A DNA stretch of 64,000 bases from Tabrizicola sp. (GTDB taxonomy: Bacteria > Pseudomonadota > Alphaproteobacteria > Rhodobacterales > Rhodobacteraceae). A program made the translations under genes and the position numbers. The stretch covers positions 1 to 64,000 of the forward strand of contig JALOTD010000045.1 of assembly GCA_025458105.1 (NCBI GenBank), in the 5' to 3' direction. Below the pieces are notes generated by a model. It was not told the origin of the DNA. It saw only the letters and a list, made by a program, of their open reading frames with translations, and made no database searches. Below are positions 1 to 64,000 of the stretch, in pieces (positions within the stretch are counted from its first letter, which is position 1; each line of letters begins with the position of its first letter).

Positions 1-173
1 CGGCGGCTCCACAGGACCGGGCCGAAGCCGACCGAGAACACCTCGGAATGGATGCCTGTCCAGCGGCCCACGATGTAATGGCCGTATTCATGCACGAAGA
101 CGATGATCGACAGGGCGATGACGAAGAAGAAGACCGTCCAGACCGTGCCGCCCAGAAGTGAGACTATGTCCAT
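1..173 (-). CDS. rseP: RseP-family site-2 zinc metalloprotease, N-terminal part
   Basis: This is the first 57 codons; the rest lies beyond the left edge. The translation opens with a hydrophobic helix carrying HEYGH at residues 28-32, the HExxH zinc site of M50 intramembrane proteases that cleave anti-sigma factors in the inner membrane. It follows the dxr stop with a 2-nt gap, as in many proteobacteria where rseP lies directly after dxr. The ATG at 173 is the only sensible start. Motif and synteny agree. The PDZ domains and the second catalytic motif cannot be checked here. Confidence 0.93.
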   Translation of the reverse strand, partial: MDIVSLLGGTVWTVFFFVIALSIIVFVHEYGHYIVGRWTGIHSEVFSVGFGPVLWSR

Positions 174-175
174 GC

Positions 176-1357
176 CTACCGTGTTCCTGCCCAGCGAAGG
201 GCGATTTCACCGGCCCTTGAGCGTGCCAGATGGTTCATTTGCAGCACATCCTCAAGGGTCATTGCCGCATTTGTGCGGCCCATCTCGGGCTCGACTGCGG
301 CAAGCGTGTCCTCGACCACCCCTGCCATGTCCATGAAACCGATGCCGCCCGCCAGGAAATGGTCCAGCGCAATTTCTTTGGCCGCGTTGAAAGCCGCCCC
401 CGCCAGCCCGCGCCGCGCCATGACCTCACGCGCCAGCCGCAAGGCCGGATAGCGGGCCATTTCGGGCGCGCGGAAGCTCAGCGTCGCGATCTGCGCCAGG
501 TCCAGCCGCGCGACGGGCAGGTGCGCCCGGTCCGGCCAGTGCAGCGCATAGCCGATCGAATGGCGCATGTCGGGCGCCCCCAGATGCGCCATGATCGCCC
601 CGTCGCGGTAGCCCACCATCGAATGGATCAGGCTCTCGGGATGGATGATGACCTCGATCTGCGCAGGGTCCACGCCAAAGAATTCGCGGGTCTCGATGAC
701 CTCAAGCGCCTTGTTGAACATGGATGCCGAATCGATGGTGATCCGCTGCCCCATCGCCCAGTTCGGATGCGCGAGCGCCTCCTTGACCGTGGCCTTGGCC
801 AAAGCCTCCAGCGGCCAGTCGCGCAAGGCACCCCCGCTGGCCGTCAGAATGATCCGCTCAACCGCTGCGATGTCTTCACCTGCCAACGCCTGGAAGATCG
901 CGGAGTGCTCGCTGTCCACCGGCAGAATGCGTGCGCCATGCCTGGCCGCCTCGGCCATGAGCAGTGGCCCAGCCGTCACCAGCGTCTCCTTGTTGGCCAG
1001 GGCCAGCGTCGCCCCATGGCGCAGCGCCCGGAACCCCGGCAGCAGCCCGGCAGCACCCACAATCGCGCTCATCACCCAGTCTGCGGGCCGGTCTGCGGCA
1101 TCCGCAATCGCGCCCGGCCCCGCGCCGAACGCAACGCCCGACCCCGCCAGACGCTCGCGCAGCTCGGCCAGACCGCTCTCCTCGGCGCAGACCGCCACCT
1201 CGGCCCGCAACTCCCGCGCCACCTCGGCCAGCCGCGCGATGTTGCGCCCGCCCGTCACCGCGACCACCCGGTACGTCCCCGGTGCTGCCCGCATAAGAAG
1301 GTCCACCGTCTGCTCGCCGATCGACCCGGTGACCCCAAAGATGGAAACGCTGCGCAT
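176..1357 (-). CDS. dxr: 1-deoxy-D-xylulose 5-phosphate reductoisomerase
   Basis: Converts DXP to 2-C-methyl-D-erythritol 4-phosphate with NADPH, the committed step of the MEP isoprenoid pathway, in the cytoplasm. The 393-aa product has the usual length. Visible: the NADPH loop GVTGSIG at residues 8-14, NKET at 122-125, the metal ligands in PVDSEHSAIF (D148, E150), and the substrate motif SMFNKALEVIE with N215, K216 and E219. It overlaps the cdsA stop by one base and is followed by rseP, so it belongs to the uppS-cdsA-dxr-rseP string. Nothing appears missing. Confidence 0.97.
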   Translation of the reverse strand: MRSVSIFGVTGSIGEQTVDLLMRAAPGTYRVVAVTGGRNIARLAEVARELRAEVAVCAEESGLAELRERLAGSGVAFGAGPGAIADAADRPADWVMSAIVGAAGLLPGFRALRHGATLALANKETLVTAGPLLMAEAARHGARILPVDSEHSAIFQALAGEDIAAVERIILTASGGALRDWPLEALAKATVKEALAHPNWAMGQRITIDSASMFNKALEVIETREFFGVDPAQIEVIIHPESLIHSMVGYRDGAIMAHLGAPDMRHSIGYALHWPDRAHLPVARLDLAQIATLSFRAPEMARYPALRLAREVMARRGLAGAAFNAAKEIALDHFLAGGIGFMDMAGVVEDTLAAVEPEMGRTNAAMTLEDVLQMNHLARSRAGEIALRWAGTR

Positions 1358-2223
1358 CAGCCCGCCGCAGGCAAGGGCAGCGCCACGACCAGCCCCATGA
1401 GCATCAACGCCACCAGCGCCCCGATCAGCGCGTCGAACCGGTCAAGCACGCCCCCATGCCCCGGGATCAGGGTCGAGGCATCCTTCACCCCGCAGCGCCG
1501 CTTGATCCAGCTTTCCCAGATGTCGCCCATCTGCCCGGCAAAGGCGATCAGCACCGACAGCGCGACCAGCCCCGGCGACCCATAGCCCGCCAACCAGAAG
1601 CCAAGCCCCACCAGCGCCGCGCCGACCCAGCCCGCGACCGTGCCGCTCCAGGTCTTCTTCGGGCTGATCGCCGCCCAGAACTTCGGCCCGCCCAGTACCC
1701 GGCCCACGAAATAGCCCAGCACGTCCGAGGCAACCACGATCAAGACCAGCCACAGGATCACCGGCGTCCCCGCCGTCATCCGCAGGTCCACCAGCCCATA
1801 GCCCGCCACCAGGATCGCCACGGAATAGAGGCTCGACAGCCGCCGATCCCGCCGGTCGGTCAGCGCAATGGCCAGCGCAGGAACCAGCAGAAGGGCGGTC
1901 GCCACCGAGTCCTCGATGAAGATCGCCCCGGCCAGACTTGCACAAGCCAGCGCAGCCAGCCCCAGCGGCGTGTTCTCATGGTCCGGCGCAGTCATCTTGG
2001 CCAGTTCCCAGACCATCGCCCCGGTCAAAAGCACGACCAGAAGCGCAAAGGACAGACCCCCCAGCCAGATTTCCGCGCCACCCACCGCCACCAGCACCAC
2101 GGCCGAGACGACGCGCTTACGCAGATCCTCCCACCGTGCCACCGGACGACCAGCCGGGATCGACGCCGCCGTCGGGTCCGCTGCCGCAGCCTCAGCCTGC
2201 GCTTCCAGCGAAGGCTCGGTCAT
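1357..2223 (-). CDS. cdsA: Phosphatidate cytidylyltransferase (CDP-diglyceride synthase)
   Basis: Makes CDP-diacylglycerol from phosphatidic acid and CTP at the inner membrane, feeding phospholipid synthesis. The 288-aa product begins with about 35 polar residues and continues as a run of hydrophobic segments. Near the C-terminus it carries the family signature: KRRCGVKD followed by IPGHGGVLDRFD, which holds the conserved G-H-G-G and D-R-x-D residues. It overlaps uppS by 4 nt (ATGA) and dxr by 1 nt, which points to translational coupling. Confidence 0.96.
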   Translation of the reverse strand: MTEPSLEAQAEAAAADPTAASIPAGRPVARWEDLRKRVVSAVVLVAVGGAEIWLGGLSFALLVVLLTGAMVWELAKMTAPDHENTPLGLAALACASLAGAIFIEDSVATALLLVPALAIALTDRRDRRLSSLYSVAILVAGYGLVDLRMTAGTPVILWLVLIVVASDVLGYFVGRVLGGPKFWAAISPKKTWSGTVAGWVGAALVGLGFWLAGYGSPGLVALSVLIAFAGQMGDIWESWIKRRCGVKDASTLIPGHGGVLDRFDALIGALVALMLMGLVVALPLPAAG

Positions 2224-2954
2224 TTCAGGACGCCCCCGAACCGCCGCTCACGGTTGCCAAAGCGCGCAACGATCCCTGCCAGTTCCTCAGCCGTGAAGTC
2301 AGGCCACAGCGTGCCGGTGAATTCATATTCCGCATAGGCCGCCTGCCAGGGCAGGAAGTTCGATGTCCGCGTCTCGCCGCTGGTGCGCAGCACGAGGTCC
2401 GGGTCCGGCAGGCCACCGGTGTCGAGCGCCCCCGCAAAGGCCCCCTCGGTCAGGTCCGCCGGGGTCAAGAGCCCCGCCGCCACCTGCTCGGCCAGCTTCC
2501 GCGTGGCGCGCACGATCTCGTCCCGTCCACCATAGTTCACCGCGACCGTCAGGTTCAGCCGCTCACACCCCGCCGTCCGCGCCTCGATCCCGGCCATCAG
2601 GCGCTGCAGCTTGGGGTCCAGGCGGCTACGGTCACCGATAAAGCGCATCCGGACGCCCGCCTTGGCCAGCCGGTCCGCCTCACGCTCGATATAGCGGGCA
2701 AAGATCGCCATCAGGCCCAGGACTTCTTCGGTGGACCGCTTCCAGTTCTCGGTGGAAAAGGCGTACAGCGTCAGCCACTTGATCCCCAGATCGGGCGCGG
2801 CCTTGACGATGTCGCGCACCCGTTCCGCCCCGCGGCGATGGCCAACAAGGCGCGGCCAGCCCCGGTTCGTCGCCCAGCGGCCGTTCCCGTCCATGATGAT
2901 CGCCAGATGGTTGACCGGCCGAAGGCCTGCCTCGTTTGCCAGATCCTTCGACAC
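2220..2954 (-). CDS. uppS: Undecaprenyl diphosphate synthase (cis-prenyltransferase)
   Basis: Adds isopentenyl units to farnesyl diphosphate to make the C55 carrier lipid for peptidoglycan. The motif AIIMDGNGRWA (D22, N24, R26, W27) is the active-site signature, and TLYAFSTENW is the second conserved block. I chose the GTG at 2954, giving 244 aa. An in-frame ATG at 3059 would overlap frr by about 90 nt and add a low-complexity, non-homologous extension. The gene starts 11 nt after the frr stop and overlaps cdsA by 4 nt. Confidence 0.95.
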   Translation of the reverse strand: MSKDLANEAGLRPVNHLAIIMDGNGRWATNRGWPRLVGHRRGAERVRDIVKAAPDLGIKWLTLYAFSTENWKRSTEEVLGLMAIFARYIEREADRLAKAGVRMRFIGDRSRLDPKLQRLMAGIEARTAGCERLNLTVAVNYGGRDEIVRATRKLAEQVAAGLLTPADLTEGAFAGALDTGGLPDPDLVLRTSGETRTSNFLPWQAAYAEYEFTGTLWPDFTAEELAGIVARFGNRERRFGGVLK

Positions 2955-2965
2955 GCCGGGCCCCC

Positions 2966-3532
2966 TCAGACCTGCATGATCTCGGCCTGCTTGGCCTCCA
3001 GCGCCTTGTCCACGGCCGCAATCGCCTTGTCGGTCATGTCCTGCACTTCCTCCGACCACATCTTCTGGTCGTCCTCGCTCATCCCCGCCGACTTCGCCTT
3101 CTTGATCTGGTCCATCCCGTCCCGGCGGACGTTGCGGATCGCGATCTTGGCGTTCTCGGCATAACCCGCCGCCACTTTCGACAGCTGCTTGCGGCGTTCC
3201 TCGTTCAGTTCCGGGATCGGCAGGCGGATCAGCGGGCCGTCCGTCACCGGGTTGATCCCGATGCCGCTTTCGCGAATGGCCTTCTCCACCTTCGAGATCA
3301 TCCCCTTGTCCCAGACGTTGATGACCACCATCCGCGGCTCGGGCACGTTCACGGTGCCAAGTTGGTTGATCGGCGTCATCTGGCCATAGGCGTCCACCAT
3401 GATCGGATCGACGATCGAGGCAGAGGCCCGCCCCGTCCGAAGCGAGGCAAATTCATGCTTCAACGCCGCCATCGCCCCATCCATCCGGCGCTGCAGGTCG
3501 TCGGTGTCGATCTCGATCTCTTCATGAGCCAT
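2966..3532 (-). CDS. frr: Ribosome recycling factor
   Basis: Splits post-termination 70S complexes together with EF-G. At 188 aa it is close to the usual 185. Conserved blocks include [14 protein letters not shown], the region around VNVPEPRM, and a C-terminal helix with [14 protein letters not shown]. It is the promoter-proximal member of the frr-uppS-cdsA-dxr-rseP series. A 94-nt gap with no clear coding potential separates it from the unknown gene upstream. Confidence 0.97.
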
Positions 3533-3626
3533 GGGTCATGTCCTTCTTGCCTTGGCGCTCGGGCCTGTCCAAGCGGTTTTCGGCTCTATAGCAGAGGCGT
3601 GGGCCAGGGGTATAGGCCCAAGCACC

Positions 3627-4475
3627 CTACCCTGTTGCCTCATCGTAATGACACAAGGGCGGCCGTGGCGTGCCCCGGTCGGTACCGGTCATCCCTTCAT
3701 GCCAACCCGCTGCCATCCCGATCAGGTCATATTCATACCATAGCCACGCGTTGATCCGGGGCTGGTCTTCCAAAGGGACATTCGGATCAACCCCCTGGAT
3801 CGTCGCGGTAAAGCGCGCCATGACGGACTGCTCGAACGGCAGGTCGCCTGACGACGCGCCAGCGCAAGGCATCGCAGCCCCCAGCGCGCGGACGTATTCG
3901 CCAAATCCGGTGGTCAGCGCCACGTGACTGTCCCGCAGAACAGGGATGTCAGGCACTTCGGCGCATGCGCCGGCCAGGCTTTGAAACGCGATCGGCGTTT
4001 GCAGAATGGACGGCGAATAGAATCGCAGATCACCGGCCATCAGCCCGGCTGCGATGAAGGCGATGTGTTCCGAGAAACCGGCACCGGGCACGCCGCCGTT
4101 CATCTTGTCGAAAAGCTCGCTGGCGCCCACCACGAAGCATCCGGGCATGCCGTCGGACGCGTGGGCGTCAACGGCAGACGTGATCGCAGCAATTTCGGGT
4201 GAAGAGACAGAATAGGCGCTGCGTATGTCCGGAAGGCGGATCGTACAGACTGCTTCGCCAAGGACGACATACTCTCCCTGCTGAACGGCTGTGCCATCGG
4301 ACAGGCTTTGCGCAACCAGCGCACCAATCGTATCCGCACTGAAGCCCGTCGCCTCGGCCGCTGCGCGACTTGCCGGTCCGAAAGTGCAACCCTGCCCGCC
4401 CATGAAAGCGAGAAGCTCCGTATCCGCTACCGCAGGCGTGCCCGCCACGCTCAGCACGGCGAGCGCCGCCCTCAC
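3627..4475 (-). CDS. Secreted protein of unknown function between pyrH and frr
   Basis: A 282-aa protein with a short signal-peptide-like start (residues 1-17, ending A-V-A before D18), so it is probably periplasmic. I do not recognise the family. It has at least six cysteines spread along the chain (for example QGCTF, AVCTI, PGCFV, PCAGA, PLCHY), compatible with disulfides outside the cytoplasm. The GTG start at 4475 overlaps the pyrH TGA (GTGA), so it is translationally coupled to pyrH. That start is short on positive charge for a signal peptide, so secretion is an inference. It interrupts the usual pyrH-frr neighbourhood. Confidence 0.7.
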
Positions 4476-5194
4476 CCCTGCACCCGGGTATAGGTCCCCT
4501 GCCCGGCCAGGATTCCCCGGAACCCGCCCGGCTCGTCCAGGCTGAAGACAATGATCGGCAGGTCGTTGTCCCGCGCCAGCGCAATCGCGGTCGCGTCCAT
4601 CACGCCCAGGTGCTTCTCCAGCACCTCGTCATAGGTGACATGGTCGTAACGCTTTGCATCGGCGTGCTTCTTCGGGTCCTTGTCATAGACCCCGTCGACC
4701 TTGGTGCCCTTGAAGATCGCCTGACAGGCCATTTCGCTGGCCCGCAGGGTCGCCGCCGTATCAGTGGTGAAGTAGGGGTTTCCGGTTCCGGCGGCAAAGA
4801 TGCAGACCCGCTTCTTCTCCAGGTGACGCACGGCCCGACGGCGGATGTAGGGCTCACACACCTGATCCATCGGGATAGCGCTGATGACCCGGGTGAAAAC
4901 CCCGATCGCCTCCAGCGCCGACTGCATCGCCAGCGCGTTCATCACCGTCGCCAGCATCCCCATGTAGTCGGCCGTCGTCCGCTCCATCCCCTGGGCCGAC
5001 CCCTGCAAGCCCCGGAAGATGTTGCCACCCCCGATCACCATGCAGATCTCGACCCCCAGGTCGCGGACCGACTTCACCTCTTCGGCGATGCGCGCAACCG
5101 TCGGCGGGTGCAGGCCATAACCCTGGTCGCCCATCAGCGCCTCGCCACTGATCTTCAGCATCACACGGCTGTACTTGGTGGCTGGCCCGGACAT
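4472..5194 (-). CDS. pyrH: UMP kinase
   Basis: Phosphorylates UMP to UDP with ATP; a cytoplasmic hexamer of the amino-acid-kinase fold. The product is 240 aa. Motifs: KISGEALMG near the N-terminus, IGGGNIFRG, and [15 protein letters not shown] around the nucleotide site. The ATG at 5194 was chosen because upstream in-frame sequence runs into the divergent miaA start region and is not UMP-kinase-like. It is divergent from miaA with only 43 nt between the starts, so the promoters must overlap. The stop overlaps the next gene by 4 nt. Confidence 0.96.
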
Positions 5195-5237
5195 CGTACC
5201 CCCTGCATATCGTTTTGTATTTGGACTGGGGCGCAAA

Positions 5238-6143
5238 ATGTCGCAAAACGCGGACAGGTTCAACCGGGGTTTCGCCTTGCGGATCGACAGCCTATCGCGC
5301 GAAGCGCCCATCCTGATCGCCGGTCCCACCGCCAGCGGCAAATCGGCCCTGGCGATGGACCTTGCGGCGCGCGACGGGCGGCTGATCGTCAACGCCGACG
5401 CCCTGCAGGTCTATGACAACTGGCGCATCCTGACCGCGCGACCCAGTGCGGCGGACGAGGCCGCCCTGCCCCATGCGCTCTACGGCCACATTGCCCGCGA
5501 CCAGCCCTATTCCGTCGGCCATTGGCTGCGCGAAGTCGCGCCTCTTCTGTCGCGTCCTGTGGTCATCGTGGGCGGAACCGGTCTGAATTTCACGGCCTTG
5601 ACCCGGGGCCTCGCGGAAATCCCCGAGGTGCCCGCCAGGGTCCGTGCAGAGGCCGATGCCCGCCTGGCCAGCGAAGGTCGCGCCGCACTCCTGGCCGAGC
5701 TTGACCCCGCTACCGCCGCCCGGATCGACCCCCTGAACCCGGTCCGTGTGCAGCGCGCCTGGGAGGTCTGGCGCGCCACTGGGCGGGGTCTCGCAAGCTG
5801 GCAGGACAACACCCCCACCCCGCTTTTGCCGGTAGACACCGCGGAAACCCTTGTTCTGCAACCAGAAAAGGACTGGCTGAACCGGCGGATCGAGCAGCGC
5901 TTTGCAGCGATGCTGGCCGCAGGAGCCTTGGACGAGGTCCAAAAGAACCTGACCGGCTGGTCGCCCGGGCTGCCGTCTTCGCGCGCCATCGGCGGGCCGG
6001 AACTCGTCGCGCATCTTCGGGGCGAGATGACGTATGACGAAGCCGTCGAAAAGGCGATTCTGGCCAGCCGTCAATATGCCAAACGACAACGCACCTGGTT
6101 CAGATCGAACATGGGGGCGTGGACCAAGCTTTTATTGCCGTAA
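5238..6143 (+). CDS. miaA: tRNA dimethylallyltransferase
   Basis: Transfers dimethylallyl to A37 of tRNAs that read UNN codons. The 301-aa product has the P-loop [11 protein letters not shown], the substrate motif [11 protein letters not shown], the VGGTGLN block and the C-terminal [13 protein letters not shown] block. An earlier in-frame GTG at 5175 would run into pyrH on the other strand; ATG 5238 gives the normal length. Divergent from pyrH. Confidence 0.95.
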
Positions 6144-6179
6144 AACGACTTACACCGCGTTCTTCGTCTTGATTTCTGC

Positions 6180-6225
6180 TTGCCCACAGAGTTATGCACA
6201 GGTTTTCGAACCCAAGGTGGATAAC
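6180..6225. promoter_or_regulatory. Cluster of three DnaA-box-like nonamers
   Basis: In the 169-nt gap between miaA and the AraC gene there is a perfect TTATNCACA match (TTATGCACA at 6192-6200). It is flanked by TTGCCCACA at 6180-6188 and, on the other strand, TTATCCACC at 6216-6224. Three near-consensus boxes in 45 bp exceed what I would expect in GC-rich DNA. They could mark DnaA regulation or titration. There is no AT-rich unwinding region, so I do not call an origin. Confidence 0.35.
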
Positions 6226-6312
6226 TCTGCGCCAGTCTTGCTGTTTTTGCTTGGGTTACGCCGGACGGACTGCTTAACTGACCTTGCCCCTGCAAACTCT
6301 CGGAAACTGCCC

Positions 6313-7110
6313 ATGTCGCTTGTGCCTCAGCCCTCGCCGTTGCGTCTTGTTGCCATTCCGCGCTTGGCTGCTGGTGGGCGTTGGCGTGTCGAGGCTATGC
6401 GGTCCCTGTCCGAAGGCTGCCTTCTGTGGTTCACCAAAGGGCAAGGCCGGATCACCATTTCCGGCGTCACGCGCGGCTACACGGCCCACAACGCAATCTT
6501 CATCCCGCCCGGCGTCATGCACGGGTTCGAGGCTGGGCCGCAGGTCTTTGGCACGGCTGTCTTCTTCGGGCGCGGTTCGCAGGTGGCGCTGCCGAAATCG
6601 CCCTTGCATCTGCGCATCCGCGAAGTCCATGCGCAGCAAGAGGTCAACATCCTGCTCGACTCGATCCTGCGCGAGCTGGAAAGCGATACCCCCGCCCATG
6701 ACCGCGCCGCCGAGGCCTATGTCGGTCTCCTTGGCGTCTGGTTGGAACGTCAGGCCCGCAAGGCCGACCCCGAGGCGCCGCGCCCCGATGCCACCCGCCG
6801 ACTGGTCGCGCGCTATACTGCCCTACTGGAACGCAACTTCCGCACCGGCATGGGCGTGGCCGACTTTGCCGCCGCGCTGGGCGTGACGCCGACGCATCTG
6901 ACACGCTGCTGCAACATCGCCTGCGGCAAGCCAGCCATCGCTCTTCTGCAGGATCGCCGAATCTTCGAGGCCCGCAAGCTTCTGGCCGAGACCCGCCTGC
7001 CGGTCGGGCGCATTGCCGAACAGCTCGGGTTCAACTCGCCGGCCTACTTCACCCGCGCTTTCCAGCATCTGACCGGCAAGTCGCCGTCCGCCTTCCGCCG
7101 CTCGGCCTGA
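6313..7110 (+). CDS. AraC-family regulator with cupin-like sensor domain
   Basis: A 265-aa DNA-binding regulator. The N-terminal third (for example IFIPPGVMHGFEAG) looks like the AraC cupin ligand pocket. The C-terminal 100 residues hold two helix-turn-helix units: GVADFAAALGVTPTHLTR, and the signature region IAEQLGFNSPAYFTRAF ending with GKSPSAFRR. The ATG at 6313 was chosen because the longer in-frame reading overlaps miaA. It lies 267 nt upstream of the peptide-type ABC operon on the same strand and may control it; the ligand is unknown. Confidence 0.88.
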   Translation: MSLVPQPSPLRLVAIPRLAAGGRWRVEAMRSLSEGCLLWFTKGQGRITISGVTRGYTAHNAIFIPPGVMHGFEAGPQVFGTAVFFGRGSQVALPKSPLHLRIREVHAQQEVNILLDSILRELESDTPAHDRAAEAYVGLLGVWLERQARKADPEAPRPDATRRLVARYTALLERNFRTGMGVADFAAALGVTPTHLTRCCNIACGKPAIALLQDRRIFEARKLLAETRLPVGRIAEQLGFNSPAYFTRAFQHLTGKSPSAFRRSA

Positions 7111-7377
7111 AAGCTACCTTCGGCAAAGTTGCAAGCCGCGACCGTCCATGTCTGTTTCCGACAGGCGATTGGGCCTTTTCGACATGAGCAGGTCGCAAAT
7201 GCACCTTGATGCGGCGAAAGCAGTCGTTGACGTGAGGCTGAAAAAGTTGCGCAATGGATGTTGGAGAGCGTTGGGGAAGCTTCTCGGTCAGGGCGGACAT
7301 CAAGCACCGTCCTCCTGCGAAGCCGGACCCGGCGATACCAGAAACAAAAGCGATAAGAACCTGACAGGGAGACGAGA

Positions 7378-9012
7378 ATGACCAACTTCAATGGCGCTGC
7401 CGGTCTGCACCCGGCGGCAACTATGCACGCCGAGGAATACCGCGCCGGAAAACTTAGCCGCCGCGAATTCCTGACGCGCTCGACCGCGCTGGGCGTCAGC
7501 GCCGCTGCTGCCTATGGCCTCATCGGGCTGTCAGCCCCAGCCCAGGCGCAAGAGGCCAAGGTGGGCGGGATCGTCCGCTGCGCGATGGAAGTGAAGGGCA
7601 CCAAGGACCCACGCCTGGCAGACTGGCCGCAAATTGCCAACGTCTATCGCGGCTGGCTGGAATATCTGATCCAGTACAATGCCGACGGCACGTTCGAAGG
7701 CCGCCTGCTGGAAAGCTGGGAAGCCAACGCCGACGCCACCCAATACACGCTGAAGGTCCGTCCGGGCATCACCTGGAACAACGGTGACCCCTTCACCGCA
7801 GACGACGTGGTGCGCAACTTCGCTCGTTGGGCTGATGGCAATGTCGAAGGCAACGCGATGGCCTCGCGCTTCCCGGGCCTGGTCGACGCAGCAACCAAGA
7901 CCCTGCGCGACGGCGCGGTGGTCAAGGTCGACGACATGACCGTCCAGCTGAACATGTCGGAGTCCGACGTGGCTGTGGTCCCGAACCTGGCCGACTATCC
8001 GGCCGCGGTGGTTCATTCCAGCTTTGTCGATGGCGAAGACCCCTCGGCCAACCCGATCGGCACCGGCCCCTACGTCCCGCAAGAGGTTGCGGTCGGACAG
8101 AAGGCCGTTCTGGTCCGCGCGCCGAACCACACCTGGTGGGGCGGCACGGCACCCTTGGACGAGATCCACTACATCGACTTCGGCACCGACCCCTCGACCA
8201 TGGTGGCACTTGCCGGCTCGGACGAGATCGACTGCAACTACGAGACCACCGGCGACTTCATCGAGCAGATGGACGCGCTCGGCTGGCAGAAAAAGGAAGT
8301 CGTCACCGCTGCGACCATCGTCGTGCGGATGAACTCGGCCACCTCCGACCTTTACAAGGACAAGGCCGTGCGTCAGGCGATCCAGCTGGCGGTCGATCCG
8401 AAGGTCGTGCTGGAACTCGGCTACAACAACCTGGGCACCACGGCGGAAAACCACCACGCCTGCCCGGTGCACCCGGAATATGCCCAGCTTCCGCCCCAGA
8501 CCATCGATCCGTCGAAACTGGCCCCAGCACTTGAAGCCGCCGGCCTGACCGGGGCCGAGTTCGAGGTTATCTCGCTGGATGACGGTTTCGAGGCCGCGAC
8601 GACTGCCGCCGTGGTGGCACAGCTGAAGGACGCCGGGCTGAACGTCAAGCACACGGTCATGCCGGGCTCGACCTTCTGGAACGACTGGCAGAAGTACCCG
8701 TTCTCCTCGACGACCTGGAACCACCGCCCGCTTGCGGTGCAGAACATGTCGCTGGCCTACACTTCGACGGGGTCCTGGAACGAAACCGGTATGGCCAATG
8801 CCGAGTTCGACGCCGCGATGACCCAAGCTCTGGCGCTGGCCGATGCCGACGCCCGGCGCGAGGTGGCCGCCAAGCTGCAGGCCATCCTGCAGGACGAAGG
8901 CTACATCATCCAGCCCTACTGGCGGTCGCTCTTCGCCCATGTGAAGGAAGGCTTCAACGTCGAACGCCATCCCTCGAACGAGCATCAGCACTACAAGTGG
9001 TCGGTGGCCTGA
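7378..9012 (+). CDS. Peptide/nickel-type ABC transporter substrate-binding protein (Tat-exported)
   Basis: A 544-aa SBP_bac_5 (cluster C) periplasmic binding protein. The twin-arginine motif SRREFL at residues 27-32, a hydrophobic stretch and a probable cleavage after AQA at about residue 57 indicate Tat export. The body has the family pattern for extended-peptide or sugar-oligomer binders, including YTLKVRPGITWNNGDPFTA. A GC hairpin follows the stop, and the two permeases and a fused ATPase come next, so this is the first gene of a complete importer. The true substrate cannot be read from sequence. Confidence 0.93.
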   Translation: MTNFNGAAGLHPAATMHAEEYRAGKLSRREFLTRSTALGVSAAAAYGLIGLSAPAQAQEAKVGGIVRCAMEVKGTKDPRLADWPQIANVYRGWLEYLIQYNADGTFEGRLLESWEANADATQYTLKVRPGITWNNGDPFTADDVVRNFARWADGNVEGNAMASRFPGLVDAATKTLRDGAVVKVDDMTVQLNMSESDVAVVPNLADYPAAVVHSSFVDGEDPSANPIGTGPYVPQEVAVGQKAVLVRAPNHTWWGGTAPLDEIHYIDFGTDPSTMVALAGSDEIDCNYETTGDFIEQMDALGWQKKEVVTAATIVVRMNSATSDLYKDKAVRQAIQLAVDPKVVLELGYNNLGTTAENHHACPVHPEYAQLPPQTIDPSKLAPALEAAGLTGAEFEVISLDDGFEAATTAAVVAQLKDAGLNVKHTVMPGSTFWNDWQKYPFSSTTWNHRPLAVQNMSLAYTSTGSWNETGMANAEFDAAMTQALALADADARREVAAKLQAILQDEGYIIQPYWRSLFAHVKEGFNVERHPSNEHQHYKWSVA

Positions 9013-9026
9013 TCCGGTGACAGTCT

Positions 9027-9054
9027 GGGCGCGCTTGACGGCGCGCCCGGTTTT
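9027..9054 (+). terminator. GC hairpin after the binding-protein gene
   Basis: Arms GGGCGCGC (9027-9034) and GCGCGCCC (9041-9048) with a 6-nt loop, then GGTTTT. Such a partial terminator or 3' stabilising hairpin after the binding protein is common in ABC operons and raises its level relative to the permeases (inference). Confidence 0.6.
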
Positions 9055-9126
9055 CCGCCCCGCCCCAGCCTGCCGTCGTCAGCGCCCGCGCTGTAGACTT
9101 TGCCCGCACGGAGCAGAGGTAGCCTC

Positions 9127-10206
9127 ATGCTGATCTTCATTGCCAGACGCCTGGGACTTATGGTTCTGACGGCCTTCGTGCTGACCTTCGTCGTCTTCTA
9201 TCTGACGAACCTGCCGCCGAACCTTGAGAAACTCGCCCGCAGCGAGGGCTCGGTCCGGATGTCGGACGAGGCCGTCGCGCAGTGGATCATCGACAACGGT
9301 CACGGCGGGTCGGTGCTTGGCCGCTACGGCCAATGGCTGGGCGTCGTTCCGGGCTGGCAGAATGTCGACGAAAAGGGCGTGCCGCGCGGCCGCTGCTTTG
9401 CCGCTGGAACCGATCCTGCCGCCGCACCGCGCTATTGTGGCGTCCTGCAAGGCAATTGGGGTTATTCCACCTTCTTCCGCGGCCCGGTCCTGCAGAATCT
9501 GGGCGAGAAGCTTGCCGCCACCGGCTGGCTTATGTTGTGGGTCATGATCGTCATGGTCCCGACCTCGCTTGTCATCGGCGTGGTCTCGGGCATGCGCGAA
9601 GGCAGCCGGACCGACCGGGTGCTCTCGACCTTCTCGATCGCCACCACCGCTACCCCGGAATATGTCTCGGGCGTGATTCTCGTAGCCCTGCTCGCCTCCC
9701 CGGTGACCGGCCTCTCGCCGCTTTTGGCCGACTGGGGCTGGATCGACGGCAAGGTGCTCTTCCAGGGCGCGGCCTCGCCGGACAAGATCACGTTCTGGAG
9801 CTTCACCCTCCCCGTCCTGACCATCGCGCTTTACGGCATCGGCTACATTGCCCGGATGACCCGCGCCTCGATGACCGAGGTGATGACCGCGCAATACATC
9901 CGGACCGCGCGGCTGAAAGGGGTCAGCTTCGGACAGGTTGTCATGAAGCACGCCCTTCGGAACGCGCTCATCGCGCCGTTCACGGTCATCATGCTGCAGT
10001 TTCCCTGGCTTCTGAACGGCGTGGTCATTGTCGAGACCCTCTTCAACTACAAGGGCTTCGGTTGGACGCTGGTCCAGGCCGCGGGCAACAATGACATCAA
10101 CCTCCTGCTCGGCTGTTCGGTCGTGGCGGTGTTCGTGGTGCTGGTGACCCAGCTGATCTCGGACATTGGCTACGTCTTCCTGAACCCGCGCATCCGGTTG
10201 TCGTAA
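9127..10206 (+). CDS. Peptide-type ABC transporter permease (DppB-like)
   Basis: A 359-aa inner-membrane permease. The N-terminal LIFIARRLGLMVLTAF helix and the cytoplasmic coupling loop IRTARLKGVSFGQVVMKHAL (EAA-type) define it as DppB/OppB-like. A roughly 100-residue periplasmic insert after the first helix contains two cysteines (RGRCFAAG and RYCGVL) that could pair. ATG 9127 is preferred over 9100 because AGAGGT precedes it and the helix starts at once. It lies 12 nt upstream of the second permease. Confidence 0.92.
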   Translation: MLIFIARRLGLMVLTAFVLTFVVFYLTNLPPNLEKLARSEGSVRMSDEAVAQWIIDNGHGGSVLGRYGQWLGVVPGWQNVDEKGVPRGRCFAAGTDPAAAPRYCGVLQGNWGYSTFFRGPVLQNLGEKLAATGWLMLWVMIVMVPTSLVIGVVSGMREGSRTDRVLSTFSIATTATPEYVSGVILVALLASPVTGLSPLLADWGWIDGKVLFQGAASPDKITFWSFTLPVLTIALYGIGYIARMTRASMTEVMTAQYIRTARLKGVSFGQVVMKHALRNALIAPFTVIMLQFPWLLNGVVIVETLFNYKGFGWTLVQAAGNNDINLLLGCSVVAVFVVLVTQLISDIGYVFLNPRIRLS

Positions 10207-10218
10207 GGGGGCCGCGCG

Positions 10219-11556
10219 ATGGAAGACCTATCCTACTCCGCCATCCTCGGCCGCATGATCTTCCAGTTCTGGCCGGTATGGTTGGCGCTGGTCCTGACCT
10301 ACGCCGTCTCAATCACCTTCAAGCGCCGCCTCGGCCTTTACGGGAAGCTCTTCGACAGCCCCGTCGGGATGATCGGCTTTGGCATCGTGATGTTCTGGGT
10401 CTTCACGGCGCTTCTGGCCGACTACATCGTGACCTTCGACCCCTATGCCGTGTTTTCCGGCATGAAGAACAAGCCGCTTGGCACAGCACTCGCGGGCGCG
10501 ACCGAGGGTCAGTACAGCCACTTCCTTCTCGGCGGCGACGCGCTGGCGCGCGATGTCTTCAGCCGAATGGTGATGGGGGCGCGCTCGGTCCTGGCCATTG
10601 CGCCTGCCGCCACGGCCTTTGCCTTCATGGTCGGCATCACCCTGGGCCTGCCCGCAGGCTATTTCGGCGGACGCCTCGATACCGGCCTGTCATTCCTCGC
10701 GAACCTGGTCCTCGCCTTCCCGGTGATCTTGCTGTTCTACCTCCTCGTCACTCCGGAAATCGTCGAACACAAGATCCTGTTCTTCGGGGCGTTCCTCACG
10801 ACCGAGGAACAACTGGCCTGCAAGGCCGCGCATGAAGCGGGGACAGCGGGCCTGTCCTGCTTCGGACTGTCGATCCCGACCATGATGGCGGCGCTTCTCT
10901 TCATCTTCCCGGTGATCTTCGTCGTTGTTCTTCTGAACGCCCGCTTCTTCACCGACCCGAAGAAACGCAACCTCTATGTCGGGCTTGTCGTCGTGTTCGG
11001 CCTCTGGGCCTATTCCGGCCTTGCCTTCAATGCCGATCCCTCTGGCGAACTCCTGACATCACTGGCCCAGACCTTCCCCAGCGCCGCCGAGTTCCTGGGG
11101 GTGGAAACACCGATCCGCGACATCTGGGCGATGGAGCCGAACCTCCTGAACGTCTTCGTCTCGGTCGTCTTCGTGAACGCCCCCACGGTCTTCCGCATCG
11201 TGCGGGGCATCGTGATGGACCTGAAGTCACGCGACTACGTCGCCGCAGGCCAGACCCGGGGCGAAGGCTCCTGGTACATCATGCTTTGGGAAATCCTGCC
11301 CAACGCGCGCGGGCCCCTGATCGTCGATTTCTGCCTGCGAATCGGCTACACCACGATCCTTCTCGGCACGCTGGGCTTCTTCGGCCTGGGCGTCGCCCCG
11401 GACAGCCCCGACTGGGGCTCGACCATCGACGAGGGGCGCAAGACCCTGACCCTCTTCCCCCACGCCGCCCTTGCACCCGCGCTCGCGCTGATGAGCCTCG
11501 TCCTCGGCCTGAACCTGCTGGCCGACGGTCTTCGCGAAGAAAGCCTAAGAGACTGA
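10219..11556 (+). CDS. Peptide-type ABC transporter permease (DppC-like) with internal insertion
   Basis: A 445-aa DppC/OppC-like permease, clearly longer than the usual 280-380. The N-terminal TM, the GGDALARDVFSRMVMGARSV block and the coupling loop SRDYVAAGQTRGEG are typical. Residues of about 180-310 form an insertion between the transmembrane segments, with two extra hydrophobic stretches (about 219-240 and 253-270) and two cysteines. The insert is in frame and shares the local codon style, so it looks genuine. It works with the neighbouring permease and fused ATPase. Confidence 0.9.
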   Translation: MEDLSYSAILGRMIFQFWPVWLALVLTYAVSITFKRRLGLYGKLFDSPVGMIGFGIVMFWVFTALLADYIVTFDPYAVFSGMKNKPLGTALAGATEGQYSHFLLGGDALARDVFSRMVMGARSVLAIAPAATAFAFMVGITLGLPAGYFGGRLDTGLSFLANLVLAFPVILLFYLLVTPEIVEHKILFFGAFLTTEEQLACKAAHEAGTAGLSCFGLSIPTMMAALLFIFPVIFVVVLLNARFFTDPKKRNLYVGLVVVFGLWAYSGLAFNADPSGELLTSLAQTFPSAAEFLGVETPIRDIWAMEPNLLNVFVSVVFVNAPTVFRIVRGIVMDLKSRDYVAAGQTRGEGSWYIMLWEILPNARGPLIVDFCLRIGYTTILLGTLGFFGLGVAPDSPDWGSTIDEGRKTLTLFPHAALAPALALMSLVLGLNLLADGLREESLRD

Positions 11557-11567
11557 TGCCGCACATG

Positions 11568-11621
11568 TCTTTCATCTTTGCGGAAGTATCCCACGGGGGT
11601 CCGGGGGTGTGAAACCCCCGG
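11568..11621 (+). repeat. Dispersed intergenic repeat A, copy 1
   Basis: Sits between the second permease and the ATPase gene. It has the family layout TTTCATCTTTG, then TATCCCACGGGGGTCCGG, then a hairpin of GGGGGT and ACCCCC arms. Related copies are at about 20543, 32489, 35684, 52224 and 63814. It leaves the ATPase start untouched, so it may act as an RNA spacer or hairpin. Confidence 0.75.
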
Positions 11622-11647
11622 TCCACCGCCCGCTGCAGGAGACCACC

Positions 11648-13729
11648 ATGGCCGATTGGGACCCATCGAAACCGATCCTTGAGATCAAGAACCTCTCGAT
11701 CTCCTTCTTCACCCGCCTGCGCGAAATTCCCGCCGTGATGGATTTCTCCTGCACCGTCATGCCGGGCGAGGCGATGGGCCTTGTCGGCGAGTCCGGTTGC
11801 GGGAAGTCGACCGTGGCCCTCGCCGTCATGCGCGAACTGGGCAAGACGGGGCGGATCGTGGGCGGCTCGATCACCTTCAAGGGCCGCGATCTGACAACGA
11901 TGGGCGACGAAGAGCTGCGCCATATCCGGGGCAGTGAAATCGCGATGATCTATCAGGAACCGATGGCGTCCCTGAACCCGGCAATGAAGATCGGCGCTCA
12001 GCTGGCCGAAGTACCGATGATCCACTCCGGCATGTCGAAGGACGAGGCCTGGAAGCTTGCCCGCCAGATCGTCGCCGACGTGCGGCTGCCCGACCCTGAC
12101 CGCATCATCAACGCCTACCCCCACCAGCTGTCCGGCGGCCAGCAGCAGCGCATCGTCATCGCGATGGCCCTGATGGCCAAGCCCGCGCTTCTAATCCTTG
12201 ACGAACCCACCACCGCGCTGGACGTCACCGTCGAGGCCGGGATCGTCGATCTGGTGAAGGAATTGGGCGAAAAGTACGGCACCTCGATGCTCTTCATCAG
12301 CCACAACCTTGGCCTGGTGATGGACGTCTGCGACCGGATCTGCGTGATGTACTCCGGCGAGGCGGTCGAAACGGGGAACGTCACCGAAGTCTTCGATAAG
12401 ATGCGCCACCCTTATACCCAGGCGCTCTTCCGCTCGATCCCGCTGCCCGGCGCGGACAAGAACGCGCGGCCCCTCATCAGCATCCCTGGCAACTTCCCCC
12501 TGCCCCACGAACGCCCGCCCGGCTGCAATTTCGGCCCTCGCTGCGACTATTTCCAGAAGGATCGCTGCGACGCCGCAGACATTGCCATGGACCCGGTTCC
12601 CGGCGACGACCGCCACGGCACCCGATGCCTGCGCTGGCAGGAAATCGACTGGACCGCGCCGCCGGCCAAACGCGAGATCAAGGAAAAGGCTGCCGTCGGC
12701 CGCGTGGTCCTGAAGATGGACGACCTCAAGAAATACTACTCCGTCTCCTCCGGCGCCTTCGGCGGCGGGGCAAAGAAGGTCGTCAAGGCTAACGAAACCC
12801 TTTCCTTCGAGGCGCGCGAGGGCGAGACACTGGCCATCGTCGGCGAATCCGGCTGTGGCAAGTCGACGTTCGCCAAAGTGCTGATGGGGTTAGAGACGGC
12901 AACCAGCGGCAGCATCATGCTGTTTGACGAAAACGTTCAGTCCACGCCCATTCAGAAGCGTAACACCGACACCGTCAGTCAGGTGCAGATGGTGTTCCAG
13001 AACCCCTTCGACACGCTGAACCCCTCGATGTCGGTCGGCCGCCAGATCATCCGCGCGCTGGAAATCTTCAAGTTCGGCAACAGCGATGATGAGCGTCGCC
13101 AGCGCATGCTGGAACTTCTGGACCTCGTGAAACTCCCCCGCGCCTTTGCCGACCGGATGCCGCGCCAGCTGTCGGGCGGCCAAAAGCAGCGTGTCGGCAT
13201 TGCGCGGGCCTTTGCGGGCGGCGCGAAAGTCGTGGTCGCGGACGAACCTGTGTCCGCCCTCGACGTCAGCGTGCAGGCCGCCGTGACCGACCTTCTGATG
13301 GACATCCAGCGAGAGAACCGGACGACCCTTCTCTTCATCAGCCACGATCTCTCGATCGTCCGCTATCTGTCGGACCGGGTCATGGTCATGTACCTGGGCC
13401 ACGTGGTGGAAATGGGCACGACCGACCAGGTCTTCTCGCCGCCTTATCACCCCTACACCGAGGCGCTCCTCTCTGCCGTCCCGATCGCGGACACCAAGGT
13501 CGAACGCAAACGCATCGTGCTGGAGGGTGACATCCCCTCGGCCGTGAACCCGCCCCCAGGCTGCCCGTTCCAGACCCGCTGCCGCTGGAAATCCCAGGCC
13601 CCTGCGGGACTTTGCGAAACCGAGGTGCCGCCAGTTCAGGTGCTTGAGGGCGGCCACCAGATCAAGTGCCATCTGACGCGCGACGTGTTGGCGCAGATGG
13701 AGCCGGTCATCAAGATCGCCGCTGAGTAG
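11648..13729 (+). CDS. Fused dual ABC ATPase of the peptide-type importer (DppD-DppF fusion)
   Basis: A 693-aa protein with two nucleotide-binding domains that powers the importer encoded upstream. The first domain has GESGCGKST at about residues 47-55 and LSGGQQQR. The second has the same Walker A near residue 398 and [15 protein letters not shown]. Each half ends with the oligopeptide C-terminal extension rich in Cys and Pro ([10 protein letters not shown] and [10 protein letters not shown]). ATG 11648 has a good ribosome site (GCAGGAGA) 5 nt upstream; the longer reading from 11609 starts inside repeat A. A hairpin overlaps the stop. Confidence 0.95.
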
Positions 13730-13749
13730 GGTGGGCAATCTGCCCACCC
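13729..13749. terminator. GGGTGGGCA hairpin at the ABC operon end
   Basis: Arms GGGTGGGCA (13729-13737) and TGCCCACCC (13741-13749) around a 3-nt loop, beginning on the last base of the stop codon. It shares its stem with a hairpin at 42895-42922, so this is a recurrent element. No T-run follows; it may protect the 3' end or act bidirectionally between convergent genes. Confidence 0.6.
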
Positions 13750-13807
13750 ACCTTCCGGATACGATTCGCGCGCATGGTTAACGTCGTCTTGTCCCGCCGC
13801 GCGTAGA

Positions 13808-13844
13808 GACGGAAGGAAGACAGAAGAAAGACGGAAAGAAGACA
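13808..13844. repeat. Purine-rich 15-bp direct repeat, 22-bp period
   Basis: GACGGAAGGAAGACA at 13808-13822 recurs as GACGGAAAGAAGACA at 13830-13844. The tract is almost free of pyrimidines on the plus strand. Read from the transglycosylase gene on the minus strand, the RNA would be C/U-rich and G-poor, as in Rho loading sites. The rest of the 13750-13913 gap shows nothing coding. Confidence 0.4.
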
Positions 13845-13913
13845 CGAGGAAAAGGCGCTAACCCGTTGGATTAACGCAGCGTTCAACGTCTGGGAAAGAT
13901 GTTGCGTCCGGGC

Positions 13914-14528
13914 CTAGCCCAGGATCGCTTTCACATAGTTCTCGGTCTCGGCATAGGGCGGGATGCCGTCGTGCTGCTCCACCGCACCTGGACCAGCGTT
14001 ATAGGCCGCCAGCGCCAACTTCCAGCTGCCGAACTTGTCGTACATCATGCGCAGATAGCGCGCGCCTCCGTCCAGGTTCTCGGCCGGATCGTTGATGTCG
14101 ACCCCCAGCTTCTCGGCCGTCCCCGGCATCAGCTGGGCAAGCCCGGTTGCGCCCTTGACCGACACTGCCACCGGGTTCCAGCCGGATTCCTGCTGGACCA
14201 GGCGCAGGAACAGATCCTCTGGCACGCCATGCTTGCGCGCTGCAGCCTTCGCGACCTCCAGATACTCACCCTTGTAGCTTCCCCGAAACGCCGGCACCGC
14301 TTCTTCGGCAACCGCTTCGCCCTGCTTGTATTTCGGCGTCAGCTTGACGGACCCGCTGTATTGCTTCGCCAGCTTGCCATCGATCAAGGCCGACTGGGAC
14401 TCGAACAACGCATTCCGCGACTTGGACGAGCCGGTGAGCTTCAGACCTTCACTCAATGCCGCACCGCTTGTCAGGGCCAGACTGACCCCAATGACCACAA
14501 TCTGCCCGATCCGTTTTTCTTTCCGCAT
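13914..14528 (-). CDS. Lytic transglycosylase, SLT domain
   Basis: A 204-aa exported peptidoglycan lyase that cuts MurNAc-GlcNAc bonds to leave 1,6-anhydro ends. N-terminal residues 1-26 form a signal peptide (KEKR, a hydrophobic core, then GAALSEG). The C-terminal half is a small SLT domain: VQQESGWNP with catalytic E114, [14 protein letters not shown], and [12 protein letters not shown]. The middle, about residues 30-85, is of unknown fold. It is convergent with the ABC operon and divergent from ssb. Confidence 0.93.
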
Positions 14529-14747
14529 GGAAAAGTCGCCCCCGTTTCAGCCCGCGACTATAGCGGCATCGCAGCTGTTTTCCAGCCGGAAGTCGGCAGG
14601 TTTTCCGCACCCCACAGGTGGCCAAAGGCAGATTTCTGCCGAAGACCGAGTTCGAAGCCGAGTTGCAGCCGCTTCTCCCACTGGTATAGGTTTGTTAACC
14701 AACTCGCGGCAAGACTGCCCGCGACAAGACATCAAGCGGAGGGACGC

Positions 14748-15260
14748 ATGGCGGGGTCGGTCAACAAGGTCATTCTCATCGGCAACTTGGGCCGCGACCC
14801 CGAGGTGCGCAGTTTCCAGAATGGCGGCAAGGTCGTGAACCTGCGCATCGCCACCTCGGAGACCTGGCGCGACAAGCAGTCCGGCGAACGGAAAGAGCGG
14901 ACGGAATGGCATTCGGTCGCCATCTTCAACGAGGCGCTCGGCAAGATAGCCGAGCAGTACCTGCGCAAGGGCAGCACCGTCTATATCGAGGGCCAGCTTG
15001 AGACGCGGAAATGGCAGGATCAGTCCGGCCAAGACAAATACACGACCGAAATCGTGTTGCGGCCCTATTCCGGTACGCTGACGCTTCTGGGCGGTCGTGG
15101 CGAGGGTGGCGGGTCAGGCGGCGGCTATGACGACCGGGGCGGCTATGACGAGGGCGGTCAGGGCGGCGGCTACGGCGGTGGGTCCTCGGGTGGCGGGCGC
15201 GGCAGCTCAGGCGGGGGCGGCAGCGGACGGTCCGACATGGACGATGAGATCCCCTTCTAG
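14748..15260 (+). CDS. ssb: Single-stranded DNA-binding protein
   Basis: A 170-aa protein that coats ssDNA as a tetramer during replication and repair. The OB fold covers residues 1-110 ([45 protein letters not shown]). A Gly-rich linker follows, and the acidic tip DMDDEIPF recruits partner proteins. ATG 14748 follows AAGCGGAGGG; longer in-frame readings have no SSB homology. In the 219-nt upstream gap I looked for an alphaproteobacterial LexA site (GTTC-N7-GTTC) and did not find a clean one. Confidence 0.97.
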
Positions 15261-15302
15261 CCTCAACTTTGCCGCTCTGGACCTTGGGTTGGCGATTCCC
15301 TA

Positions 15303-15308
15303 TATAAT
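15303..15308 (+). promoter_or_regulatory. Possible -10 element (TATAAT) before sufT
   Basis: A perfect TATAAT in an otherwise GC-rich 77-nt gap, 30 nt before the sufT start. No convincing -35 box sits at 16-18 nt, so this is a tentative sigma-70 -10 site. Confidence 0.35.
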
Positions 15309-15337
15309 TGCTCAACAACCAAGGCAGGACGTAAGCC

Positions 15338-15691
15338 ATGCAGGACCAGATTGAGGGCAAGCCCCTCATCAAGCCCTCCAGCACCGACCATCCGCTCTAT
15401 CCGCAGATCGTCGAGGCCTGCCGGACGGTGTTCGACCCGGAAATCCCGGTGAACATCTTCGATCTTGGCCTCGTCTACACCATAGAGATCGGGCCGGAGA
15501 GCGAAGTCGACATCACCATGACCCTTACTGCCCCCGGCTGTCCCGTGGCGGGCGAGATGCCCGGCTGGGTCGCCAACGCCGTGGAACCCCTGCCGGGCGT
15601 GAAGCAGGTTGACGTCCACATGACCTTCGACCCGCCTTGGGGCATGGACATGATGTCCGACGAAGCCCGGCTGGAACTGGGGTTCATGTAG
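15338..15691 (+). CDS. sufT: SufT-type Fe-S assembly factor (DUF59/MIP18 family)
   Basis: A 117-aa cytoplasmic protein of the MIP18/DUF59 group, which helps mature [4Fe-4S] proteins. It shows DPEIPVNIFDLGLVY, TAPGCPVAGEMP with the conserved reactive Cys, and the C-terminal DPPWGMDMMSDEAR. The length fits stand-alone SufT. An A-type carrier gene lies 1.6 kb downstream on the same strand with the SatD-like/DUF3307 pair in between. The family is certain; assignment as sufT rests on length and context. Confidence 0.88.
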   Translation: MQDQIEGKPLIKPSSTDHPLYPQIVEACRTVFDPEIPVNIFDLGLVYTIEIGPESEVDITMTLTAPGCPVAGEMPGWVANAVEPLPGVKQVDVHMTFDPPWGMDMMSDEARLELGFM

Positions 15692-15704
15692 GGCGCAGAG
15701 TGCC

Positions 15705-15769
15705 ATCAAGTCAAAGGACTTGATACAGAGGCTTTAAAGCTCTATGACTTGATACGGAGTAAATCAAGT
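15705..15769. promoter_or_regulatory. Operator-like array of ACTTGAT/ATCAAGT sites
   Basis: Two inverted repeats lie between sufT and the SatD-like gene. The first is ATCAAGTC (15705-15712), AAAG, GACTTGAT (15717-15724). The second is ACTTGAT (15747-15753), 9 nt, ATCAAGT (15763-15769). Between them is a near-palindrome, AGAGGCTTTAAAGCTCT. GACTTGATAC recurs at a 29-nt spacing. The stretch is far more AT-rich than its surroundings. The SatD-like protein has its own C-terminal helix-turn-helix, so autoregulation is possible; RNA hairpins in the leader are the alternative. Confidence 0.5.
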
Positions 15770-15780
15770 TCCAGGGCTTT

Positions 15781-16440
15781 ATGACTTTCCCAATGGTAGC
15801 TGTCCTAACGGGCGATCTCGTCGGGTCCAGCAAGCACCCGGCCGAAATGATCGATGCCGCGATGCAGGCGATCCGCGACACGGCCTTTACCATCGGCGGC
15901 TGGCATTCCCCGCCCCAAGACACCCGCTTCACCCGCTTTCGCGGCGACGGCTGGCAAATTGTTCTGGCCGACCCAGCTTTCGCACTCCGTGCTGCCGTCG
16001 TGATACAGGCCCGGCAGATCGCGCTGGACATGGAAAGTCGCATCTTCATCGGGGTTGGTTCTGCCGACAACTTGGGCACGGGCACGCTTGCGGATGCCTC
16101 GGGAGAGGCCTTCGCAAGGTCTGGACAGGGCTTAGACAAAATGGGCGAAAACTGGCGGCTTGGCATCGACGGAGATACCGTCCGCGTCGAAGACCAGCTT
16201 GTCGCCGACCTCTTGGGCGAACGCATGGGGCGCTGGACGTCGGCACAGGCCGAAGCTGCTGCGATGCAATTGGCCACACCAGCCCGGATCACGACCTTGC
16301 ACGAGATCGGCAAGGCGCTGAGGATAAGCCCGCAAGCCGTGAACGACCGCGTGCGCGGGGCAGGTTGCGCCACGATTGCATCCGTGCTGCGTCGGTGGGA
16401 AGCTCAGAAGGTTCGGGACGGGTGGGGCAACAGCAAATGA
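15781..16440 (+). CDS. SatD-like protein: cyclase-like N-domain plus C-terminal HTH
   Basis: A 219-aa protein resembling SatD-family proteins. The N-terminal 150 residues have the layout of a degenerate nucleotidyl-cyclase fold: AVLTGDLVGSS near residue 10, FRGDGWQIVLAD near residue 55, and IFIGVGSADNLGTG near residue 95. The C-terminus (ITTLHEIGKALRISPQAVND) reads as a helix-turn-helix. It overlaps the DUF3307 gene by 4 nt (ATGA), so the two are coupled. Function is not known; I infer a sensor or regulator for the membrane partner. Confidence 0.7.
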   Translation: MTFPMVAVLTGDLVGSSKHPAEMIDAAMQAIRDTAFTIGGWHSPPQDTRFTRFRGDGWQIVLADPAFALRAAVVIQARQIALDMESRIFIGVGSADNLGTGTLADASGEAFARSGQGLDKMGENWRLGIDGDTVRVEDQLVADLLGERMGRWTSAQAEAAAMQLATPARITTLHEIGKALRISPQAVNDRVRGAGCATIASVLRRWEAQKVRDGWGNSK

Positions 16441-17252
16441 TCGAAACCTTCGCAGCCCTCCTCTTTGCCCATACGCTTGCGGATTTCGTGTTTCAGACCA
16501 ATTGGATCGCTGCGAACAAGCGCAATCCTATGGCGCTGGGCCTGCATGGTCTGATCGTCTATGCCACTGCCGTCACCGCCACCGGCAGCTTCCACTACGC
16601 CCTCCTCGTCCTCGCCCTCGTCCACATCGCCATCGACGTGGGCAAGCTGATCCTGACCTCGGTCTGGAAAACATCTCGCGGGTTCGGCCCCTTCATGGCC
16701 GACCAGGCGCTGCACCTTGTGACCCTCGTCACCCTGGCCCTCTGGCTCCCAGACCTCTGGGCGCAGGGCCTCTGGGCCCCAGGCGCCGTCACGACCGGAG
16801 AGGATGGCGGCATACTCGGCACGGGCCTGTGGTCCAGCGAAATACCCCTCCCCGTCACCCACCTGCCCTCGCTCATGGTCCTTCTCACCGGCCTGATCCT
16901 GGCCACCCGCGCCGGAGGCTTTGCCGTGGGCCTTCTCATGCAGCCCTTTGCCGAGCGTCTGCCGCCCGAGATCACCGCCGAAAGCCTGCCCGGTGCCGGC
17001 CGGATGATCGGCCTCCTGGAACGCGGACTGATCTTCGCACTGGTGCTGATCGGCCAGCCGCAGGGCGTGGGCTTCCTCATGGCCGCCAAATCCATCCTGC
17101 GCTATGGGTCCCTCAAGGACGACCGCGCGCTCTCGGAATACGTCATCATCGGCACGCTCGCCTCATTCGGCTGGGCGCTTGTCGCCTCTTACGCCACGCT
17201 TGCAGGCCTTGCTCTCTTGCCACCGCTTGGAATCCTGCCCGTCTCGCCTTAA
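16437..17252 (+). CDS. DUF3307 multi-pass membrane protein
   Basis: A 271-aa integral membrane protein with about seven hydrophobic segments. It starts with the typical DUF3307 motif: LLFAHTLADFVFQTNWIAAN, then KRNP and an LHGLIVY segment. The function is unknown. DUF3307 genes often lie next to SatD-like genes, as here with an ATGA overlap, which suggests one functional unit. The ATG at 16437 is chosen from this overlap; an upstream start would lie inside the SatD-like gene. Confidence 0.8.
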   Translation: MIETFAALLFAHTLADFVFQTNWIAANKRNPMALGLHGLIVYATAVTATGSFHYALLVLALVHIAIDVGKLILTSVWKTSRGFGPFMADQALHLVTLVTLALWLPDLWAQGLWAPGAVTTGEDGGILGTGLWSSEIPLPVTHLPSLMVLLTGLILATRAGGFAVGLLMQPFAERLPPEITAESLPGAGRMIGLLERGLIFALVLIGQPQGVGFLMAAKSILRYGSLKDDRALSEYVIIGTLASFGWALVASYATLAGLALLPPLGILPVSP

Positions 17253-17275
17253 GTTAGGCGCAAAGGAGACCCGCG

Positions 17276-17635
17276 ATGTTCGGCATTCCCGGCAAGGCCG
17301 CCGTAACGCTTACCCCCGCCGCCACGCGCCAGATCGCGCGGCTGATGGCGCGCGACGGCCACCAGGGCCTGCGCATCGGCGTCAAGAAGGGCGGCTGCGC
17401 GGGCATGGAATACACCATGGAATACGCGACCTCGGTCAATCCTTTGGACGAGATCGTCGAACAGGACGGCGCCCGCGTGATGATCGCCCCAATGGCGCAG
17501 ATGTTCCTGATCGGCACGGAAATCGACTTTGAGACCAGCCTTCTGGAATCGAAGTTCACCTTCCGCAACCCGAACGTGGCCGAGGCCTGCGGCTGCGGCG
17601 AGTCGATAAAATTCAAGGACGCCCCTGCGGCCTGA
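17276..17635 (+). CDS. A-type iron-sulfur carrier (HesB/IscA/SufA family)
   Basis: A 119-aa Fe-S scaffold or carrier. The three family cysteines are present: C41 in KKGGCAGMEY, and C105 and C107 in ACGCGES. GAGAC 5-9 nt before the ATG supports the start. The A-type clade (ErpA, IscA or SufA) cannot be fixed by eye. It is in line with DUF3307 upstream and tpiA downstream, and shares the Fe-S theme with sufT. Confidence 0.9.
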   Translation: MFGIPGKAAVTLTPAATRQIARLMARDGHQGLRIGVKKGGCAGMEYTMEYATSVNPLDEIVEQDGARVMIAPMAQMFLIGTEIDFETSLLESKFTFRNPNVAEACGCGESIKFKDAPAA

Positions 17636-17724
17636 GCCAAGTTCAAGGCGCCCCCGCCGCCTGAGGCCTTCCCCTTCGTCCCGCGACCGGCTAGGCATGA
17701 CGCCAAAGCCAAGGGGGTCGTCCG

Positions 17725-18465
17725 ATGAAGAAACTTGCCGCCGGAAACTGGAAGATGAACGGCTCCATGGCCGCGCTGGCCGAGGCGCAGGCGCTGGTGG
17801 CCGCCCACCCCGCCCCGTCCTGCGAGATGCTGCTCTGCCCCCCCGCCACGCTGATCGCCGCCCTGTCCGCCCAGGCCAAGGGCACGCCCCTGATGGTCGG
17901 CGGGCAGGACTGCCACCCCAAGGCCTCGGGCGCGCATACCGGTGACATTTCCGCCGTCATGCTGAAGGACGCGGGCGCCACCCATGTCATCCTTGGCCAT
18001 TCCGAACGCCGCACCGACCATGGCGAGACCGACGCATTGGTGAAGGCCAAGGCCGAGGCCGCCATCGCCGCGGGCCTGATCGCCATCGTCTGCATCGGGG
18101 AAACCGAAGCCGAACGCGACGCAGGCCGCACCCTCGCCGTGATCGGCACCCAACTGGACGGCTCCGTCCCCGCCGGGGCCACCGCCGCGAACCTCGTCAT
18201 CGCCTATGAGCCCGTCTGGGCCATCGGCACCGGCCGTACGCCCACCCTGGCCGAGATTGCCGAGGTGCACGCTTTCCTGCGCGCCCGCCTGCAAGGCCTG
18301 ATCGGGCCCGATGCCGCAGGCACCCGCCTCCTCTACGGCGGCTCGGTCAAGCCGTCGAACGCGACCGATATCTTCGCCGTTCCCCATGTCGACGGCGCAC
18401 TTGTCGGCGGTGCCAGCCTCAAGGCCGCCGATTTCGGCGCGATTGTCGCGGCCCTGTCCGCCTGA
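17725..18465 (+). CDS. tpiA: Triosephosphate isomerase
   Basis: Interconverts dihydroxyacetone phosphate and glyceraldehyde 3-phosphate. The 246-aa TIM barrel shows N8 and K10 in AAGNWKMNG, the catalytic His in ILGHSERR, the catalytic Glu in [11 protein letters not shown], and the phosphate loop [10 protein letters not shown]. Its TGA stop is in the same frame as the following transporter gene. Confidence 0.97.
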
Positions 18466-18481
18466 CGACATCAGGGGTCGC

Positions 18482-19413
18482 GGACAGATCAGCCGGCGCC
18501 CCCCCTCTCCCCCAGCGCGCAGCGGTCGATTCTGGCCGCGAACCTGATCTGCCTCGCCTCGATGGTGATCTGGGCCTCCGGCCTGCCGGCCGCGAACCTG
18601 ATCATCCCGCACATGCCGCCCATTGCGCTGACCGCCGGGCGCGCCACCCTGGCCGCGCTGGTCCTTCTGCCGATCTGGTGGGCGCTGGAAGGCCGCCGCG
18701 CGATCCTGTCCGCCGACTGGCTGCGCGGAGCCTGGGTCGGCTTTGTCACTCTCGGCCTTGCCTCCTTCTTCGTCATCATCGCGCTGCAGTTCAATGACCC
18801 CGTGACCGTGGCCATTGTCACCGCCATCATGCCGGTCGCAGGCATCCTCCTGGAATGTGCGGCCGACAAACGCCCGTTTACCCGGGCGCTTGCAGTCGGC
18901 CTCCTCCTCTCGGTCCTGGGCGGCCTCATTGCGGTGTCGGACAGCAAGGGCAGCCTCGATTTCGGCATCGGTGTGCTGGCCGCGCTCGCCTCGGTCCTGT
19001 GCTACACCTGGGGCAGCCGCGAGACGGTCAAGGCGCTTCCCGACCTCACCCCCCTGGGCCGCAGCACCGTGACCGTCGCGGGCTGCGCCGTGGTCGCGCT
19101 GATCGCGGCGCTGGCCGACGGCCTGCTGCGCGGCCAGTGGCCCGACTGGCAGGCCATCGGCCCGACCGAGGTCATGGGCCTTGCCATCTTCGGCATCGGC
19201 TCCATGGCGGTCAGCCAGCTTCTCTGGATCATCTCGGTCGGCCGCATCGGCATCGGCGCGGCCTCCATGCACATGAACGCGGTCCCGTTCTACACCATGC
19301 TGATCGTCTTCCTTCTGGGTGGACCGTGGAGCTGGCTGCAAACCCTCGGTGCCGCCATTGTCGTCATCGGCGCAGGCATCGCCCAGGGCCTGATCCTGCG
19401 GGGGCGCGTCTGA
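18482..19413 (+). pseudogene. DMT-superfamily (EamA) transporter lacking a proper start codon
   Basis: A drug/metabolite transporter with two EamA repeats and about ten TM helices. The first ATG (18562) lies inside TM helix 1. In-frame sequence upstream, back to about 18482, still reads as a natural N-terminus (TDQPAPPLSPSAQRSILAAN and the rest of helix 1), but the codon before the Thr is CGG. No ATG, GTG or TTG lies between the tpiA stop and 18562 in any frame. Either the start was lost in a small deletion near 18480, or a non-standard start is used. From 18562 the product is 283 aa. It overlaps the P450 gene by 1 nt. Substrate unknown. Confidence 0.6.
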
Positions 19414-20540
19414 TGCAGACCTTGTCGCAATCGCCCAAGGACCCCGCCTTCGTCCAGAACCCCTATCCATTCTACGAGACGGCTCGCGCCGCCGGGCCCT
19501 TCTTCCACTGGGCAGATTACAACCTGACCTGCACCGGCAACGCCGCCGCCGTGAACGCCATCTTCCGCGACCGTCGCTTTGGCCGCGAACCCATCGTGCC
19601 GCCCGTAGTCCCCGATCACCTCGCCCCCTTCTACGCGGTCGAGAACCTCGTCCTGCGCGCCTTCACCTCGCGCCGGATCGCCGCCCTGGAACCCGAGATT
19701 GCGGCCCTGGCCACCGAACTGGCACAGGCGATCCCACAGGGGGAAAGCGACCTCCTGAAAACCTTCGCCCAGCCTTTGCCAGTCCGCATCATCGCCCGCC
19801 TCCTCGGCGTGCCCGAGGAGATGGCGCCCGACCTCCTTGGCTGGTCGAACGCGATGGTCGGCATGTACATGGCCGGCCGCACGCGCGAGATGGAGGACCG
19901 CGCCGTCCAGGCGACGACCGATTTCGTCGCCTTCCTGCGGGCCTATGTCGAGGAACGCCGCGCCCGGCCCGCCGACGACCTCATTACCCAACTCATCGCC
20001 GCCGAAAGCGAAGGCGAGAAGCTGTCAACCGACGAACTCATCTCCACCTGCATCCTGCTTCTCAACGCGGGGCATGAGGCGACCGTCCATACCATCGGCA
20101 ACGGCGTGAAGACGCTCCTAGAAACGATGACGCCCCTCATGGCCCTTGGCCCCGAAAACGTGGAAAGCACAGTCGAAGAAATCCTGCGCTACGATCCGGC
20201 CCTGCACATGTTCACCCGCTGGGCCTATGACGACATCGAGGTGATGGGCCATACCTTCCGCCGGGGCGACCAGGTGGCCCTCCTCCTCGCCGCCGCCAAC
20301 CGCGACCCTGGCGTCTGGGAAAGCCCCGACCGCTTCCTTCCGTCCCGCGCCGTGAAACCACACGCGAGCTTCGGCGCCGGCCTCCACTTCTGCGTCGGCG
20401 CGCCCCTTGCCCGGCTTGAGCTTCAGATCGCCCTGCCGATCCTTTTCCGCCACCACCCTGCCCTGCGCTTGGCCGAACCGCCCACCTACGCGGACGTCTA
20501 CCACTTCCACGGGCTGAAAGCGCTCCGCGTAACCTCGTAA
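19413..20540 (+). CDS. Cytochrome P450 with an internal deletion
   Basis: A 375-aa soluble bacterial P450. The haem loop FGAGLHFCVGAPLAR has the axial Cys at residue 327; the I-helix motif is LLNAGHEAT; the ERR triad region and ANRDPGVWESPDRF are present. Near residue 77 the text runs from LAPFYAVE straight into NLVLRAFTSRR. Relatives carry about 15 more residues there, ending in an E-P-P-x-H-T-R-L-R block that forms the C-helix region contacting haem propionate. The gap is in frame. Function may be lost, or the sequence may be faulty. It overlaps the transporter stop by 1 nt. Substrate unknown. Confidence 0.8.
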   Translation: MQTLSQSPKDPAFVQNPYPFYETARAAGPFFHWADYNLTCTGNAAAVNAIFRDRRFGREPIVPPVVPDHLAPFYAVENLVLRAFTSRRIAALEPEIAALATELAQAIPQGESDLLKTFAQPLPVRIIARLLGVPEEMAPDLLGWSNAMVGMYMAGRTREMEDRAVQATTDFVAFLRAYVEERRARPADDLITQLIAAESEGEKLSTDELISTCILLLNAGHEATVHTIGNGVKTLLETMTPLMALGPENVESTVEEILRYDPALHMFTRWAYDDIEVMGHTFRRGDQVALLLAAANRDPGVWESPDRFLPSRAVKPHASFGAGLHFCVGAPLARLELQIALPILFRHHPALRLAEPPTYADVYHFHGLKALRVTS

Positions 20541-20542
20541 GC

Positions 20543-20598
20543 CTTTCACATTTGCACAAATATCCCGGGGGTTTGGGGGCAGCGCCCCCATCACCCGA
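20543..20598 (+). repeat. Dispersed repeat A, copy 2, merging into repeat B
   Basis: CTTTCACATTTGCACAAATA, then TCCC and G-runs, then GGGGGCAGCGCCCCC, between the convergent P450 and Lrp genes. It runs into repeat B at 20596. The G/C hairpin can form on either strand and may end both transcripts. Confidence 0.7.
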
Positions 20599-20626
20599 GG
20601 AGGAGGCGAAGCCCGACGACGAGACA
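20596..20626 (+). repeat. Dispersed repeat B, copy 1
   Basis: Starts CGAGGAGGAGGCGAAGCCCG and continues GACGACGAGACA. The inverted counterpart is at 41821-41855 with two extra bases. In both places a G/C hairpin lies next to it, so A-type hairpin and B form a composite element. Confidence 0.65.
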
Positions 20627-20665
20627 AAAGCCTCGCGCGACAGCGCTCCTTTCGAAAAGCGCCCG

Positions 20666-21127
20666 CTACAAGGGGAGAACGGTCGTCGACTTGATCTCTT
20701 CCATGCTGAGAAGCGCCGTCACGTTGTAGATCCGCACCTCGGAAATCAGCGCCTGATAGAACGTGTCATAGGCCCGCGCGTTCTTCACCCGCACCTTCAG
20801 GATGTAATCGATATCTCCCGCCAGCCGGTGCGCCTCCAGCACTTCGGGCCGTTCCCGCAAAGCCTTCAGAAACTTCCGCTGCCACTCCGCCTCATGCTCG
20901 CTCGTCCGGATCAGCACGAAGAAACAGGCCTCAAGCCCCAAGGCCTCGGGGTCCAGGATCGCCGTCGTCCGGGTGATCACTCCCTGCTCGCGCATCCGCC
21001 GGATCCGGTTCCAGACCGGGGTCTTCGACGACCCCACTTTCCGCGCGATTTCATCCAGCGACTGCTCGGCATCCTGTTGCAGTTCGGACAGGATTTTCCG
21101 GTCCAGATCGTCCAGCGCGGCACTCAT
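20666..21127 (-). CDS. Lrp/AsnC-family regulator, probably of the cys operon
   Basis: A 153-aa Lrp-type regulator. The N-terminal HTH (LDEIARKVGSSKTPVWNRI, residues of about 21-39) is followed by a RAM ligand-binding domain with RLAGDIDYILKVRV. ATG 21127 gives the normal length. It is divergent from the DUF2849-cysI-cysH cluster with only 85 nt between, rich in inverted repeats. It therefore probably controls sulfate assimilation and its own synthesis, with a sulfur metabolite as a plausible but unproven effector. Confidence 0.9.
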   Translation of the reverse strand: MSAALDDLDRKILSELQQDAEQSLDEIARKVGSSKTPVWNRIRRMREQGVITRTTAILDPEALGLEACFFVLIRTSEHEAEWQRKFLKALRERPEVLEAHRLAGDIDYILKVRVKNARAYDTFYQALISEVRIYNVTALLSMEEIKSTTVLPL

Positions 21128-21148
21128 TCCTGAATATCCCTTTTTCCC

Positions 21149-21206
21149 GGAACACCGGTTCCCACTTGGCCCAGTATCGGAAATTGGACAGGGAAATTCC
21201 GGGAAC
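21149..21206. promoter_or_regulatory. Inverted repeats in the Lrp/cys divergent promoter
   Basis: GGAACACCGGTTCC (21149-21162; arms GGAAC and GTTCC) and GGAAATTCC (21192-21200) lie between the divergent starts. A further GGAAATT is at 21179-21185. Sites with GGAA/TTCC ends repeated across a short divergent promoter suit binding by the adjacent Lrp dimer or octamer. No experimental site is known to me. Confidence 0.45.
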
Positions 21207-21212
21207 ATCGTC

Positions 21213-21518
21213 ATGAGCCGTCGCTTCACCCCCAAGGTCGTCACAGCCAACCGCTTGCGCGAGGGGGACGTGGTTTACCTCAAGGCCGACGACACCTGGT
21301 CGCCCTTCCATCACGAGGCAGAGCTGATCGAGGATGAGGCCCATGCCCAGATGCGCCTCCTCCACGCGGCGGCACAAAAGCTGACCATCGTCGGCGCCTA
21401 TCTGGCGGATGCAAAGCCCGGCCCCAACGGCCCCGAACCCACCCATTTTCGCGAGGAATTCCGCACCCGCGGCCCGTCCAACTACAACCACGGCAAGCAA
21501 GCCGATCTGGCGAACTGA
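21213..21518 (+). CDS. DUF2849 protein, sulfite-reduction accessory
   Basis: A 101-aa protein of the DUF2849 family, found in alphaproteobacteria just before cysI. It begins RRFTPKVVTANRLREGDVVY, an SH3-like pattern, and has HAAAQKL in the middle. Biochemical role unknown; conserved placement suggests it serves sulfite reductase. It is 7 nt upstream of cysI. Confidence 0.85.
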   Translation: MSRRFTPKVVTANRLREGDVVYLKADDTWSPFHHEAELIEDEAHAQMRLLHAAAQKLTIVGAYLADAKPGPNGPEPTHFREEFRTRGPSNYNHGKQADLAN

Positions 21519-21525
21519 GGCAGGC

Positions 21526-23196
21526 ATGTATTCCTACTCCGACTTCGACGAAGCCTTCGTCCGCAGCCGCGTGGCGCAGTTCACGCATCAGGTGGAACGC
21601 CGCCTTGATGGCTCGCTTACGGAAGACGAATTCCGCCCCCTCCGCCTGATGAACGGCCTCTACCTGCAGCTGCACGCCTACATGCTGCGGGTCGCGATCC
21701 CCTATGGCACTCTGTCCCCGCGCCAGATGCGGCAACTGGCCTATATCGCCGACACCTGGGACAAGGGCTATGGCCACTTCACCACCCGGCAGAACATCCA
21801 GTTCAACTGGCCGAAGCTGCCCGACGTGCCAGCGATCCTGTCGGCCCTGGCCGATGTGGAAATGCACGCGATCCAGACCTCCGGCAACTGCGTCCGGAAC
21901 GTCACCGCCGACCATTTCGCCGGTGCGGCCGCGGATGAAATCGCCGACCCGCGTCCCTATGCCGAGCTTCTGCGCCAGTGGTCCACTGACCACCCGGAAT
22001 TCCAGTTCCTGCCGCGCAAGTTCAAGATCGCCATCACCGGCGCGCAGAATGACCGCGCCGTCACCAAGGCCCATGACATCGGCCTGCGCATGGTCCGCAA
22101 CGCCAGGGGCGAGCCGGGCTTTGAAGTCATCGTCGGTGGCGGCCTCGGCCGGACCCCGATGATCGGCGTCACCGTGCGGGAGTTCCTGCCCGAGGCCGAC
22201 CTTCTGCCCTACGTCGAGGCCGTCCTCAGCGTCTACAACACGCTTGGCCGGCGCGACAACAAGTACAAGGCGCGGATCAAGATCACCGTGCACGAGACCG
22301 GGGCCGAGGAAATCACCCGGATGATCGAGGCCCGCTTTGCCGAACTGCGACCCCTTTTCGGCGGCAACGACCAGAAGCTACTGGCCGAGATCCGTGAGGC
22401 CTTTGCGCCTGCCGCCTTCCGCAACGCGCCGACCGACGCCTTTGATGCCTTCTACCAGGCCGATCCGACCTTCCGGTCCTGGGCCGACACCAACCTGACC
22501 CGGCATCGCAACGACCAGTATGCGATCGTCACGATCAGCCTCAAGGCGCATGGCCAGACCCCGGGCGACGCGACCAGCGACCAGATGCGGCTCATCGCCG
22601 ATCTTGCTGAAAAGTATGGCCATTCCGACCTGCGCATCAGCCACGAGCAAAACGTGATCCTGCCGCATGTCCACAAGTCCGACCTGCCCGTGCTTCATGC
22701 CCAGCTGGTCAAGGCCGGCCTCGGCACGGCCAACGTCGGGCTTCTGTCGGACATCATCGCCTGCCCCGGCATGGACTACTGCGCCCTTGCCACTGCCCGC
22801 TCGATCCCGGTCGCACAAGAACTGGCCACGCATTTCGAGGCGCTGAAGCTGGAACATGAAATCGGCCCCCTGAAGATCAAGATTTCGGGTTGCATCAACG
22901 CCTGCGGCCACCATCATGTCGGGCACATCGGCATCCTCGGCCTCGATCGTGCGGGGGTGGAGAACTACCAGATCACCCTTGGCGGCGACGGCACCGAGGA
23001 CGCGGTGATCGGGGAAAAGACCGGCCCGGGCTTTGCCTACACGGAAATCGTCCCCGCCATCGAACGCATCCTGCGCGCCTATCTGGAGCTTCGGACCGAG
23101 CCGTCGGAGACCTTCCTGCAGGCCTTCAAGCGGGTCGGGATGGAGCCGTTCAAGGCCGCGCTCTACGATACGGAAGACGCGCAAGATGCCGCGTGA
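21526..23196 (+). CDS. cysI: Sirohaem-dependent sulfite reductase, ferredoxin/NirA-type
   Basis: Six-electron reduction of sulfite to sulfide for cysteine synthesis. The 556-aa product has the two-repeat nitrite/sulfite reductase architecture: HFTTRQNIQFNWPKL in the first half and SHEQNVILPHV in the second. The [4Fe-4S]-sirohaem cysteines are in CPGMDYC and SGCINACGHHHVGHIG. ATG 21526 follows a GAGGCAGGC ribosome site. It overlaps cysH by 11 nt. No cysJ flavoprotein is present, so electrons probably come from ferredoxin via the FNR gene downstream. A nitrite reductase role is less likely given cysH and DUF934. Confidence 0.93.
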   Translation: MYSYSDFDEAFVRSRVAQFTHQVERRLDGSLTEDEFRPLRLMNGLYLQLHAYMLRVAIPYGTLSPRQMRQLAYIADTWDKGYGHFTTRQNIQFNWPKLPDVPAILSALADVEMHAIQTSGNCVRNVTADHFAGAAADEIADPRPYAELLRQWSTDHPEFQFLPRKFKIAITGAQNDRAVTKAHDIGLRMVRNARGEPGFEVIVGGGLGRTPMIGVTVREFLPEADLLPYVEAVLSVYNTLGRRDNKYKARIKITVHETGAEEITRMIEARFAELRPLFGGNDQKLLAEIREAFAPAAFRNAPTDAFDAFYQADPTFRSWADTNLTRHRNDQYAIVTISLKAHGQTPGDATSDQMRLIADLAEKYGHSDLRISHEQNVILPHVHKSDLPVLHAQLVKAGLGTANVGLLSDIIACPGMDYCALATARSIPVAQELATHFEALKLEHEIGPLKIKISGCINACGHHHVGHIGILGLDRAGVENYQITLGGDGTEDAVIGEKTGPGFAYTEIVPAIERILRAYLELRTEPSETFLQAFKRVGMEPFKAALYDTEDAQDAA

Positions 23197-23938
23197 CGGG
23201 CGCCATGACGGCCCGGTTGCCGAGCGTGTGGCCGCGCTGAATGCGCGCTACAAGCACCATTCGGCGACCGCCGTCCTTGAGCATGCGCTGAAGGATGACG
23301 ACTTGGGCCGCGTGGCCCTCGTCTCCTCTTTCGGGGCGGAGTCGGTTGTGCTTCTCCACCTCGTCTCGGTCATCGCGCCGGAAACCCCGGTCCTCTTCAT
23401 CGACACCCGGATGCTGTTCCAGGAAACTCTGGATTATCAACGGGAACTGGCGGAAAAGCTGAATCTCTGCGACATTCGCACGATCCGCGCGAACCCCGCC
23501 CGCGTCAGCTTTGAAGACCCCGACGGAACGCTCCATCAGTTCAACACCGACAGCTGCTGCAACGTCCGCAAGGTCGAACCGCTGGAACGAGCCCTCGCGC
23601 CCTTCGACGGCTGGATCACCGGCCGCAAGCGGTTCCAGAACACCGACCGCGAGGCGCTGCAGTTCTTCGAAAACGAGGGCGACCACCGGATCAAGGTCAA
23701 CCCGCTGGCACATTGGGGCCGCGAGGACCTTGAGGAATACATGGTGGAAAATCGTCTGCCCCGGCATCCGCTGGTGGCCAAGGGCTACCCCTCCATCGGC
23801 TGCGCGCCCTGCACGAGCCCCGTGAAACCCGGCGAAGACCCTCGCGCCGGGCGCTGGCGCGGGCAGTCCAAGACCGAATGCGGCATCCATTTCATCGACG
23901 GCAAGGCCGTTCGGACCCCGAAGGAGAACGCGGCATGA
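23186..23938 (+). CDS. cysH: Assimilatory adenylylsulfate (APS) reductase
   Basis: Reduces APS to sulfite. The 250-aa product has the PP-loop-like SSFGAESVVLLHL, the [4Fe-4S] cysteine pairs in DSCCNVRKVEPL and GCAPCTSPV, and the C-terminal catalytic motif TECGIH. The CC..C..C pattern marks the APS rather than the PAPS type, so no cysC kinase is needed. ATG 23186 overlaps cysI; DUF934 overlaps its stop by 4 nt. Confidence 0.95.
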   Translation: MPRDGRHDGPVAERVAALNARYKHHSATAVLEHALKDDDLGRVALVSSFGAESVVLLHLVSVIAPETPVLFIDTRMLFQETLDYQRELAEKLNLCDIRTIRANPARVSFEDPDGTLHQFNTDSCCNVRKVEPLERALAPFDGWITGRKRFQNTDREALQFFENEGDHRIKVNPLAHWGREDLEEYMVENRLPRHPLVAKGYPSIGCAPCTSPVKPGEDPRAGRWRGQSKTECGIHFIDGKAVRTPKENAA

Positions 23939-24339
23939 GCGTGATCGTCACCGATGCGGGCTTTGGACCCGGCACGCAGGCAGAGGTCGTGGCCCTGGCC
24001 GACCTGACCGACCAGACCGCCGTCGATCTGTCGAACACCGACGATCCGGCTCTGCTGCAAGCTCACCTTGATCGGCTGACCCTGATCCGCGTGGCGTTTC
24101 CGGCCTTCAACGACGGGCGCGCCTTCACCATCGCGCGTCGGCTGCGGATGATGGGCTATGCCGGCCGACTGCTGGCTCTGGGCCCGGTGATCGCCGACCA
24201 GTACTCCATGCTGCGCCGGGTGGGTTTTGACGGGGCCGAGATCCCCGATGACCTTGCCGCCCGCCAACCGGCAGAGCAGTGGCAGTTCCGCGCCGCCGAC
24301 TGGCGCGAGCATTACTATCAGGCCAAGCTCCGCGCCTGA
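23935..24339 (+). CDS. DUF934 protein, sulfate-assimilation accessory
   Basis: A 134-aa protein of the DUF934 family, consistently linked to cysH and cysI in proteobacteria. It contains AFPAFNDGRAFTIARRLRMM, and an RRVGFDGAEIP block typical of the family. Its activity is not established. Coupled to cysH by an ATGA overlap. Confidence 0.88.
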   Translation: MSVIVTDAGFGPGTQAEVVALADLTDQTAVDLSNTDDPALLQAHLDRLTLIRVAFPAFNDGRAFTIARRLRMMGYAGRLLALGPVIADQYSMLRRVGFDGAEIPDDLAARQPAEQWQFRAADWREHYYQAKLRA

Positions 24340-24413
24340 TCCCACCTGTAGAGACTTCGTCGTAGGGGAGAGGCTTCCCTTGACGCGCCCGCTCGCCTAT
24401 GGAGGGCCAAACG

Positions 24414-25232
24414 ATGACCGAGACACTGACAATGGACGCCCGCACCAAACCCCACCTGCCTGACGCGCAGACCGTGACGCAGGTCACCCACTGGACCGAC
24501 CGGCTGTTTTCCTTTCGCGTGACCCGGCCGCAAAGCCTGCGGTTCCGGTCGGGCGAATTTGTGATGATCGGCCTCCTCGGCGACAACGGAAAGCCGCTTC
24601 TCCGGGCCTATTCCATCGCCTCGCCCGCCTGGGATGAGGAGTTGGAGTTCTATTCGATCAAGGTCCCTGACGGCCCGCTGACCTCGAAGCTTCAGCATAT
24701 CCAGGTCGGGGACGAGATTATCCTGCGCCCGAAGCCTGTCGGAACGCTCGTCCATGACGCGCTGCTGCCGGGCAAGCGGCTGTGGTTCCTGGCGACGGGG
24801 ACCGGGATCGCGCCGTTTGCCTCGCTGATGCGGGAACCCGAGACCTATGAGAAGTACGATCAAGTCATCATGATGCACACCTGCCGCGAGGTGGCGGAGC
24901 TGGAGTATGGTCGGCAGCTGGTGGAGAGCCTGAAGGACGACCCGTTGATCGGGGAGTTGGTTGGGGACAAGCTGGTCTACTATCCGACGACCACCCGCGA
25001 AGAGTTCCATCACATGGGGCGGGTCACCGACAACCTGTCGTCGGGCAAGGTCTTCGCCGACCTGAACCTGCCGCCGATGAACCCGGGGGAAGACCGGGCG
25101 ATGGTCTGCGGGAGCCTGGCGTTCAACGTCGACGTCAAGGCGATCCTGGAAGGGTTCGGGCTGCGGGAAGGGGCGAATTCTGACCCGAAGGAATTCGTGG
25201 TGGAAAAGGCCTTCGTGGGCGACGGAATCTGA
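24414..25232 (+). CDS. fpr: Ferredoxin-NADP(+) reductase
   Basis: A 272-aa FAD enzyme moving electrons between NADPH and ferredoxin or flavodoxin; here it probably feeds sulfite reductase. The FAD motif RAYSIASPAW, the NADP site ATGTGIAPFASLMR, and the C-terminus VVEKAFVGDGI (bacterial subclass) are clear. ATG 24414 is preferred over 24399 because GGAGGG sits 7 nt upstream of it. It is 74 nt after DUF934, so it may be in the cys operon or have its own promoter. Confidence 0.94.
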   Translation: MTETLTMDARTKPHLPDAQTVTQVTHWTDRLFSFRVTRPQSLRFRSGEFVMIGLLGDNGKPLLRAYSIASPAWDEELEFYSIKVPDGPLTSKLQHIQVGDEIILRPKPVGTLVHDALLPGKRLWFLATGTGIAPFASLMREPETYEKYDQVIMMHTCREVAELEYGRQLVESLKDDPLIGELVGDKLVYYPTTTREEFHHMGRVTDNLSSGKVFADLNLPPMNPGEDRAMVCGSLAFNVDVKAILEGFGLREGANSDPKEFVVEKAFVGDGI

Positions 25233-25233
25233 C

Positions 25234-25251
25234 CTGTCCACGCGTGGACAG
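25234..25251 (+). terminator. Palindromic terminator after fpr
   Basis: CTGTCCACGCGTGGACAG is a perfect 18-nt palindrome 2 nt after the stop, followed by an A/T-rich run. It probably ends the cys-fpr transcript. Confidence 0.6.
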
Positions 25252-25342
25252 AATTGAACTAAAATAAAATCAGTGGCTTGATTGTGGGCGTTAGGTGGAC
25301 ATTAACCACAGCTCGCCAGTCATCCGCCGTGAGACAAAGCAA

Positions 25343-25371
25343 AAGGGCCGCAGGATCATCCTGCGGCCCTT
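25343..25371 (-). terminator. Rho-independent terminator of the Ala-rich protein gene
   Basis: Arms AAGGGCCGCAGGAT (25343-25356) and ATCCTGCGGCCCTT (25358-25371). On the minus strand the hairpin is followed by TTTTGCTTTG, a good U-tract. It lies 27 nt after the stop of the gene ending at 25398. Confidence 0.85.
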
Positions 25372-25397
25372 GGGCTTTGAGGGGCGTGTGGCTCGGC

Positions 25398-25946
25398 TTA
25401 CATGCCGAGCGCGGTCTTGACCTGCGCGACGGTGTCCGCGACCAGCGCGGGGTTTGCGCGGGCGGCTTCGACGGCGGTCTTCAGCGTGGTCTTGGTCGCG
25501 TCATCGAGGGTCGAGCCATCGATCAGCGCAACCACGGTGTCGGCGTTGAAGTTCGCCGGATCCAGCGCGGCGGCGGCGGCATCGGTCGCAGCGGCAGCAC
25601 CTTCGGTCACGGCTTCAGCAGCACCTTCGGCGGCTTCAGTTGCGGCAGCAGCGCCTTCTGTCACGGCTTCGGTCGCAGCAGCGGCTCCTTCGGTCACGGC
25701 TTCGGCAGCGCCTTCGGCAGCTTCCGTCGTGGCAGCAGCAGCGGCTTCCGCCTCGGCGGCGGCAGCGGCAGCGGCCTCGGCGGCAGCAGCCTCGGCGGCG
25801 GCGGCTTCAGCAGCGGCAGCTTCGGCAGCGGCAGCTGCAGCCTCTTCGGCCATCTTGGCCTCTTGGGCCGGCTTGTAGCTGAACTGGTAATAGCCGAGAC
25901 CGGCCAGCACCACGACGACTGCGCCGATAAGAACAGTTCTGTTCAT
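25398..25946 (-). CDS. Membrane-anchored Ala/Glu-rich coiled protein
   Basis: A 182-aa protein with one N-terminal TM helix (VLIGAVVVVLAGLGYYQF, residues 5-22). A long Ala/Glu region follows (about 30-75), then repeats of the type TEGAAAATEAV (about 80-125), and a globular tail of about 55 residues ending QVKTALGM. The Ala/Glu tract should be a single long helix. A strong AAAGGAG ribosome site is 8 nt upstream and a good terminator follows, so it is a real single-gene unit. No named family recognised. I infer a periplasmic helical spacer protein. Confidence 0.75.
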   Translation of the reverse strand: MNRTVLIGAVVVVLAGLGYYQFSYKPAQEAKMAEEAAAAAAEAAAAEAAAAEAAAAEAAAAAAAEAEAAAAATTEAAEGAAEAVTEGAAAATEAVTEGAAAATEAAEGAAEAVTEGAAAATDAAAAALDPANFNADTVVALIDGSTLDDATKTTLKTAVEAARANPALVADTVAQVKTALGM

Positions 25947-26158
25947 GTCAAATACTCCTTTGACCCGAGCTCTGGGCCCAGATGGCGGTCATATGGCAGT
26001 TCGGGGGGGCAATGAAAAGACCAAGACCCTGTTGCGGGCGCGAATTCGCCACCCCAATCGCGCTTTTCATGGATTTCGCGACGGCCAGCGGGTTGCAGGA
26101 CAGGCCCTGCGCGGCTAGATTGCCCCCGCTTTCAGCAACAACACAAAGGACGACCACC

Positions 26159-26698
26159 ATAGCCCGCCGCCCCCATAATGCCCCGCCGCAACGCGAAACC
26201 GGCCCGCGCATCAACGACCGTATCCGCGCCCCGGAAATCCGCCTGATCGGCGCGGATGGCGAGAATGTCGGGGTTGTGACCCCGGCCCGTGCCCTGCAGA
26301 TGGCTGAAGAGGCCGGACTTGATCTGGTCGAGATCTCGCCGACCGCCGTGCCACCGGTCTGCAAGATCATGGACTTCGGCAAGTTCAAGTACGAGACCCA
26401 GAAGCGCGAGGCCGAGGCCCGCAAGAAACAGAAGGTCATCGAGATCAAGGAAATCAAGTTCCGTCCCGGCACGGACATCCATGACTACCAGGTCAAGATG
26501 CGCTCGGTCATGAAATTCCTTGAGGAAGGCGACAAGGTGAAGGTCACCCTTCGCTTCCGTGGCCGTGAAATGGCGCACCAGGAACTTGGGCTCGAGCTTC
26601 TGAACCGGGTCGCGGCTGATGTGGGCGAGGCCGGGAAGATTGAATCGATGCCGAAGCTGGAAGGCCGGCAAATGGTGATGATGGTCGCGCCAAAGTAA
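26159..26698 (+). CDS. infC: Translation initiation factor IF-3 with an ATA start codon
   Basis: The 179-aa product prevents premature subunit joining and checks start codons. [20 protein letters not shown] opens the N-domain; [15 protein letters not shown] and [14 protein letters not shown] belong to the linker and C-domain. The natural N-terminus ([18 protein letters not shown]) is preceded by ATA at 26159, with AAAGGA 8 nt upstream. No ATG or GTG gives a sensible start. Rare start codons in infC are the known basis of IF-3 autoregulation, since IF-3 discriminates against them; E. coli uses ATT. Confidence 0.93.
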
Positions 26699-26724
26699 GG
26701 CGGTCGCGATTTTCTGCCAGGAAT

Positions 26725-26742
26725 CGGGGCCTTCGGGCCCCG
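26725..26742 (+). terminator. UUCG-loop terminator after infC
   Basis: CGGGGCC, a TTCG loop, GGCCCCG, then TTGTCATT. A very stable tetraloop hairpin 27 nt after the infC stop. It lies between convergent genes, so it may also serve the MoeA-like gene. Confidence 0.75.
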
Positions 26743-26745
26743 TTG

Positions 26746-27747
26746 TCATTCCGGTTCAGCCTCGCGCAGGCGCCCGCGCTGGGGGATTTCCTTCAAGAGG
26801 CCGCCAACGCCCATCCGGGCAATGTCCGCACCCGTGACAGGGACGCCGCAGATCACCCGTTCCATCACCCAATCGGCCCCGTTCAGCGCGGGGCTGCGCG
26901 CGCAGCCGGGAAGGCCGATGACGGGCGTTCCTCGCAGCTGGCCGATGAACAAGAGGTTGCCTGGATCGACCGGCATGCCAAAACGTTCAACGGTCCCCCC
27001 TGCAAGCCGTACCGCCTGTGGTGCGACATCGTACGGGTCAGAGGTCGCCGAAGCGGTAAGGATCAGGATCAGGTCTGCATCGGTTGTCTCGGACAGGGCC
27101 ACGGCCAGATCGGTCTCGCGATGGCGCACGATGCGCTTGTCCTGCAGCTGCATGTTCAGCATCTGAAGCCGCTTGACGATCGCGCGGTGCCCCTTTTCGC
27201 CGTCGTCATCCCCGGTCACGGTCTGGATCAGTGCGGCAGATCGCAGAGCGACCGGTCGCATCCGCAGTGCCTGACTGCCCGCCCGGCAGGCGGCTTCGAC
27301 CGACGCGCGGGCGACGCCGTAGGCGATGACCTTCACTGTCGCCACCATTTCGTCCTGTGCCAGCCGTTGCCAGGACGGGACAGTGGCCAGCGTGATCATC
27401 GGATCGACAGCGTTCAGCGCATTGACCCGGTCGGCAAGAACCTCGGCCACTCCAGTCACATCGGCATGGATATTGACCCTGCCGGTGCCGACGGGTTTCA
27501 GCCGCAGGCCCGCCGCGACGGGGTTGGGGACCAGGGCCTGGGCCACCGCCAAGGCGGCGCTGTCTTCGTGGAGGTCGTCCGCGTCCAGCCGCGCGACGAT
27601 GACATCCGTCAGGCCCAGGGACCGGAGGAGCGCGATGTCTTCAGCGCCGAGCAGACAGCCCTTGCGCAAACGCCCTTCCGGCAGCGCAACGGAATGGGCC
27701 AGGATCGCGCCCTCCGCCTTGGACAGGGGAACCGGGCCAAACCGCAT
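26746..27747 (-). CDS. MoeA-like molybdopterin-binding protein
   Basis: A 333-aa protein of the molybdopterin-binding (MoCF_biosynth) fold, as found beside xdhC genes. The N-terminal part (FGPVPLSKAEGAILAHSVAL) resembles the MoeA substrate-insertion domain. The C-terminal half has LILTASATSDPYDVAP and GTPVIGLPGCARSPALNG, equivalent to the MoeA cofactor-binding loops. It is shorter than true MoeA (about 400 aa) and so probably a specialised accessory for a molybdenum hydroxylase. It overlaps xdhC by 1 nt and is the last gene of that unit. Confidence 0.78.
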   Translation of the reverse strand: MRFGPVPLSKAEGAILAHSVALPEGRLRKGCLLGAEDIALLRSLGLTDVIVARLDADDLHEDSAALAVAQALVPNPVAAGLRLKPVGTGRVNIHADVTGVAEVLADRVNALNAVDPMITLATVPSWQRLAQDEMVATVKVIAYGVARASVEAACRAGSQALRMRPVALRSAALIQTVTGDDDGEKGHRAIVKRLQMLNMQLQDKRIVRHRETDLAVALSETTDADLILILTASATSDPYDVAPQAVRLAGGTVERFGMPVDPGNLLFIGQLRGTPVIGLPGCARSPALNGADWVMERVICGVPVTGADIARMGVGGLLKEIPQRGRLREAEPE

Positions 27748-28733
27748 CAGGTTCGCAGGGTGGCAGTGATCTGCGCCATGATCGACACGGCAATTTCCGC
27801 CGGGGTCTTGGCACCGATATCAAGGCCGACGGGGGCGTGGATGCGGGCAATCTCGTCAGGCGTGAAGCCCGCTTCGCTCAGGCGGTCCACCCGTTTCGCA
27901 TGGGTCTTCTTCGAGCCGAGGCAGCCGAGGTAGAAGGCGGGGGACCGCAGCGCGATGCGGATCGCGGGATCGTCGAGCTTGGGGTCGTGGGTCAGCGTAA
28001 CGATTGCGGTGCGGCTGTCGGGGGCAAGGGTTGTCAACGCCTCATCCGGCCAATCCTCCAGGATCGTCTCGCCCGGGAAGCGGGCAGCAGAGCCGAAGGC
28101 GCCGCGCGGATCGATCAGGGTTGGGCTGTAGCCGCAGGTGCGGGCGATGGTCAGAAGCGGCTGGGCGATGTGGACCGCGCCCACGACAATCAGGCGCAGG
28201 GGCGGGTTGTGGATGGCGATGAAACGGCCGTCGTCCTCCATCCCCGATCGGTCGGAGCGGAAGCGGGCATCGACGGCGGGGGTTTCTCCCGGGGCGACCA
28301 GGGCGCGCAACCAGCCGTCGGCCTGGGTCACCAGCGCCAGGGCTTGCGCGCCGGCGCGGGCTGCGACCAGGGTTTCCAGCATCGCCTCTGGCAGTGCCTC
28401 GGCACCCTCTCCGACAGGTTCCACCAGGACGCGGATCGTGCCGCCACAGGCAAGCCCGGCGGCAAAGGCGGTTTCGTCGGAGACGCCGAACGTCAGGATG
28501 CGGGAGCGGCGGTCGGCCAAAGCCTCCAGCGCCTCGGTCACGACCGCGCCTTCGACACAGCCGCCTGAAACCGAGCCACGCATTTCGCCGGTGCCCGAGA
28601 TCGCAAGCTGGCTGCCCGCCTGACGTGGCGCCGAGCCCCAGGTCTCGATGACGGTGGCCAGCGCCGCACCTCGGCCGGCGCGGTGCCAGGCAAGGGCGGC
28701 TTCAGGGATCTGGTCGTGGTCGGCATGCATCAT
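27747..28733 (-). CDS. XdhC/CoxI-family molybdenum hydroxylase maturation protein
   Basis: About 328 aa. The N-terminal domain has the signature GSAPRQAGSQLAI, then RGSVSGGCVEGAVV and LACGGTIRVLVEP. The C-terminal Rossmann half has VVGAVHIAQPLLTIA and FYLGCLGSKKTHAKR. XdhC-type proteins bind Mo-cofactor and help sulfurate it before insertion into xanthine-dehydrogenase/CO-dehydrogenase-type enzymes. Two adjacent ATGs (28733, 28730) are possible. Coupled to the MoeA-like gene. No hydroxylase structural genes are in the window. Confidence 0.9.
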   Translation of the reverse strand: MMHADHDQIPEAALAWHRAGRGAALATVIETWGSAPRQAGSQLAISGTGEMRGSVSGGCVEGAVVTEALEALADRRSRILTFGVSDETAFAAGLACGGTIRVLVEPVGEGAEALPEAMLETLVAARAGAQALALVTQADGWLRALVAPGETPAVDARFRSDRSGMEDDGRFIAIHNPPLRLIVVGAVHIAQPLLTIARTCGYSPTLIDPRGAFGSAARFPGETILEDWPDEALTTLAPDSRTAIVTLTHDPKLDDPAIRIALRSPAFYLGCLGSKKTHAKRVDRLSEAGFTPDEIARIHAPVGLDIGAKTPAEIAVSIMAQITATLRT

Positions 28734-28824
28734 GGGGCAATTATGGGCGAGACCGCGGGCGCATGCCACAGAAATGAACGCGCCGCGGGCGAACCCACGG
28801 CGCGGACAAGGACTTTGGTTTCGA

Positions 28825-31122
28825 TCAGCGTAGCTCGGCGCGGCGCATCAAGGGGGTGATGACCCGAACCTCGACCCGGCGGTTCGCAGCTTCGCTTTCC
28901 TGGGTGTCGATCAGAAGCTCCGTCTCGCCATAGCCCTGGACGATCATGTTCTCTGGCGGGATGTCGAAGTATTCGGTCAGGGCCAAGGCCACCGATTCCG
29001 CGCGGCGGTCGGACAGGGCGAGGTTCATCGCGGCCTTGCCGGTGGCATCGGTGTGACCTTCAATCAGGAAGATCTCGTCCGGGTTCACCTCCAGCAGATC
29101 CTGCATCAGGCGGCCGAGATCCGCCAGGTTGCGCGCCTCGGTCGCGCCGATGGCGGCGGAGCCACTGGCGAAGGTCACGTTCTCGGTGTCCAGAACCGCG
29201 GCGAGCGCGCGGACTTCCGGGATCTCGCGGATCTGGCGCAGGCTGAACTTGCGCCCGGCCCGTTCCGCCTCGACCGCGGCCAGCTCCCGCTTCAGCGCGG
29301 CATCGCTGTCTTTCGACGAGATAACGATACGGTTGCGCGGACGCGGCAGGTCCTCGATGACGACCAATTCCTCACGGGCCAGATCGTCGATCAGGATGAT
29401 CTCGCGGCCCAGATCGTCATAGGTCGCACGGCGCAGGACGCGACCGGTGGCATCGCGGATCGTGACGACCTGCGTGCCATCCGCCCGTTCGACGATGGTC
29501 CGGGTGGAACCGTCGCGGAAGGTTTCCGTCCGCACGGTCGAGCCAGGGCGGCGGATGATCGTGTCATCGTCCTTCAGCACCTGATAGGTGCCATCCGGGC
29601 GCAGCACGATCACGCGGTCACCTGTGTTCGACACGACGCGACGCTCTTCCTCGCGCCGGTCGTTGTTCGACTTGATGATCGAGCCGACGACCAGCGCGCC
29701 AAGGACGACCAGACCGGCCTTTTCCAGATTGGACAACCCGCTTTTCTTGCCGCCTGACATCGCGACCGGCGGGGCCGCGAATTCCTCGGCCGATGTGCGG
29801 ACGGTGTCTTCGGTGATCGTTTCGGTCACGGCGGCAATCAGCGCTTCGGGGTCCATCGGTGCAATCAGCGTGCCCTCTTCCGCCGGCGGCGGAGCAGTGA
29901 TCGTCTCGGCGGCGGCAAGCGCTTCCGGATTGATCGCCGTTGGATCGAAGGTCAGAAGCTGAGTCAGGCTTTCAACCTCAGTTTCCGTCACCACTGGGGC
30001 GTCCACCGCTTCGGAAAGGTCGATCGGTTCGGCCTCCAGCACTTTGAGGCCAGCGGCAGGATCAACGACCTCACCAGTATCCGAAATCACGATTTCGGAC
30101 TGGGCCTGTTCCAGCGCGACGGCAGCAGCGGCGGCTTGTTCGGCGTCCAGAACTGCGCCGGTGCTGGGGTCGATCGCTCCTTCCGGCAAGGCTTCGATCA
30201 CCGCCTCGACGCTGGCCTCGGGAAGAAGCTCTGCGGCGTTCTCTTCGGCAGGGCGTTCAACCAGAACTTCTTCGACTGGTGCCTCTGGGGCCACCGTTTC
30301 TTCGACCACCGCTTCCTCGGTCGGAGCCACCTCCACCGGTACTTCTTCGACCGGGGCTTCTTCGACAACTGTCGTTTCGGCGGGGGTCTCTTCCGGGATG
30401 GCTTCTTCAGTGGTGACGGGTTCTTCCGCAGCAGCGGCCTCGGAGTCTGCCTGAGCGGCAGCTTCCGCAGCGGCAGCAGCTTCTGCTTCCGCAGCCGCCT
30501 GGGCTGCAGCTTCGGCCTCTGCCTGAGCCGCAGCCTCGGCTTCCGCAGCAGCCTGGGCCGCAGCTTCAGCCTCAGCCTGAGCGGCGGCTTCAGCTTCTGC
30601 CTGCGCCGCAGCCTCTGCTTCGGCGGCAGCTTGCGCGGCGGCTTCGGCCTCGGCCTGAGCGGCGGCTTCGGCTTCAGCAGCCGCCTGGGCTGCAGCTTCG
30701 GCTTCTGCCTGAGCGGCGGCTTCGGCTTCTGCGGCCGCAGCAGCATCTGCTTCGGCGGCAGCTTGCGCCGCTGCCTCGGCCTCGGCCTGAGCAGCAGCTT
30801 CGGCTTCTGCGGCCGCCGCAGCTTCTGCGGCCGCCGCAGCTTCTGCCTCGGCAGCGGCTTGGGCTTCGGCGGCGGCCTGGGCTTCGGCCTCAGCGGCAGC
30901 TGCGGCTTCAGCTGCGGCAGCGGCTTCTGCCTCGGCTGCCAGAAGCGCCTCCATGATCGCGGCGAGGTCGCAGGCTGCTTCTGCGGTGGGGACGCACAGA
31001 ACTGTGCCGTCCGGGCCGATCACCGACCCATCTTCGGCGACAGTCTGGGCAAAGCCCGGAAGAGTGCCAAAGGGACTAAAGGCGACCGACAGAGCGGTGG
31101 TCGAAACGAGAAGCTTTTTCAT
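28825..31122 (-). CDS. OmpA-family protein with a long Ala/Glu/Gln helical repeat region
   Basis: A 765-aa exported protein. Signal peptide at residues 1-25 (MKKLLVSTTALSVAF, then FAQ). Residues of about 58-228 are built from 8- and 10-residue units such as AEAEAAAQ and AAAEAEAAAQ. Then comes a Pro/Glu/Val-rich acidic linker (about 230-310), a variable region, a hydrophobic segment near 480 (AGLVVLGALVVGSII), and a C-terminal OmpA domain with FLIEGHTDATG and LSDRRAESVALAL that should bind peptidoglycan. A GAGG ribosome site precedes the ATG. Probably a cell-wall-tethering envelope protein. It sits between the xdhC and coxE-like genes. Confidence 0.88.
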   Translation of the reverse strand: MKKLLVSTTALSVAFSPFGTLPGFAQTVAEDGSVIGPDGTVLCVPTAEAACDLAAIMEALLAAEAEAAAAAEAAAAAEAEAQAAAEAQAAAEAEAAAAAEAAAAAEAEAAAQAEAEAAAQAAAEADAAAAAEAEAAAQAEAEAAAQAAAEAEAAAQAEAEAAAQAAAEAEAAAQAEAEAAAQAEAEAAAQAAAEAEAAAQAEAEAAAQAAAEAEAAAAAEAAAQADSEAAAAEEPVTTEEAIPEETPAETTVVEEAPVEEVPVEVAPTEEAVVEETVAPEAPVEEVLVERPAEENAAELLPEASVEAVIEALPEGAIDPSTGAVLDAEQAAAAAVALEQAQSEIVISDTGEVVDPAAGLKVLEAEPIDLSEAVDAPVVTETEVESLTQLLTFDPTAINPEALAAAETITAPPPAEEGTLIAPMDPEALIAAVTETITEDTVRTSAEEFAAPPVAMSGGKKSGLSNLEKAGLVVLGALVVGSIIKSNNDRREEERRVVSNTGDRVIVLRPDGTYQVLKDDDTIIRRPGSTVRTETFRDGSTRTIVERADGTQVVTIRDATGRVLRRATYDDLGREIILIDDLAREELVVIEDLPRPRNRIVISSKDSDAALKRELAAVEAERAGRKFSLRQIREIPEVRALAAVLDTENVTFASGSAAIGATEARNLADLGRLMQDLLEVNPDEIFLIEGHTDATGKAAMNLALSDRRAESVALALTEYFDIPPENMIVQGYGETELLIDTQESEAANRRVEVRVITPLMRRAELR

Positions 31123-31267
31123 GCCTGGTCCTCATACCTGGAGCAAAAAGGAAACGCGGTTGATTCGATCCGGTTCCATTCCGCCCGACTGCGCATAACA
31201 AAGGACGGTTCGGTCTGATATGCGATATCACTGACTTGCAATAGGATAGCCTTGCGCGGAGGACCGC

Positions 31268-32483
31268 TTACCCCCGGATCTGGGCCAGGAGGCGGTCGCG
31301 TTCGCCGTGGTCGGAGGGTTCGGAAACCGCGCGGCCCAGGGCTTCCAGCGAGCCGATGGAGTGTCCGGCGCGGAAACTGTCGACATGGGGCAGGATGGCG
31401 CGAATGCCTTGCGCCCTGGGGGCAAAGCCGGTCCAGCGCAGCAGCGGGTTCAACCAGATGAGCCTACGGCAGGAAAGGTGGAGGCGTTCGGTTTCGTGTC
31501 GGAGAAGCGCTGCGTCGTCGCGGTCGAGGCCATCGGTAATGAGAAGGACGACGGCCCCCTGCCCCAGCACCCGGCGCGACCAGTCACGGTTGAAGGTGTG
31601 AAGCGATTGCCCGATCCGGGTGCCGCCGGACCAGTCCTGCGCCTCTGATCCGGCGGCTTTCAGGGCCGCGTCCACGTCGCGGGCACGGAGGTGTCTTGTG
31701 ATGTTGGTAAGCCGAGTGCCGAAGGTAAAGGCGTGGACCTTCGCCCAGCCCTGGCCTTTGCGGTTGGCAACCGCATGGACGAAGTGGAGGACCATGCGAC
31801 TGTAGTCAGCCATCGAGCCGGAGATGTCGCAGAGGACGACGAGGTTCGGCCAGCGGGTGACGGGGGCCTTGTATTTCAGCGTGGTCAGTTCGCCGCCGTG
31901 GCGCATGGCTTCCCGGAGCGTTCGGCGGGCGTCGATGCGGGCGGTGAGGGTGCTGGGTGCCGTGCGGCGGGTCTTCAGCGGTTGGACGGGAAGCGAGAGT
32001 TTCGCGAGCATCCGCTTCGCCTCGGCAATCTCGGCCGCCGACATCTGTTCGAAGTCGAGCGTCTTCAGCCGTTCCTCGGACGACATGGTGGCGGTGGCGT
32101 CGATCTCGATCTGTTCGCCTTCCGAGGTGTCGGTTTTGGGGGGTGGCGGAAGCTGACCGTCAAGCAGGGCTTCGGCGGCGCGCTTCTCGGCAGCCTGGGC
32201 GATGCGGTCCTCGATCCAGGTAGCGCGGGTCGCGCCAGAAAAGGCGGAAGACCTGCGCGAAGAGGCTGCGCTCTTCGGGGCGGGAGACGAAGATGGCTTG
32301 CAGGGTGAAGTAGAAATCCTCGCGCCGGTCGAAGCCAGCGGCGGCCACTGCGTTCACCGCGTCAAGGGTGCGGCCGGGGCCGACAGGGAGGCCCGCCTTG
32401 CGCAGGGCGCGGGCAAAATGGGCGATATTGTGGGCGAGCTTGCCGTCTTCGGGGAGTTCGAGGTCGGGATAGGTCGGAGGCAT
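31268..32483 (-). pseudogene. coxE: CoxE-like VWA-domain protein, frameshifted
   Basis: The start (MPPTYPDLELPEDGKLAHNI) lies in one frame from 32483 and is intact to FRLFWRDPRYL near 32218. The text then continues in another frame (EDRIAQAAEKRAAEALLDGQ and onward), which holds the VWA domain with the MIDAS motif CDISGSM and runs to a normal C-terminus at 31268. From memory, relatives have extra residues at the junction, so a small deletion with frame loss is likely rather than a single-base slip. CoxE works with the MoxR ATPase CoxD in maturing Mo-hydroxylases. As read, only a 272-aa fragment from 32086 could be made. Confidence 0.8.
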
Positions 32484-32488
32484 GATGA

Positions 32489-32546
32489 CCCCCGGGGGGT
32501 TTCACACCCCCCGGACCCCCCGTGGGATATTTGCTGACGAAGAATG
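32489..32546 (-). repeat. Dispersed repeat A, copy 3
   Basis: Between coxD and coxE and in reverse orientation: read on the minus strand, ATTCTTCG, then AAATATCCCACGGGGGGTCC, then GGGGGGT and ACCCCCC hairpin arms. Very close to copy 1 at 11568. Confidence 0.75.
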
Positions 32547-32548
32547 GG

Positions 32549-33454
32549 TCATGCGGGGACCAGTTCGCGTTTGACTTCGTCGAGGAGGCGCTTGGCCTCG
32601 GAGCCCTGCAGTTTCTGGATGTCGTCCTGGTATTTCAGGATGGCACCCAGGGTATCGGAGATGACCTCAGGGCTTAGGGCGATGACGTCGAGGGCGAGCA
32701 GGCACTTGGCCCAGTCGATGGTTTCCGCGACGCCGGGGCGTTTGAACAGGTCCTCGCGGCGGAGCTTCTGGACGAAGGCGACGATTTCGCGGGACAGCTG
32801 GGCCTGGGCCTCGGGCGCGCGGGCGTGGAGGATTTCCAGTTCCCGGTCGAAGGTCGGGTAGTCGACCCAGTGGTAGAGGCAGCGGCGCTTGAGCGCGTCG
32901 TGCACCTCGCGCGTGCGGTTCGAGGTGAGGATGACGATGGGGGGTTCGGGGGCCTTGATGGTGCCAAGCTCGGGGATGGTGACCTGGAAGTCGGAGAGGG
33001 CTTCAAGGAGGAAGGCCTCGAAGGGCTCATCCGTGCGGTCCAACTCGTCGATCAGAAGGACGGGGGCGCCGCCGGGTTGCGGGCGCATGGCGGCGAGGAG
33101 CGGGCGTTCGATGAGGTAGTCTTCGGTGAAAAGCTCGGTCTTTAGCTGGTCGCGGTCGGTGGCGCCTTCTGCGGTGCGGATCGCGATCATCTGGGCAGCG
33201 AAGTTCCATTCGGCGACGGCAGATGCCGCGTCGAGGCCTTCGTAGCATTGGAGCCGGATCAGTCGGCGGCCTAGGGCGGTGGCGAGGGTCTTGGCGATCT
33301 CGGTCTTGCCGGTGCCGGCTTCGCCTTCGAGGAAAAGGGGTCGGCCGAGTTTGAGGGACAGGAAGACGACAGTGGCCAGCGCGCGGGAGGCGACGTAGCC
33401 CCGGCCGGAGAGGAGGGCTTCGACGGCGTCGATGCTGGTGGGAATGGGGGTCAC
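32549..33454 (-). CDS. coxD: MoxR-type AAA+ ATPase (CoxD-like)
   Basis: A 301-aa AAA+ chaperone. Walker A is EGEAGTGKTE, Walker B is VLLIDELDRTDEPFEAFLLE, and sensor 1 is VILTSNRTREVHDAL. The GTG start at 33454 overlaps the LysR stop by 4 nt and has GGAGG just upstream. With CoxE it is expected to help insert the Cu/Mo centre or refold Mo-hydroxylases. Followed by the broken coxE-like gene after a repeat A copy. Confidence 0.88.
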   Translation of the reverse strand: MTPIPTSIDAVEALLSGRGYVASRALATVVFLSLKLGRPLFLEGEAGTGKTEIAKTLATALGRRLIRLQCYEGLDAASAVAEWNFAAQMIAIRTAEGATDRDQLKTELFTEDYLIERPLLAAMRPQPGGAPVLLIDELDRTDEPFEAFLLEALSDFQVTIPELGTIKAPEPPIVILTSNRTREVHDALKRRCLYHWVDYPTFDRELEILHARAPEAQAQLSREIVAFVQKLRREDLFKRPGVAETIDWAKCLLALDVIALSPEVISDTLGAILKYQDDIQKLQGSEAKRLLDEVKRELVPA

Positions 33455-34319
33455 GGAGCCTCCGGCTTTGCGGCGAGAGTGGCGGGTGTGGTCTGGTGGG
33501 TCAAGGCGGGATCGGTGGCCTCGGCCTGCAACCATAGTCTTAGGGACCGGAGCGGCGCGCGTTCGGGGATGCTGTTCGGCCAGACGAGGTAATAGGACCC
33601 AAGAGCACGGATCGGGGGGCCGAAGATCGGGATCAGGCGGCCCTCGGACAGTTCGCGCTGGATGAGGAAGGTCGGGATCAGCGCCGCGCCCATGCCGTGG
33701 ATCGCGCCTTGCGTCAGGGTGGCAAACTGGTCGAAGAGCATCCCGGGGGGGCGGAGGCCCGGGTGGCCGTGGTGGGCGAGCCAGCGGCCCCAGTCAAGCC
33801 GGGGGCGGCGACGGCCAGGACCTCTTCGTCCATGAGTTTCAGGGTATCGACGCCGGGCCAGTCCTGCCTTCCGTAATGGATCGCGGCGTCGAAGGTCGAG
33901 CCCGGGAAGTCGAAGGGTCTTAGCCTTGTGGAGAGGTTGATTGTTACCTCAGGGTGGGTCTGAGCGAAGCGGGCGAGGCGCGGGGCGAGCCAGTGCATCC
34001 CGAAAGCGGGAAGGATGGCGAGGTTGAGGGAGCCACCCGTGGGGTTGGCGCGCAGCGTGATCGAAGCGGAGGCCAGCAAATGAAGGGCTTTCCGGACCTC
34101 GGCCACGTAGTCGCGGCCCGCGGGTGTCAACCGCAAGCGCTGGCGTTCGCGGATCAGAAGCGGCACGCCAAGTTGTTCCTCCAACCCTTGCAAAGCCCGA
34201 CTGATCGCGCCTTGCGTCAGGCTCAACTCCTTGGCGGCCTCGGACGCGGTGCCGAGGCGGTCGACGGCCTCCAGCGCCATCAGGGCCGGGATCGGCGGCA
34301 GGTAGCGGCGGGGGAGCAT
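33451..34319 (-). pseudogene. LysR-type regulator divergent from gcdH, frameshifted
   Basis: N-terminal part from 34319: HTH with ASEAAKELSLTQGAISRALQ, then the ligand domain to LKLMDEEVLAVAAPGL. Near 33800 the reading must change frame to continue as LDWGRWLAHHGHPGL and MLFDQFATLTQGAIHGMGAA, ending at 33451. Intact GcvA/GcdR-like proteins carry about 15-20 more residues at this point, so a deletion is likely. It is divergent from glutaryl-CoA dehydrogenase, as known for GcdR-type regulators, and overlaps coxD by 4 nt. If real, the regulator is dead. Confidence 0.8.
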
Positions 34320-34410
34320 TATGAGTTTCCCTCATGAACCCGTGCAAGGAGTTCGATAGCCTGCCCTGCCCTTTTCTGCAATGATATGGGTCAAGCGATG
34401 GAGGCCGCAC

Positions 34411-35631
34411 ATGCTCGATGCACCGAAACTGAAAGCCAAGGATGCCCCCGATCTGGGCCGTTTCGACTGGGAAGACCCGTTCCGGCTGAACGACCAGCTG
34501 ACCGAGGAAGAGCGGATGCTGCGCGACGCGGCGCGGGACTATGCGCAAGGCAAGCTGCAGCCGCGCGTTGTGGCGGCGTACCGGGAAGAAACCACCGACC
34601 CCGGCATCTTCCGCGAGATGGGCGAGATGGGCCTTCTGGGTGTCACGATCCCCGAGGAATACGGCGGGCTGGGGGCGTCCTACGTCGCCTACGGGTTGGT
34701 GGCGCGGGAGGTCGAGCGGGTCGATTCGGGCTATCGGTCGATGATGTCGGTGCAGTCGTCTTTGGTGATGTATCCGATCTATGCCTACGGGACCGAGGAG
34801 CAGCGGCAGAAATACCTGCCGAAGCTCGCCTCGGGCGAGTGGATCGGCTGCTTCGGCCTGACCGAACCCGATGCGGGCTCCGACCCGGCGGGGATGAAGA
34901 CCACGGCGAAGAAGACCGCGAACGGCTATGTGCTGAACGGCGCGAAGATGTGGATCTCGAACGCCCCCATCGCCAATGTCTTCGTCGTCTGGGCCAAGTC
35001 CGAGGCGCATGGCGGCAAGATCAAGGGCTTTGTGCTGGAGAAGGGCATGAAGGGCCTCTCGGCCCCGAAGGTCGGCGGCAAGCTGTCGCTGCGGGCGTCC
35101 ATCACCGGCGAGATCGTGATGAAGGATGTCGAGGTGGGCGAGGATGCCCTCCTTCCGTTCGTCGAGGGGCTGAAGGGGCCGTTCGGCTGCCTCAACCGGG
35201 CGCGGTACGGGATCAGCTGGGGCGTCATGGGCTCGGCCGAGTTCTGCATGCATGCGGCGCGGCAGTACGGGCTTGACCGCAAGCAGTTCGGCAAGCCCAT
35301 CGCGGGGACACAGCTGTTCCAGTTGAAGCTCGCCAACATGATGACCGAGATTTCGCTGGGGCTGCAGGCGTCCCTGCGCGTGGGCCGTCTCTTGGACGAG
35401 GCCAATGCGGCGCCGGAGATGATTTCCATCGTCAAGCGCAACAACTGCGGCAAGGCGCTGGAGGCCGCCCGCTGGGCGCGCGACATGCATGGCGGCAATG
35501 GCATCCAGGAAGATTTCCAGATCATGCGCCACATGGTGAACCTGGAAACGGTGAACACCTACGAGGGCACGCATGACATCCATGCGCTGATCCTGGGCCG
35601 GGCGATCACCGGCGTGCAGGCCTTCTTCTGA
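34411..35631 (+). CDS. gcdH: Glutaryl-CoA dehydrogenase
   Basis: An acyl-CoA dehydrogenase that oxidises and decarboxylates glutaryl-CoA to crotonyl-CoA in lysine and tryptophan breakdown. The 406-aa product shows [28 protein letters not shown] and the C-terminal [19 protein letters not shown], with E385 as the catalytic base in the GCDH position. ATG 34411 has GGAGG 6 nt upstream. It is divergent from the LysR gene with 91 nt between. Confidence 0.93.
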
Positions 35632-35683
35632 CCGCTTCCCCGTGCTAGTCCTTGCGGGCGTGGCGCGTGGGGAGAGGTCGCAT

Positions 35684-35720
35684 GCCTCCGGCGGGGATAT
35701 TTGGGCAAAGATGAAAGGGC
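35684..35720 (+). repeat. Dispersed repeat A, copy 4 (perfect 37-nt partner of 52224)
   Basis: GCCTCCGGCGGGGATATTTG followed by GGCAAAGATGAAAGGGC. The reverse complement at 52224-52260 is identical over all 37 positions. It lies between gcdH and the glycosyltransferase gene. Confidence 0.85.
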
Positions 35721-35727
35721 GGGCGCG

Positions 35728-36738
35728 GTGAAGATCACGGCCGTCCTGTGCGTCAGGAACGAGGGCGCGTTCCTTCTGGAATGGCTGGCGCACCACCGGG
35801 CCTGCGGCATCACAGATTTCCTTGTCTTCACAAATGACTGCGAGGACGGGACGGACAGAATGCTGGACCGGCTGCAGGATCTGGGCTGGCTTAGCCATGT
35901 GCCGAACCCTGGCCCACATCCTGAAGGCCCGCAGTGGGCGGCGCTGAAGCAGGCGGACAAGCATCCGCTGGTGCGTTCTGCGGACTGGCTCTTGCCGCTG
36001 GACATCGACGAGTTTGTAAACGTCCATGTCGGCGACCGGACGATCCCTGCCCTTTTGGCAGCCCTGCCGCAGGCGACCGCAATCGCGCTGACCTGGCGGA
36101 TGTTCGGCAATGCCGGCTTCACACGCTACGAGGACGTCCCGATAACCGAAACCTTCACGCGCGCGGCGCCCGTGCCCTTGTACTGGCCGTGGCGGGCCAG
36201 CCTCTTCAAGACGCTGTATCGCAACGACGGAACCTACCGGAAACTTGGCGTGCACCGGCCCCGCAATCCCGACCCCGAGCGTTTGCCGCAGCAGCGCTGG
36301 TTCGATGGCTCAGGCCGGGCCCTGCCCGTCCAGTTTCACACCCAGCGTCTGTTTCTGGACCCCGGGACCAATGCCTCTCAGCTGGTGCAGTTGAACCACT
36401 ATGCCCTAGGAGCCGCAGAAAGCTTTGTCCTGAAATGTGCGCGTGGACGGGCTGTCCACAGCGACGATCGGATGGGAATGGACTACTGGATCGACCGCAA
36501 TTTCAATGAAATCGAGGATCGCAGCATTCTGGCTTTGCAAAGCTCGGGATTGCGCGATGCCCTTCATGCGGATGCGACGCTGCAACACTTGCACGCGGCC
36601 GCAGTGGTCTGGCGCAATGAGCGGTTCAAGTCGCTGATGCGGGAAGAACCCTGGCGCGCGCTGTACGGTCGGCTGCTGATGGCCCCGCCGTCCCGGGTAC
36701 TGGATCGAGCTGTGCTTCGTCGGCTGCTTGAGCGCTGA
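35728..36738 (+). CDS. Family 2-like glycosyltransferase
   Basis: A 336-aa GT-A-type enzyme. VKITAVLCVRNEGAFLLEWL at the N-terminus and LLPLDIDEFVNVHVGD (the DxD-type metal site) near residue 90 match the Glyco_tranf_2_4 group of proteobacterial capsule and EPS loci. The GTG at 35728 is preferred; a TTG at 35701 would start inside repeat A. Sugar and acceptor unknown. The next gene is probably its functional partner. Confidence 0.8.
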   Translation: MKITAVLCVRNEGAFLLEWLAHHRACGITDFLVFTNDCEDGTDRMLDRLQDLGWLSHVPNPGPHPEGPQWAALKQADKHPLVRSADWLLPLDIDEFVNVHVGDRTIPALLAALPQATAIALTWRMFGNAGFTRYEDVPITETFTRAAPVPLYWPWRASLFKTLYRNDGTYRKLGVHRPRNPDPERLPQQRWFDGSGRALPVQFHTQRLFLDPGTNASQLVQLNHYALGAAESFVLKCARGRAVHSDDRMGMDYWIDRNFNEIEDRSILALQSSGLRDALHADATLQHLHAAAVVWRNERFKSLMREEPWRALYGRLLMAPPSRVLDRAVLRRLLER

Positions 36739-36940
36739 GACCGGCAGGTTTGGTTCCAAGTTGCAGTGCGTCGTTAACCTATTCGCAATGGTTGTGCGGA
36801 CGCCTGTTACCGAAACAATCCTGCGACTTTGTTTGCCTCACCGATGGTCCAAGGGGGTGGCAACACCTTGTGTAGTTTAGATATTCATCCCACATTAATC
36901 TTACGTGAGTACCTTGTTAATCCCTCAGGCACAGGTGGCC

Positions 36941-37834
36941 ATGGACAATCGCGAATCGCCGCCCGATTGGCAGCGTGCCATGCGGGCGATTGCCGAGGGC
37001 GACGGCGACTTCCTGCCGCTGGGTGACCGCCACTATGCCTTCTTTGCTGAAGAGCGACCCATTCTTTTGGTCACTTTTGAAGACGCGGCGGCTGTACGTG
37101 ACCGCGAGGACAATCTCCCCGAGCATTTCGCTCTGGCAAAGGCGCGCGGCTGGTCTCTGCTGACCATCCTGGCCGAAGGCGAAACGTGGTGGCGTGACCC
37201 TGCGGTCTTTCGCTACTTTGATCGGCTATCAGACGACGGCTTTCTAGAAGATTTCGACCGCGTGATCTTTTATGGCGCGGGTGCCGCAGGCTATGCGGCG
37301 GCGGCCTTTTCGATCACGGCGCCCGGGGCTGAACTGGTCCTTGTCGCTCCCCGTGCCACGCTGGACCCCTCGCGGGCGGGCTGGGACGACCGGCACCGGA
37401 TCGCCCGCCGGATCAATTTTCGCAATCGGTACGGTTATGCGCCGGATATGACCGAAAGTGCCAGCCGGGTCTGGCTGATCCATGACCCGTTGCACCGCCC
37501 GGACGCGATGCATGCAGCCCTTTTCCAGCGGCCCTGGGTTACACCGCTCTACGCCCGCTACACCGGCGAAGGGACCGAGGATACGCTGCGCGAAATGCGG
37601 GTTCTGGACCGCATTCTGGAAGCTGCGATGGACGGCAAGCTCTCACCGTCTTACTTCGCATGGCTCTGGCGTGGACGGCGGTCGAACGGCAGTTACCTGC
37701 GCGCAATCCTGGCGGCAGCGCGGATTTCTGGACATCGCAAGCGCGAGATCATGATCTGCCGGTCGGTTACGCAGCGGATGAATGCCCCGCGCTTCGCCCG
37801 CAGACTGGCCGAACTGACCGGCGAAGGGCAATAA
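36941..37834 (+). CDS. Alpha/beta-hydrolase-like protein without a nucleophile serine
   Basis: About 297 aa from ATG 36941; a GTG at 36905 would add 12. VIFYGAGAAGYAAAAFS resembles the nucleophile elbow of capsule-locus hydrolases (Y-G-S-S-M-G-G-Y-type), but glycine replaces the serine. VLVAPRATLDPSRAGWD downstream also matches that family. I infer a catalytically inactive relative acting with the glycosyltransferase upstream; a sulfotransferase or PAPS-related role is an unproven alternative. The 200-nt gap before it is relatively AT-rich, with no gene seen. Confidence 0.5.
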   Translation: MDNRESPPDWQRAMRAIAEGDGDFLPLGDRHYAFFAEERPILLVTFEDAAAVRDREDNLPEHFALAKARGWSLLTILAEGETWWRDPAVFRYFDRLSDDGFLEDFDRVIFYGAGAAGYAAAAFSITAPGAELVLVAPRATLDPSRAGWDDRHRIARRINFRNRYGYAPDMTESASRVWLIHDPLHRPDAMHAALFQRPWVTPLYARYTGEGTEDTLREMRVLDRILEAAMDGKLSPSYFAWLWRGRRSNGSYLRAILAAARISGHRKREIMICRSVTQRMNAPRFARRLAELTGEGQ

Positions 37835-37838
37835 CGGA

Positions 37839-38234
37839 TCAGCCGCCAAAGGCGTCCAGCATGCCCTGAAGGTGCCCGATGCGCTCTTCAGTCAGGACAC
37901 GCATGCAGCCATATACTAAAAGCGGCTCGGCGCTGCCGCCACGCATGGCAAAGCCTTCGGCCTCGCAGGCCTTGTCGCGGAAAGCGATCCAGTGGCGCTG
38001 CGCCTCGCGCAGGGTTTCCACCCCGCTGCCATACTCCGGTGGCAGATTGGCGTCCATCTGCGTGTAGGTGGCGACCACCTGCTTATAGACCGCATTCAGC
38101 CTGGCGTCGGCCTCTTCCCAGTCCTGGTAGGCGCATTGGTTCAAGTCCATCTGCGCCATTGCCGTCGTGCAATCGACATCCTGCGCTGCTGCAGGCAGGG
38201 AAAGAAGGCAAAGAGCGATCAGCGGGCGGATCAT
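37839..38234 (-). CDS. LprI-like (DUF1311) secreted protein
   Basis: A 131-aa exported protein with signal peptide at residues 1-17 ([14 protein letters not shown]). The LprI domain has cysteines in [20 protein letters not shown] and in DKACEAEG and VYGCMRV, and the conserved [14 protein letters not shown]. Family members inhibit lysozyme or have unknown periplasmic roles. It converges tail to tail with the preceding gene (4 nt between) and is divergent from pyrC. Confidence 0.85.
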
Positions 38235-38323
38235 GGCGGCTCCTCGTGTTTTCCCGATCTTCCGTCATTCGGCGCCGCGATGCCACTGGAAACGGGGTCG
38301 GGTTTGCGTTACCTGCCGGGCTC

Positions 38324-39364
38324 ATGAGCACAGTGACGATCCGCCGCCCCGACGACTGGCACCTGCACCTGCGCGATGGCGCGATGCTGGAGACGGTGCT
38401 GCCGGAAACCGCCCGCCATTTCGCCCGCGCGATCATCATGCCGAACCTCGTGCCGCCGGTGGTGACGTTGGAAGATGCCACGGCCTACCATGCCCGGATC
38501 ATGGCCGCCCTGCCCCCGGGCATGGTGTTCGAGCCGTTGATGACACTCTACCTGACCGAAGGCACCGACCCCGCCGACGTGGCCCGGGCCGCCGCCTCGG
38601 GCCTTGTGAAGGCGGTCAAGCTGTATCCGGCGGGGGCCACGACGAATTCGCATTCCGGGGTGCGGGACCTGACCAAGGTCATACCGGTGCTAGAGGAAAT
38701 GGCGCGGATTGGACTGCCCCTTTGCACCCATGGCGAAGTCACTGACAGCCACGTGGACATCTTCGACCGCGAGGCGGTGTTCATCGACACGGTCCTTGAT
38801 CCCCTTCGCCGCCGCCTGCCCGAATTGCGCATCGTGATGGAACATATCACGACGGAGGAAGGCGTGGCCTATGCGGCCGAGGGCAGCGATAACCTCGGCG
38901 CGACGATCACCACCCACCACCTGATCATCAACCGCAACCACATCCTGGCCGGGGGCATCAAGCCGCACTACTACTGCCTGCCCGTCGCCAAGCGCGAAAA
39001 GCACCGGCTTGCCCTGCGCAAGGCCGCCACCTCTGGAAGCCCGCGGTATTTCCTTGGCACCGATAGCGCCCCGCACGTCGACGCCCTGAAGGAACACGCC
39101 TGCGGCTGCGCGGGCTGTTTCACCGCGACCAACACTCTCAGTCTCCTTGCGCATGTCTTCGACGAAGAGGGCGCGCTGGACCGGCTGGAAGGCTTCACCT
39201 CGCTGCACGGCCCGGCCTTCTACCGTCTGCCGGTCAACGAGGGCACGATCCAGCTGGAAAAGCGGGCCGAGCCCTGCATATGGCCCGAAAAGATCCATTC
39301 CGAAGCCGGCCCCGTCACCGTCTTCCAGCCCGGCTTTCCCGTGCATTGGCACGTCGTTTTATAG
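38324..39364 (+). CDS. pyrC: Dihydroorotase, class II
   Basis: Cyclises carbamoyl-aspartate to dihydroorotate in pyrimidine synthesis. The 346-aa enzyme has the zinc ligands in DWHLHLRDG, the carboxylated lysine in [19 protein letters not shown] and VMEHITT, and the catalytic Asp in LGTDSAPH. A CxCxxC-like CGCAGCF lies near the C-terminus, as in other members. It is 8 nt upstream of pyrE. Confidence 0.96.
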
Positions 39365-39372
39365 GTCTTGCG

Positions 39373-40053
39373 ATGATCCCCGCCTCCTTCCCGCCGAAAG
39401 ACGAAATCGCCCGCCTGACTGCCCGCGCGCTGTTGGAGATCAAGGCCGTGCACTTCAACGCCGAGACGCCCTTCACGCTCGCCTCCGGCCTGCCCTCGCC
39501 CACCTACATCGACTGTCGCAAGCTGATCAGCTACCCGCGGATCCGGTCGGTCCTGATGGATTTCCTGACGGTGACCATCCTGCGCGAGGCGGGTTTTGAG
39601 GCTTTCGACAACGTCGCGGGTGGTGAGACGGCGGGCATTCCTTTTGCCGCCCTCGTGGCCGAACGTCTAGCGCTGCCAATGACTTACGTGCGGAAGAAGC
39701 CCAAGGGATACGGCCGTAACGCCCGGATCGAAGGGGCGATGTCCGAAGGCCAGCGGGTGCTCTTGGTCGAAGATCTGACGACCGACGGCGGCTCGAAGCT
39801 TTCGTTCGTCGATGCGATCCGCGAGACCGGGGCCACCTGCGGCCATACGGCGGTGATCTTCTACTACGGCATCTTCGAAGGCACCGAGGCAAAGCTGGGC
39901 GCGCATGGCGTCAAGCTGCACCATCTTTGCACCTGGTGGGACGTCCTGGCCGAAGCCCGGGCGCAAGGCGCGTTCGACCCGGCCACGCTGGCCGAAGTCG
40001 AAAGCTTCCTGAACGCCCCCCGCGCCTGGCAAGACACGCGGAAACCTGCCTGA
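39373..40053 (+). CDS. pyrE: Orotate phosphoribosyltransferase
   Basis: Makes orotidine 5'-phosphate from orotate and PRPP. The 226-aa product has the PRPP loop [14 protein letters not shown], the flexible loop with [15 protein letters not shown], and [14 protein letters not shown]. The start at 39373 follows the pyrC stop by 8 nt, so the two are one unit. The following 225 nt to dnaB hold no gene; a weak CCCAC/GTGGG hairpin lies at the start of that gap. Confidence 0.96.
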
Positions 40054-40278
40054 GCCCCACGGCCCTGTGGGCAGTATCTGTGCATTCGGTGTGGAAAAAG
40101 AGATTCGGCAGATACACGGCTAGGGGGTACGTGGTGCCCCCTCCACCAAATGCTGTGGCCGACTCGCGATTAACGGGATATCCTCAGACTTATACCCGAC
40201 CGGCCCACAAAGTTATCGGGCGTTGTCGGCAGCGATCAAAGGGCGCATGAGACGTCCGGGTAGACAGGGGGCAAGATC

Positions 40279-41784
40279 ATGGCTGAAGTGGCAACCGTCA
40301 GGCAGATTGTTCCGGCACCGAATGCCGCCCCCGACACCGAGGTCCTGCCGCACAACATCGAAGCCGAGCAGCAGCTTCTGGGCGCGATCCTGACCAACAA
40401 CGACGTCTACGACCGCATCTCCTCGGTCGTGAAGGCCGAGCATTTCTTCGATCCCGTCCACCAGCGGATCTTCGAGATAGCGGCAGCGCGTATCCAGAAG
40501 AATGCCCTCGCCTCTCCGGTGACGCTGAAGGCTTTCCTAGAAGACGACGCGGGGCTGAAGGAGCTGGGCGGGCCGGCCTATTTGGTGCGGCTGGCCGGGG
40601 CGGCGATTTCTGCTTATGCCGCAAGGGATTACGCTCAGATGGTCTACGACCTGGCGGTGCGGCGCGAGCTGATCCAGCTGGGCCGGGACATCGCGGCGCA
40701 GGCGGCCAAGGTCGAGGTGGCGTCCGAGCCCAAGGACCAGATCATTGAGGCCGAGCAGCGGCTTTACAAGTTGGGCGAACAGGGCGTCGCCGAGCGCGGA
40801 TTCCAAAGCTTTCTCAAGGCGGTAACCGACGCGGTTAACGTTGCCAACGCGGCTTACCAAAGGGATGGTGGCCTTGCGGGGATATCCACCGGCCTGATCG
40901 ACATGGACAAGAAGCTGGGGGGACTGCACCCTTCCGACCTTCTGATCCTTGCCGGGCGGCCGTCGATGGGTAAGACCTCGCTGGCGACGAACATCGCCTT
41001 CAACATCGCCAAAGCCTACAAGCGGGGCCGGATGCCGGATGGTACGGAAGGTGCGGTCGAGGGGGGCGTGGTCGGGTTCTTCAGTCTGGAAATGAGCGCG
41101 GAGCAGCTTGCTGCCCGTATCCTGTCCGAGGCTTCCGAGGTGCCGTCGGAACAGATCCGGCGGGGTGACATGACCGAGGCCGAGTTCCGTCGCTTTGTCG
41201 AGGCCGCGAAAGCGCTGGAGGCCTGTCCCCTGTACATTGACGACACGCCCGCCCTGCCGATCAGCCAGGTCGCGGCCCGGGCGCGACGGTTGAAGCGGAC
41301 GCATGGGCTGGATGTGCTGATGGTCGACTACCTGCAGCTTTTGAAGGGCTCGTCCAAGGACAACCGGGTGCAGGAAGTTTCGGAAATCACCCAAGGTCTC
41401 AAGGCGATCGCGAAGGAACTTAACATCCCCGTCATCGCCCTGTCGCAGCTAAGCCGCGCGGTGGAAAGCCGCGACGACAAGCGGCCGCAGCTGTCGGACC
41501 TGCGGGAATCGGGGTCGATCGAGCAGGACGCCGATGTGGTGATGTTCGTCTTCCGCGAGGAGTACTACCGCGAGCGGGAAAAGCCGGGCGACCACGAGTT
41601 GGAGAAGATGGCGCAGTGGCAGGCGCTGATGGAATCGGTCCACGGCAAGGCCGAGGTCATCATCGGCAAGCAGCGCCACGGGCCAATCGGCACAGTGGAA
41701 CTGTCCTTCGAGGGCCGCTTCACGCGATTTGGCAACCTCGCCAAGCCATGGCAGGGGTCGGGCGGGCCGGACGTCGGGTTCTAA
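40279..41784 (+). CDS. dnaB: Replicative DNA helicase
   Basis: A hexameric 5'-3' helicase of the replisome. The 501-aa product has the N-terminal primase-interacting domain (PHNIEAEQQLLGAIL, then FFDPVHQRIFE), and the RecA core with GRPSMGKTSLATNIA, FSLEMSAEQLAARIL, MVDYLQLL and LSQLSRAVESR. No intein or insertion. Confidence 0.97.
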   Translation: MAEVATVRQIVPAPNAAPDTEVLPHNIEAEQQLLGAILTNNDVYDRISSVVKAEHFFDPVHQRIFEIAAARIQKNALASPVTLKAFLEDDAGLKELGGPAYLVRLAGAAISAYAARDYAQMVYDLAVRRELIQLGRDIAAQAAKVEVASEPKDQIIEAEQRLYKLGEQGVAERGFQSFLKAVTDAVNVANAAYQRDGGLAGISTGLIDMDKKLGGLHPSDLLILAGRPSMGKTSLATNIAFNIAKAYKRGRMPDGTEGAVEGGVVGFFSLEMSAEQLAARILSEASEVPSEQIRRGDMTEAEFRRFVEAAKALEACPLYIDDTPALPISQVAARARRLKRTHGLDVLMVDYLQLLKGSSKDNRVQEVSEITQGLKAIAKELNIPVIALSQLSRAVESRDDKRPQLSDLRESGSIEQDADVVMFVFREEYYREREKPGDHELEKMAQWQALMESVHGKAEVIIGKQRHGPIGTVELSFEGRFTRFGNLAKPWQGSGGPDVGF

Positions 41785-41799
41785 CGGTTTTCGAATTGA

Positions 41800-42747
<948 letters not shown>

Positions 42748-42808
42748 GACATGCCTGCAACACCTTGAGATCGCTGCATTAAGGCAGCATGTTTCCAGGA
42801 AGTTAAGT

Positions 42809-42845
42809 GTATGGAATCCGTCTGGCATGCGTCTGGAATCCATAC
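42809..42845. promoter_or_regulatory. Inverted repeat GTATGGA / TCCATAC
   Basis: Seven-bp arms at 42809-42815 and 42839-42845 around a 23-nt centre that contains TCTGG twice. It is in the 170-nt gap between the SDR and the metal ATPase 3' ends; purpose unknown. Confidence 0.3.
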
Positions 42846-42894
42846 TGACGCAGACCGGGCGCGGGCCGCGTTAACCTTGGTTGCCAATCCGGGT

Positions 42895-42922
42895 CGTAGG
42901 GTGGGCGACCGCCCACCCTACG
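42895..42922. terminator. Bidirectional GC hairpin between the SDR and the metal ATPase
   Basis: Perfect 13-bp arms CGTAGGGTGGGCG (42895-42907) and CGCCCACCCTACG (42910-42922) with a 2-nt loop, overlapping the end of the ATPase gene. It shares its stem with the hairpin at 13729. Confidence 0.65.
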
Positions 42923-44837
42923 GGCGTAAGCGCGTGCGGATCGGGTCGGCAAGAAGCCTCAGGCCGTTCAGCACGACCAAGAGCGTCCCGCCCTCATGCC
43001 CGATCACGGCCAGGGGCAGGGGCAGTTCGAAGAACAGGCTGCCGGTCACCAGGACCACCATCGCGCCAAGCGCCAGCGTCAGGTTCTGCCGGATCACGCG
43101 GGCGGTGCGTCGGGCGAGCGCCCGGGCAGCGGCGAGTTTCCTGAGGTCTTCCGCCATCAGCGCCACATCGGCGGCCTGAAGGGCCACCTCGCTGCCCGCA
43201 ACCCCCATGGCCACGCCGACATCGGCGCGGGCAAGTGCTGCGGCATCGTTCACCCCGTCGCCGATGAAGGCCACCCTGCCCTTTTGCGCGGCGGCATCGA
43301 CCAGCTTGACCTTGTCGCCGGGCAGGAGGCCCGCGTGGATTTCGTCCGCCGCAAGTCCAAGCCGCGCCCCGATGCGGTTGGCGACCTCGGCCCGGTCGCC
43401 GGTCATCATCAGGATCCCCGCGCCGCCTTCGCGCAGCGCCGCGACCGCCTGCGCCGAGGTTTCGCGCGGTTCATCCGCCACGGTCAGCGCACCAAGGACA
43501 CGCTTTCCCTGTCCGACCACGACCAGCGTCTCGGCCCCGTCGGCCATGGGCGCAAGCTCGGGCGGCAGCGTAGCCCCCATCGCCGCCAGCATCCGCGCGT
43601 TGCCGGCCCAGAGCGGCCCTTCGCCGTTACTGCCAGTGATCCCCTCGCTGGGATGGGCGCGCACGTCGTGCACGGCTTGTGGCGTGATCCCGCGCGCAGC
43701 GGCCTCGGCCCGAATCGCGCTGGCGATGGGGTGTTCGGACTGCGCTTCAAGACCGGCGGCGAGGGCGAGGAAGTCAGCCTCTGACCCTTCCAGCACATGA
43801 ATCGCGGTGACGCCTGCGCGGCCCGTGGTCAGCGTTCCGGTCTTGTCGAAGGCGAAGGTGCGGACCTCGGCAAGTCCTTCCAGCGCCGCCCCGCCCTTGA
43901 AGAGCACGCCGCCCCGCGCGGCGGCGGAGAGCGCCGAGAGGATCGCGGCGGGAACCGAGATCACCACGGCGCAGGGGCTTGCGGCGACCAGGACGGTGGC
44001 GGCCCGATAAAGCGCATCGCCCGCGCCATAGCCCGCAAGGCGAAAGCCGAAGAACGCGAGGATCGCCCCCACCAGCACAGCGATGGTGTAGCGCTGGCCG
44101 AACCAGTCGGAGAAGCGTTCCGACGGTGAACGCATGGCCTGCGCCTCGGTCACCAGGCGGATCATCTGGGCGACGGTCGACGTTGCCAGCGAGCGCGTCA
44201 CCTCGACCGTGAGGATGCCGTCAAGGTTCACCGTCGCTTCATGCACCAGGCTGGAGGGCGCCTTGCGGACGGGGGCGGATTCGCCGGTCACGGTGCTTTC
44301 GTCCAGGTGTCCGGTGCCGATCAGGACGCGACCATCGACGGGGACGCGGGCACCGGGGCGCAGGATGACGCGGTCGCCGGGGGCGAGCGTCTCGACGGGA
44401 ACCTCTTCGATGCCCCCTGGCCCCTCGCGCAGGGCGGTTTCGGGGCGGAGCTGCATCAGCGCTTCGACCGCGCGTCGAGCCTTGCCCATGGCGCGGTGCT
44501 CCAGCGTCTGCGACAGAGAGAAGAGCGCAAGCAGGACCGCGCCTTCCAGCGCCGCACCGACAGCCGCAGCGGCGAGGGCAGCCACCACCATCAGCAGATC
44601 GATATCCAGCTTGTGATCGCGCCAAAGCTCGGTCAGGGCGGATCGGGCTGCGGGCACGCCGCCCGCGAGAAAAGACAAAAGCAGCGCCGCCGTCACAGCC
44701 TTGTCCGACACCGGCCACAGTAAGGCATCGACCATCGCAACGGTTAGCCCGATCCAGCACAGGCTTGTCAGGTAGATGCCGATATCGTCTTCGGTGTCAC
44801 TGGCCACGTTACGCGCACTCCTCGGCTGGCGAAGCAT
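42918..44837 (-). CDS. P1B-4-type transition-metal-transporting ATPase
   Basis: A 639-aa heavy-metal efflux P-type ATPase: STVTGES (actuator), [10 protein letters not shown] (phosphorylation Asp), SEHPIASAI (HP motif) and [10 protein letters not shown]. The membrane metal site is SPC ([11 protein letters not shown]) rather than CPC. The last helices contain HEGGT. Together these mark subgroup P1B-4 (CtpD/CoaT/PfeT-like; Co, Zn or Fe(II) export). There is no N-terminal CxxC metal-binding domain. Start chosen at ATG 44837; GTG 44807 is possible. Divergent from alr. No metal regulator is adjacent. Confidence 0.9.
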
Positions 44838-44921
44838 CCCGCGCGAGTGTGGAAAGGGCAAGCGCAATGCAGGCGGGAGTTTTCCCTTGACCGCGCGCGC
44901 CCGGCAGTGAAAACAGCCCGA

Positions 44922-45833
44922 ATGGCGACTGCGACCCTTACGATTGATCTTGATGCGATTGCTGCCAACTGGCGCGCGCTGGACCGGTTGACCGGGCCCG
45001 AAGTGCAGACGGCTGCGGTGGTGAAGGCCGATGCCTATGGGTTGGGGGTGACACGAGTGGCGCGCACCCTGGCCCATGCCGGGGCGCGGCGGTTCTTCGT
45101 GGCCTATGCCGAGGAAGGCGCGGCGGTGCGGCAGGCCCTGGGTCCGGGACCGCAGATCGCGGTGCTGTCGGGGCATTGCCCGGGCGATACCGAGATGATT
45201 CATGACCTGGATCTGACACCCATGCTGAACAGCCTGGAGCAGATCACCCGGCATCTGGAGGCGCTGCCAGGCCATCCGTTCGGAGTGCAGCTGGACACCG
45301 GCATGAACCGGCTGGGCGTCGACGGCACCGGCCTGCCGCGCAGTCTGGCGGCGACGGGGGGGATCCTTCTGGGGTCGCGCTATCATTTTGACCTGACGCG
45401 CCCTGGCGTGGGGCTGTACGGCGGCCTGCCTTACGTGGCGGCGCAGCCGGTGGTGCGGCTGTCCTTGCCGGTGATCCAGACGCGCGAGGTCGAGGTGGGC
45501 GAGGCAGTGGGTTATGGCTGCACTTGGGTCGCCGACCGGCCGGCGACAATCGCGACGGTGGCGGCGGGCTATGCCGACGGGCTGCCGCGCACGCTGTCGA
45601 ACCGGGCGCGGCTTTGGGATGGCGATGTGGCCTGCCCGGTGGTGGGGCGCGTCTCGATGGATGCGATCACGGTGGATGTCAGCCACCTGGCCGAAGTGCC
45701 ACGCGCTCTGGACATTCTGGGGCCAATGCAGGGGGTGGACGCGCTGGCCGAGCTGGCGGGCACCATCGGATATGAGATGTTGACCAGTCTTGGGGCGCGC
45801 TATCAGCGGCGCTATCAGGAGCGCGGGGCGTGA
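44922..45833 (+). CDS. alr: Alanine racemase with an internal deletion
   Basis: A PLP enzyme making D-alanine for the cell wall. The 303-aa product has the PLP lysine K35 ([10 protein letters not shown]), LDTGMNRLG, the catalytic Tyr region [11 protein letters not shown] (Y217) and [11 protein letters not shown]. Between V133 and R140 only six residues remain where Alr enzymes have about 55. The missing part includes the V-S-H-x-A-x-A-D barrel strand, whose His contacts PLP. The loss, about 150 nt, is in frame. Alr is usually essential unless a second copy (such as dadX) exists, so an assembly dropout must be considered. It overlaps mlaE by 4 nt (GTGA). Confidence 0.85.
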
Positions 45834-46606
45834 CGGCGCTTCTGGGCGCGGTCGGACGTCCCGTTCTGCAGGCGATTGCGGCGGTCGGACGGGTGGTGCT
45901 GTTTGCGGCCGCGGTCGTCGGGCACATCTTGCGCCCGCCGTTCTACTTTCGCGAGTTTGGCGTGGCGCTGTTGCAGATCGGCTGGTTCTCGCTGCCGGTC
46001 GTCGGCTTGACCGCAATCTTCACCGGGGGCGCGCTGGCCTTGCAGATCTATGCGGGCGGGTCGCGGTTCAATGCCGAGGCCGTCGTGCCGCAGATCGTTG
46101 CGATCGGCATCACGCGCGAGTTGGGGCCGGTTCTGGGCGGGCTGATGGTTGCGGCCCGGGTCGCGAGTTCCATTGCCGCCGAAATTGGCACCATGAAGGT
46201 GACGGAACAGATCGACGCCTTGGTCACGCTATCGACGAACCCGTTGAAATATCTTGCCGTTCCGCGCGTTTTGGCGGCGACGCTGGCGATGCCGGTGCTG
46301 GTGGCGACGGGCGATGCCATCGGGATCATGGGTGGCTGGCTGGTGGGGATCACGCGGCTGGACTTCAACTCGGCCGCTTACTTGAAGAACACGTTGGATT
46401 TTCTAGAAGTCTGGGACGTCGGCTCCGGCCTCGTCAAGGGCGCGGTGTTCGGCTTCATCGTGGCGCTGATGGGCTGCTATCACGGTATGCACTCGGCGCG
46501 GGGTGCGCAGGGCGTGGGGGCAGCAACAAAGGCAGCGGTAGTCTCGGCCAGCGTGCTGATCCTGGCCGCGAACTATGTGTTGACCGAGGTGTTCTTCACC
46601 TCATGA
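45830..46606 (+). CDS. mlaE: MlaE-family ABC permease
   Basis: A 258-aa inner-membrane permease of phospholipid-trafficking MCE systems. The core motif [20 protein letters not shown] and [18 protein letters not shown] are family hallmarks. The GTG start at 45830 overlaps the alr stop. Next comes its ATPase, overlapping by 4 nt. The MCE substrate-binding component (MlaD) is not adjacent. Confidence 0.92.
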
Positions 46607-47349
46607 TCGAGCTGCGGGGCGTTCATAAAGGGTTCGGCGAGAACCGGGTGCTGCAGGGGGTGGATCTGACCATCGCGTCCGGCACATCGATGGTCATCAT
46701 CGGCGGATCGGGGACGGGGAAGTCGGTCCTGCTGAAATGCATCCTCGGGCTGGTGCGGCCCGATGCCGGGAGCATCACGCTGGATGGGCAGGACGTGACG
46801 ACAGCCGACCGCGATGCGTTTCTGGCACGGTTCGGGATGCTGTTCCAAGGCGGGGCGCTATTTGACTCGCTGCGCGTCTGGGAGAATGTTGCCTTCCGCC
46901 TGGTGCGCGGCCCGAAGGCCCTGCCGAAGGCGCAAGCGCGCGACCTGGCGGTGGAAAAGCTGCGCCGCGTCGGCCTGAAGCCGGAGGTTGCGGACCTTTA
47001 CCCTGCCGAGCTGTCCGGCGGCATGCAGAAACGCGTCGGCCTCGCCCGCGCCATCGCAGCCGAGCCCGAGATCATCTTCTTCGACGAGCCCACGACTGGC
47101 CTTGACCCAATCATGGCCGGCGTCATTAACGAGCTGATACGCGAGATTGTGGTCGAGATGGGGGCCACTGCGATGACCATCACCCACGACATGTCATCCG
47201 TCCGTGCGATTGCCGACAACGTGGCGATGCTGCACGGGGGCGTCATCCGCTGGACAGGACCGGTGAGCGAAATGGACGCGACGCCGGACCCTTACGTGCA
47301 ACAGTTCATCCACGGGCGCGCGGATGGGCCAATTGAGAGTGTGAGATGA
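46603..47349 (+). CDS. mlaF: MlaF-family ABC ATPase
   Basis: A 248-aa ATPase driving the MlaE permease: Walker A GGSGTGKSVLLK, the MlaF-type FQGGALFDSLRVWENVAF, signature LSGGMQKRVGLARA and Walker B IIFFDEPTTGLDP. ATGA overlap with mlaE. It overlaps the next gene by 4 nt. Confidence 0.94.
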   Translation: MIELRGVHKGFGENRVLQGVDLTIASGTSMVIIGGSGTGKSVLLKCILGLVRPDAGSITLDGQDVTTADRDAFLARFGMLFQGGALFDSLRVWENVAFRLVRGPKALPKAQARDLAVEKLRRVGLKPEVADLYPAELSGGMQKRVGLARAIAAEPEIIFFDEPTTGLDPIMAGVINELIREIVVEMGATAMTITHDMSSVRAIADNVAMLHGGVIRWTGPVSEMDATPDPYVQQFIHGRADGPIESVR

Positions 47350-47711
47350 TCCTCTACCGCCCCACCGGACGCAAGGAACTGGACTTGATTGAGGCAAGCG
47401 GCTGGCGTCGATGGCCTCCCCGTCTTCCCGATCAGCCCATCTTCTACCCCGTAACAACTTACGCCTATGCCGAGAAGATTGCTCGAGATTGGAACTCGAT
47501 CCTACCCGCACCGAATAATGAAGGCTTTGTAACACGCTTTGAGATCAACGCGGCAACTGCAGCCCGCTACCCGGTCCAGCAAGCGGGCGGTAGAGAGCAT
47601 GAAGAACTGTGGGTGCCCGCGGAAGAGTTGGAAGCGTTCAACGAGGGTATCGTCGGAAAGATAGAGATCGTTGCAGTCTTCCGCGACGGCCAACTTGTCA
47701 AGAAACGATAG
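47346..47711 (+). CDS. Small cytoplasmic protein of an ADP-ribosylation/crystallin-J1-labelled family
   Basis: A 121-aa protein with ILYRPTGRKELDLIEASGWR at the start, RLPDQPIFYPVTTYAYAEKI, TRFEINAATAARYPVQQAGG and HEELWVPAEELEAFN. I recall similar proteins labelled ADP-ribosylation/crystallin J1, but no activity can be inferred. It has fewer GC-rich codons than its neighbours. It is coupled to mlaF by an ATGA overlap, which may be accidental. Confidence 0.6.
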   Translation: MILYRPTGRKELDLIEASGWRRWPPRLPDQPIFYPVTTYAYAEKIARDWNSILPAPNNEGFVTRFEINAATAARYPVQQAGGREHEELWVPAEELEAFNEGIVGKIEIVAVFRDGQLVKKR

Positions 47712-47723
47712 GGAGCGTCATTC

Positions 47724-48158
47724 ATGAAGCTCATTCCTTTGGCGAACCTCGCCCTCCTCATCCTCTTCCCCATCGCCTGGTTCGCGCCTCTGCTCCGCGC
47801 GGCGCTGTTGCCGATCTTCGGGATGGATGAGGTCAGCGTCATCACGGGCCTCCAGTCACTCTGGGAGTCTGACCCGGCCCTCGCCCTGGCTGTCACCTTC
47901 CTTGCAATCTTTGCGCCTTACGCCAAGACCATCGGCCTCGCGCTCCTCCACTGGAACCTTTTGTCGCCCAGAACCCTTCCGGCCCTGGAAATCCTGGGCA
48001 AGCTGGCCATGGCCGATGTCTTCCTGATCGCGCTGTACATCGTGATCGTGAAGGGCGCGGGCTATGTGACGATCGAGACGGCCTGGGGTCTTTACCTGTT
48101 TACCGGCTGCATTCTCGCCTCGATCCTGATCTCCTGGAAATCGAAACCCTCCGCCTGA
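47724..48158 (+). CDS. PqiA-like membrane protein
   Basis: A 144-aa protein with four hydrophobic segments. LEILGKLAMADVFLIALYIV and the overall layout resemble half of a paraquat-inducible protein A unit. PqiA works with MCE proteins in E. coli, so location after mlaEF is suggestive. It lacks the N-terminal zinc-ribbon cysteines of full PqiA. Confidence 0.65.
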   Translation: MKLIPLANLALLILFPIAWFAPLLRAALLPIFGMDEVSVITGLQSLWESDPALALAVTFLAIFAPYAKTIGLALLHWNLLSPRTLPALEILGKLAMADVFLIALYIVIVKGAGYVTIETAWGLYLFTGCILASILISWKSKPSA

Positions 48159-48167
48159 CAAAGGGGC

Positions 48168-48212
48168 GCGATTTCTTCGAAGAAATCGCACCGGAGTTTT
48201 CGAAAACTCCGG
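48168..48212. terminator. Twin TTCGAA-type palindromes, site 1
   Basis: Two perfect 22-nt palindromes one base apart: 48168-48189 (centre TTCGAA, arms from GCGATTTC) and 48191-48212 (centre TTTCGAAA, arms from CCGGAG). They lie between the PqiA-like gene and radA. The same two-palindrome plan with other stem sequences recurs at 52955-53000. Probably a termination or RNA-end structure. Confidence 0.7.
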
Positions 48213-48262
48213 TCCGCGCCTGGCCTTGATGCGGGCGGGCATTCGGGGCACTGTCCGCAGCC

Positions 48263-49618
48263 ATGAAACAGACCGCTTCCTTCACCTGCAGCCAGTGTGG
48301 CGCGTCCTATCGCAAATGGGCGGGCAAATGCGATGCCTGCGGCGGCTGGAACACGATCGTCGAAGAGGCGCCCCTGTCCTCCGGGCCAAAGGCGTTGGGG
48401 GCCAAGGGGCGGGTGATCCCGCTGTCGGACCTTGCGACCGAGGAAGCGCCGCCACCGCGAGCTTCATCCGGGATTGACGAGTTGGACCGGGTGCTGGGGG
48501 GTGGGCTGGTCCCGGCCTCAGCCATCCTGGTGGGGGGCGATCCGGGGATCGGGAAATCCACGCTTCTGTTGCAGGCCGCGGCCAGTTTTGCGCGCAAGGG
48601 GCTGAAATGCCTGTATATCTCGGGCGAGGAAGCCAGCGCTCAGGTCCGCATGCGGGCGCAAAGGCTGGGGTTGACGGATGCCGCCGTGCAGCTGGGGGCC
48701 GAGACCAACCTGCGCGATATCCTGACGACGCTGGATGCCGAGCGCCCTGCCCTTGCGGTGATCGATTCGATCCAGACCATGTGGCTGGACAGCGTCGAGG
48801 CGGCACCCGGCAGCGTCAGTCAGGTCCGCGCGGCGGCGCATGAGCTGGTGACCTTTGCCAAGCGGCGCGGCGTGGCGGTCATCCTGGTCGGTCATGTCAC
48901 CAAGGAGGGGCAGATTGCTGGTCCGCGCGTCGTTGAGCATATGGTCGATACCGTCCTTTATTTCGAGGGCGAGCGCGGGCACCAGTTCCGCATCCTGCGC
49001 GCGGTCAAGAACCGCTTCGGCCCGGCAGATGAGATCGGCGTGTTCGAGATGACGGGAGGGGGGTTGGCCGAAGTGCCGAACCCCTCGGCCCTGTTCCTGG
49101 CGAACCGCGACCAGCCCGCGCCTGGCAGTGCCGTCTTTGCCGGGATCGAGGGGACACGCCCCGTCCTCACCGAGATCCAGGCGCTGGTCGCGCCCTCGAC
49201 GCTGGCCAGCCCACGCCGGACAGTGGTTGGGCTGGACAGTGGCCGGGTCTCGACCATCCTTGCCGTGCTGGAGGCGCGCTGCGGTATCCCCTTTACCGGC
49301 CTTGATGTTTTCCTGAACGTTGCTGGGGGCTTGCGGGTAAACGAGCCTGCGGCGGACCTGGCCGTTGCCGGTGCCCTTCTCTCGGCGCGCGAAGATGTGG
49401 CAATTCCGCCAGAGATGGTGCTTTTCGGGGAAATCAGCCTCTCTGGCGCTTTACGTCCGGTGGGCCAGACGGAAAACAGGTTGAAAGAAGCCCAGAAACT
49501 TGGTTTCTCACAGGCGACCGTTCCCTCGCAGTCCAAGACCGAGGGGGTGGCGGGGCTGCAGGTCAGGGTGATGCCAGACCTGACCGCGTTTGTGGGTGAA
49601 ATGTTCGGGGCGGGATAA
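48263..49618 (+). CDS. radA: DNA repair protein RadA
   Basis: A branch-migration ATPase in homologous recombination. The 451-aa product has the zinc ribbon CSQCGASYRKWAGKCDACGG at residues 8-27, Walker A GDPGIGKST, the RadA motif KNRFG, and a C-terminal Lon-like domain (LNVAGGLRVNEPAADLAVA). Confidence 0.96.
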   Translation: MKQTASFTCSQCGASYRKWAGKCDACGGWNTIVEEAPLSSGPKALGAKGRVIPLSDLATEEAPPPRASSGIDELDRVLGGGLVPASAILVGGDPGIGKSTLLLQAAASFARKGLKCLYISGEEASAQVRMRAQRLGLTDAAVQLGAETNLRDILTTLDAERPALAVIDSIQTMWLDSVEAAPGSVSQVRAAAHELVTFAKRRGVAVILVGHVTKEGQIAGPRVVEHMVDTVLYFEGERGHQFRILRAVKNRFGPADEIGVFEMTGGGLAEVPNPSALFLANRDQPAPGSAVFAGIEGTRPVLTEIQALVAPSTLASPRRTVVGLDSGRVSTILAVLEARCGIPFTGLDVFLNVAGGLRVNEPAADLAVAGALLSAREDVAIPPEMVLFGEISLSGALRPVGQTENRLKEAQKLGFSQATVPSQSKTEGVAGLQVRVMPDLTAFVGEMFGAG

Positions 49619-49651
49619 GCCCTTGCAGAAGAACGGGAATGGGGACCGAAG

Positions 49652-50296
49652 ATGGAAAACTTGACCGCAATTGATGGTGGCGCGGCGCTGATCATCATCA
49701 TTTCCTCGATCCTTGCCTTTTCGCGCGGGTTGGTGCGGGAGCTTATGGCGATCATCGGCTGGATCGGTGCGGCGATTGCGGCCTATTACTTCGCCCCCGG
49801 CGTGCAGCCGCTGGTCAAGGAAATTCCCGTGGTCGGCGAGTTCCTGTCCGACAGCTGCGAATTGTCGGTGGTGGCCGCCTTTGCCGGCGTCTTCGTCGTC
49901 GGCCTTATTGTCGCTGCCCTGTTCACACCGCTGTTTTCCGGCGCTGTTCAGCGGTCTGCGCTTGGCGGGATCGACCAGGCGCTTGGCTTCCTGTTCGGGG
50001 CAGCGCGCGGCGTGCTTCTGATCGCAATTGCCTTCATCGTCTATGACCGTGTCTTTTCGGATCAGGCCATTCCGATGGTGGACGAAAGCCGCACTGCGCT
50101 GGTCTTTGCGAACTTCCAGGCCCAGATCGACGAGAACATCCCCTCGGATGCCCCGGGATGGATTGTCGACCGCTACAACGAGCTGACCAATGTCTGCGCG
50201 ACCGGCGTTGCGCCCACACCTGCTCCGGCGACGCCCACGACGCCCGCTCCGGCCACCCCTGCCCCGGCCCCGGCGGCTCCGGCAACCAACCCTTGA
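49652..50296 (+). CDS. cvpA: CvpA-family membrane protein
   Basis: A 214-aa protein with four TM helices (ALIIIISSILAFSRGLVREL, and so on), the CvpA core GGIDQALGFLFGAARG, and a Pro/Ala/Thr-rich C-terminal tail of about 30 residues (APATPAPAPAAPA). CvpA genes commonly lie just before purF, as here (83 nt). Its role in purine metabolism or envelope stress is unclear. Confidence 0.9.
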   Translation: MENLTAIDGGAALIIIISSILAFSRGLVRELMAIIGWIGAAIAAYYFAPGVQPLVKEIPVVGEFLSDSCELSVVAAFAGVFVVGLIVAALFTPLFSGAVQRSALGGIDQALGFLFGAARGVLLIAIAFIVYDRVFSDQAIPMVDESRTALVFANFQAQIDENIPSDAPGWIVDRYNELTNVCATGVAPTPAPATPTTPAPATPAPAPAAPATNP

Positions 50297-50379
50297 TCGC
50301 GACCAGCGTTTTCGGGGCGTGACAGCCCCGAACGTCTGCCGTAGATAGCGGGCCAAGGCAAAGGACAGGATTCGGACGC

Positions 50380-51843
50380 ATGGCCCCCTTCCGCTCTCAC
50401 CCCTTCGATGACGACAAGCTGAAGGAGGAGTGTGGAATTTTCGGCGTTGTGGGCGTCGCGGATGCCTCGAACTTCGTGGCTCTTGGCCTGCACGCGCTGC
50501 AGCACCGAGGGCAAGAGGCCGGCGGGATTGTCAGCTACCACCCCGACCACGGCTTCAATTCGGCCCGACGCTTCGGCTATGTCCGCGACAACTTTACCAA
50601 GGCCGAGGTGATGGACACCCTGCCCGGGTCGCTGTCCATCGGCCATGTCCGCTATTCCACCGCCGGGTCGAAGGGCGCGACCGCGATCCGCGACGTGCAG
50701 CCCTTCTTCGGCGAGTTTTCGATGGGCGGCTGCGCCATCGCGCATAATGGAAACCTGACGAACGCCGCCGCGCTCCGCCGCGAACTGATCGAGCGCGGGT
50801 CGATCTTCCAGTCCTCCAGCGACAGCGAATGCATCATCCACCTGATGGCGCGGTCGATCCAGAAAACCCTGGCCGAGCGGATCAAGGACGCGCTGCGCCG
50901 GGTGGAGGGTGCGTTCAGCGTGGTCGCCATGACCCGCACCAAGCTGATCGGTGTCCGCGACCCCCTGGGCGTGCGGCCCCTGGTCCTGGGCCGGATCGGC
51001 GACTCCGGCTGGGCGCTTAGCTCAGAGACCTGCGGCCTCGACATCATCGGCGCCGACTTCGTGCGCGAGATCGAGCCGGGTGAGATGGTGGTGATCGAGG
51101 GCAACAAGATCGATTCGACCCGCCCCTTTGCCCCGGCAAGCCCGCGCTTCTGCATCTTCGAGAACGTCTATTTCTCCCGCCCCGACAGCATCATCGGAGG
51201 CCGGTCGGTCTATGAAACCCGCCGCCAGATCGGCGTCGAACTGGCCCGCGAGGCCCCGGTGGACGCCGACCTCGTCTGCCCGGTGCCCGACAGCGGCACG
51301 CCCGCGGCCATCGGCTTCAGCCAGGAATCCGGCATTCCCTACGCGATGGGGATCATCCGCAACCAGTACATGGGCCGTACCTTCATCGAGCCCACCGACC
51401 ACATCCGCAACATGGGCGTCCGGCTGAAGCTGAACGTCAACCGCGCGCTCATCAAGGGCAAGCGGGTGATCCTGGTGGATGACAGCGTGGTGCGCGGCAC
51501 CACCAGCCGCAAGATCAAGGACATGATCCTCGAGGCCGGCGCAGCCGAGGTCCACTTCCGCATCGCCTCGCCCCCCACGGCCTGGCCCTGCTTCTACGGC
51601 GTCGACACGCCGGAACGCTCGAAACTCCTGGCTGCGACGATGTCCGAGGACGAGATGCGCGACTGGATCGGGGTGGACAGCCTCAAGTTCATCTCCCTCG
51701 ACGGCCTCTACCGCGCTGCTGGGGAAGCCGCAGGCCGCGATGCCGCGAACCCCAAATTCTGCGACGCCTGCTTCTCGGGCGACTACCCGGTCGCGCCCTC
51801 GGACAAGATCGAGGAAGGCTTCCAGATGAAAGCGGCGGAGTGA
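50380..51843 (+). CDS. purF: Amidophosphoribosyltransferase
   Basis: First step of purine synthesis: glutamine plus PRPP to phosphoribosylamine. 487 aa. The nucleophile C18 (KEECGIFGVVG) is preceded by a 17-residue propeptide that must be cleaved, as in the Bacillus type. The PRPP loop is VILVDDSVVRGTTS. FCDACFSGDYPV near the C-terminus and CIFENVYF suggest the Fe-S-bearing class. Overlaps the DUF1801 gene by 4 nt. Confidence 0.96.
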   Translation: MAPFRSHPFDDDKLKEECGIFGVVGVADASNFVALGLHALQHRGQEAGGIVSYHPDHGFNSARRFGYVRDNFTKAEVMDTLPGSLSIGHVRYSTAGSKGATAIRDVQPFFGEFSMGGCAIAHNGNLTNAAALRRELIERGSIFQSSSDSECIIHLMARSIQKTLAERIKDALRRVEGAFSVVAMTRTKLIGVRDPLGVRPLVLGRIGDSGWALSSETCGLDIIGADFVREIEPGEMVVIEGNKIDSTRPFAPASPRFCIFENVYFSRPDSIIGGRSVYETRRQIGVELAREAPVDADLVCPVPDSGTPAAIGFSQESGIPYAMGIIRNQYMGRTFIEPTDHIRNMGVRLKLNVNRALIKGKRVILVDDSVVRGTTSRKIKDMILEAGAAEVHFRIASPPTAWPCFYGVDTPERSKLLAATMSEDEMRDWIGVDSLKFISLDGLYRAAGEAAGRDAANPKFCDACFSGDYPVAPSDKIEEGFQMKAAE

Positions 51844-52208
51844 GCGAGGCCGTCGACGTCTACATTGCCGCCCTTCCGCACGACCAGCGCCAAGCCCTGA
51901 CCGACCTCCGCGCACGCCTGAAGGCTCTCCTCCCCGACCATCTCGAAACCATGTCCTACGCCATGCCGGGGCTTCGCCAACCCGGCCCCAAGGGCAGGAT
52001 GGTCTTGGGCTACGCGGCCTTTGCCAGGCACCTTGGGCTCTACCCCCATTCGGGCAGCGTCATCCCGCTGATCGACTGCAGGCCGTTCAAGACGTCGAAA
52101 TCCGGCATCCTCTTTACCCCCGACCGCCCGCTTCCCGATGACCTTCTTCGGAAAATCATCAGCCTCCGTCAGGCCGAACTCGCCGCAGGCTATGGTCATG
52201 AGGGTTAA
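51840..52208 (+). CDS. DUF1801-family protein
   Basis: A 122-aa protein with the DUF1801 pattern: LRARLKALLPDHLETMSYAM, then LGYAAFARHLGLYP, and GILFTPDRPLPDDLLRKIIS. Relatives include frataxin-like iron proteins, but function is unproven. The GTG start overlaps the purF stop (GTGA), so it is co-translated with purF. Confidence 0.8.
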   Translation: MSEAVDVYIAALPHDQRQALTDLRARLKALLPDHLETMSYAMPGLRQPGPKGRMVLGYAAFARHLGLYPHSGSVIPLIDCRPFKTSKSGILFTPDRPLPDDLLRKIISLRQAELAAGYGHEG

Positions 52209-52223
52209 GCAAAGCACCCCCTT

Positions 52224-52260
52224 GCCCTTTCATCTTTGCCCAAATATCCCCGCCGGAGGC
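52224..52260 (-). repeat. Dispersed repeat A, copy 5 (perfect partner of 35684)
   Basis: The exact reverse complement of 35684-35720 over 37 nt. It lies between the DUF1801 gene and the SDR, just upstream of the SDR start. Confidence 0.85.
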
Positions 52261-52286
52261 TCCGCAGCCTCTACAAGGACCGACGC

Positions 52287-52943
52287 ATGACCCAGAAGAT
52301 AGCCCTTGTCACCGGCGCCTCGCGCGGCCTCGGATCCGCGATTGCCGAGCAACTTGCCCTGCGCGGCTGGCACGTCGTGGCCGTCGCCCGCACGGTTGGC
52401 GGGTTGGAGGAACTGGACGACCGCGTCACGCGCGCGGGCCTGCCCGGAGCCGGGGCCCTGACGCTGGCGCCGATGGACGTAACCAATGACGATGCGATGC
52501 GCCACCTGTGCCGGTCCATTCACGACCGCTGGGGCGGGCTTGGCCTCTGGGTCCATGCGGCGGTGCATGCGGCCCCGCTGGCACCAGCGGGGTCCTTGGA
52601 CCAGAAGGACTGGGAAAAGTCGCTCGCCACCAACGCCCGGGCAACGGGGATGCTGATCCCGATGGTCGAGCCGCTTTTGCGGGCGCATGAGGGGACGGCG
52701 CTCTTCCTGGACGATCCCCGTGCCGGCCAGCCGTTTTTCGGGGCCTATGGTGCAACAAAGGCTGCGCAGATGGCGCTGGCGCGCAGCTGGCAGACCGAGA
52801 CGGCGAAACATGGTCCTCGCGTGGTGATCGCAACGCCGGCTGGCCTGCCGACCGCAACCCGGGCGCGCTTCTTTCCGGGCGAGGACCGCTCAAAGCTCGC
52901 CGATGTGCAGGCCGAAGCGGCGCGAATCCTGGACGAACTGTAG
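52287..52943 (+). CDS. Short-chain dehydrogenase/reductase, short form
   Basis: A 218-aa SDR with VTGASRGLGSAIAEQLALRG at residues 8-27, the catalytic-like YGATKAA, and a shortened C-terminus. VHAAVHAAP replaces the usual NNAG motif and there is no clear catalytic Ser block, so activity is uncertain. Substrate unknown. Twin palindromes follow. Confidence 0.8.
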   Translation: MTQKIALVTGASRGLGSAIAEQLALRGWHVVAVARTVGGLEELDDRVTRAGLPGAGALTLAPMDVTNDDAMRHLCRSIHDRWGGLGLWVHAAVHAAPLAPAGSLDQKDWEKSLATNARATGMLIPMVEPLLRAHEGTALFLDDPRAGQPFFGAYGATKAAQMALARSWQTETAKHGPRVVIATPAGLPTATRARFFPGEDRSKLADVQAEAARILDEL

Positions 52944-52954
52944 CCGCCGAGCGC

Positions 52955-53000
52955 CAAATTCCTTCGAAGGAATTTGCCAAAACTTTTCGAAAAGTTTTGG
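52955..53000. terminator. Twin TTCGAA-type palindromes, site 2
   Basis: A perfect 22-nt palindrome (52955-52976, arms from CAAATTCC, centre TTCGAA) abuts a perfect 24-nt palindrome (52977-53000, arms from CCAAAAC, centre TTTCGAAA). They sit between the convergent SDR and PLP-lyase genes, ideal for bidirectional termination. The layout matches 48168-48212 but the stem sequences differ. Confidence 0.75.
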
Positions 53001-53003
53001 TCC

Positions 53004-54116
53004 CTATGCGGCCAGCGCGGCGTCGATGGCCTGCCAAAGCACCTCGACCGGCTCGATCCCCACCGAGAGGCGGATAAAGCCGTCCGGTACGGCATCGCCC
53101 CAGCGCGCGCGGCGTTCGGCGGAGGAATGGGTCGCGCCGAAACTGGTAGACTGCGCAAGGTAGGGACATGCGGATAAAAACCGTTCGGCCACGCCCGCAT
53201 CGGCGAGAGTGAAGCCGATCAGGAAGCCACCGTTCGCCATCTGTCCCCCCACCATCCGGTGCGAGGGGTCGCTCGGCAGGCCAGGATAGCGCAAGGCGCG
53301 CACTGCCGGATGCACGGCCAGCCGTTCGGCGATGATGCGGGCCGATGTGCACATGCGGTCCAAGCGCAGTTCCAGGGTCTCCAGCCCACGGTGCAGAAGC
53401 CAGGCCTCGAACGGACCGAGCGTTGCCCCCGAAAGTCTGCGCCAGTCGCGCACCCGCGCCATGAGGGCTGAATCGCACCCCGCTACATGACCGGCCAGAA
53501 GGTCGGAATGCCCCCCCGGCGCCTTGGTGTCGGCGGCGACCACAAGGTCAGCACCAAGGTCCAGCGGGCGCTGTAGATAGGGCGTCATCGTGGTGTTGTC
53601 GACGACAACCCGTGCGCCCGCCGCCTTTGCCCGTTCCGCCACGGCCCGGATATCGCACACGTCGAGACCGGGGTTCGACGGCGTCTCCAGATAGACCAGG
53701 GCCGCGCCGGAGAGGTCGGCGCTGTCGTAGTCGGCGGTCGGCAGCATCCGTGCGGTGACACCGAGACCTTGCAAAAACTCGGTCGCGAGGACCCGGGTGA
53801 CGTAGTAGCCGTCCGAAGGGAGGATCACCGTATCCCCCGTCTTCAGGCAGGCAAAAAGCGCCGCTGCAATCGCGGCCATGCCAGAGGGGAAGGCCACCGT
53901 TTCGGCGTTTTCCAGAAGCGAGAGCTGTGCCTCAAGCTCGGACCAGGTCGGCGTCCCGGCGCGGGAATAGCTGAAGGCCCCGGTGCCATTGGCGGGGAGG
54001 TGGAAGGTCGTTCCGGGCACGATCGCCGGGGCGATGGGGTCGCCGGGAGAGAGGCTTGCCTTGCGGTGGTGCAAAAGCCGGGCGGCGCGGCTTGCCGTGT
54101 CGTCGGTCATGGTCAT
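53004..54116 (-). CDS. Cys/Met-metabolism PLP enzyme (cystathionine gamma-synthase/lyase-like)
   Basis: A 370-aa fold-type I PLP enzyme. Blocks: FSYSRAGTPTWSELE, FPSGMAAIAAALFA, VYLETPSNPGLDVCDI, VVDNTTMTPYLQRPL and the PLP lysine in ADTKAPGGHSDLL. True members usually read S-x-T-K-Y there; A-P here may alter specificity. It is the last gene of the seven-gene operon, overlapping the upstream dehydrogenase by 4 nt. The reaction (gamma-elimination, gamma-replacement or another) cannot be told. Confidence 0.88.
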   Translation of the reverse strand: MTMTDDTASRAARLLHHRKASLSPGDPIAPAIVPGTTFHLPANGTGAFSYSRAGTPTWSELEAQLSLLENAETVAFPSGMAAIAAALFACLKTGDTVILPSDGYYVTRVLATEFLQGLGVTARMLPTADYDSADLSGAALVYLETPSNPGLDVCDIRAVAERAKAAGARVVVDNTTMTPYLQRPLDLGADLVVAADTKAPGGHSDLLAGHVAGCDSALMARVRDWRRLSGATLGPFEAWLLHRGLETLELRLDRMCTSARIIAERLAVHPAVRALRYPGLPSDPSHRMVGGQMANGGFLIGFTLADAGVAERFLSACPYLAQSTSFGATHSSAERRARWGDAVPDGFIRLSVGIEPVEVLWQAIDAALAA

Positions 54117-55012
54117 TCCAGCCGGGCCGGAAAGCCCGGTGCGCGAAGGTCGGTCTTCAGCAGGTCTTCCAGCAGCTTGGCAATCATCGGCGATTGCGCC
54201 TCGCCGCCATAGGCCGCTTTTGCAGCGATGTAGGTCTGGTTGGTTACCCCTGCGAGGTCGAGGGGCACGCCGAATTCCTTGCCGAAGCCAAGCGCAAAGC
54301 CGAGGTCTTTCAGCGCCAGGTCAATGTTGAAGGCGATGTCGTAGGACCCGTTCAGGATCAGCGCGCCTTCGGTTTCGTGGACAAACGAGTTGCCGGAGGA
54401 GGCCTGGATCGCATGCCAGGACTGGGCAAGGTCCAGCCCGCCGCGTTTGGCCAGCATCAGCGCCTCGGAGGTGGCTTTCAGGTGGATGAAGGCCAGCATG
54501 TTGGTGATCACCTTGATGATCGCGGCGCTGCCCAGCGGCCCCATGTGGAACATCCTGTTGCCGATGACCGACAGCGCCGGGCGGTGGAGGTCGATCAGCT
54601 CTGGCTCGCCACCGAGAAGCACGGTGATCTCGCCCCGCGCGGCAAGGTGAACGCCGCCGGTCACCGGGGCCTCTAGCAGCTGCACGCCGCCAGAGCGCGC
54701 CAGGCCCGCAAGCCGCAACACGTCGTCGCGGCTGAGGGTCGAGTTCTCGATCCAGGTAGCACCCGGTTTCAGGCCGGTCATCAGTTCCGCCAACACCGCC
54801 TCGGACACGGCAGGGTTCGGCAGGCAGGTGAAGACATGGTCCACCTGCCCGGCCATTTCGGTGACCGAGGCTGCCACAGTGGCCCCCATCGCCCGGTGAC
54901 GGTCGGCCAAGCCCGCATTGCGGTCATAGACCGTGAGCCGATGGCCCGCCTTCAAAAGGCTGGCCGCGATGTGGCCGCCGAGGTTTCCCAAGCCGATGTA
55001 CCCGTAGTGCAT
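54113..55012 (-). CDS. 3-hydroxyisobutyrate-dehydrogenase-family enzyme
   Basis: A 299-aa NAD(P)-dependent beta-hydroxyacid dehydrogenase: N-terminal YIGLGNLGGHIAASLL, EAPVTGGVHLAARGEIT, and catalytic Lys in IIKVITNMLAF. Family members oxidise 3-hydroxyisobutyrate or tartronate semialdehyde, or reduce short aldehydes. It follows the aldehyde dehydrogenase, suggesting consecutive oxidation steps. Overlaps the PLP enzyme by 4 nt. Confidence 0.88.
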   Translation of the reverse strand: MHYGYIGLGNLGGHIAASLLKAGHRLTVYDRNAGLADRHRAMGATVAASVTEMAGQVDHVFTCLPNPAVSEAVLAELMTGLKPGATWIENSTLSRDDVLRLAGLARSGGVQLLEAPVTGGVHLAARGEITVLLGGEPELIDLHRPALSVIGNRMFHMGPLGSAAIIKVITNMLAFIHLKATSEALMLAKRGGLDLAQSWHAIQASSGNSFVHETEGALILNGSYDIAFNIDLALKDLGFALGFGKEFGVPLDLAGVTNQTYIAAKAAYGGEAQSPMIAKLLEDLLKTDLRAPGFPARLE

Positions 55013-55027
55013 GTTCCCCCCCGCGTA

Positions 55028-55048
55028 CGATTTTTCGACGAAAAATCG
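55028..55048 (-). terminator. Palindrome inside the methylamine-type operon
   Basis: CGATTTTTCG, A, CGAAAAATCG: a perfect 10-bp stem in the only sizeable gap (41 nt) of the operon, between the aldehyde dehydrogenase and the dehydrogenase after it. There is no T-run after it on the minus strand, so it may be a partial terminator or RNA-processing site that lowers the last two genes. Confidence 0.55.
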
Positions 55049-55053
55049 GTTCC

Positions 55054-56459
55054 TTACGCCTCACCGTAGCCCACGATGCCCTTGACCTCGCAGAAGTCAT
55101 GGATGCCCCAGTCGGCATATTCGCGGCCGTTGCCGGACTGCTTGTAGCCGCCGAAGGGGGCCGAGGTGTCCCAGTCGGGATAGTTCAGGTTCACGGTCCC
55201 GGCCCGCAAGCGGCGCGCCACGGGCTTTGCGTCCTCGACCGGTCCGGCGATATAAGCGGCAAGACCGTAGACGGTATCATTGGCCTGCTGGATCGCGTCC
55301 TCGATGCTGTCATAGGGCTGGATCGCCAGCACCGGTCCGAAGATCTCTTCCTTCGAGATCGTCATGGAATTGACCACATCGCCAAAGACCGTGGGCCGGA
55401 CGAACCAGCCGCGGTTCAGGTCGGCCGGGCGGCCCACGCCGCCGGTCACGAGCGTCGCGCCTTCGTCGATCCCGGCCTGGATCAGGCGCTGGACCTTGTC
55501 GAACTGCAGCTTTGACACGAGTGGGCCCATTTCGGTGGCCTCGTCGCGCGGATCGCCGACCTTGATCTTCTCGGCGGCCTCCTTGGCGGCTTTCAGGGCC
55601 TCGGCCTGCTTGTTGCGGGGCACGAGCATGCGGGTCGGCGCGTCGCAGGACTGGCCGGTGTTCGACATGACGGCATGTTCGCGGTCGGCAGGATGATGTT
55701 GGGCGACTTGCCCCCCATCTCTTGCGCCACGCGCTTGGCCGTGGGGGCGGCGACAGCGGCGATCTGGGTTCCGGCGCGGGTCGAGCCGGTGAAGCTGACC
55801 ATGTCGACCTCGGGGTGTTCGGACATTCGCGCGCCGACCTCGGGCCCCGCGCCATGGACCAGGTTGAAGACCCCTGGCGGCACGCCCGCGTCATGGCAGA
55901 CCTGAGCGAAAAGCGTGCCCGAAAGCGGCGCGATTTCCGACGGCTTCAGCACCATCGTGCAGCCCGCGATCAGCGCCGGGGCCACCTTGCAGGCGATCTG
56001 GTTCATCGGCCAGTTCCAGGGCGTGATCAGCGAGCAGACGCCAATCCCCTCATAGACGATCCGGGTGGTGCCGCGGTTGTATTCCCAGACGAATTCCTCA
56101 CCCGCCTTGATCGTCGCCTCGAAATGCACTTGCCCGGCCCAGGCCTGTGCGTTGCGGGCCCAGGTGATCGGCGCGCCCATCTCGGTCGACATGACCTGCG
56201 CGAAATCCTCGTACCGCTCGTTGTAGATCTCGAGGATGCGCTTCACGATGGCCAGACGTTCCTTGGCAGGGCGGTAGGTCCAGCTGTCGAAGGCCGCACG
56301 AGCCGCCAGGATGGCGCGGTCGGCGTCCTCACGACTGCCCATCGCCACTTCGCAGACGATCTCCTCGGTCGCGGGGTTTTCCACGCCCATGCGGTTCTTG
56401 GAAATGGGGTCCACCCATTGGCCATTGATGTAGAATTTCAGCATGTTGGCGGGGATCAT
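55054..56459 (-). pseudogene. Aldehyde dehydrogenase family protein, frameshifted
   Basis: N-terminal fragment from 56459: FYINGQWVDP, LITPWNWPMNQIACK, FTGSTRAGTQIA and EMGGKSPNIILPTAN. Near 55673 the frame changes and the rest continues from SNTGQSCDAPTRMLV (catalytic Cys in GQSC) to a normal C-terminus with PFGGYKQSGNGRE at 55054. Relatives have about a dozen more residues between the two parts, so a small deletion with frame loss fits best. ATG 56459 has GAGG 7 nt upstream. It lies 7 nt after the MttB homologue. The likely role is oxidation of an aldehyde from the preceding steps. Confidence 0.85.
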
Positions 56460-56466
56460 TGCGACC

Positions 56467-58032
56467 TCACTTGAAGTAGATGTTGAAGCGGGCACGAATG
56501 GCGGCGTCAATCTCTGGGTCGACGCGGCACCCTGCCTTGGCGAGGATAGAGTTCTTGCGGGCGATGGCGGTGTCAAGCAGAAGCGGTTTTCCGGCCTCGT
56601 TCCATTCTTTGGGCGACATGCGGTTCGCGACCTTGGGGTAGATGTATTCGGTCTGCATCAGCTTTAGCGTCTGATCAGAGCCGAGATAATGGCCCGGCCC
56701 GCCAAGGCAGACGTCCTTCATCGCGTCGATGGACGTGCTGTCTGGCGTCACGTCGATGCCCCGCACCAACCGCATGGCCTGCCCCAAGAGATCATCGCCA
56801 AGCACCAGGGATTCGAGGCAGAAGCCGAGGAGCGAGGCGTGCATCCCGACAGCCTCGTAGCACATGTTGAGGCCCGCAAGTCCGGCCAGCGCATTGGTGA
56901 TCCCCTGTTCCCATCCGGCCTGCATGTCGGGGAGTTTGGAGTCACTGATCCCGCTCGCCGCCCCGCCAGGAAGGCCATAATAGCGGTGCATCTGTGCGCA
57001 GCCGGCGGTCAAAAGCGCCTGTTCGGCGCTGCCGCCCGACATGGCCCCTGTGCGCAAGTCACTGACGAAGGGCCAGGTGCCAAAAATCGCCGGGGCGCCG
57101 GGCTTGATCGCGTTCACGTACACCACGCCGGCGAGGCACTCGGCGACCGCCTGCACGATGGCAAGCGCGATGGGCGCGGGCGCAGTTGCCCCGGCCTGAC
57201 CTGCGCTTAGAAGAAGCATCGGCATCCCTCGCCGAATGCAATCCTCCATCGTGATGCAGGATTCCTCGGCGAACTTCATCGGGGGCACGACAAAGCAGTT
57301 CGAGTTCGAGACGAAGGGGCGTTCCAGCCATTTCTCCTCTCCCCCCGCAACCATGTAGAGCATTTCGAAACAATCAGCGACATGGGAGGGGTCGGAAAAG
57401 CTGGTGCCGACATGCTTTACGGTGCCTGCAAGGCTGCCATAAAGCGTGTTCAGGTCCATCTCCTTGTTGTCCTTAACGTCCCGGCAGACCATGGTCCGCT
57501 GGTAAAAGTGGATGTTGTCCAGGTTGTCGACCAGCCGGGCCGCGTCATACAGGTCCTGCGCGGTCGATTCGCGGTAGTCCAGCGTGATCGGATCGACAAT
57601 ATGGACCGCAGCCCCCGCGGTGCCGTAGTGGACGTTGGTCCCCGTCAGGTGCAGGTCGTGTTTCGGGTCGCGGGCGTAAAGGGTGATGTCGCGGGCGGCA
57701 ACGCTCAGCATGTCCTCGACCAGCGCGCGGGGAAAGCGGATGCGGCCGTCATCGCCCAGGATCGCGCCCGCTTCGGTCAGAAGCTTCACGCCAGATGGCG
57801 GGGCCTGCGACAGGCCGATCTGTTCCAGCGCATCCAGTGCGGCGGCGTGGATCTGTTGAACTCCGGCCTCGGTCAGGGGCTTGTACTGGCCGCCGGGCAG
57901 GCCGGGACGGACGGGTTTCACGTCATCGGCAAGGGGTGCGGCGCGCAGCGCCACCCGGGCCTGACGGCCCCCGGAACGGCGGGCGCGGGCAGGTTCGCAG
58001 GTTTCGCCCAAAAGGCTGGTGTCATCGGTCAT
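56467..58032 (-). CDS. Trimethylamine-methyltransferase (MttB) superfamily protein, non-pyrrolysine type
   Basis: A 521-aa MttB homologue. The reading frame is complete with no internal amber codon, so it is the non-Pyl class, whose characterised members demethylate quaternary amines such as glycine betaine using a corrinoid protein. Blocks: LTEAGVQQIHAAALDALEQI, VHYGTAGAAVHIVD, NSNCFVVPPMKFAEES and GGSAEQALLTAGCAQMHRYY. It overlaps the PEP-mutase-like gene by 4 nt. No corrinoid protein or methyl-corrinoid:folate methyltransferase gene is in the operon. Substrate inferred to be a methylated ammonium compound. Confidence 0.88.
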   Translation of the reverse strand: MTDDTSLLGETCEPARARRSGGRQARVALRAAPLADDVKPVRPGLPGGQYKPLTEAGVQQIHAAALDALEQIGLSQAPPSGVKLLTEAGAILGDDGRIRFPRALVEDMLSVAARDITLYARDPKHDLHLTGTNVHYGTAGAAVHIVDPITLDYRESTAQDLYDAARLVDNLDNIHFYQRTMVCRDVKDNKEMDLNTLYGSLAGTVKHVGTSFSDPSHVADCFEMLYMVAGGEEKWLERPFVSNSNCFVVPPMKFAEESCITMEDCIRRGMPMLLLSAGQAGATAPAPIALAIVQAVAECLAGVVYVNAIKPGAPAIFGTWPFVSDLRTGAMSGGSAEQALLTAGCAQMHRYYGLPGGAASGISDSKLPDMQAGWEQGITNALAGLAGLNMCYEAVGMHASLLGFCLESLVLGDDLLGQAMRLVRGIDVTPDSTSIDAMKDVCLGGPGHYLGSDQTLKLMQTEYIYPKVANRMSPKEWNEAGKPLLLDTAIARKNSILAKAGCRVDPEIDAAIRARFNIYFK

Positions 58033-58859
58033 TGGGCGGATCCCTTGAAAAGGAGTGCATCGATGTCGTCGCCGCTGGCGGTGGCCATGAGTGGCGCGAA
58101 GGAGCCGTGGTCCAGCATCGCGCTGACACTGTCGCGGATGGCGGCATGGGTCAGGCGGGCGATCTGGCTGCCGGTGGAAATGCGGCGGACGCCTAATGTT
58201 GCCAGATCTGCAACAGTCAGGCTTTTCAGCGGCCCGGCGGCGAGGGCGTTCACCGGCTTGGTGACCGAGGCCAGGATCTGGCGCAGTTCCTCGCGCCCCG
58301 GCGGCACGGGAATGTAGAGGAGGTCGGCCCCCGCGGCCTGAAACGCCTGCAGGCGACGGATGCCTTCGGCCAGGTCATAGGTGCCGTGCATGACGCCATC
58401 GGCCCGGGCGCAGAAGATGAAGGGGCGGCGCAGCGCGCGGGCGGCGGCGGCCCCTGCCCTGATACGTTCCACTGCCAGATCAAAGGCATAGGGCGCGTTG
58501 CCGGGGATCATCTGTGTGTCCTCGACGCTGATCCCGGACAGGCCGATCTCGGCAGACAGACGGACGGTTTCGGCCACCGTATCGGGGCTGTCGCCAAAGC
58601 CATTCTCGAAGTCGCCGGACACGGGCAGCGGCGTCGCGGCGATCAGGTCCTGGGCATGGGCCAAAGCCTCGTCCCTGGTCACGCCGCCAAGGTCGGGGCG
58701 GCCCAGGGTGAAGGCATGGGCGGCGGAGCTGGTCGCCAGCGCCTTGGCCCCAAGGGCCGCCATCATCCTGGCCGAGCCCCGGTCCCAGGGGTTCGGGATG
58801 ACGAAGCAGCCCGCCTGGTGCAGGTCGTGGAAGCCCTGATGGCGGGCGGCCAGCGTCAT
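58029..58859 (-). CDS. Isocitrate lyase/PEP mutase superfamily protein
   Basis: A 276-aa (beta/alpha)8 enzyme: VIPNPWDRGSARMMAALGAK, ATSSAAHAFTLGRPD, VSGDFENGFGDSPDTVAETV and the metal-binding ISVEDTQMIPG. This is the PrpB/oxaloacetate-decarboxylase-like subgroup, which cleaves or decarboxylates 2-oxo or 2-hydroxy acids. In this operon it may process the carbon skeleton left after demethylation. Overlaps both neighbours by 4 nt. Confidence 0.87.
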   Translation of the reverse strand: MTLAARHQGFHDLHQAGCFVIPNPWDRGSARMMAALGAKALATSSAAHAFTLGRPDLGGVTRDEALAHAQDLIAATPLPVSGDFENGFGDSPDTVAETVRLSAEIGLSGISVEDTQMIPGNAPYAFDLAVERIRAGAAAARALRRPFIFCARADGVMHGTYDLAEGIRRLQAFQAAGADLLYIPVPPGREELRQILASVTKPVNALAAGPLKSLTVADLATLGVRRISTGSQIARLTHAAIRDSVSAMLDHGSFAPLMATASGDDIDALLFKGSAQ

Positions 58860-61294
58860 GCGCGCACCCGGTCGGATTTCGGGTCGTGCATGGGCACAAG
58901 GCTGGCGATGGCCGCGTGGCGCTGGCCGGCGACCTCGATTTCGTAGGTGGAGCCCAGGATGTCGTCGTCGCTTTGTCCTTTGGCCGGGACATAGCCCATG
59001 CCGATCGCCCCGCCGAGGAAATGGCCGTAGTTGCCGCTGGTCACGGGGCCAACGATTTTCCCATCGCGGACAATGGCTTCGTTGTGGAAGAGAAGCGGTT
59101 CGGGGTCCTTCAGGCGGAATTGGAGCATCTTGCGGGCAAGCCCCGCATCCTCTTTCCGCAGGACGGCGTCGCGGCCGAAGAAGGCGGGCTTCTTGCGGCT
59201 GACGGTGAAGCCGAGGCCCGCTTCCAGCACGTGGTCTTCATCCGTTATGTCGTGGCCCCAGTGGCGGTAGGCCTTCTCAATCCGGCAGGAATCCAGCGTG
59301 TGGAGGCCGCAGAGCTTCAGGTCGGGCTGGGCCTCCAGAAAGGCTTCGAAGACATGGGCAGTCTGGTCGGCGCTGACGTAAAGCTCCCACCCCAGCTCGC
59401 CCACATAGGTCACGCGATGCGCTCGGGCGAGGCCCATCCCGATCTCGATTTCCCGCGCCACGCCAAAGGGATGGGCCGCGTTGCTGAAGTCGTTGGGTGA
59501 GACTTTGGCCAGCACGTCACGCGACTGCGGGCCCATCAGGCAGAGGACGGACTCGGCCGCGGTGACATCGGTGATGACCGCGAAGTCGTCCCCCACATGG
59601 GCCCGCATCCAGGCGAGGTTGCGTTGCAGCGTAGCACCCGGAACGACGGCGAGATAGGCGGTCTCGGACAGGCGGGTGATGGTAAGGTCGGCCTCTATCC
59701 CCCCGCTTTCGTTGAGGAACATGGTGTAGACGATCTTCCCCGCCGGGACATCCATTTGCGCCGACGCGATCCGGTTGAGGAAGGCGCAGGCATCGCGCCC
59801 CTCCACCCGGATCTTGCCGAAGCTGGTCATGTCGAAGAGACCAGCAGAGGTGCGGACGGCCATATGTTCGGCGCGCTGGTTATCAAACCAGTTCTGCCGC
59901 TTCCAGCTGTAGCGGTACTCCCGCTCCTGCCCCTCGTTCGCGAACCAGTTGGCGCGTTCCCAACCCGCGACCTCGCCAAACACCGCCCCACGGGCCTTCA
60001 GGTGTTCGTGGATCGGCGACCGGCGGACGCCCCGCGAGGTCACCACCTGACGGTAGGGGAAGTGGTCGGCGTAAAGGAGGCCGAGGGTCTCCGTCACCCG
60101 CTCCTTCAGGTAGCGGCGATTCTTCTGGAAGGGCTGCGCCCGGCGGATGTCGACTTCCCAGAGGTCGAAGGGCGGCTCGCCCTCGGTGATCCAGTGCGCC
60201 AGCGCCTGACCGGCCCCGCCCGAGGAGACGATGCCGATGGAATTGTATCCAGCGGCGATCCAATAGCCCTTCACCTCGGGCGCCTCGCCCAGGTAGTAAC
60301 GGTCGTCGGGGGTGAAGCTTTCGGGCCCGTTGAAAAAGGTGTGGATGCCCGCGGTCTGGAACAGCGGCATCCGGTTCATCGCGTGTTCCAGGATGGGCAT
60401 GAAGTGGTCCCAGTCCTCGGGCAGCGTGTCGAATTCGAAGTCCTTGCGGATGCCCTCCATGCCCCAGGGCTTGGCCTTCGGCTCGAAGGCGCCCAGCATC
60501 ATCTTGCCCGCATCCTGCTTGTAATAGGCGCATTCGTCCGGCACCCGCAGGACCGGCAAATCCTTAAGTCCGTCAACGGGTTCGGTGACGAGGTAGAAGT
60601 GTTCGCAGGCATACAGCGGCAGCGTGACGCCGTTCTGCGCGGCAAGGTCCCGGCCCCACATCCCGCCGCAGTTCACGATGACATCGGCCTCGATATGCCC
60701 CGGGCCTTCGGCGGTCTCATAGTCCACGCCTGTCACCCGGCCACCCGAGGTCATGACCTTGGTGACCAGCGCCCCTTCAAAGATCTTCGCGCCCCGCATC
60801 CGCGCGCCCTTGGCCAAGGCCATCGCGATGTTGGCCGGGTCGCATTGTCCATCCAGAGGCAACGCCACTGCGCCCACCACGTCGGACACGTTCAAATGCG
60901 GATAGCGCGCCTTCACCTCACCCGGCGAAATCTCGTGCACCTCCACATTGAAAATCCGCGCCACCGTGGCCTGGCGCAGCAATTCCTCATGCCGCTCTGC
61001 CGTCAGCGCCACGGAAATCGACCCGACCTGCTTCATCCCCGTCGCAACGCCGGTTTCAGCCTCCAGCCCCCGGTACAGATCCGCCGAATACTTCGCCAGC
61101 CGCGTCATGTTGGCCGACCCGCGCAGCTGCCCGATCAGCCCGGCCGCGTGCCAGGTTGTCCCGCTCGTCAGCTTCCGCCGTTCCAGCAGCACCACGTCGG
61201 TCCAGCCCGCCTTGGCCAGGTGATAGGCCACCGAACAGCCCGAGACCCCGCCCCCGATCACCACCGCCCGCGCCTTGGTTGGAATCTCAGCCAT
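58856..61294 (-). CDS. FAD-dependent demethylating dehydrogenase (dimethylglycine/sarcosine DH-like), copy 2
   Basis: An 812-aa two-domain enzyme. Residues of about 8-400 are a DAO-type FAD domain: VVIGGGVSGCSVAYHLAKAG and TSGTTWHAAGL, whose His is the covalent flavin site in dimethylglycine dehydrogenase. Residues of about 430-800 are a GcvT-like folate-binding domain (MTSFGKIRVEGRDAC, LGWELYVSADQT). Such enzymes oxidise N-methyl groups and pass formaldehyde equivalents to tetrahydrofolate. It is a tandem paralogue of the next gene upstream in the operon, overlapping it by 8 nt. Confidence 0.9.
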   Translation of the reverse strand: MAEIPTKARAVVIGGGVSGCSVAYHLAKAGWTDVVLLERRKLTSGTTWHAAGLIGQLRGSANMTRLAKYSADLYRGLEAETGVATGMKQVGSISVALTAERHEELLRQATVARIFNVEVHEISPGEVKARYPHLNVSDVVGAVALPLDGQCDPANIAMALAKGARMRGAKIFEGALVTKVMTSGGRVTGVDYETAEGPGHIEADVIVNCGGMWGRDLAAQNGVTLPLYACEHFYLVTEPVDGLKDLPVLRVPDECAYYKQDAGKMMLGAFEPKAKPWGMEGIRKDFEFDTLPEDWDHFMPILEHAMNRMPLFQTAGIHTFFNGPESFTPDDRYYLGEAPEVKGYWIAAGYNSIGIVSSGGAGQALAHWITEGEPPFDLWEVDIRRAQPFQKNRRYLKERVTETLGLLYADHFPYRQVVTSRGVRRSPIHEHLKARGAVFGEVAGWERANWFANEGQEREYRYSWKRQNWFDNQRAEHMAVRTSAGLFDMTSFGKIRVEGRDACAFLNRIASAQMDVPAGKIVYTMFLNESGGIEADLTITRLSETAYLAVVPGATLQRNLAWMRAHVGDDFAVITDVTAAESVLCLMGPQSRDVLAKVSPNDFSNAAHPFGVAREIEIGMGLARAHRVTYVGELGWELYVSADQTAHVFEAFLEAQPDLKLCGLHTLDSCRIEKAYRHWGHDITDEDHVLEAGLGFTVSRKKPAFFGRDAVLRKEDAGLARKMLQFRLKDPEPLLFHNEAIVRDGKIVGPVTSGNYGHFLGGAIGMGYVPAKGQSDDDILGSTYEIEVAGQRHAAIASLVPMHDPKSDRVRA

Positions 61295-63716
61295 TCTTCC
61301 GGTCCTCGTTCTTCGCGTCCCAGGCCGGGCCGTCCGGCAGGACCGTTGCCTTCACGCGGTCGCCGAAGATCTCCACCTCGACTACCGTCCCCGCCACCGC
61401 AAGGTCCGTCCGCAGCATCCCCAGCGCCATGGAATGGCCTACCCGGTAGCCCCACGCACCCGAAGTCGTCTCGCCGACCACCTGCCCGCCATGCCACAGC
61501 GTCGACATGTAGGGCGCGTCACACTCCCCCGCCTCGACCTTTAAGGACACGAACCGCTTCTTCACCCCGCGCTGCTTCTCCGCCGCCAAAGCCGCCTTGC
61601 CGGGGAACTCATGGCCCCAGTCGATGAACCGCTCCAGCCCGCCTTCCAGCAGCGAATAGTCGGTGGACAGATCGCCCTTCCAGGCGCGGTAGCCCTTCTC
61701 GATCCGCATGGAGTTCAGCGCCCGCATACCGAAGGGTTTGGCACCCCCCGCAAGCAGTGCGTCGTAGATATGCGGCGCATCTGCCCGGTCGCAGTGGATT
61801 TCCCAGCCAAGCTCGCCCGCAAAGGACACCCGGACCAGCGCCACGTCCTTGCCCGCCACCTTGGCGAAATACTGCACCGAGAGCCACGGCAGCGTCAGGT
61901 CCGCCTCTGCGATCCCCGCGAGCAGATCGCGCGCCTTGGGGCCGGTGACGATGAAGCAGTGGATCTGGTCGGTCCAGTCCTCCAGCGTGACGCCTTCGGG
62001 CAGACCTTTGCGCAGGATGTCGGCGTCGTGGGACTGCGCGACGGCGGCGGTGATCACTCCGACGTCCTCGTCGCTGAACGGCAGGCACGTCATCTCGGTG
62101 ACGATCCGGCCGCGGTCATCGGCAAAGTACAGAAGGCCCGTGCGCCCTGGCTGCGGCAGCTTCGACGCGGTCAGCGACGCCAGATGCGCCCGTGCGCCGG
62201 ACCCCGCCAGCCGCAGGCGGGTAAAGCCCGGCAGGTCCAGGACGCCGACCCCATCCCGCACCGCCTCGCATTCGGCCTTGATCCGGGCCTCCCAAGGGCC
62301 CGCACGGCCCCAGGTCTGGGTCGCCTCCCAGGACGTATCATCACCAGGGGCCGCAAACCACTCCGCCCGTTCCCAGCCGTTGTAGGGCGCGAACTGGGCG
62401 CCGAGGGCCTTGAGCTTGTCATGCACCGGCGAAAGCTTGCGGTCGGGCGCGGCAGGCCAGCGGGCCATCGGGAAGTGCATCCCGTATTCGTGGCCGTAGA
62501 CCTCCATCCCCTTCTGGACGAGGTAGTCGTGATCCTCCCAACCCGTGAAGCGGCGCGGGTCGCAGGACCACATGTCCCATTCCGTGCCGCCCTCGGTGAC
62601 CCATTCCGCCAGCACCTTCCCCGCGCCGCCCGCCTGGCAGATGCCGAAGGTGAAGACGCAGGCCTCGAACGCGTTCGGGACGCCGGGCATCGGGCCGATC
62701 AGCGGATTGCCGTCCGGCGTATAGGGGATCGGGCCGTTGATGACCTTGGTGAGATTGGCCTTCTGCAACAAGGGTACCCGGGCCATCGCGTCGTTGATGT
62801 GCCATTCCAACCGCTCCAGATCGTCAGGGAAGAGCTGGAAGGAGAAATCCTCGGGCATCGGGTCGTCGGGCGTCGCCCAATGCGCGCGGCAGGGGTTCTC
62901 GTAGGGGCCAAGGTTGAAGCCCATCTTTTCCTGCCGCAGGTAGTAGGACGAATCCACGTCGCGGAGGAGCGGCAACTTGTGGCCGACCTCCTTGGTCCAG
63001 GCCTCCAGCTCTGGGATGGTGTCGAACAGCATGTACTGGTGGCTCATCACCATCATCGGGACGCGGCGGCCGAACATCGCGCCAACTTGAGCCGCGTAGT
63101 AACCGCCCGCGTTCACCACGTATTCGGCACGCACCTCGCCTTTCGGAGTGCTAAGAATCCACTCCGACCCAGTCCAGCGTGCCGCCGTCACCGGGCAGAA
63201 CCGTTCCACCCGCGCGCCCAGCTGGCGGGCACCGGCAGCCAGAGCCTGGGTCAACTGCGCGGGGTCAATATCGCCGTCATAGGGATCGTACAGCGCGCCG
63301 GTCAGGTCATGCGTCTCGACGAAGGGGTAGCGGCTGCGGATCTCGTCCGGGCCAAGGATGTTCAGGTCCATCCCCTGATACCGGCCCATCCCGACGACGC
63401 GCTTGAACTCTTGGAGACGCTCCTTCGAATGCCCCAAACGCACCGACCCGGTGACGTGGTAATTCATCGGATAGTTCACCGCCTCGCCCAGGCCCCGGTA
63501 AAGGCTGGCCGAATAGCGCTGCATGTTCATGATCGACCAGGAGGAGGAAAACGTCGGCACGTTCCCCGCCGCATGCCAGGTAGACCCGGCCGTCAGTTCG
63601 TTCTTCTCCAGCAGAAGACAGTCCGTCCACCCCGCCTTCGCCAGATGGTAAAGCGCCGAGGCCCCGACGGCCCCGCCACCAATGATCACCACCCGAGCCG
63701 ATGCAAACTCTGCCAT
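61287..63716 (-). CDS. FAD-dependent demethylating dehydrogenase (dimethylglycine/sarcosine DH-like), copy 1
   Basis: An 809-aa paralogue of the downstream gene and first in the operon. VVIIGGGAVGASALYHLAKA and AGSTWHAAGNVPTF hold the FAD site and flavin-linked His. The C-terminal GcvT half has LPGFTRLRLAGSGA, VSFAGELGWEIHCD and GVKKRFVSL. The two copies differ enough that they are likely to take different N-methyl substrates, for example di- then mono-methylated. The divergent LysR gene is 168 nt away and probably controls it. Confidence 0.9.
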   Translation of the reverse strand: MAEFASARVVIIGGGAVGASALYHLAKAGWTDCLLLEKNELTAGSTWHAAGNVPTFSSSWSIMNMQRYSASLYRGLGEAVNYPMNYHVTGSVRLGHSKERLQEFKRVVGMGRYQGMDLNILGPDEIRSRYPFVETHDLTGALYDPYDGDIDPAQLTQALAAGARQLGARVERFCPVTAARWTGSEWILSTPKGEVRAEYVVNAGGYYAAQVGAMFGRRVPMMVMSHQYMLFDTIPELEAWTKEVGHKLPLLRDVDSSYYLRQEKMGFNLGPYENPCRAHWATPDDPMPEDFSFQLFPDDLERLEWHINDAMARVPLLQKANLTKVINGPIPYTPDGNPLIGPMPGVPNAFEACVFTFGICQAGGAGKVLAEWVTEGGTEWDMWSCDPRRFTGWEDHDYLVQKGMEVYGHEYGMHFPMARWPAAPDRKLSPVHDKLKALGAQFAPYNGWERAEWFAAPGDDTSWEATQTWGRAGPWEARIKAECEAVRDGVGVLDLPGFTRLRLAGSGARAHLASLTASKLPQPGRTGLLYFADDRGRIVTEMTCLPFSDEDVGVITAAVAQSHDADILRKGLPEGVTLEDWTDQIHCFIVTGPKARDLLAGIAEADLTLPWLSVQYFAKVAGKDVALVRVSFAGELGWEIHCDRADAPHIYDALLAGGAKPFGMRALNSMRIEKGYRAWKGDLSTDYSLLEGGLERFIDWGHEFPGKAALAAEKQRGVKKRFVSLKVEAGECDAPYMSTLWHGGQVVGETTSGAWGYRVGHSMALGMLRTDLAVAGTVVEVEIFGDRVKATVLPDGPAWDAKNEDRKNG

Positions 63717-63813
63717 CGCCGCCTCCCTGAACCTCTGCCACTATCCGCTGCCACGCGCCCGCTTTCAATTCGGCGGGAACCGGGCTATTGATCGAAAAAC
63801 CCGATCAAGCGGC

Positions 63814-63866
63814 TTTCTCTTCCTCAAATATCCTCCGGGGGTCCGGGAGTGGAAACCCCTGGGGGT
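63814..63866 (+). repeat. Dispersed repeat A, copy 6
   Basis: CTTTCTCTTCCTCAAATATC, then CTCCGGGGGTCCGGGAGTGG and AAACCCCTGGGGG, in the divergent gap between the operon and the LysR gene. It takes up much of the 168-nt promoter region. The remaining bases include an AT-rich TTGATCGAAAAACCCGATCAA palindrome-like stretch near 63788-63808 that could be the operator. Confidence 0.6.
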
Positions 63867-63884
63867 CAGCAACAGGCGCAGCGT

Positions 63885-64000
63885 ATGCAGATCGACCTCC
63901 TCGACACCTTCCTTGATCTTGCGGAGACCCGAAGTTTCCACCGCACGGCCGAGCGTCTCAGGATCACGCAGTCCACGGTATCCTCCCGCGTCACGGCACT
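63885..64000 (+). CDS. LysR-type regulator, N-terminal fragment at the window edge
   Basis: The first 38 codons read MQIDLLDTFLDLAETRSFHR followed by TAERLRITQSTVSSRVTA, a classic LysR winged-HTH opening. The gene runs off the right edge. Divergent from the methylated-amine-type operon, so it is the likely regulator; ligand unknown. Confidence 0.88.
   Translation, partial: MQIDLLDTFLDLAETRSFHRTAERLRITQSTVSSRVTA

Follow-up and report, generated by a model that had tools for sequence, protein, structure and literature searches.

A conserved LysR-linked operon joining an MtgB2-type methyltransferase to two flavoenzymes, a candidate for betaine demethylation in Rhodobacteraceae

Aerobic cobalamin-dependent demethylation of glycine betaine has been linked to marine roseobacters (PMC12478193, 2025). 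In the accessible part of that work, two PF06253 proteins of Ruegeria pomeroyi DSS-3 are induced and named as candidate MtgB proteins, SPO2134 (MtgB2, considered together with MtgC and MtgD) becomes more abundant during growth on glycine betaine, choline or carnitine, and the demethylation genes are scattered; the same part reports no mtgB mutant and no enzyme assay. Related systems are the glycine betaine:corrinoid methyltransferase MtgB of Desulfitobacterium hafniense (PDB 2qne, 9yce), a non-pyrrolysine member of the MttB superfamily, mammalian dimethylglycine dehydrogenase (DMGDH; PDB 5l46, 4p9s, 4pab) and an mtgC-linked cluster with bmt in Sinorhizobium meliloti (CP090106.1), composed of an MttB, a cobalamin-binding protein, DUF1638 and a methyl-THF cobalamin methyltransferase. 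No published description of an operon of the kind reported below was found within the literature searched, in which PMC12478193 was the sole directly relevant paper.

Here we analyse a window of 64,000 nucleotides of Tabrizicola sp. (GCA_025458105.1, contig JALOTD010000045.1), for which the gene set, its conservation, an operator, gene-order orthology to SPO2134 and the presence of MtgC elsewhere in the genome were computed. In contrast to the scattered genes of R. pomeroyi, as described in the accessible text of PMC12478193, MttB here lies with two DMGDH-like flavoenzymes (FGT1 and FGT2) and extra genes in one putatively LysR-controlled operon. That the operon encodes a demethylation module as such is highly probable, and our best explanation, held with middling confidence, is a LysR-controlled operon removing the three methyl groups of a trimethyl-betaine, most likely glycine betaine, in an aerobic bacterium of the Tabrizicola type.

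The operon comprises seven coding units, all on the minus strand, with coordinates and families confirmed by open reading frames, Pfam and NCBIfam (Table 1), as a previous sequence-only reading had it, and the LysR gene indeed diverges from the first gene and runs past the window edge. The overlaps of 4-8 nt claimed by that reading hold at four of the six junctions (8, 4, 4 and 4 nt), the other two being gaps of 7 nt (MttB-ALDH) and 41 nt (ALDH-HIBADH). Apart from the aldehyde dehydrogenase (ALDH), the genes are intact (six of seven). ALDH had been taken for one gene but is broken in this assembly, with no open frame through the catalytic-Cys loop: its N-terminal half (frame 55593-56576) and C-terminal half (55054-55668) lie in separate frames because 28 nt are missing before that loop, as compared with three relatives. 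The promoter-like element was read by eye from the gap alignment, and no transporter gene is present within the operon.

Table 1 Features of the operon and its upstream gap in the window.
Feature	Position	Strand	Remarks
FGT1, first gene	61287..63716	-	809 aa; FAD dehydrogenase + GcvT folate domain, dimethylglycine-dehydrogenase type
FGT2, second FAD-GcvT dehydrogenase	58856..61294	-	812 aa; domain architecture as FGT1
PEPM, PEP-mutase/isocitrate-lyase superfamily	58029..58859	-	276 aa; PF13714 above cut-off; optional gene
MttB, non-pyrrolysine MttB-superfamily methyltransferase	56467..58032	-	521 aa; PF06253
Aldehyde dehydrogenase (ALDH), broken	55054..56459	-	28-nt deletion near 55669-55673
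HIB, beta-hydroxyacid dehydrogenase family (3-hydroxyisobutyrate/tartronate-semialdehyde type)	54113..55012	-	299 aa; PF03446 + PF14833
PLP enzyme (CGL), cystathionine gamma-lyase family	53004..54116	-	370 aa; PRK07582, PF01053
LysR-family regulator, gene start	63885..64000	+	PF00126 + PF03466; continues to contig position 64739
Operator palindrome TGATCG-N7-CGATCAATA	63786..63807	-	LysR-FGT1 gap; alignment and window scan
Promoter-like element	63740..63768	-	-35 TTGAAA 63763-63768, 17-nt spacer, -10 GATAGT 63740-63745

Both flavoenzymes carry the four domains (DAO, FAO_M, GCV_T and GCV_T_C, above the Pfam cut-offs in FGT1 and in the same architecture in FGT2) and the FAD His motif of the FAD-GcvT (DMGDH/sarcosine dehydrogenase) family. 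Their best PDB match is human DMGDH (5l46), with 532 bits for FGT1 and 438 bits for FGT2; the motifs TWHAAG, HQY and SYYLRQE of FGT1 align with the human enzyme, as does TWHAAG of FGT2, the His of which we take to be the covalent-FAD attachment. The architecture and motifs of mammalian DMGDH are thus common to both proteins, whereas here two adjoining copies, about 32% identical to each other, occur, with dimethylglycine or sarcosine as putative substrates. An FGT1 orthologue (67-81%) was found in all 12 roseobacter-type genomes searched.

MttB scores 366 bits against PF06253 (cut-off 25) and is a non-pyrrolysine protein, i.e. its frame is open and, in the alignment, I362 stands where 7xcl has X (pyrrolysine). 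Although D. hafniense MtgB belongs to the same superfamily and is likewise non-pyrrolysine, a paralogue on contig C99 of the same genome (377 bits) is closer to it than MttB (189 bits), and a Glu replaces the conserved His of the MtgB group, placing MttB outside the strict D. hafniense MtgB type. This residue, E393, is Glu in 158/158 rows of the alignment of MttB's clade (tree support 0.968) and His in 9/9 rows of the other MttB group (one protein counted twice) as well as in D. hafniense MtgB; positions 392-393 read Tyr-Glu in MttB and Leu-His in MtgB; Q279 is mixed within the clade, being Gln in 134 rows and Met, as in MtgB, in 24. Judged by sequence alignment, every member of the clade differs from the MtgB group at two aligned positions predicted to lie near the active site. 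The clade occurs in 81 of 150 Rhodobacteraceae genomes (one per genus) and in rhizobia, and genomes of the clade also carry MttB paralogues of the other group. A different MttB stands beside mtgC in S. meliloti and P. aminovorans, with 26-29% identity to the window's clade; in the S. meliloti cluster with bmt (L241) it belongs to the other group and is 27.6% identical to the window MttB, and CP090106.1 holds, elsewhere, a window-type LysR-FGT1-MttB locus (L156).

By gene order and clade, rather than by direct comparison with the SPO2134 sequence, MttB is the orthologue of R. pomeroyi SPO2134. Gene order was read in two genomes, G081 and G091, chosen for an MttB-DUF1638 distance of about 30 kb. 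In G081, MttB is the 15th gene after arginase (TIGR01229 above cut-off), a 172-aa outer-membrane beta-barrel protein gene adjoins it, and an MtgC-type corrinoid gene and DUF1638 follow 24 and 26 genes past it. In R. pomeroyi, the accessible text of PMC9938194 gives SPO2119 as arginase and SPO2133 as a 178-aa outer membrane protein, and SPO2160 and SPO2162 (accessible text of PMC12478193) lie at +26 and +28 from SPO2134. By eye, no arginase was seen in the 20 kb upstream of MttB in G091, and no second MttB corresponding to the place of SPO2108 (MtgB1) was found nearby in either genome. The barrel gene lies directly upstream of MttB in 15 of 62 loci (out of 66 given; our home-made gene caller missed MttB in L197 and L224 and called no gene at all in L232 or L233), and its family had no match near other MttB paralogues (15 loci). 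In the Tabrizicola genome itself, an MtgC orthologue (89% identical) is located outside the operon, on contig C18 beside DUF1638, both of which R. pomeroyi also has; this MtgC is the likely corrinoid partner of MttB.

The search for the same gene set in other Rhodobacteraceae that the sequence-only reading had called for returned a core of LysR, FGT1, FGT2 and MttB in most of the Rhodobacteraceae and Rhizobiaceae loci examined, with the other genes variable. Within the genus (31 loci/genomes, 16 of them with wide flanks), MttB is present in 31/31 at 90-96% identity (one partial, one in two pieces), and FGT1, FGT2, MttB, HIB and the PLP enzyme occur in all 16 wide-flank loci (in one of them a contig end truncates FGT1); PEPM is found in 9/16. 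In Tabrizicola aquatica RCRI19 (L065/L080), FGT1, FGT2, PEPM, MttB, ALDH, HIB and CGL stand together as a single run. This retention of MttB and its neighbours across the genus argues that the grouping is not due to chance. ALDH matches occur in eight of the 16 loci (open frame confirmed in three of the eight) and none in the other eight. In a set of 80 named loci, which were selected on MttB and include 15 shorter than 15 kb, FGT2 and LysR were each detected in 65, FGT1 in 63, HIB in 62 and ALDH orthologues in 41; rhizobial loci also hold unrelated ALDH genes. The PLP enzyme (27/80) and PEPM (9/80) are optional and therefore say little on the core substrate, so the earlier argument that a PLP lyase and a PEP-mutase-like enzyme rule out glycine betaine was rejected.

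The gap upstream of FGT1 contains an operator palindrome, seen in 20 aligned LysR-FGT1 gaps and present in exact form in 68 of 73 LysR-FGT1/MttB gaps. Among 32 genomes of the genus, 29 have the exact operator once per genome (0 control matches), each time between LysR and FGT1 (29/29). The Tabrizicola genome analysed here likewise has a single exact site, and a search for transporter or regulon members recovered no second exact operator in it or in any of the 32. Of 11 more distant genomes, seven have one exact operator, three have extra exact sites and one has a one-mismatch site only; with one mismatch allowed, every distant genome has further matches, against three control matches in total. 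The fetched off-gap loci, a set without one further exact site (G209:C8) and the Tabrizicola genome's one-mismatch hit C104, contain no FGT, MttB or operon-type LysR and one weak HIB match (24%), and two of the extra exact sites adjoin, as judged by eye, housekeeping-type genes. This conservation suggests that the operator is specific to the pathway and is bound by LysR at one place, ahead of the operon.

Given the orthology to SPO2134 and the MtgC encoded elsewhere, a three-step betaine demethylation module is most likely, and we infer the reactions, the substrate and the role of the accessory genes as follows. MttB, being of the MtgB2 type, would pass the first methyl group to the MtgC-type corrinoid protein, whereupon FGT1 and FGT2, judging by their family, would remove methyl groups two and three by oxidation and hand them to folate. 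The leftover amine (glycine in the case of glycine betaine) would then enter a varying downstream enzyme set, here presumably HIB, CGL, PEPM and, where intact, ALDH, and in some relatives possibly aminotransferase or bhc genes, with LysR controlling the operon from the upstream operator. The proposal of the sequence-only reading that the module strips a quaternary N-methylated compound is thus supported by an MttB and two FAD-GcvT enzymes under a divergent, widely conserved LysR arrangement. Its claim that the methylated amine is an unknown one stands in part: the MttB clade is distant, with two changed positions, yet the orthologue SPO2134 increases with N-osmolytes in the accessible data of PMC12478193. 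Whether glycine betaine is the physiological substrate is a finely balanced call, as the remoteness of MttB from MtgB, the different MttB beside mtgC in S. meliloti and P. aminovorans and the His to Glu change across the clade count against plain glycine betaine, and so does the recurrence of HIB, PEPM, CGL, a PLP decarboxylase-type gene and an aminotransferase, none of which it would need.

The accessory genes are assigned at family level. HIB stays below the cut-off of all eight matched NCBIfam models (best 162 vs 350 bits, L-threonate dehydrogenase), i.e. by sequence it belongs to the superfamily only and reaches no equivalog among 3-hydroxyisobutyrate, L-threonate and tartronate-semialdehyde dehydrogenases. 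PEPM is far below the cut-off of five matched models (70 vs 354 bits, methylisocitrate lyase/PEP mutase equivalogs), and its sequence has no KKCGH/KRCGH motif, the Cys motif of lyases in the PEP-mutase/isocitrate-lyase superfamily. The PLP enzyme exceeds the cut-off of PRK07582 (cystathionine gamma-lyase; 512 vs 440 bits) and is assigned to that family. Some relatives have GMC choline-dehydrogenase-like, GbcA-like Rieske and GbdR-like regulator genes, none above an equivalog cut-off, and in three loci (family names tested in one) bhcR and bhcABC of the glyoxylate/glycine-assimilating beta-hydroxyaspartate cycle stand beside MttB. Both observations speak for the glycine betaine reading, although the bhc neighbourhood is confined to those three loci.

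Alternatively, the same machinery may act on another trimethyl-betaine, one built on an amino-acid skeleton of C3-C4 size that is probably hydroxylated, and the demethylated product would be handled by HIB/ALDH, CGL, aminotransferase and PEPM; we regard this as a serious though probably incorrect reading. It agrees with the divergence of the MttB clade near the active site in genomes that also have other-group paralogues, with HIB directly after MttB where no FGT adjoins (e.g. LysR > MttB > HIB in L123, L127, L130 and L136), with the CGL family assignment above cut-off, with a pyridoxal decarboxylase-type gene in six loci (one tested) and with an aminotransferase near MttB in 25 of the 62 loci, never together with HIB (0/62; Fisher p = 0.0009, phylogeny ignored). 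However, all accessory genes are optional, Sinorhizobium/Ensifer-type loci (e.g. L146, L149, L150 and L154) being reduced to LysR-FGT1-FGT2-MttB, the DMGDH motifs are kept in FGT1, and SPO2134 responds to N-osmolytes (accessible text of PMC12478193). A specific and unlikely form of this alternative is that the MtgB2 clade acts not on glycine betaine but on a betaine with a C4 hydroxy-amino-acid skeleton, e.g. a trimethylhomoserine headgroup, which MttB, FGT1 and FGT2 would convert to (O-substituted) homoserine for degradation by CGL, HIB/ALDH or aminotransferase/PEPM. Trimethylhomoserine is the headgroup of betaine lipids in algae and bacteria.

Catabolism of hercynine (histidine betaine) feeding an adjoining hut pathway is suggested by hutC/hutF/hutI/hutH-type genes past LysR, beyond the window, and is very improbable: HutF or HutC occurs in 13 of the 80 named loci and was not seen in the other 67 (some short), HIB, CGL and PEPM would have no obvious role, and the hut genes are under their own HutC-type regulator while, within the genus, the LysR operator is confined to this operon; the reading was downgraded because of the 13/80 count and the differing regulators. 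Methyl supply for methionine synthesis, instead of catabolism, has equally little in its favour, i.e. a homocysteine S-methyltransferase-type gene that separates FGT1 from FGT2 in several loci and an MtgC common to the split methionine synthase of R. pomeroyi (accessible text of PMC12478193), whereas the S-methyltransferase gene is missing here and limited to 4 of the 80 named loci, and demethylation in three steps under a LysR of its own better fits catabolism. That HIB, CGL, PEPM and ALDH are chance neighbours from unrelated pathways sharing a transcript is hardly credible, since, despite the free gain and loss of PEPM and ALDH and the ALDH broken here, HIB is found in 62 of the 80 named loci, also without an adjoining FGT, and gene starts overlap.

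In conclusion, this operon combines working parts of known kinds in a freshwater bacterium related to the marine roseobacters, and it most likely removes all three methyl groups from glycine betaine or a chemically similar compound. In freshwater Rhodobacteraceae and in rhizobia, it connects MtgB2 with demethylating flavoenzymes both physically and through a putative single-site regulator. Its predicted pathway-specific operator could be used as a reporter, and the substrate of MtgB2 is now directly testable, which bears on the recycling of algal nitrogen osmolytes and possibly of betaine lipids.

We conclude that the reverse-strand operon is real, conserved and specifically regulated, and that its novelty lies in the arrangement, the enzyme kinds themselves being already known. 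The window lies on contig C103; the genome measures 4.1 Mb in 165 contigs and is 90% complete. Overlaps of 4-8 nt, claimed by the sequence-only reading for the whole operon, are present at four of the six junctions: in order from FGT1, the first three junctions overlap by 8, 4 and 4 nt, the next two are gaps of 7 and 41 nt, and the last is again a 4-nt overlap. MttB is a non-pyrrolysine member of the MttB superfamily and the PLP enzyme belongs to the cystathionine gamma-lyase (CGL) family, while HIB reached no cut-off among all models matched and PEPM stayed under that of every model matched.

Genes of the operon and its divergent regulator in the window
Feature	Position	Strand
FGT1 (FAD-GcvT dehydrogenase)	61287-63716	-
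FGT2 (FAD-GcvT dehydrogenase)	58856-61294	-
PEPM (PEP-mutase/isocitrate-lyase superfamily)	58029-58859	-
MttB (methyltransferase)	56467-58032	-
ALDH (aldehyde dehydrogenase), two halves in different frames	55054-56459	-
HIB (beta-hydroxyacid dehydrogenase family)	54113-55012	-
PLP enzyme	53004-54116	-
LysR	start 63885, continues past window edge	+

Compared with three relatives, ALDH lacks 28 nt at window 55593-55674, directly 5' of the catalytic-Cys loop, by which its halves fall into different frames; the deletion may be genuine or may stem from faulty assembly. Likewise interrupted is an own-genome MttB paralogue (G000:C77:34578-36036; L002, L004, L038), whose two parts lie in different frames, a break that may be real or an assembly error; among the MttB paralogues of this genome it comes nearest to the MttB linked with mtgC in S. 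meliloti and P. aminovorans (60-65% over 316 aa). Outside the window, 3' of LysR, lie histidine-utilisation genes for a HutC-type regulator, HutF, a HutI-type protein and an aromatic amino acid lyase (contig positions 64765-69601; L036 2766-7602), and HutF or HutC is present in 13 of 80 named loci.

Sought in other Rhodobacteraceae, the gene set recurs in its core. MttB is found at 90-96% identity in all 31 same-genus genomes (one partial, one split into two pieces), and FGT1, FGT2, MttB, HIB and the PLP enzyme in 16/16 same-genus loci with wide flanks, one FGT1 being truncated at a contig end; ALDH is present in 8 and PEPM in 9 of these 16. Among the 80 named loci, which were chosen by MttB and include 15 below 15 kb, close matches number 65 for FGT2, 63 for FGT1, 62 for HIB, 41 for ALDH, 27 for the PLP enzyme and 9 for PEPM, and LysR, at a threshold of at least 35% identity, is found in 65. 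Counted by clustering of the genes, these loci further hold MDR (11/80), GMC (9/80), HyuA (6/80), homocysteine S-methyltransferase (4/80) and Rieske (2/80). LysR-FGT1-FGT2-MttB is retained in Sinorhizobium/Ensifer-type loci (L146, L149, L150, L154), and LysR-MttB-HIB in several Yoonia-type loci. With one genome per genus, MttB of the window's group occurs in 81 of 150 family genomes. In the 62 of 66 loci in which the gene caller called MttB, the surroundings up to 7 kb from it hold an aminotransferase in 25, HIB in 12 and both together in none. All 12 roseobacter-type genomes searched carry an FGT1 orthologue (67-81%), 12 kb from MttB in G140 and elsewhere in the genome in the remaining 11. 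A second FGT lies no more than a few kb from this orthologue in 11/12 (L249 and L250 viewed in part), and the two are usually separated by a homocysteine S-methyltransferase-like gene, names being assigned by eye apart from those of the tested genes; a GbdR-like regulator, from one of two such loci, was among the genes tested.

An operator pattern, TRATCG-N7-CGATYRATW, was derived from 20 aligned LysR-FGT1 or LysR-MttB gaps of Rhodobacteraceae and Rhizobiaceae; it is present in all 20 of these same gaps, and exactly in 68/73 such gaps. Within the genus, a single exact copy was found in 29/32 genomes, always between LysR and FGT1 (29/29), with 0 control matches; the three genomes lacking it are all incomplete. 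In Tabrizicola-type gaps the alignment shows, by eye, TTGAAA-N17-GATAGT or a near variant of it after the operator. A LysR regulator with a single predicted site points to a pathway-specific operon. Extra exact sites occur in 3/11 more distant genomes and, where examined, adjoin unrelated genes.

Gene order identifies the window MttB as the probable counterpart of R. pomeroyi SPO2134. From 81 MttB-bearing genomes, G081 and G091 were selected for a DUF1638 gene ~30 kb from MttB. G081 has an arginase (TIGR01229, over cut-off) exactly 15 genes ahead of MttB and a 172-aa outer-membrane beta-barrel gene adjoining MttB; at +24 and +26 come an MtgC-type corrinoid gene and the DUF1638 gene. The R. pomeroyi arginase is SPO2119, SPO2133 is an outer membrane protein of 178 aa (PMC9938194), and SPO2160 and SPO2162 lie at +26 and +28 (PMC12478193). 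G091 has the barrel, corrinoid and DUF1638 genes, and no arginase was seen in the 20 kb upstream of MttB. In 15/62 loci, L173 and L174 among them, the barrel gene lies immediately upstream of MttB on the opposite strand; its family had no match in 15 loci surrounding other MttB paralogues. PMC12478193 names SPO2134 MtgB2 and reports that it and one other PF06253 protein increase in R. pomeroyi grown on N-osmolytes (glycine betaine, choline or carnitine). A genome can carry as many as seven PF06253 genes according to that paper, which suggests other methylated compounds.

We give glycine betaine an even chance of being the substrate of the window MttB. The sequence-only reading held that plain glycine betaine does not fit, a claim to which the genes it named, the PLP lyase and the PEP-mutase-like enzyme, lend no support. 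In favour of glycine betaine are the increase of SPO2134 on N-osmolytes reported in PMC12478193 and the dimethylglycine-dehydrogenase motifs kept in FGT1. Accessory genes resembling choline dehydrogenase, GbcA and GbdR in some relatives also count for it, none being over its equivalog cut-off, as does a bhc cluster adjoining MttB in three loci. This cluster serves the assimilation of glycine and glyoxylate, and bhcR, bhcA, bhcB and bhcC have identical relative orientation beside or near the MtgB2-type MttB in L185, L199 and L227.

That another betaine is the substrate is a serious possibility, short of even. Against glycine betaine, the window MttB scores 189 bits with D. hafniense MtgB, a glycine betaine methyltransferase, whereas the own-genome C99 paralogue scores 377, and in S. 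meliloti and P. aminovorans the MttB adjoining mtgC falls within the other group. Every row of the window clade (158/158) has Y392 and E393, whereas in the other group position 393 is His in 9/9 rows and position 392 is Leu in 7/9, a difference that also counts against glycine betaine. Y392 aligns to Tyr364 of pyrrolysine MttB, which lies in the active site according to PMC9842639. A third position, Q279, was given no weight because it is mixed within the clade (Gln 134, Met 24; G081 has the Met form).

Several loci carry additional genes. L144 has a Rieske oxygenase of the quaternary-ammonium demethylase type between FGT2 and MttB (8374-9606; best NCBIfam GbcA, below cut-off; PDB match 3n0q, Stc2), a relative of which follows MttB in L153. 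In a Rubellimicrobium MAG (L122 7127-9900), MttB is directly preceded by genes for an aminotransferase and for a decarboxylase that scores over the NCBIfam cut-off as 5-guanidino-2-oxopentanoate decarboxylase. A pyridoxal-dependent decarboxylase-type gene near MttB in six loci (L192, L204, L205, L229, L040, L043; tested copy L254, from the same genome as L204) is left unexplained by glycine betaine.

The sequence-only reading's proposal of amine demethylation stands. We propose that MttB would pass a methyl group to the corrinoid protein MtgC, from which it would reach folate through a putative MtgD-type enzyme; the MtgC orthologue of this genome (89%) lies on contig C18, beside DUF1638. FGT1 and FGT2 would then remove the next two methyl groups by oxidation, with folate as acceptor, and the amine would be consumed by HIB, CGL and PEPM, plus ALDH where intact. 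Which compound the MtgB2 clade acts on can be put to the test.
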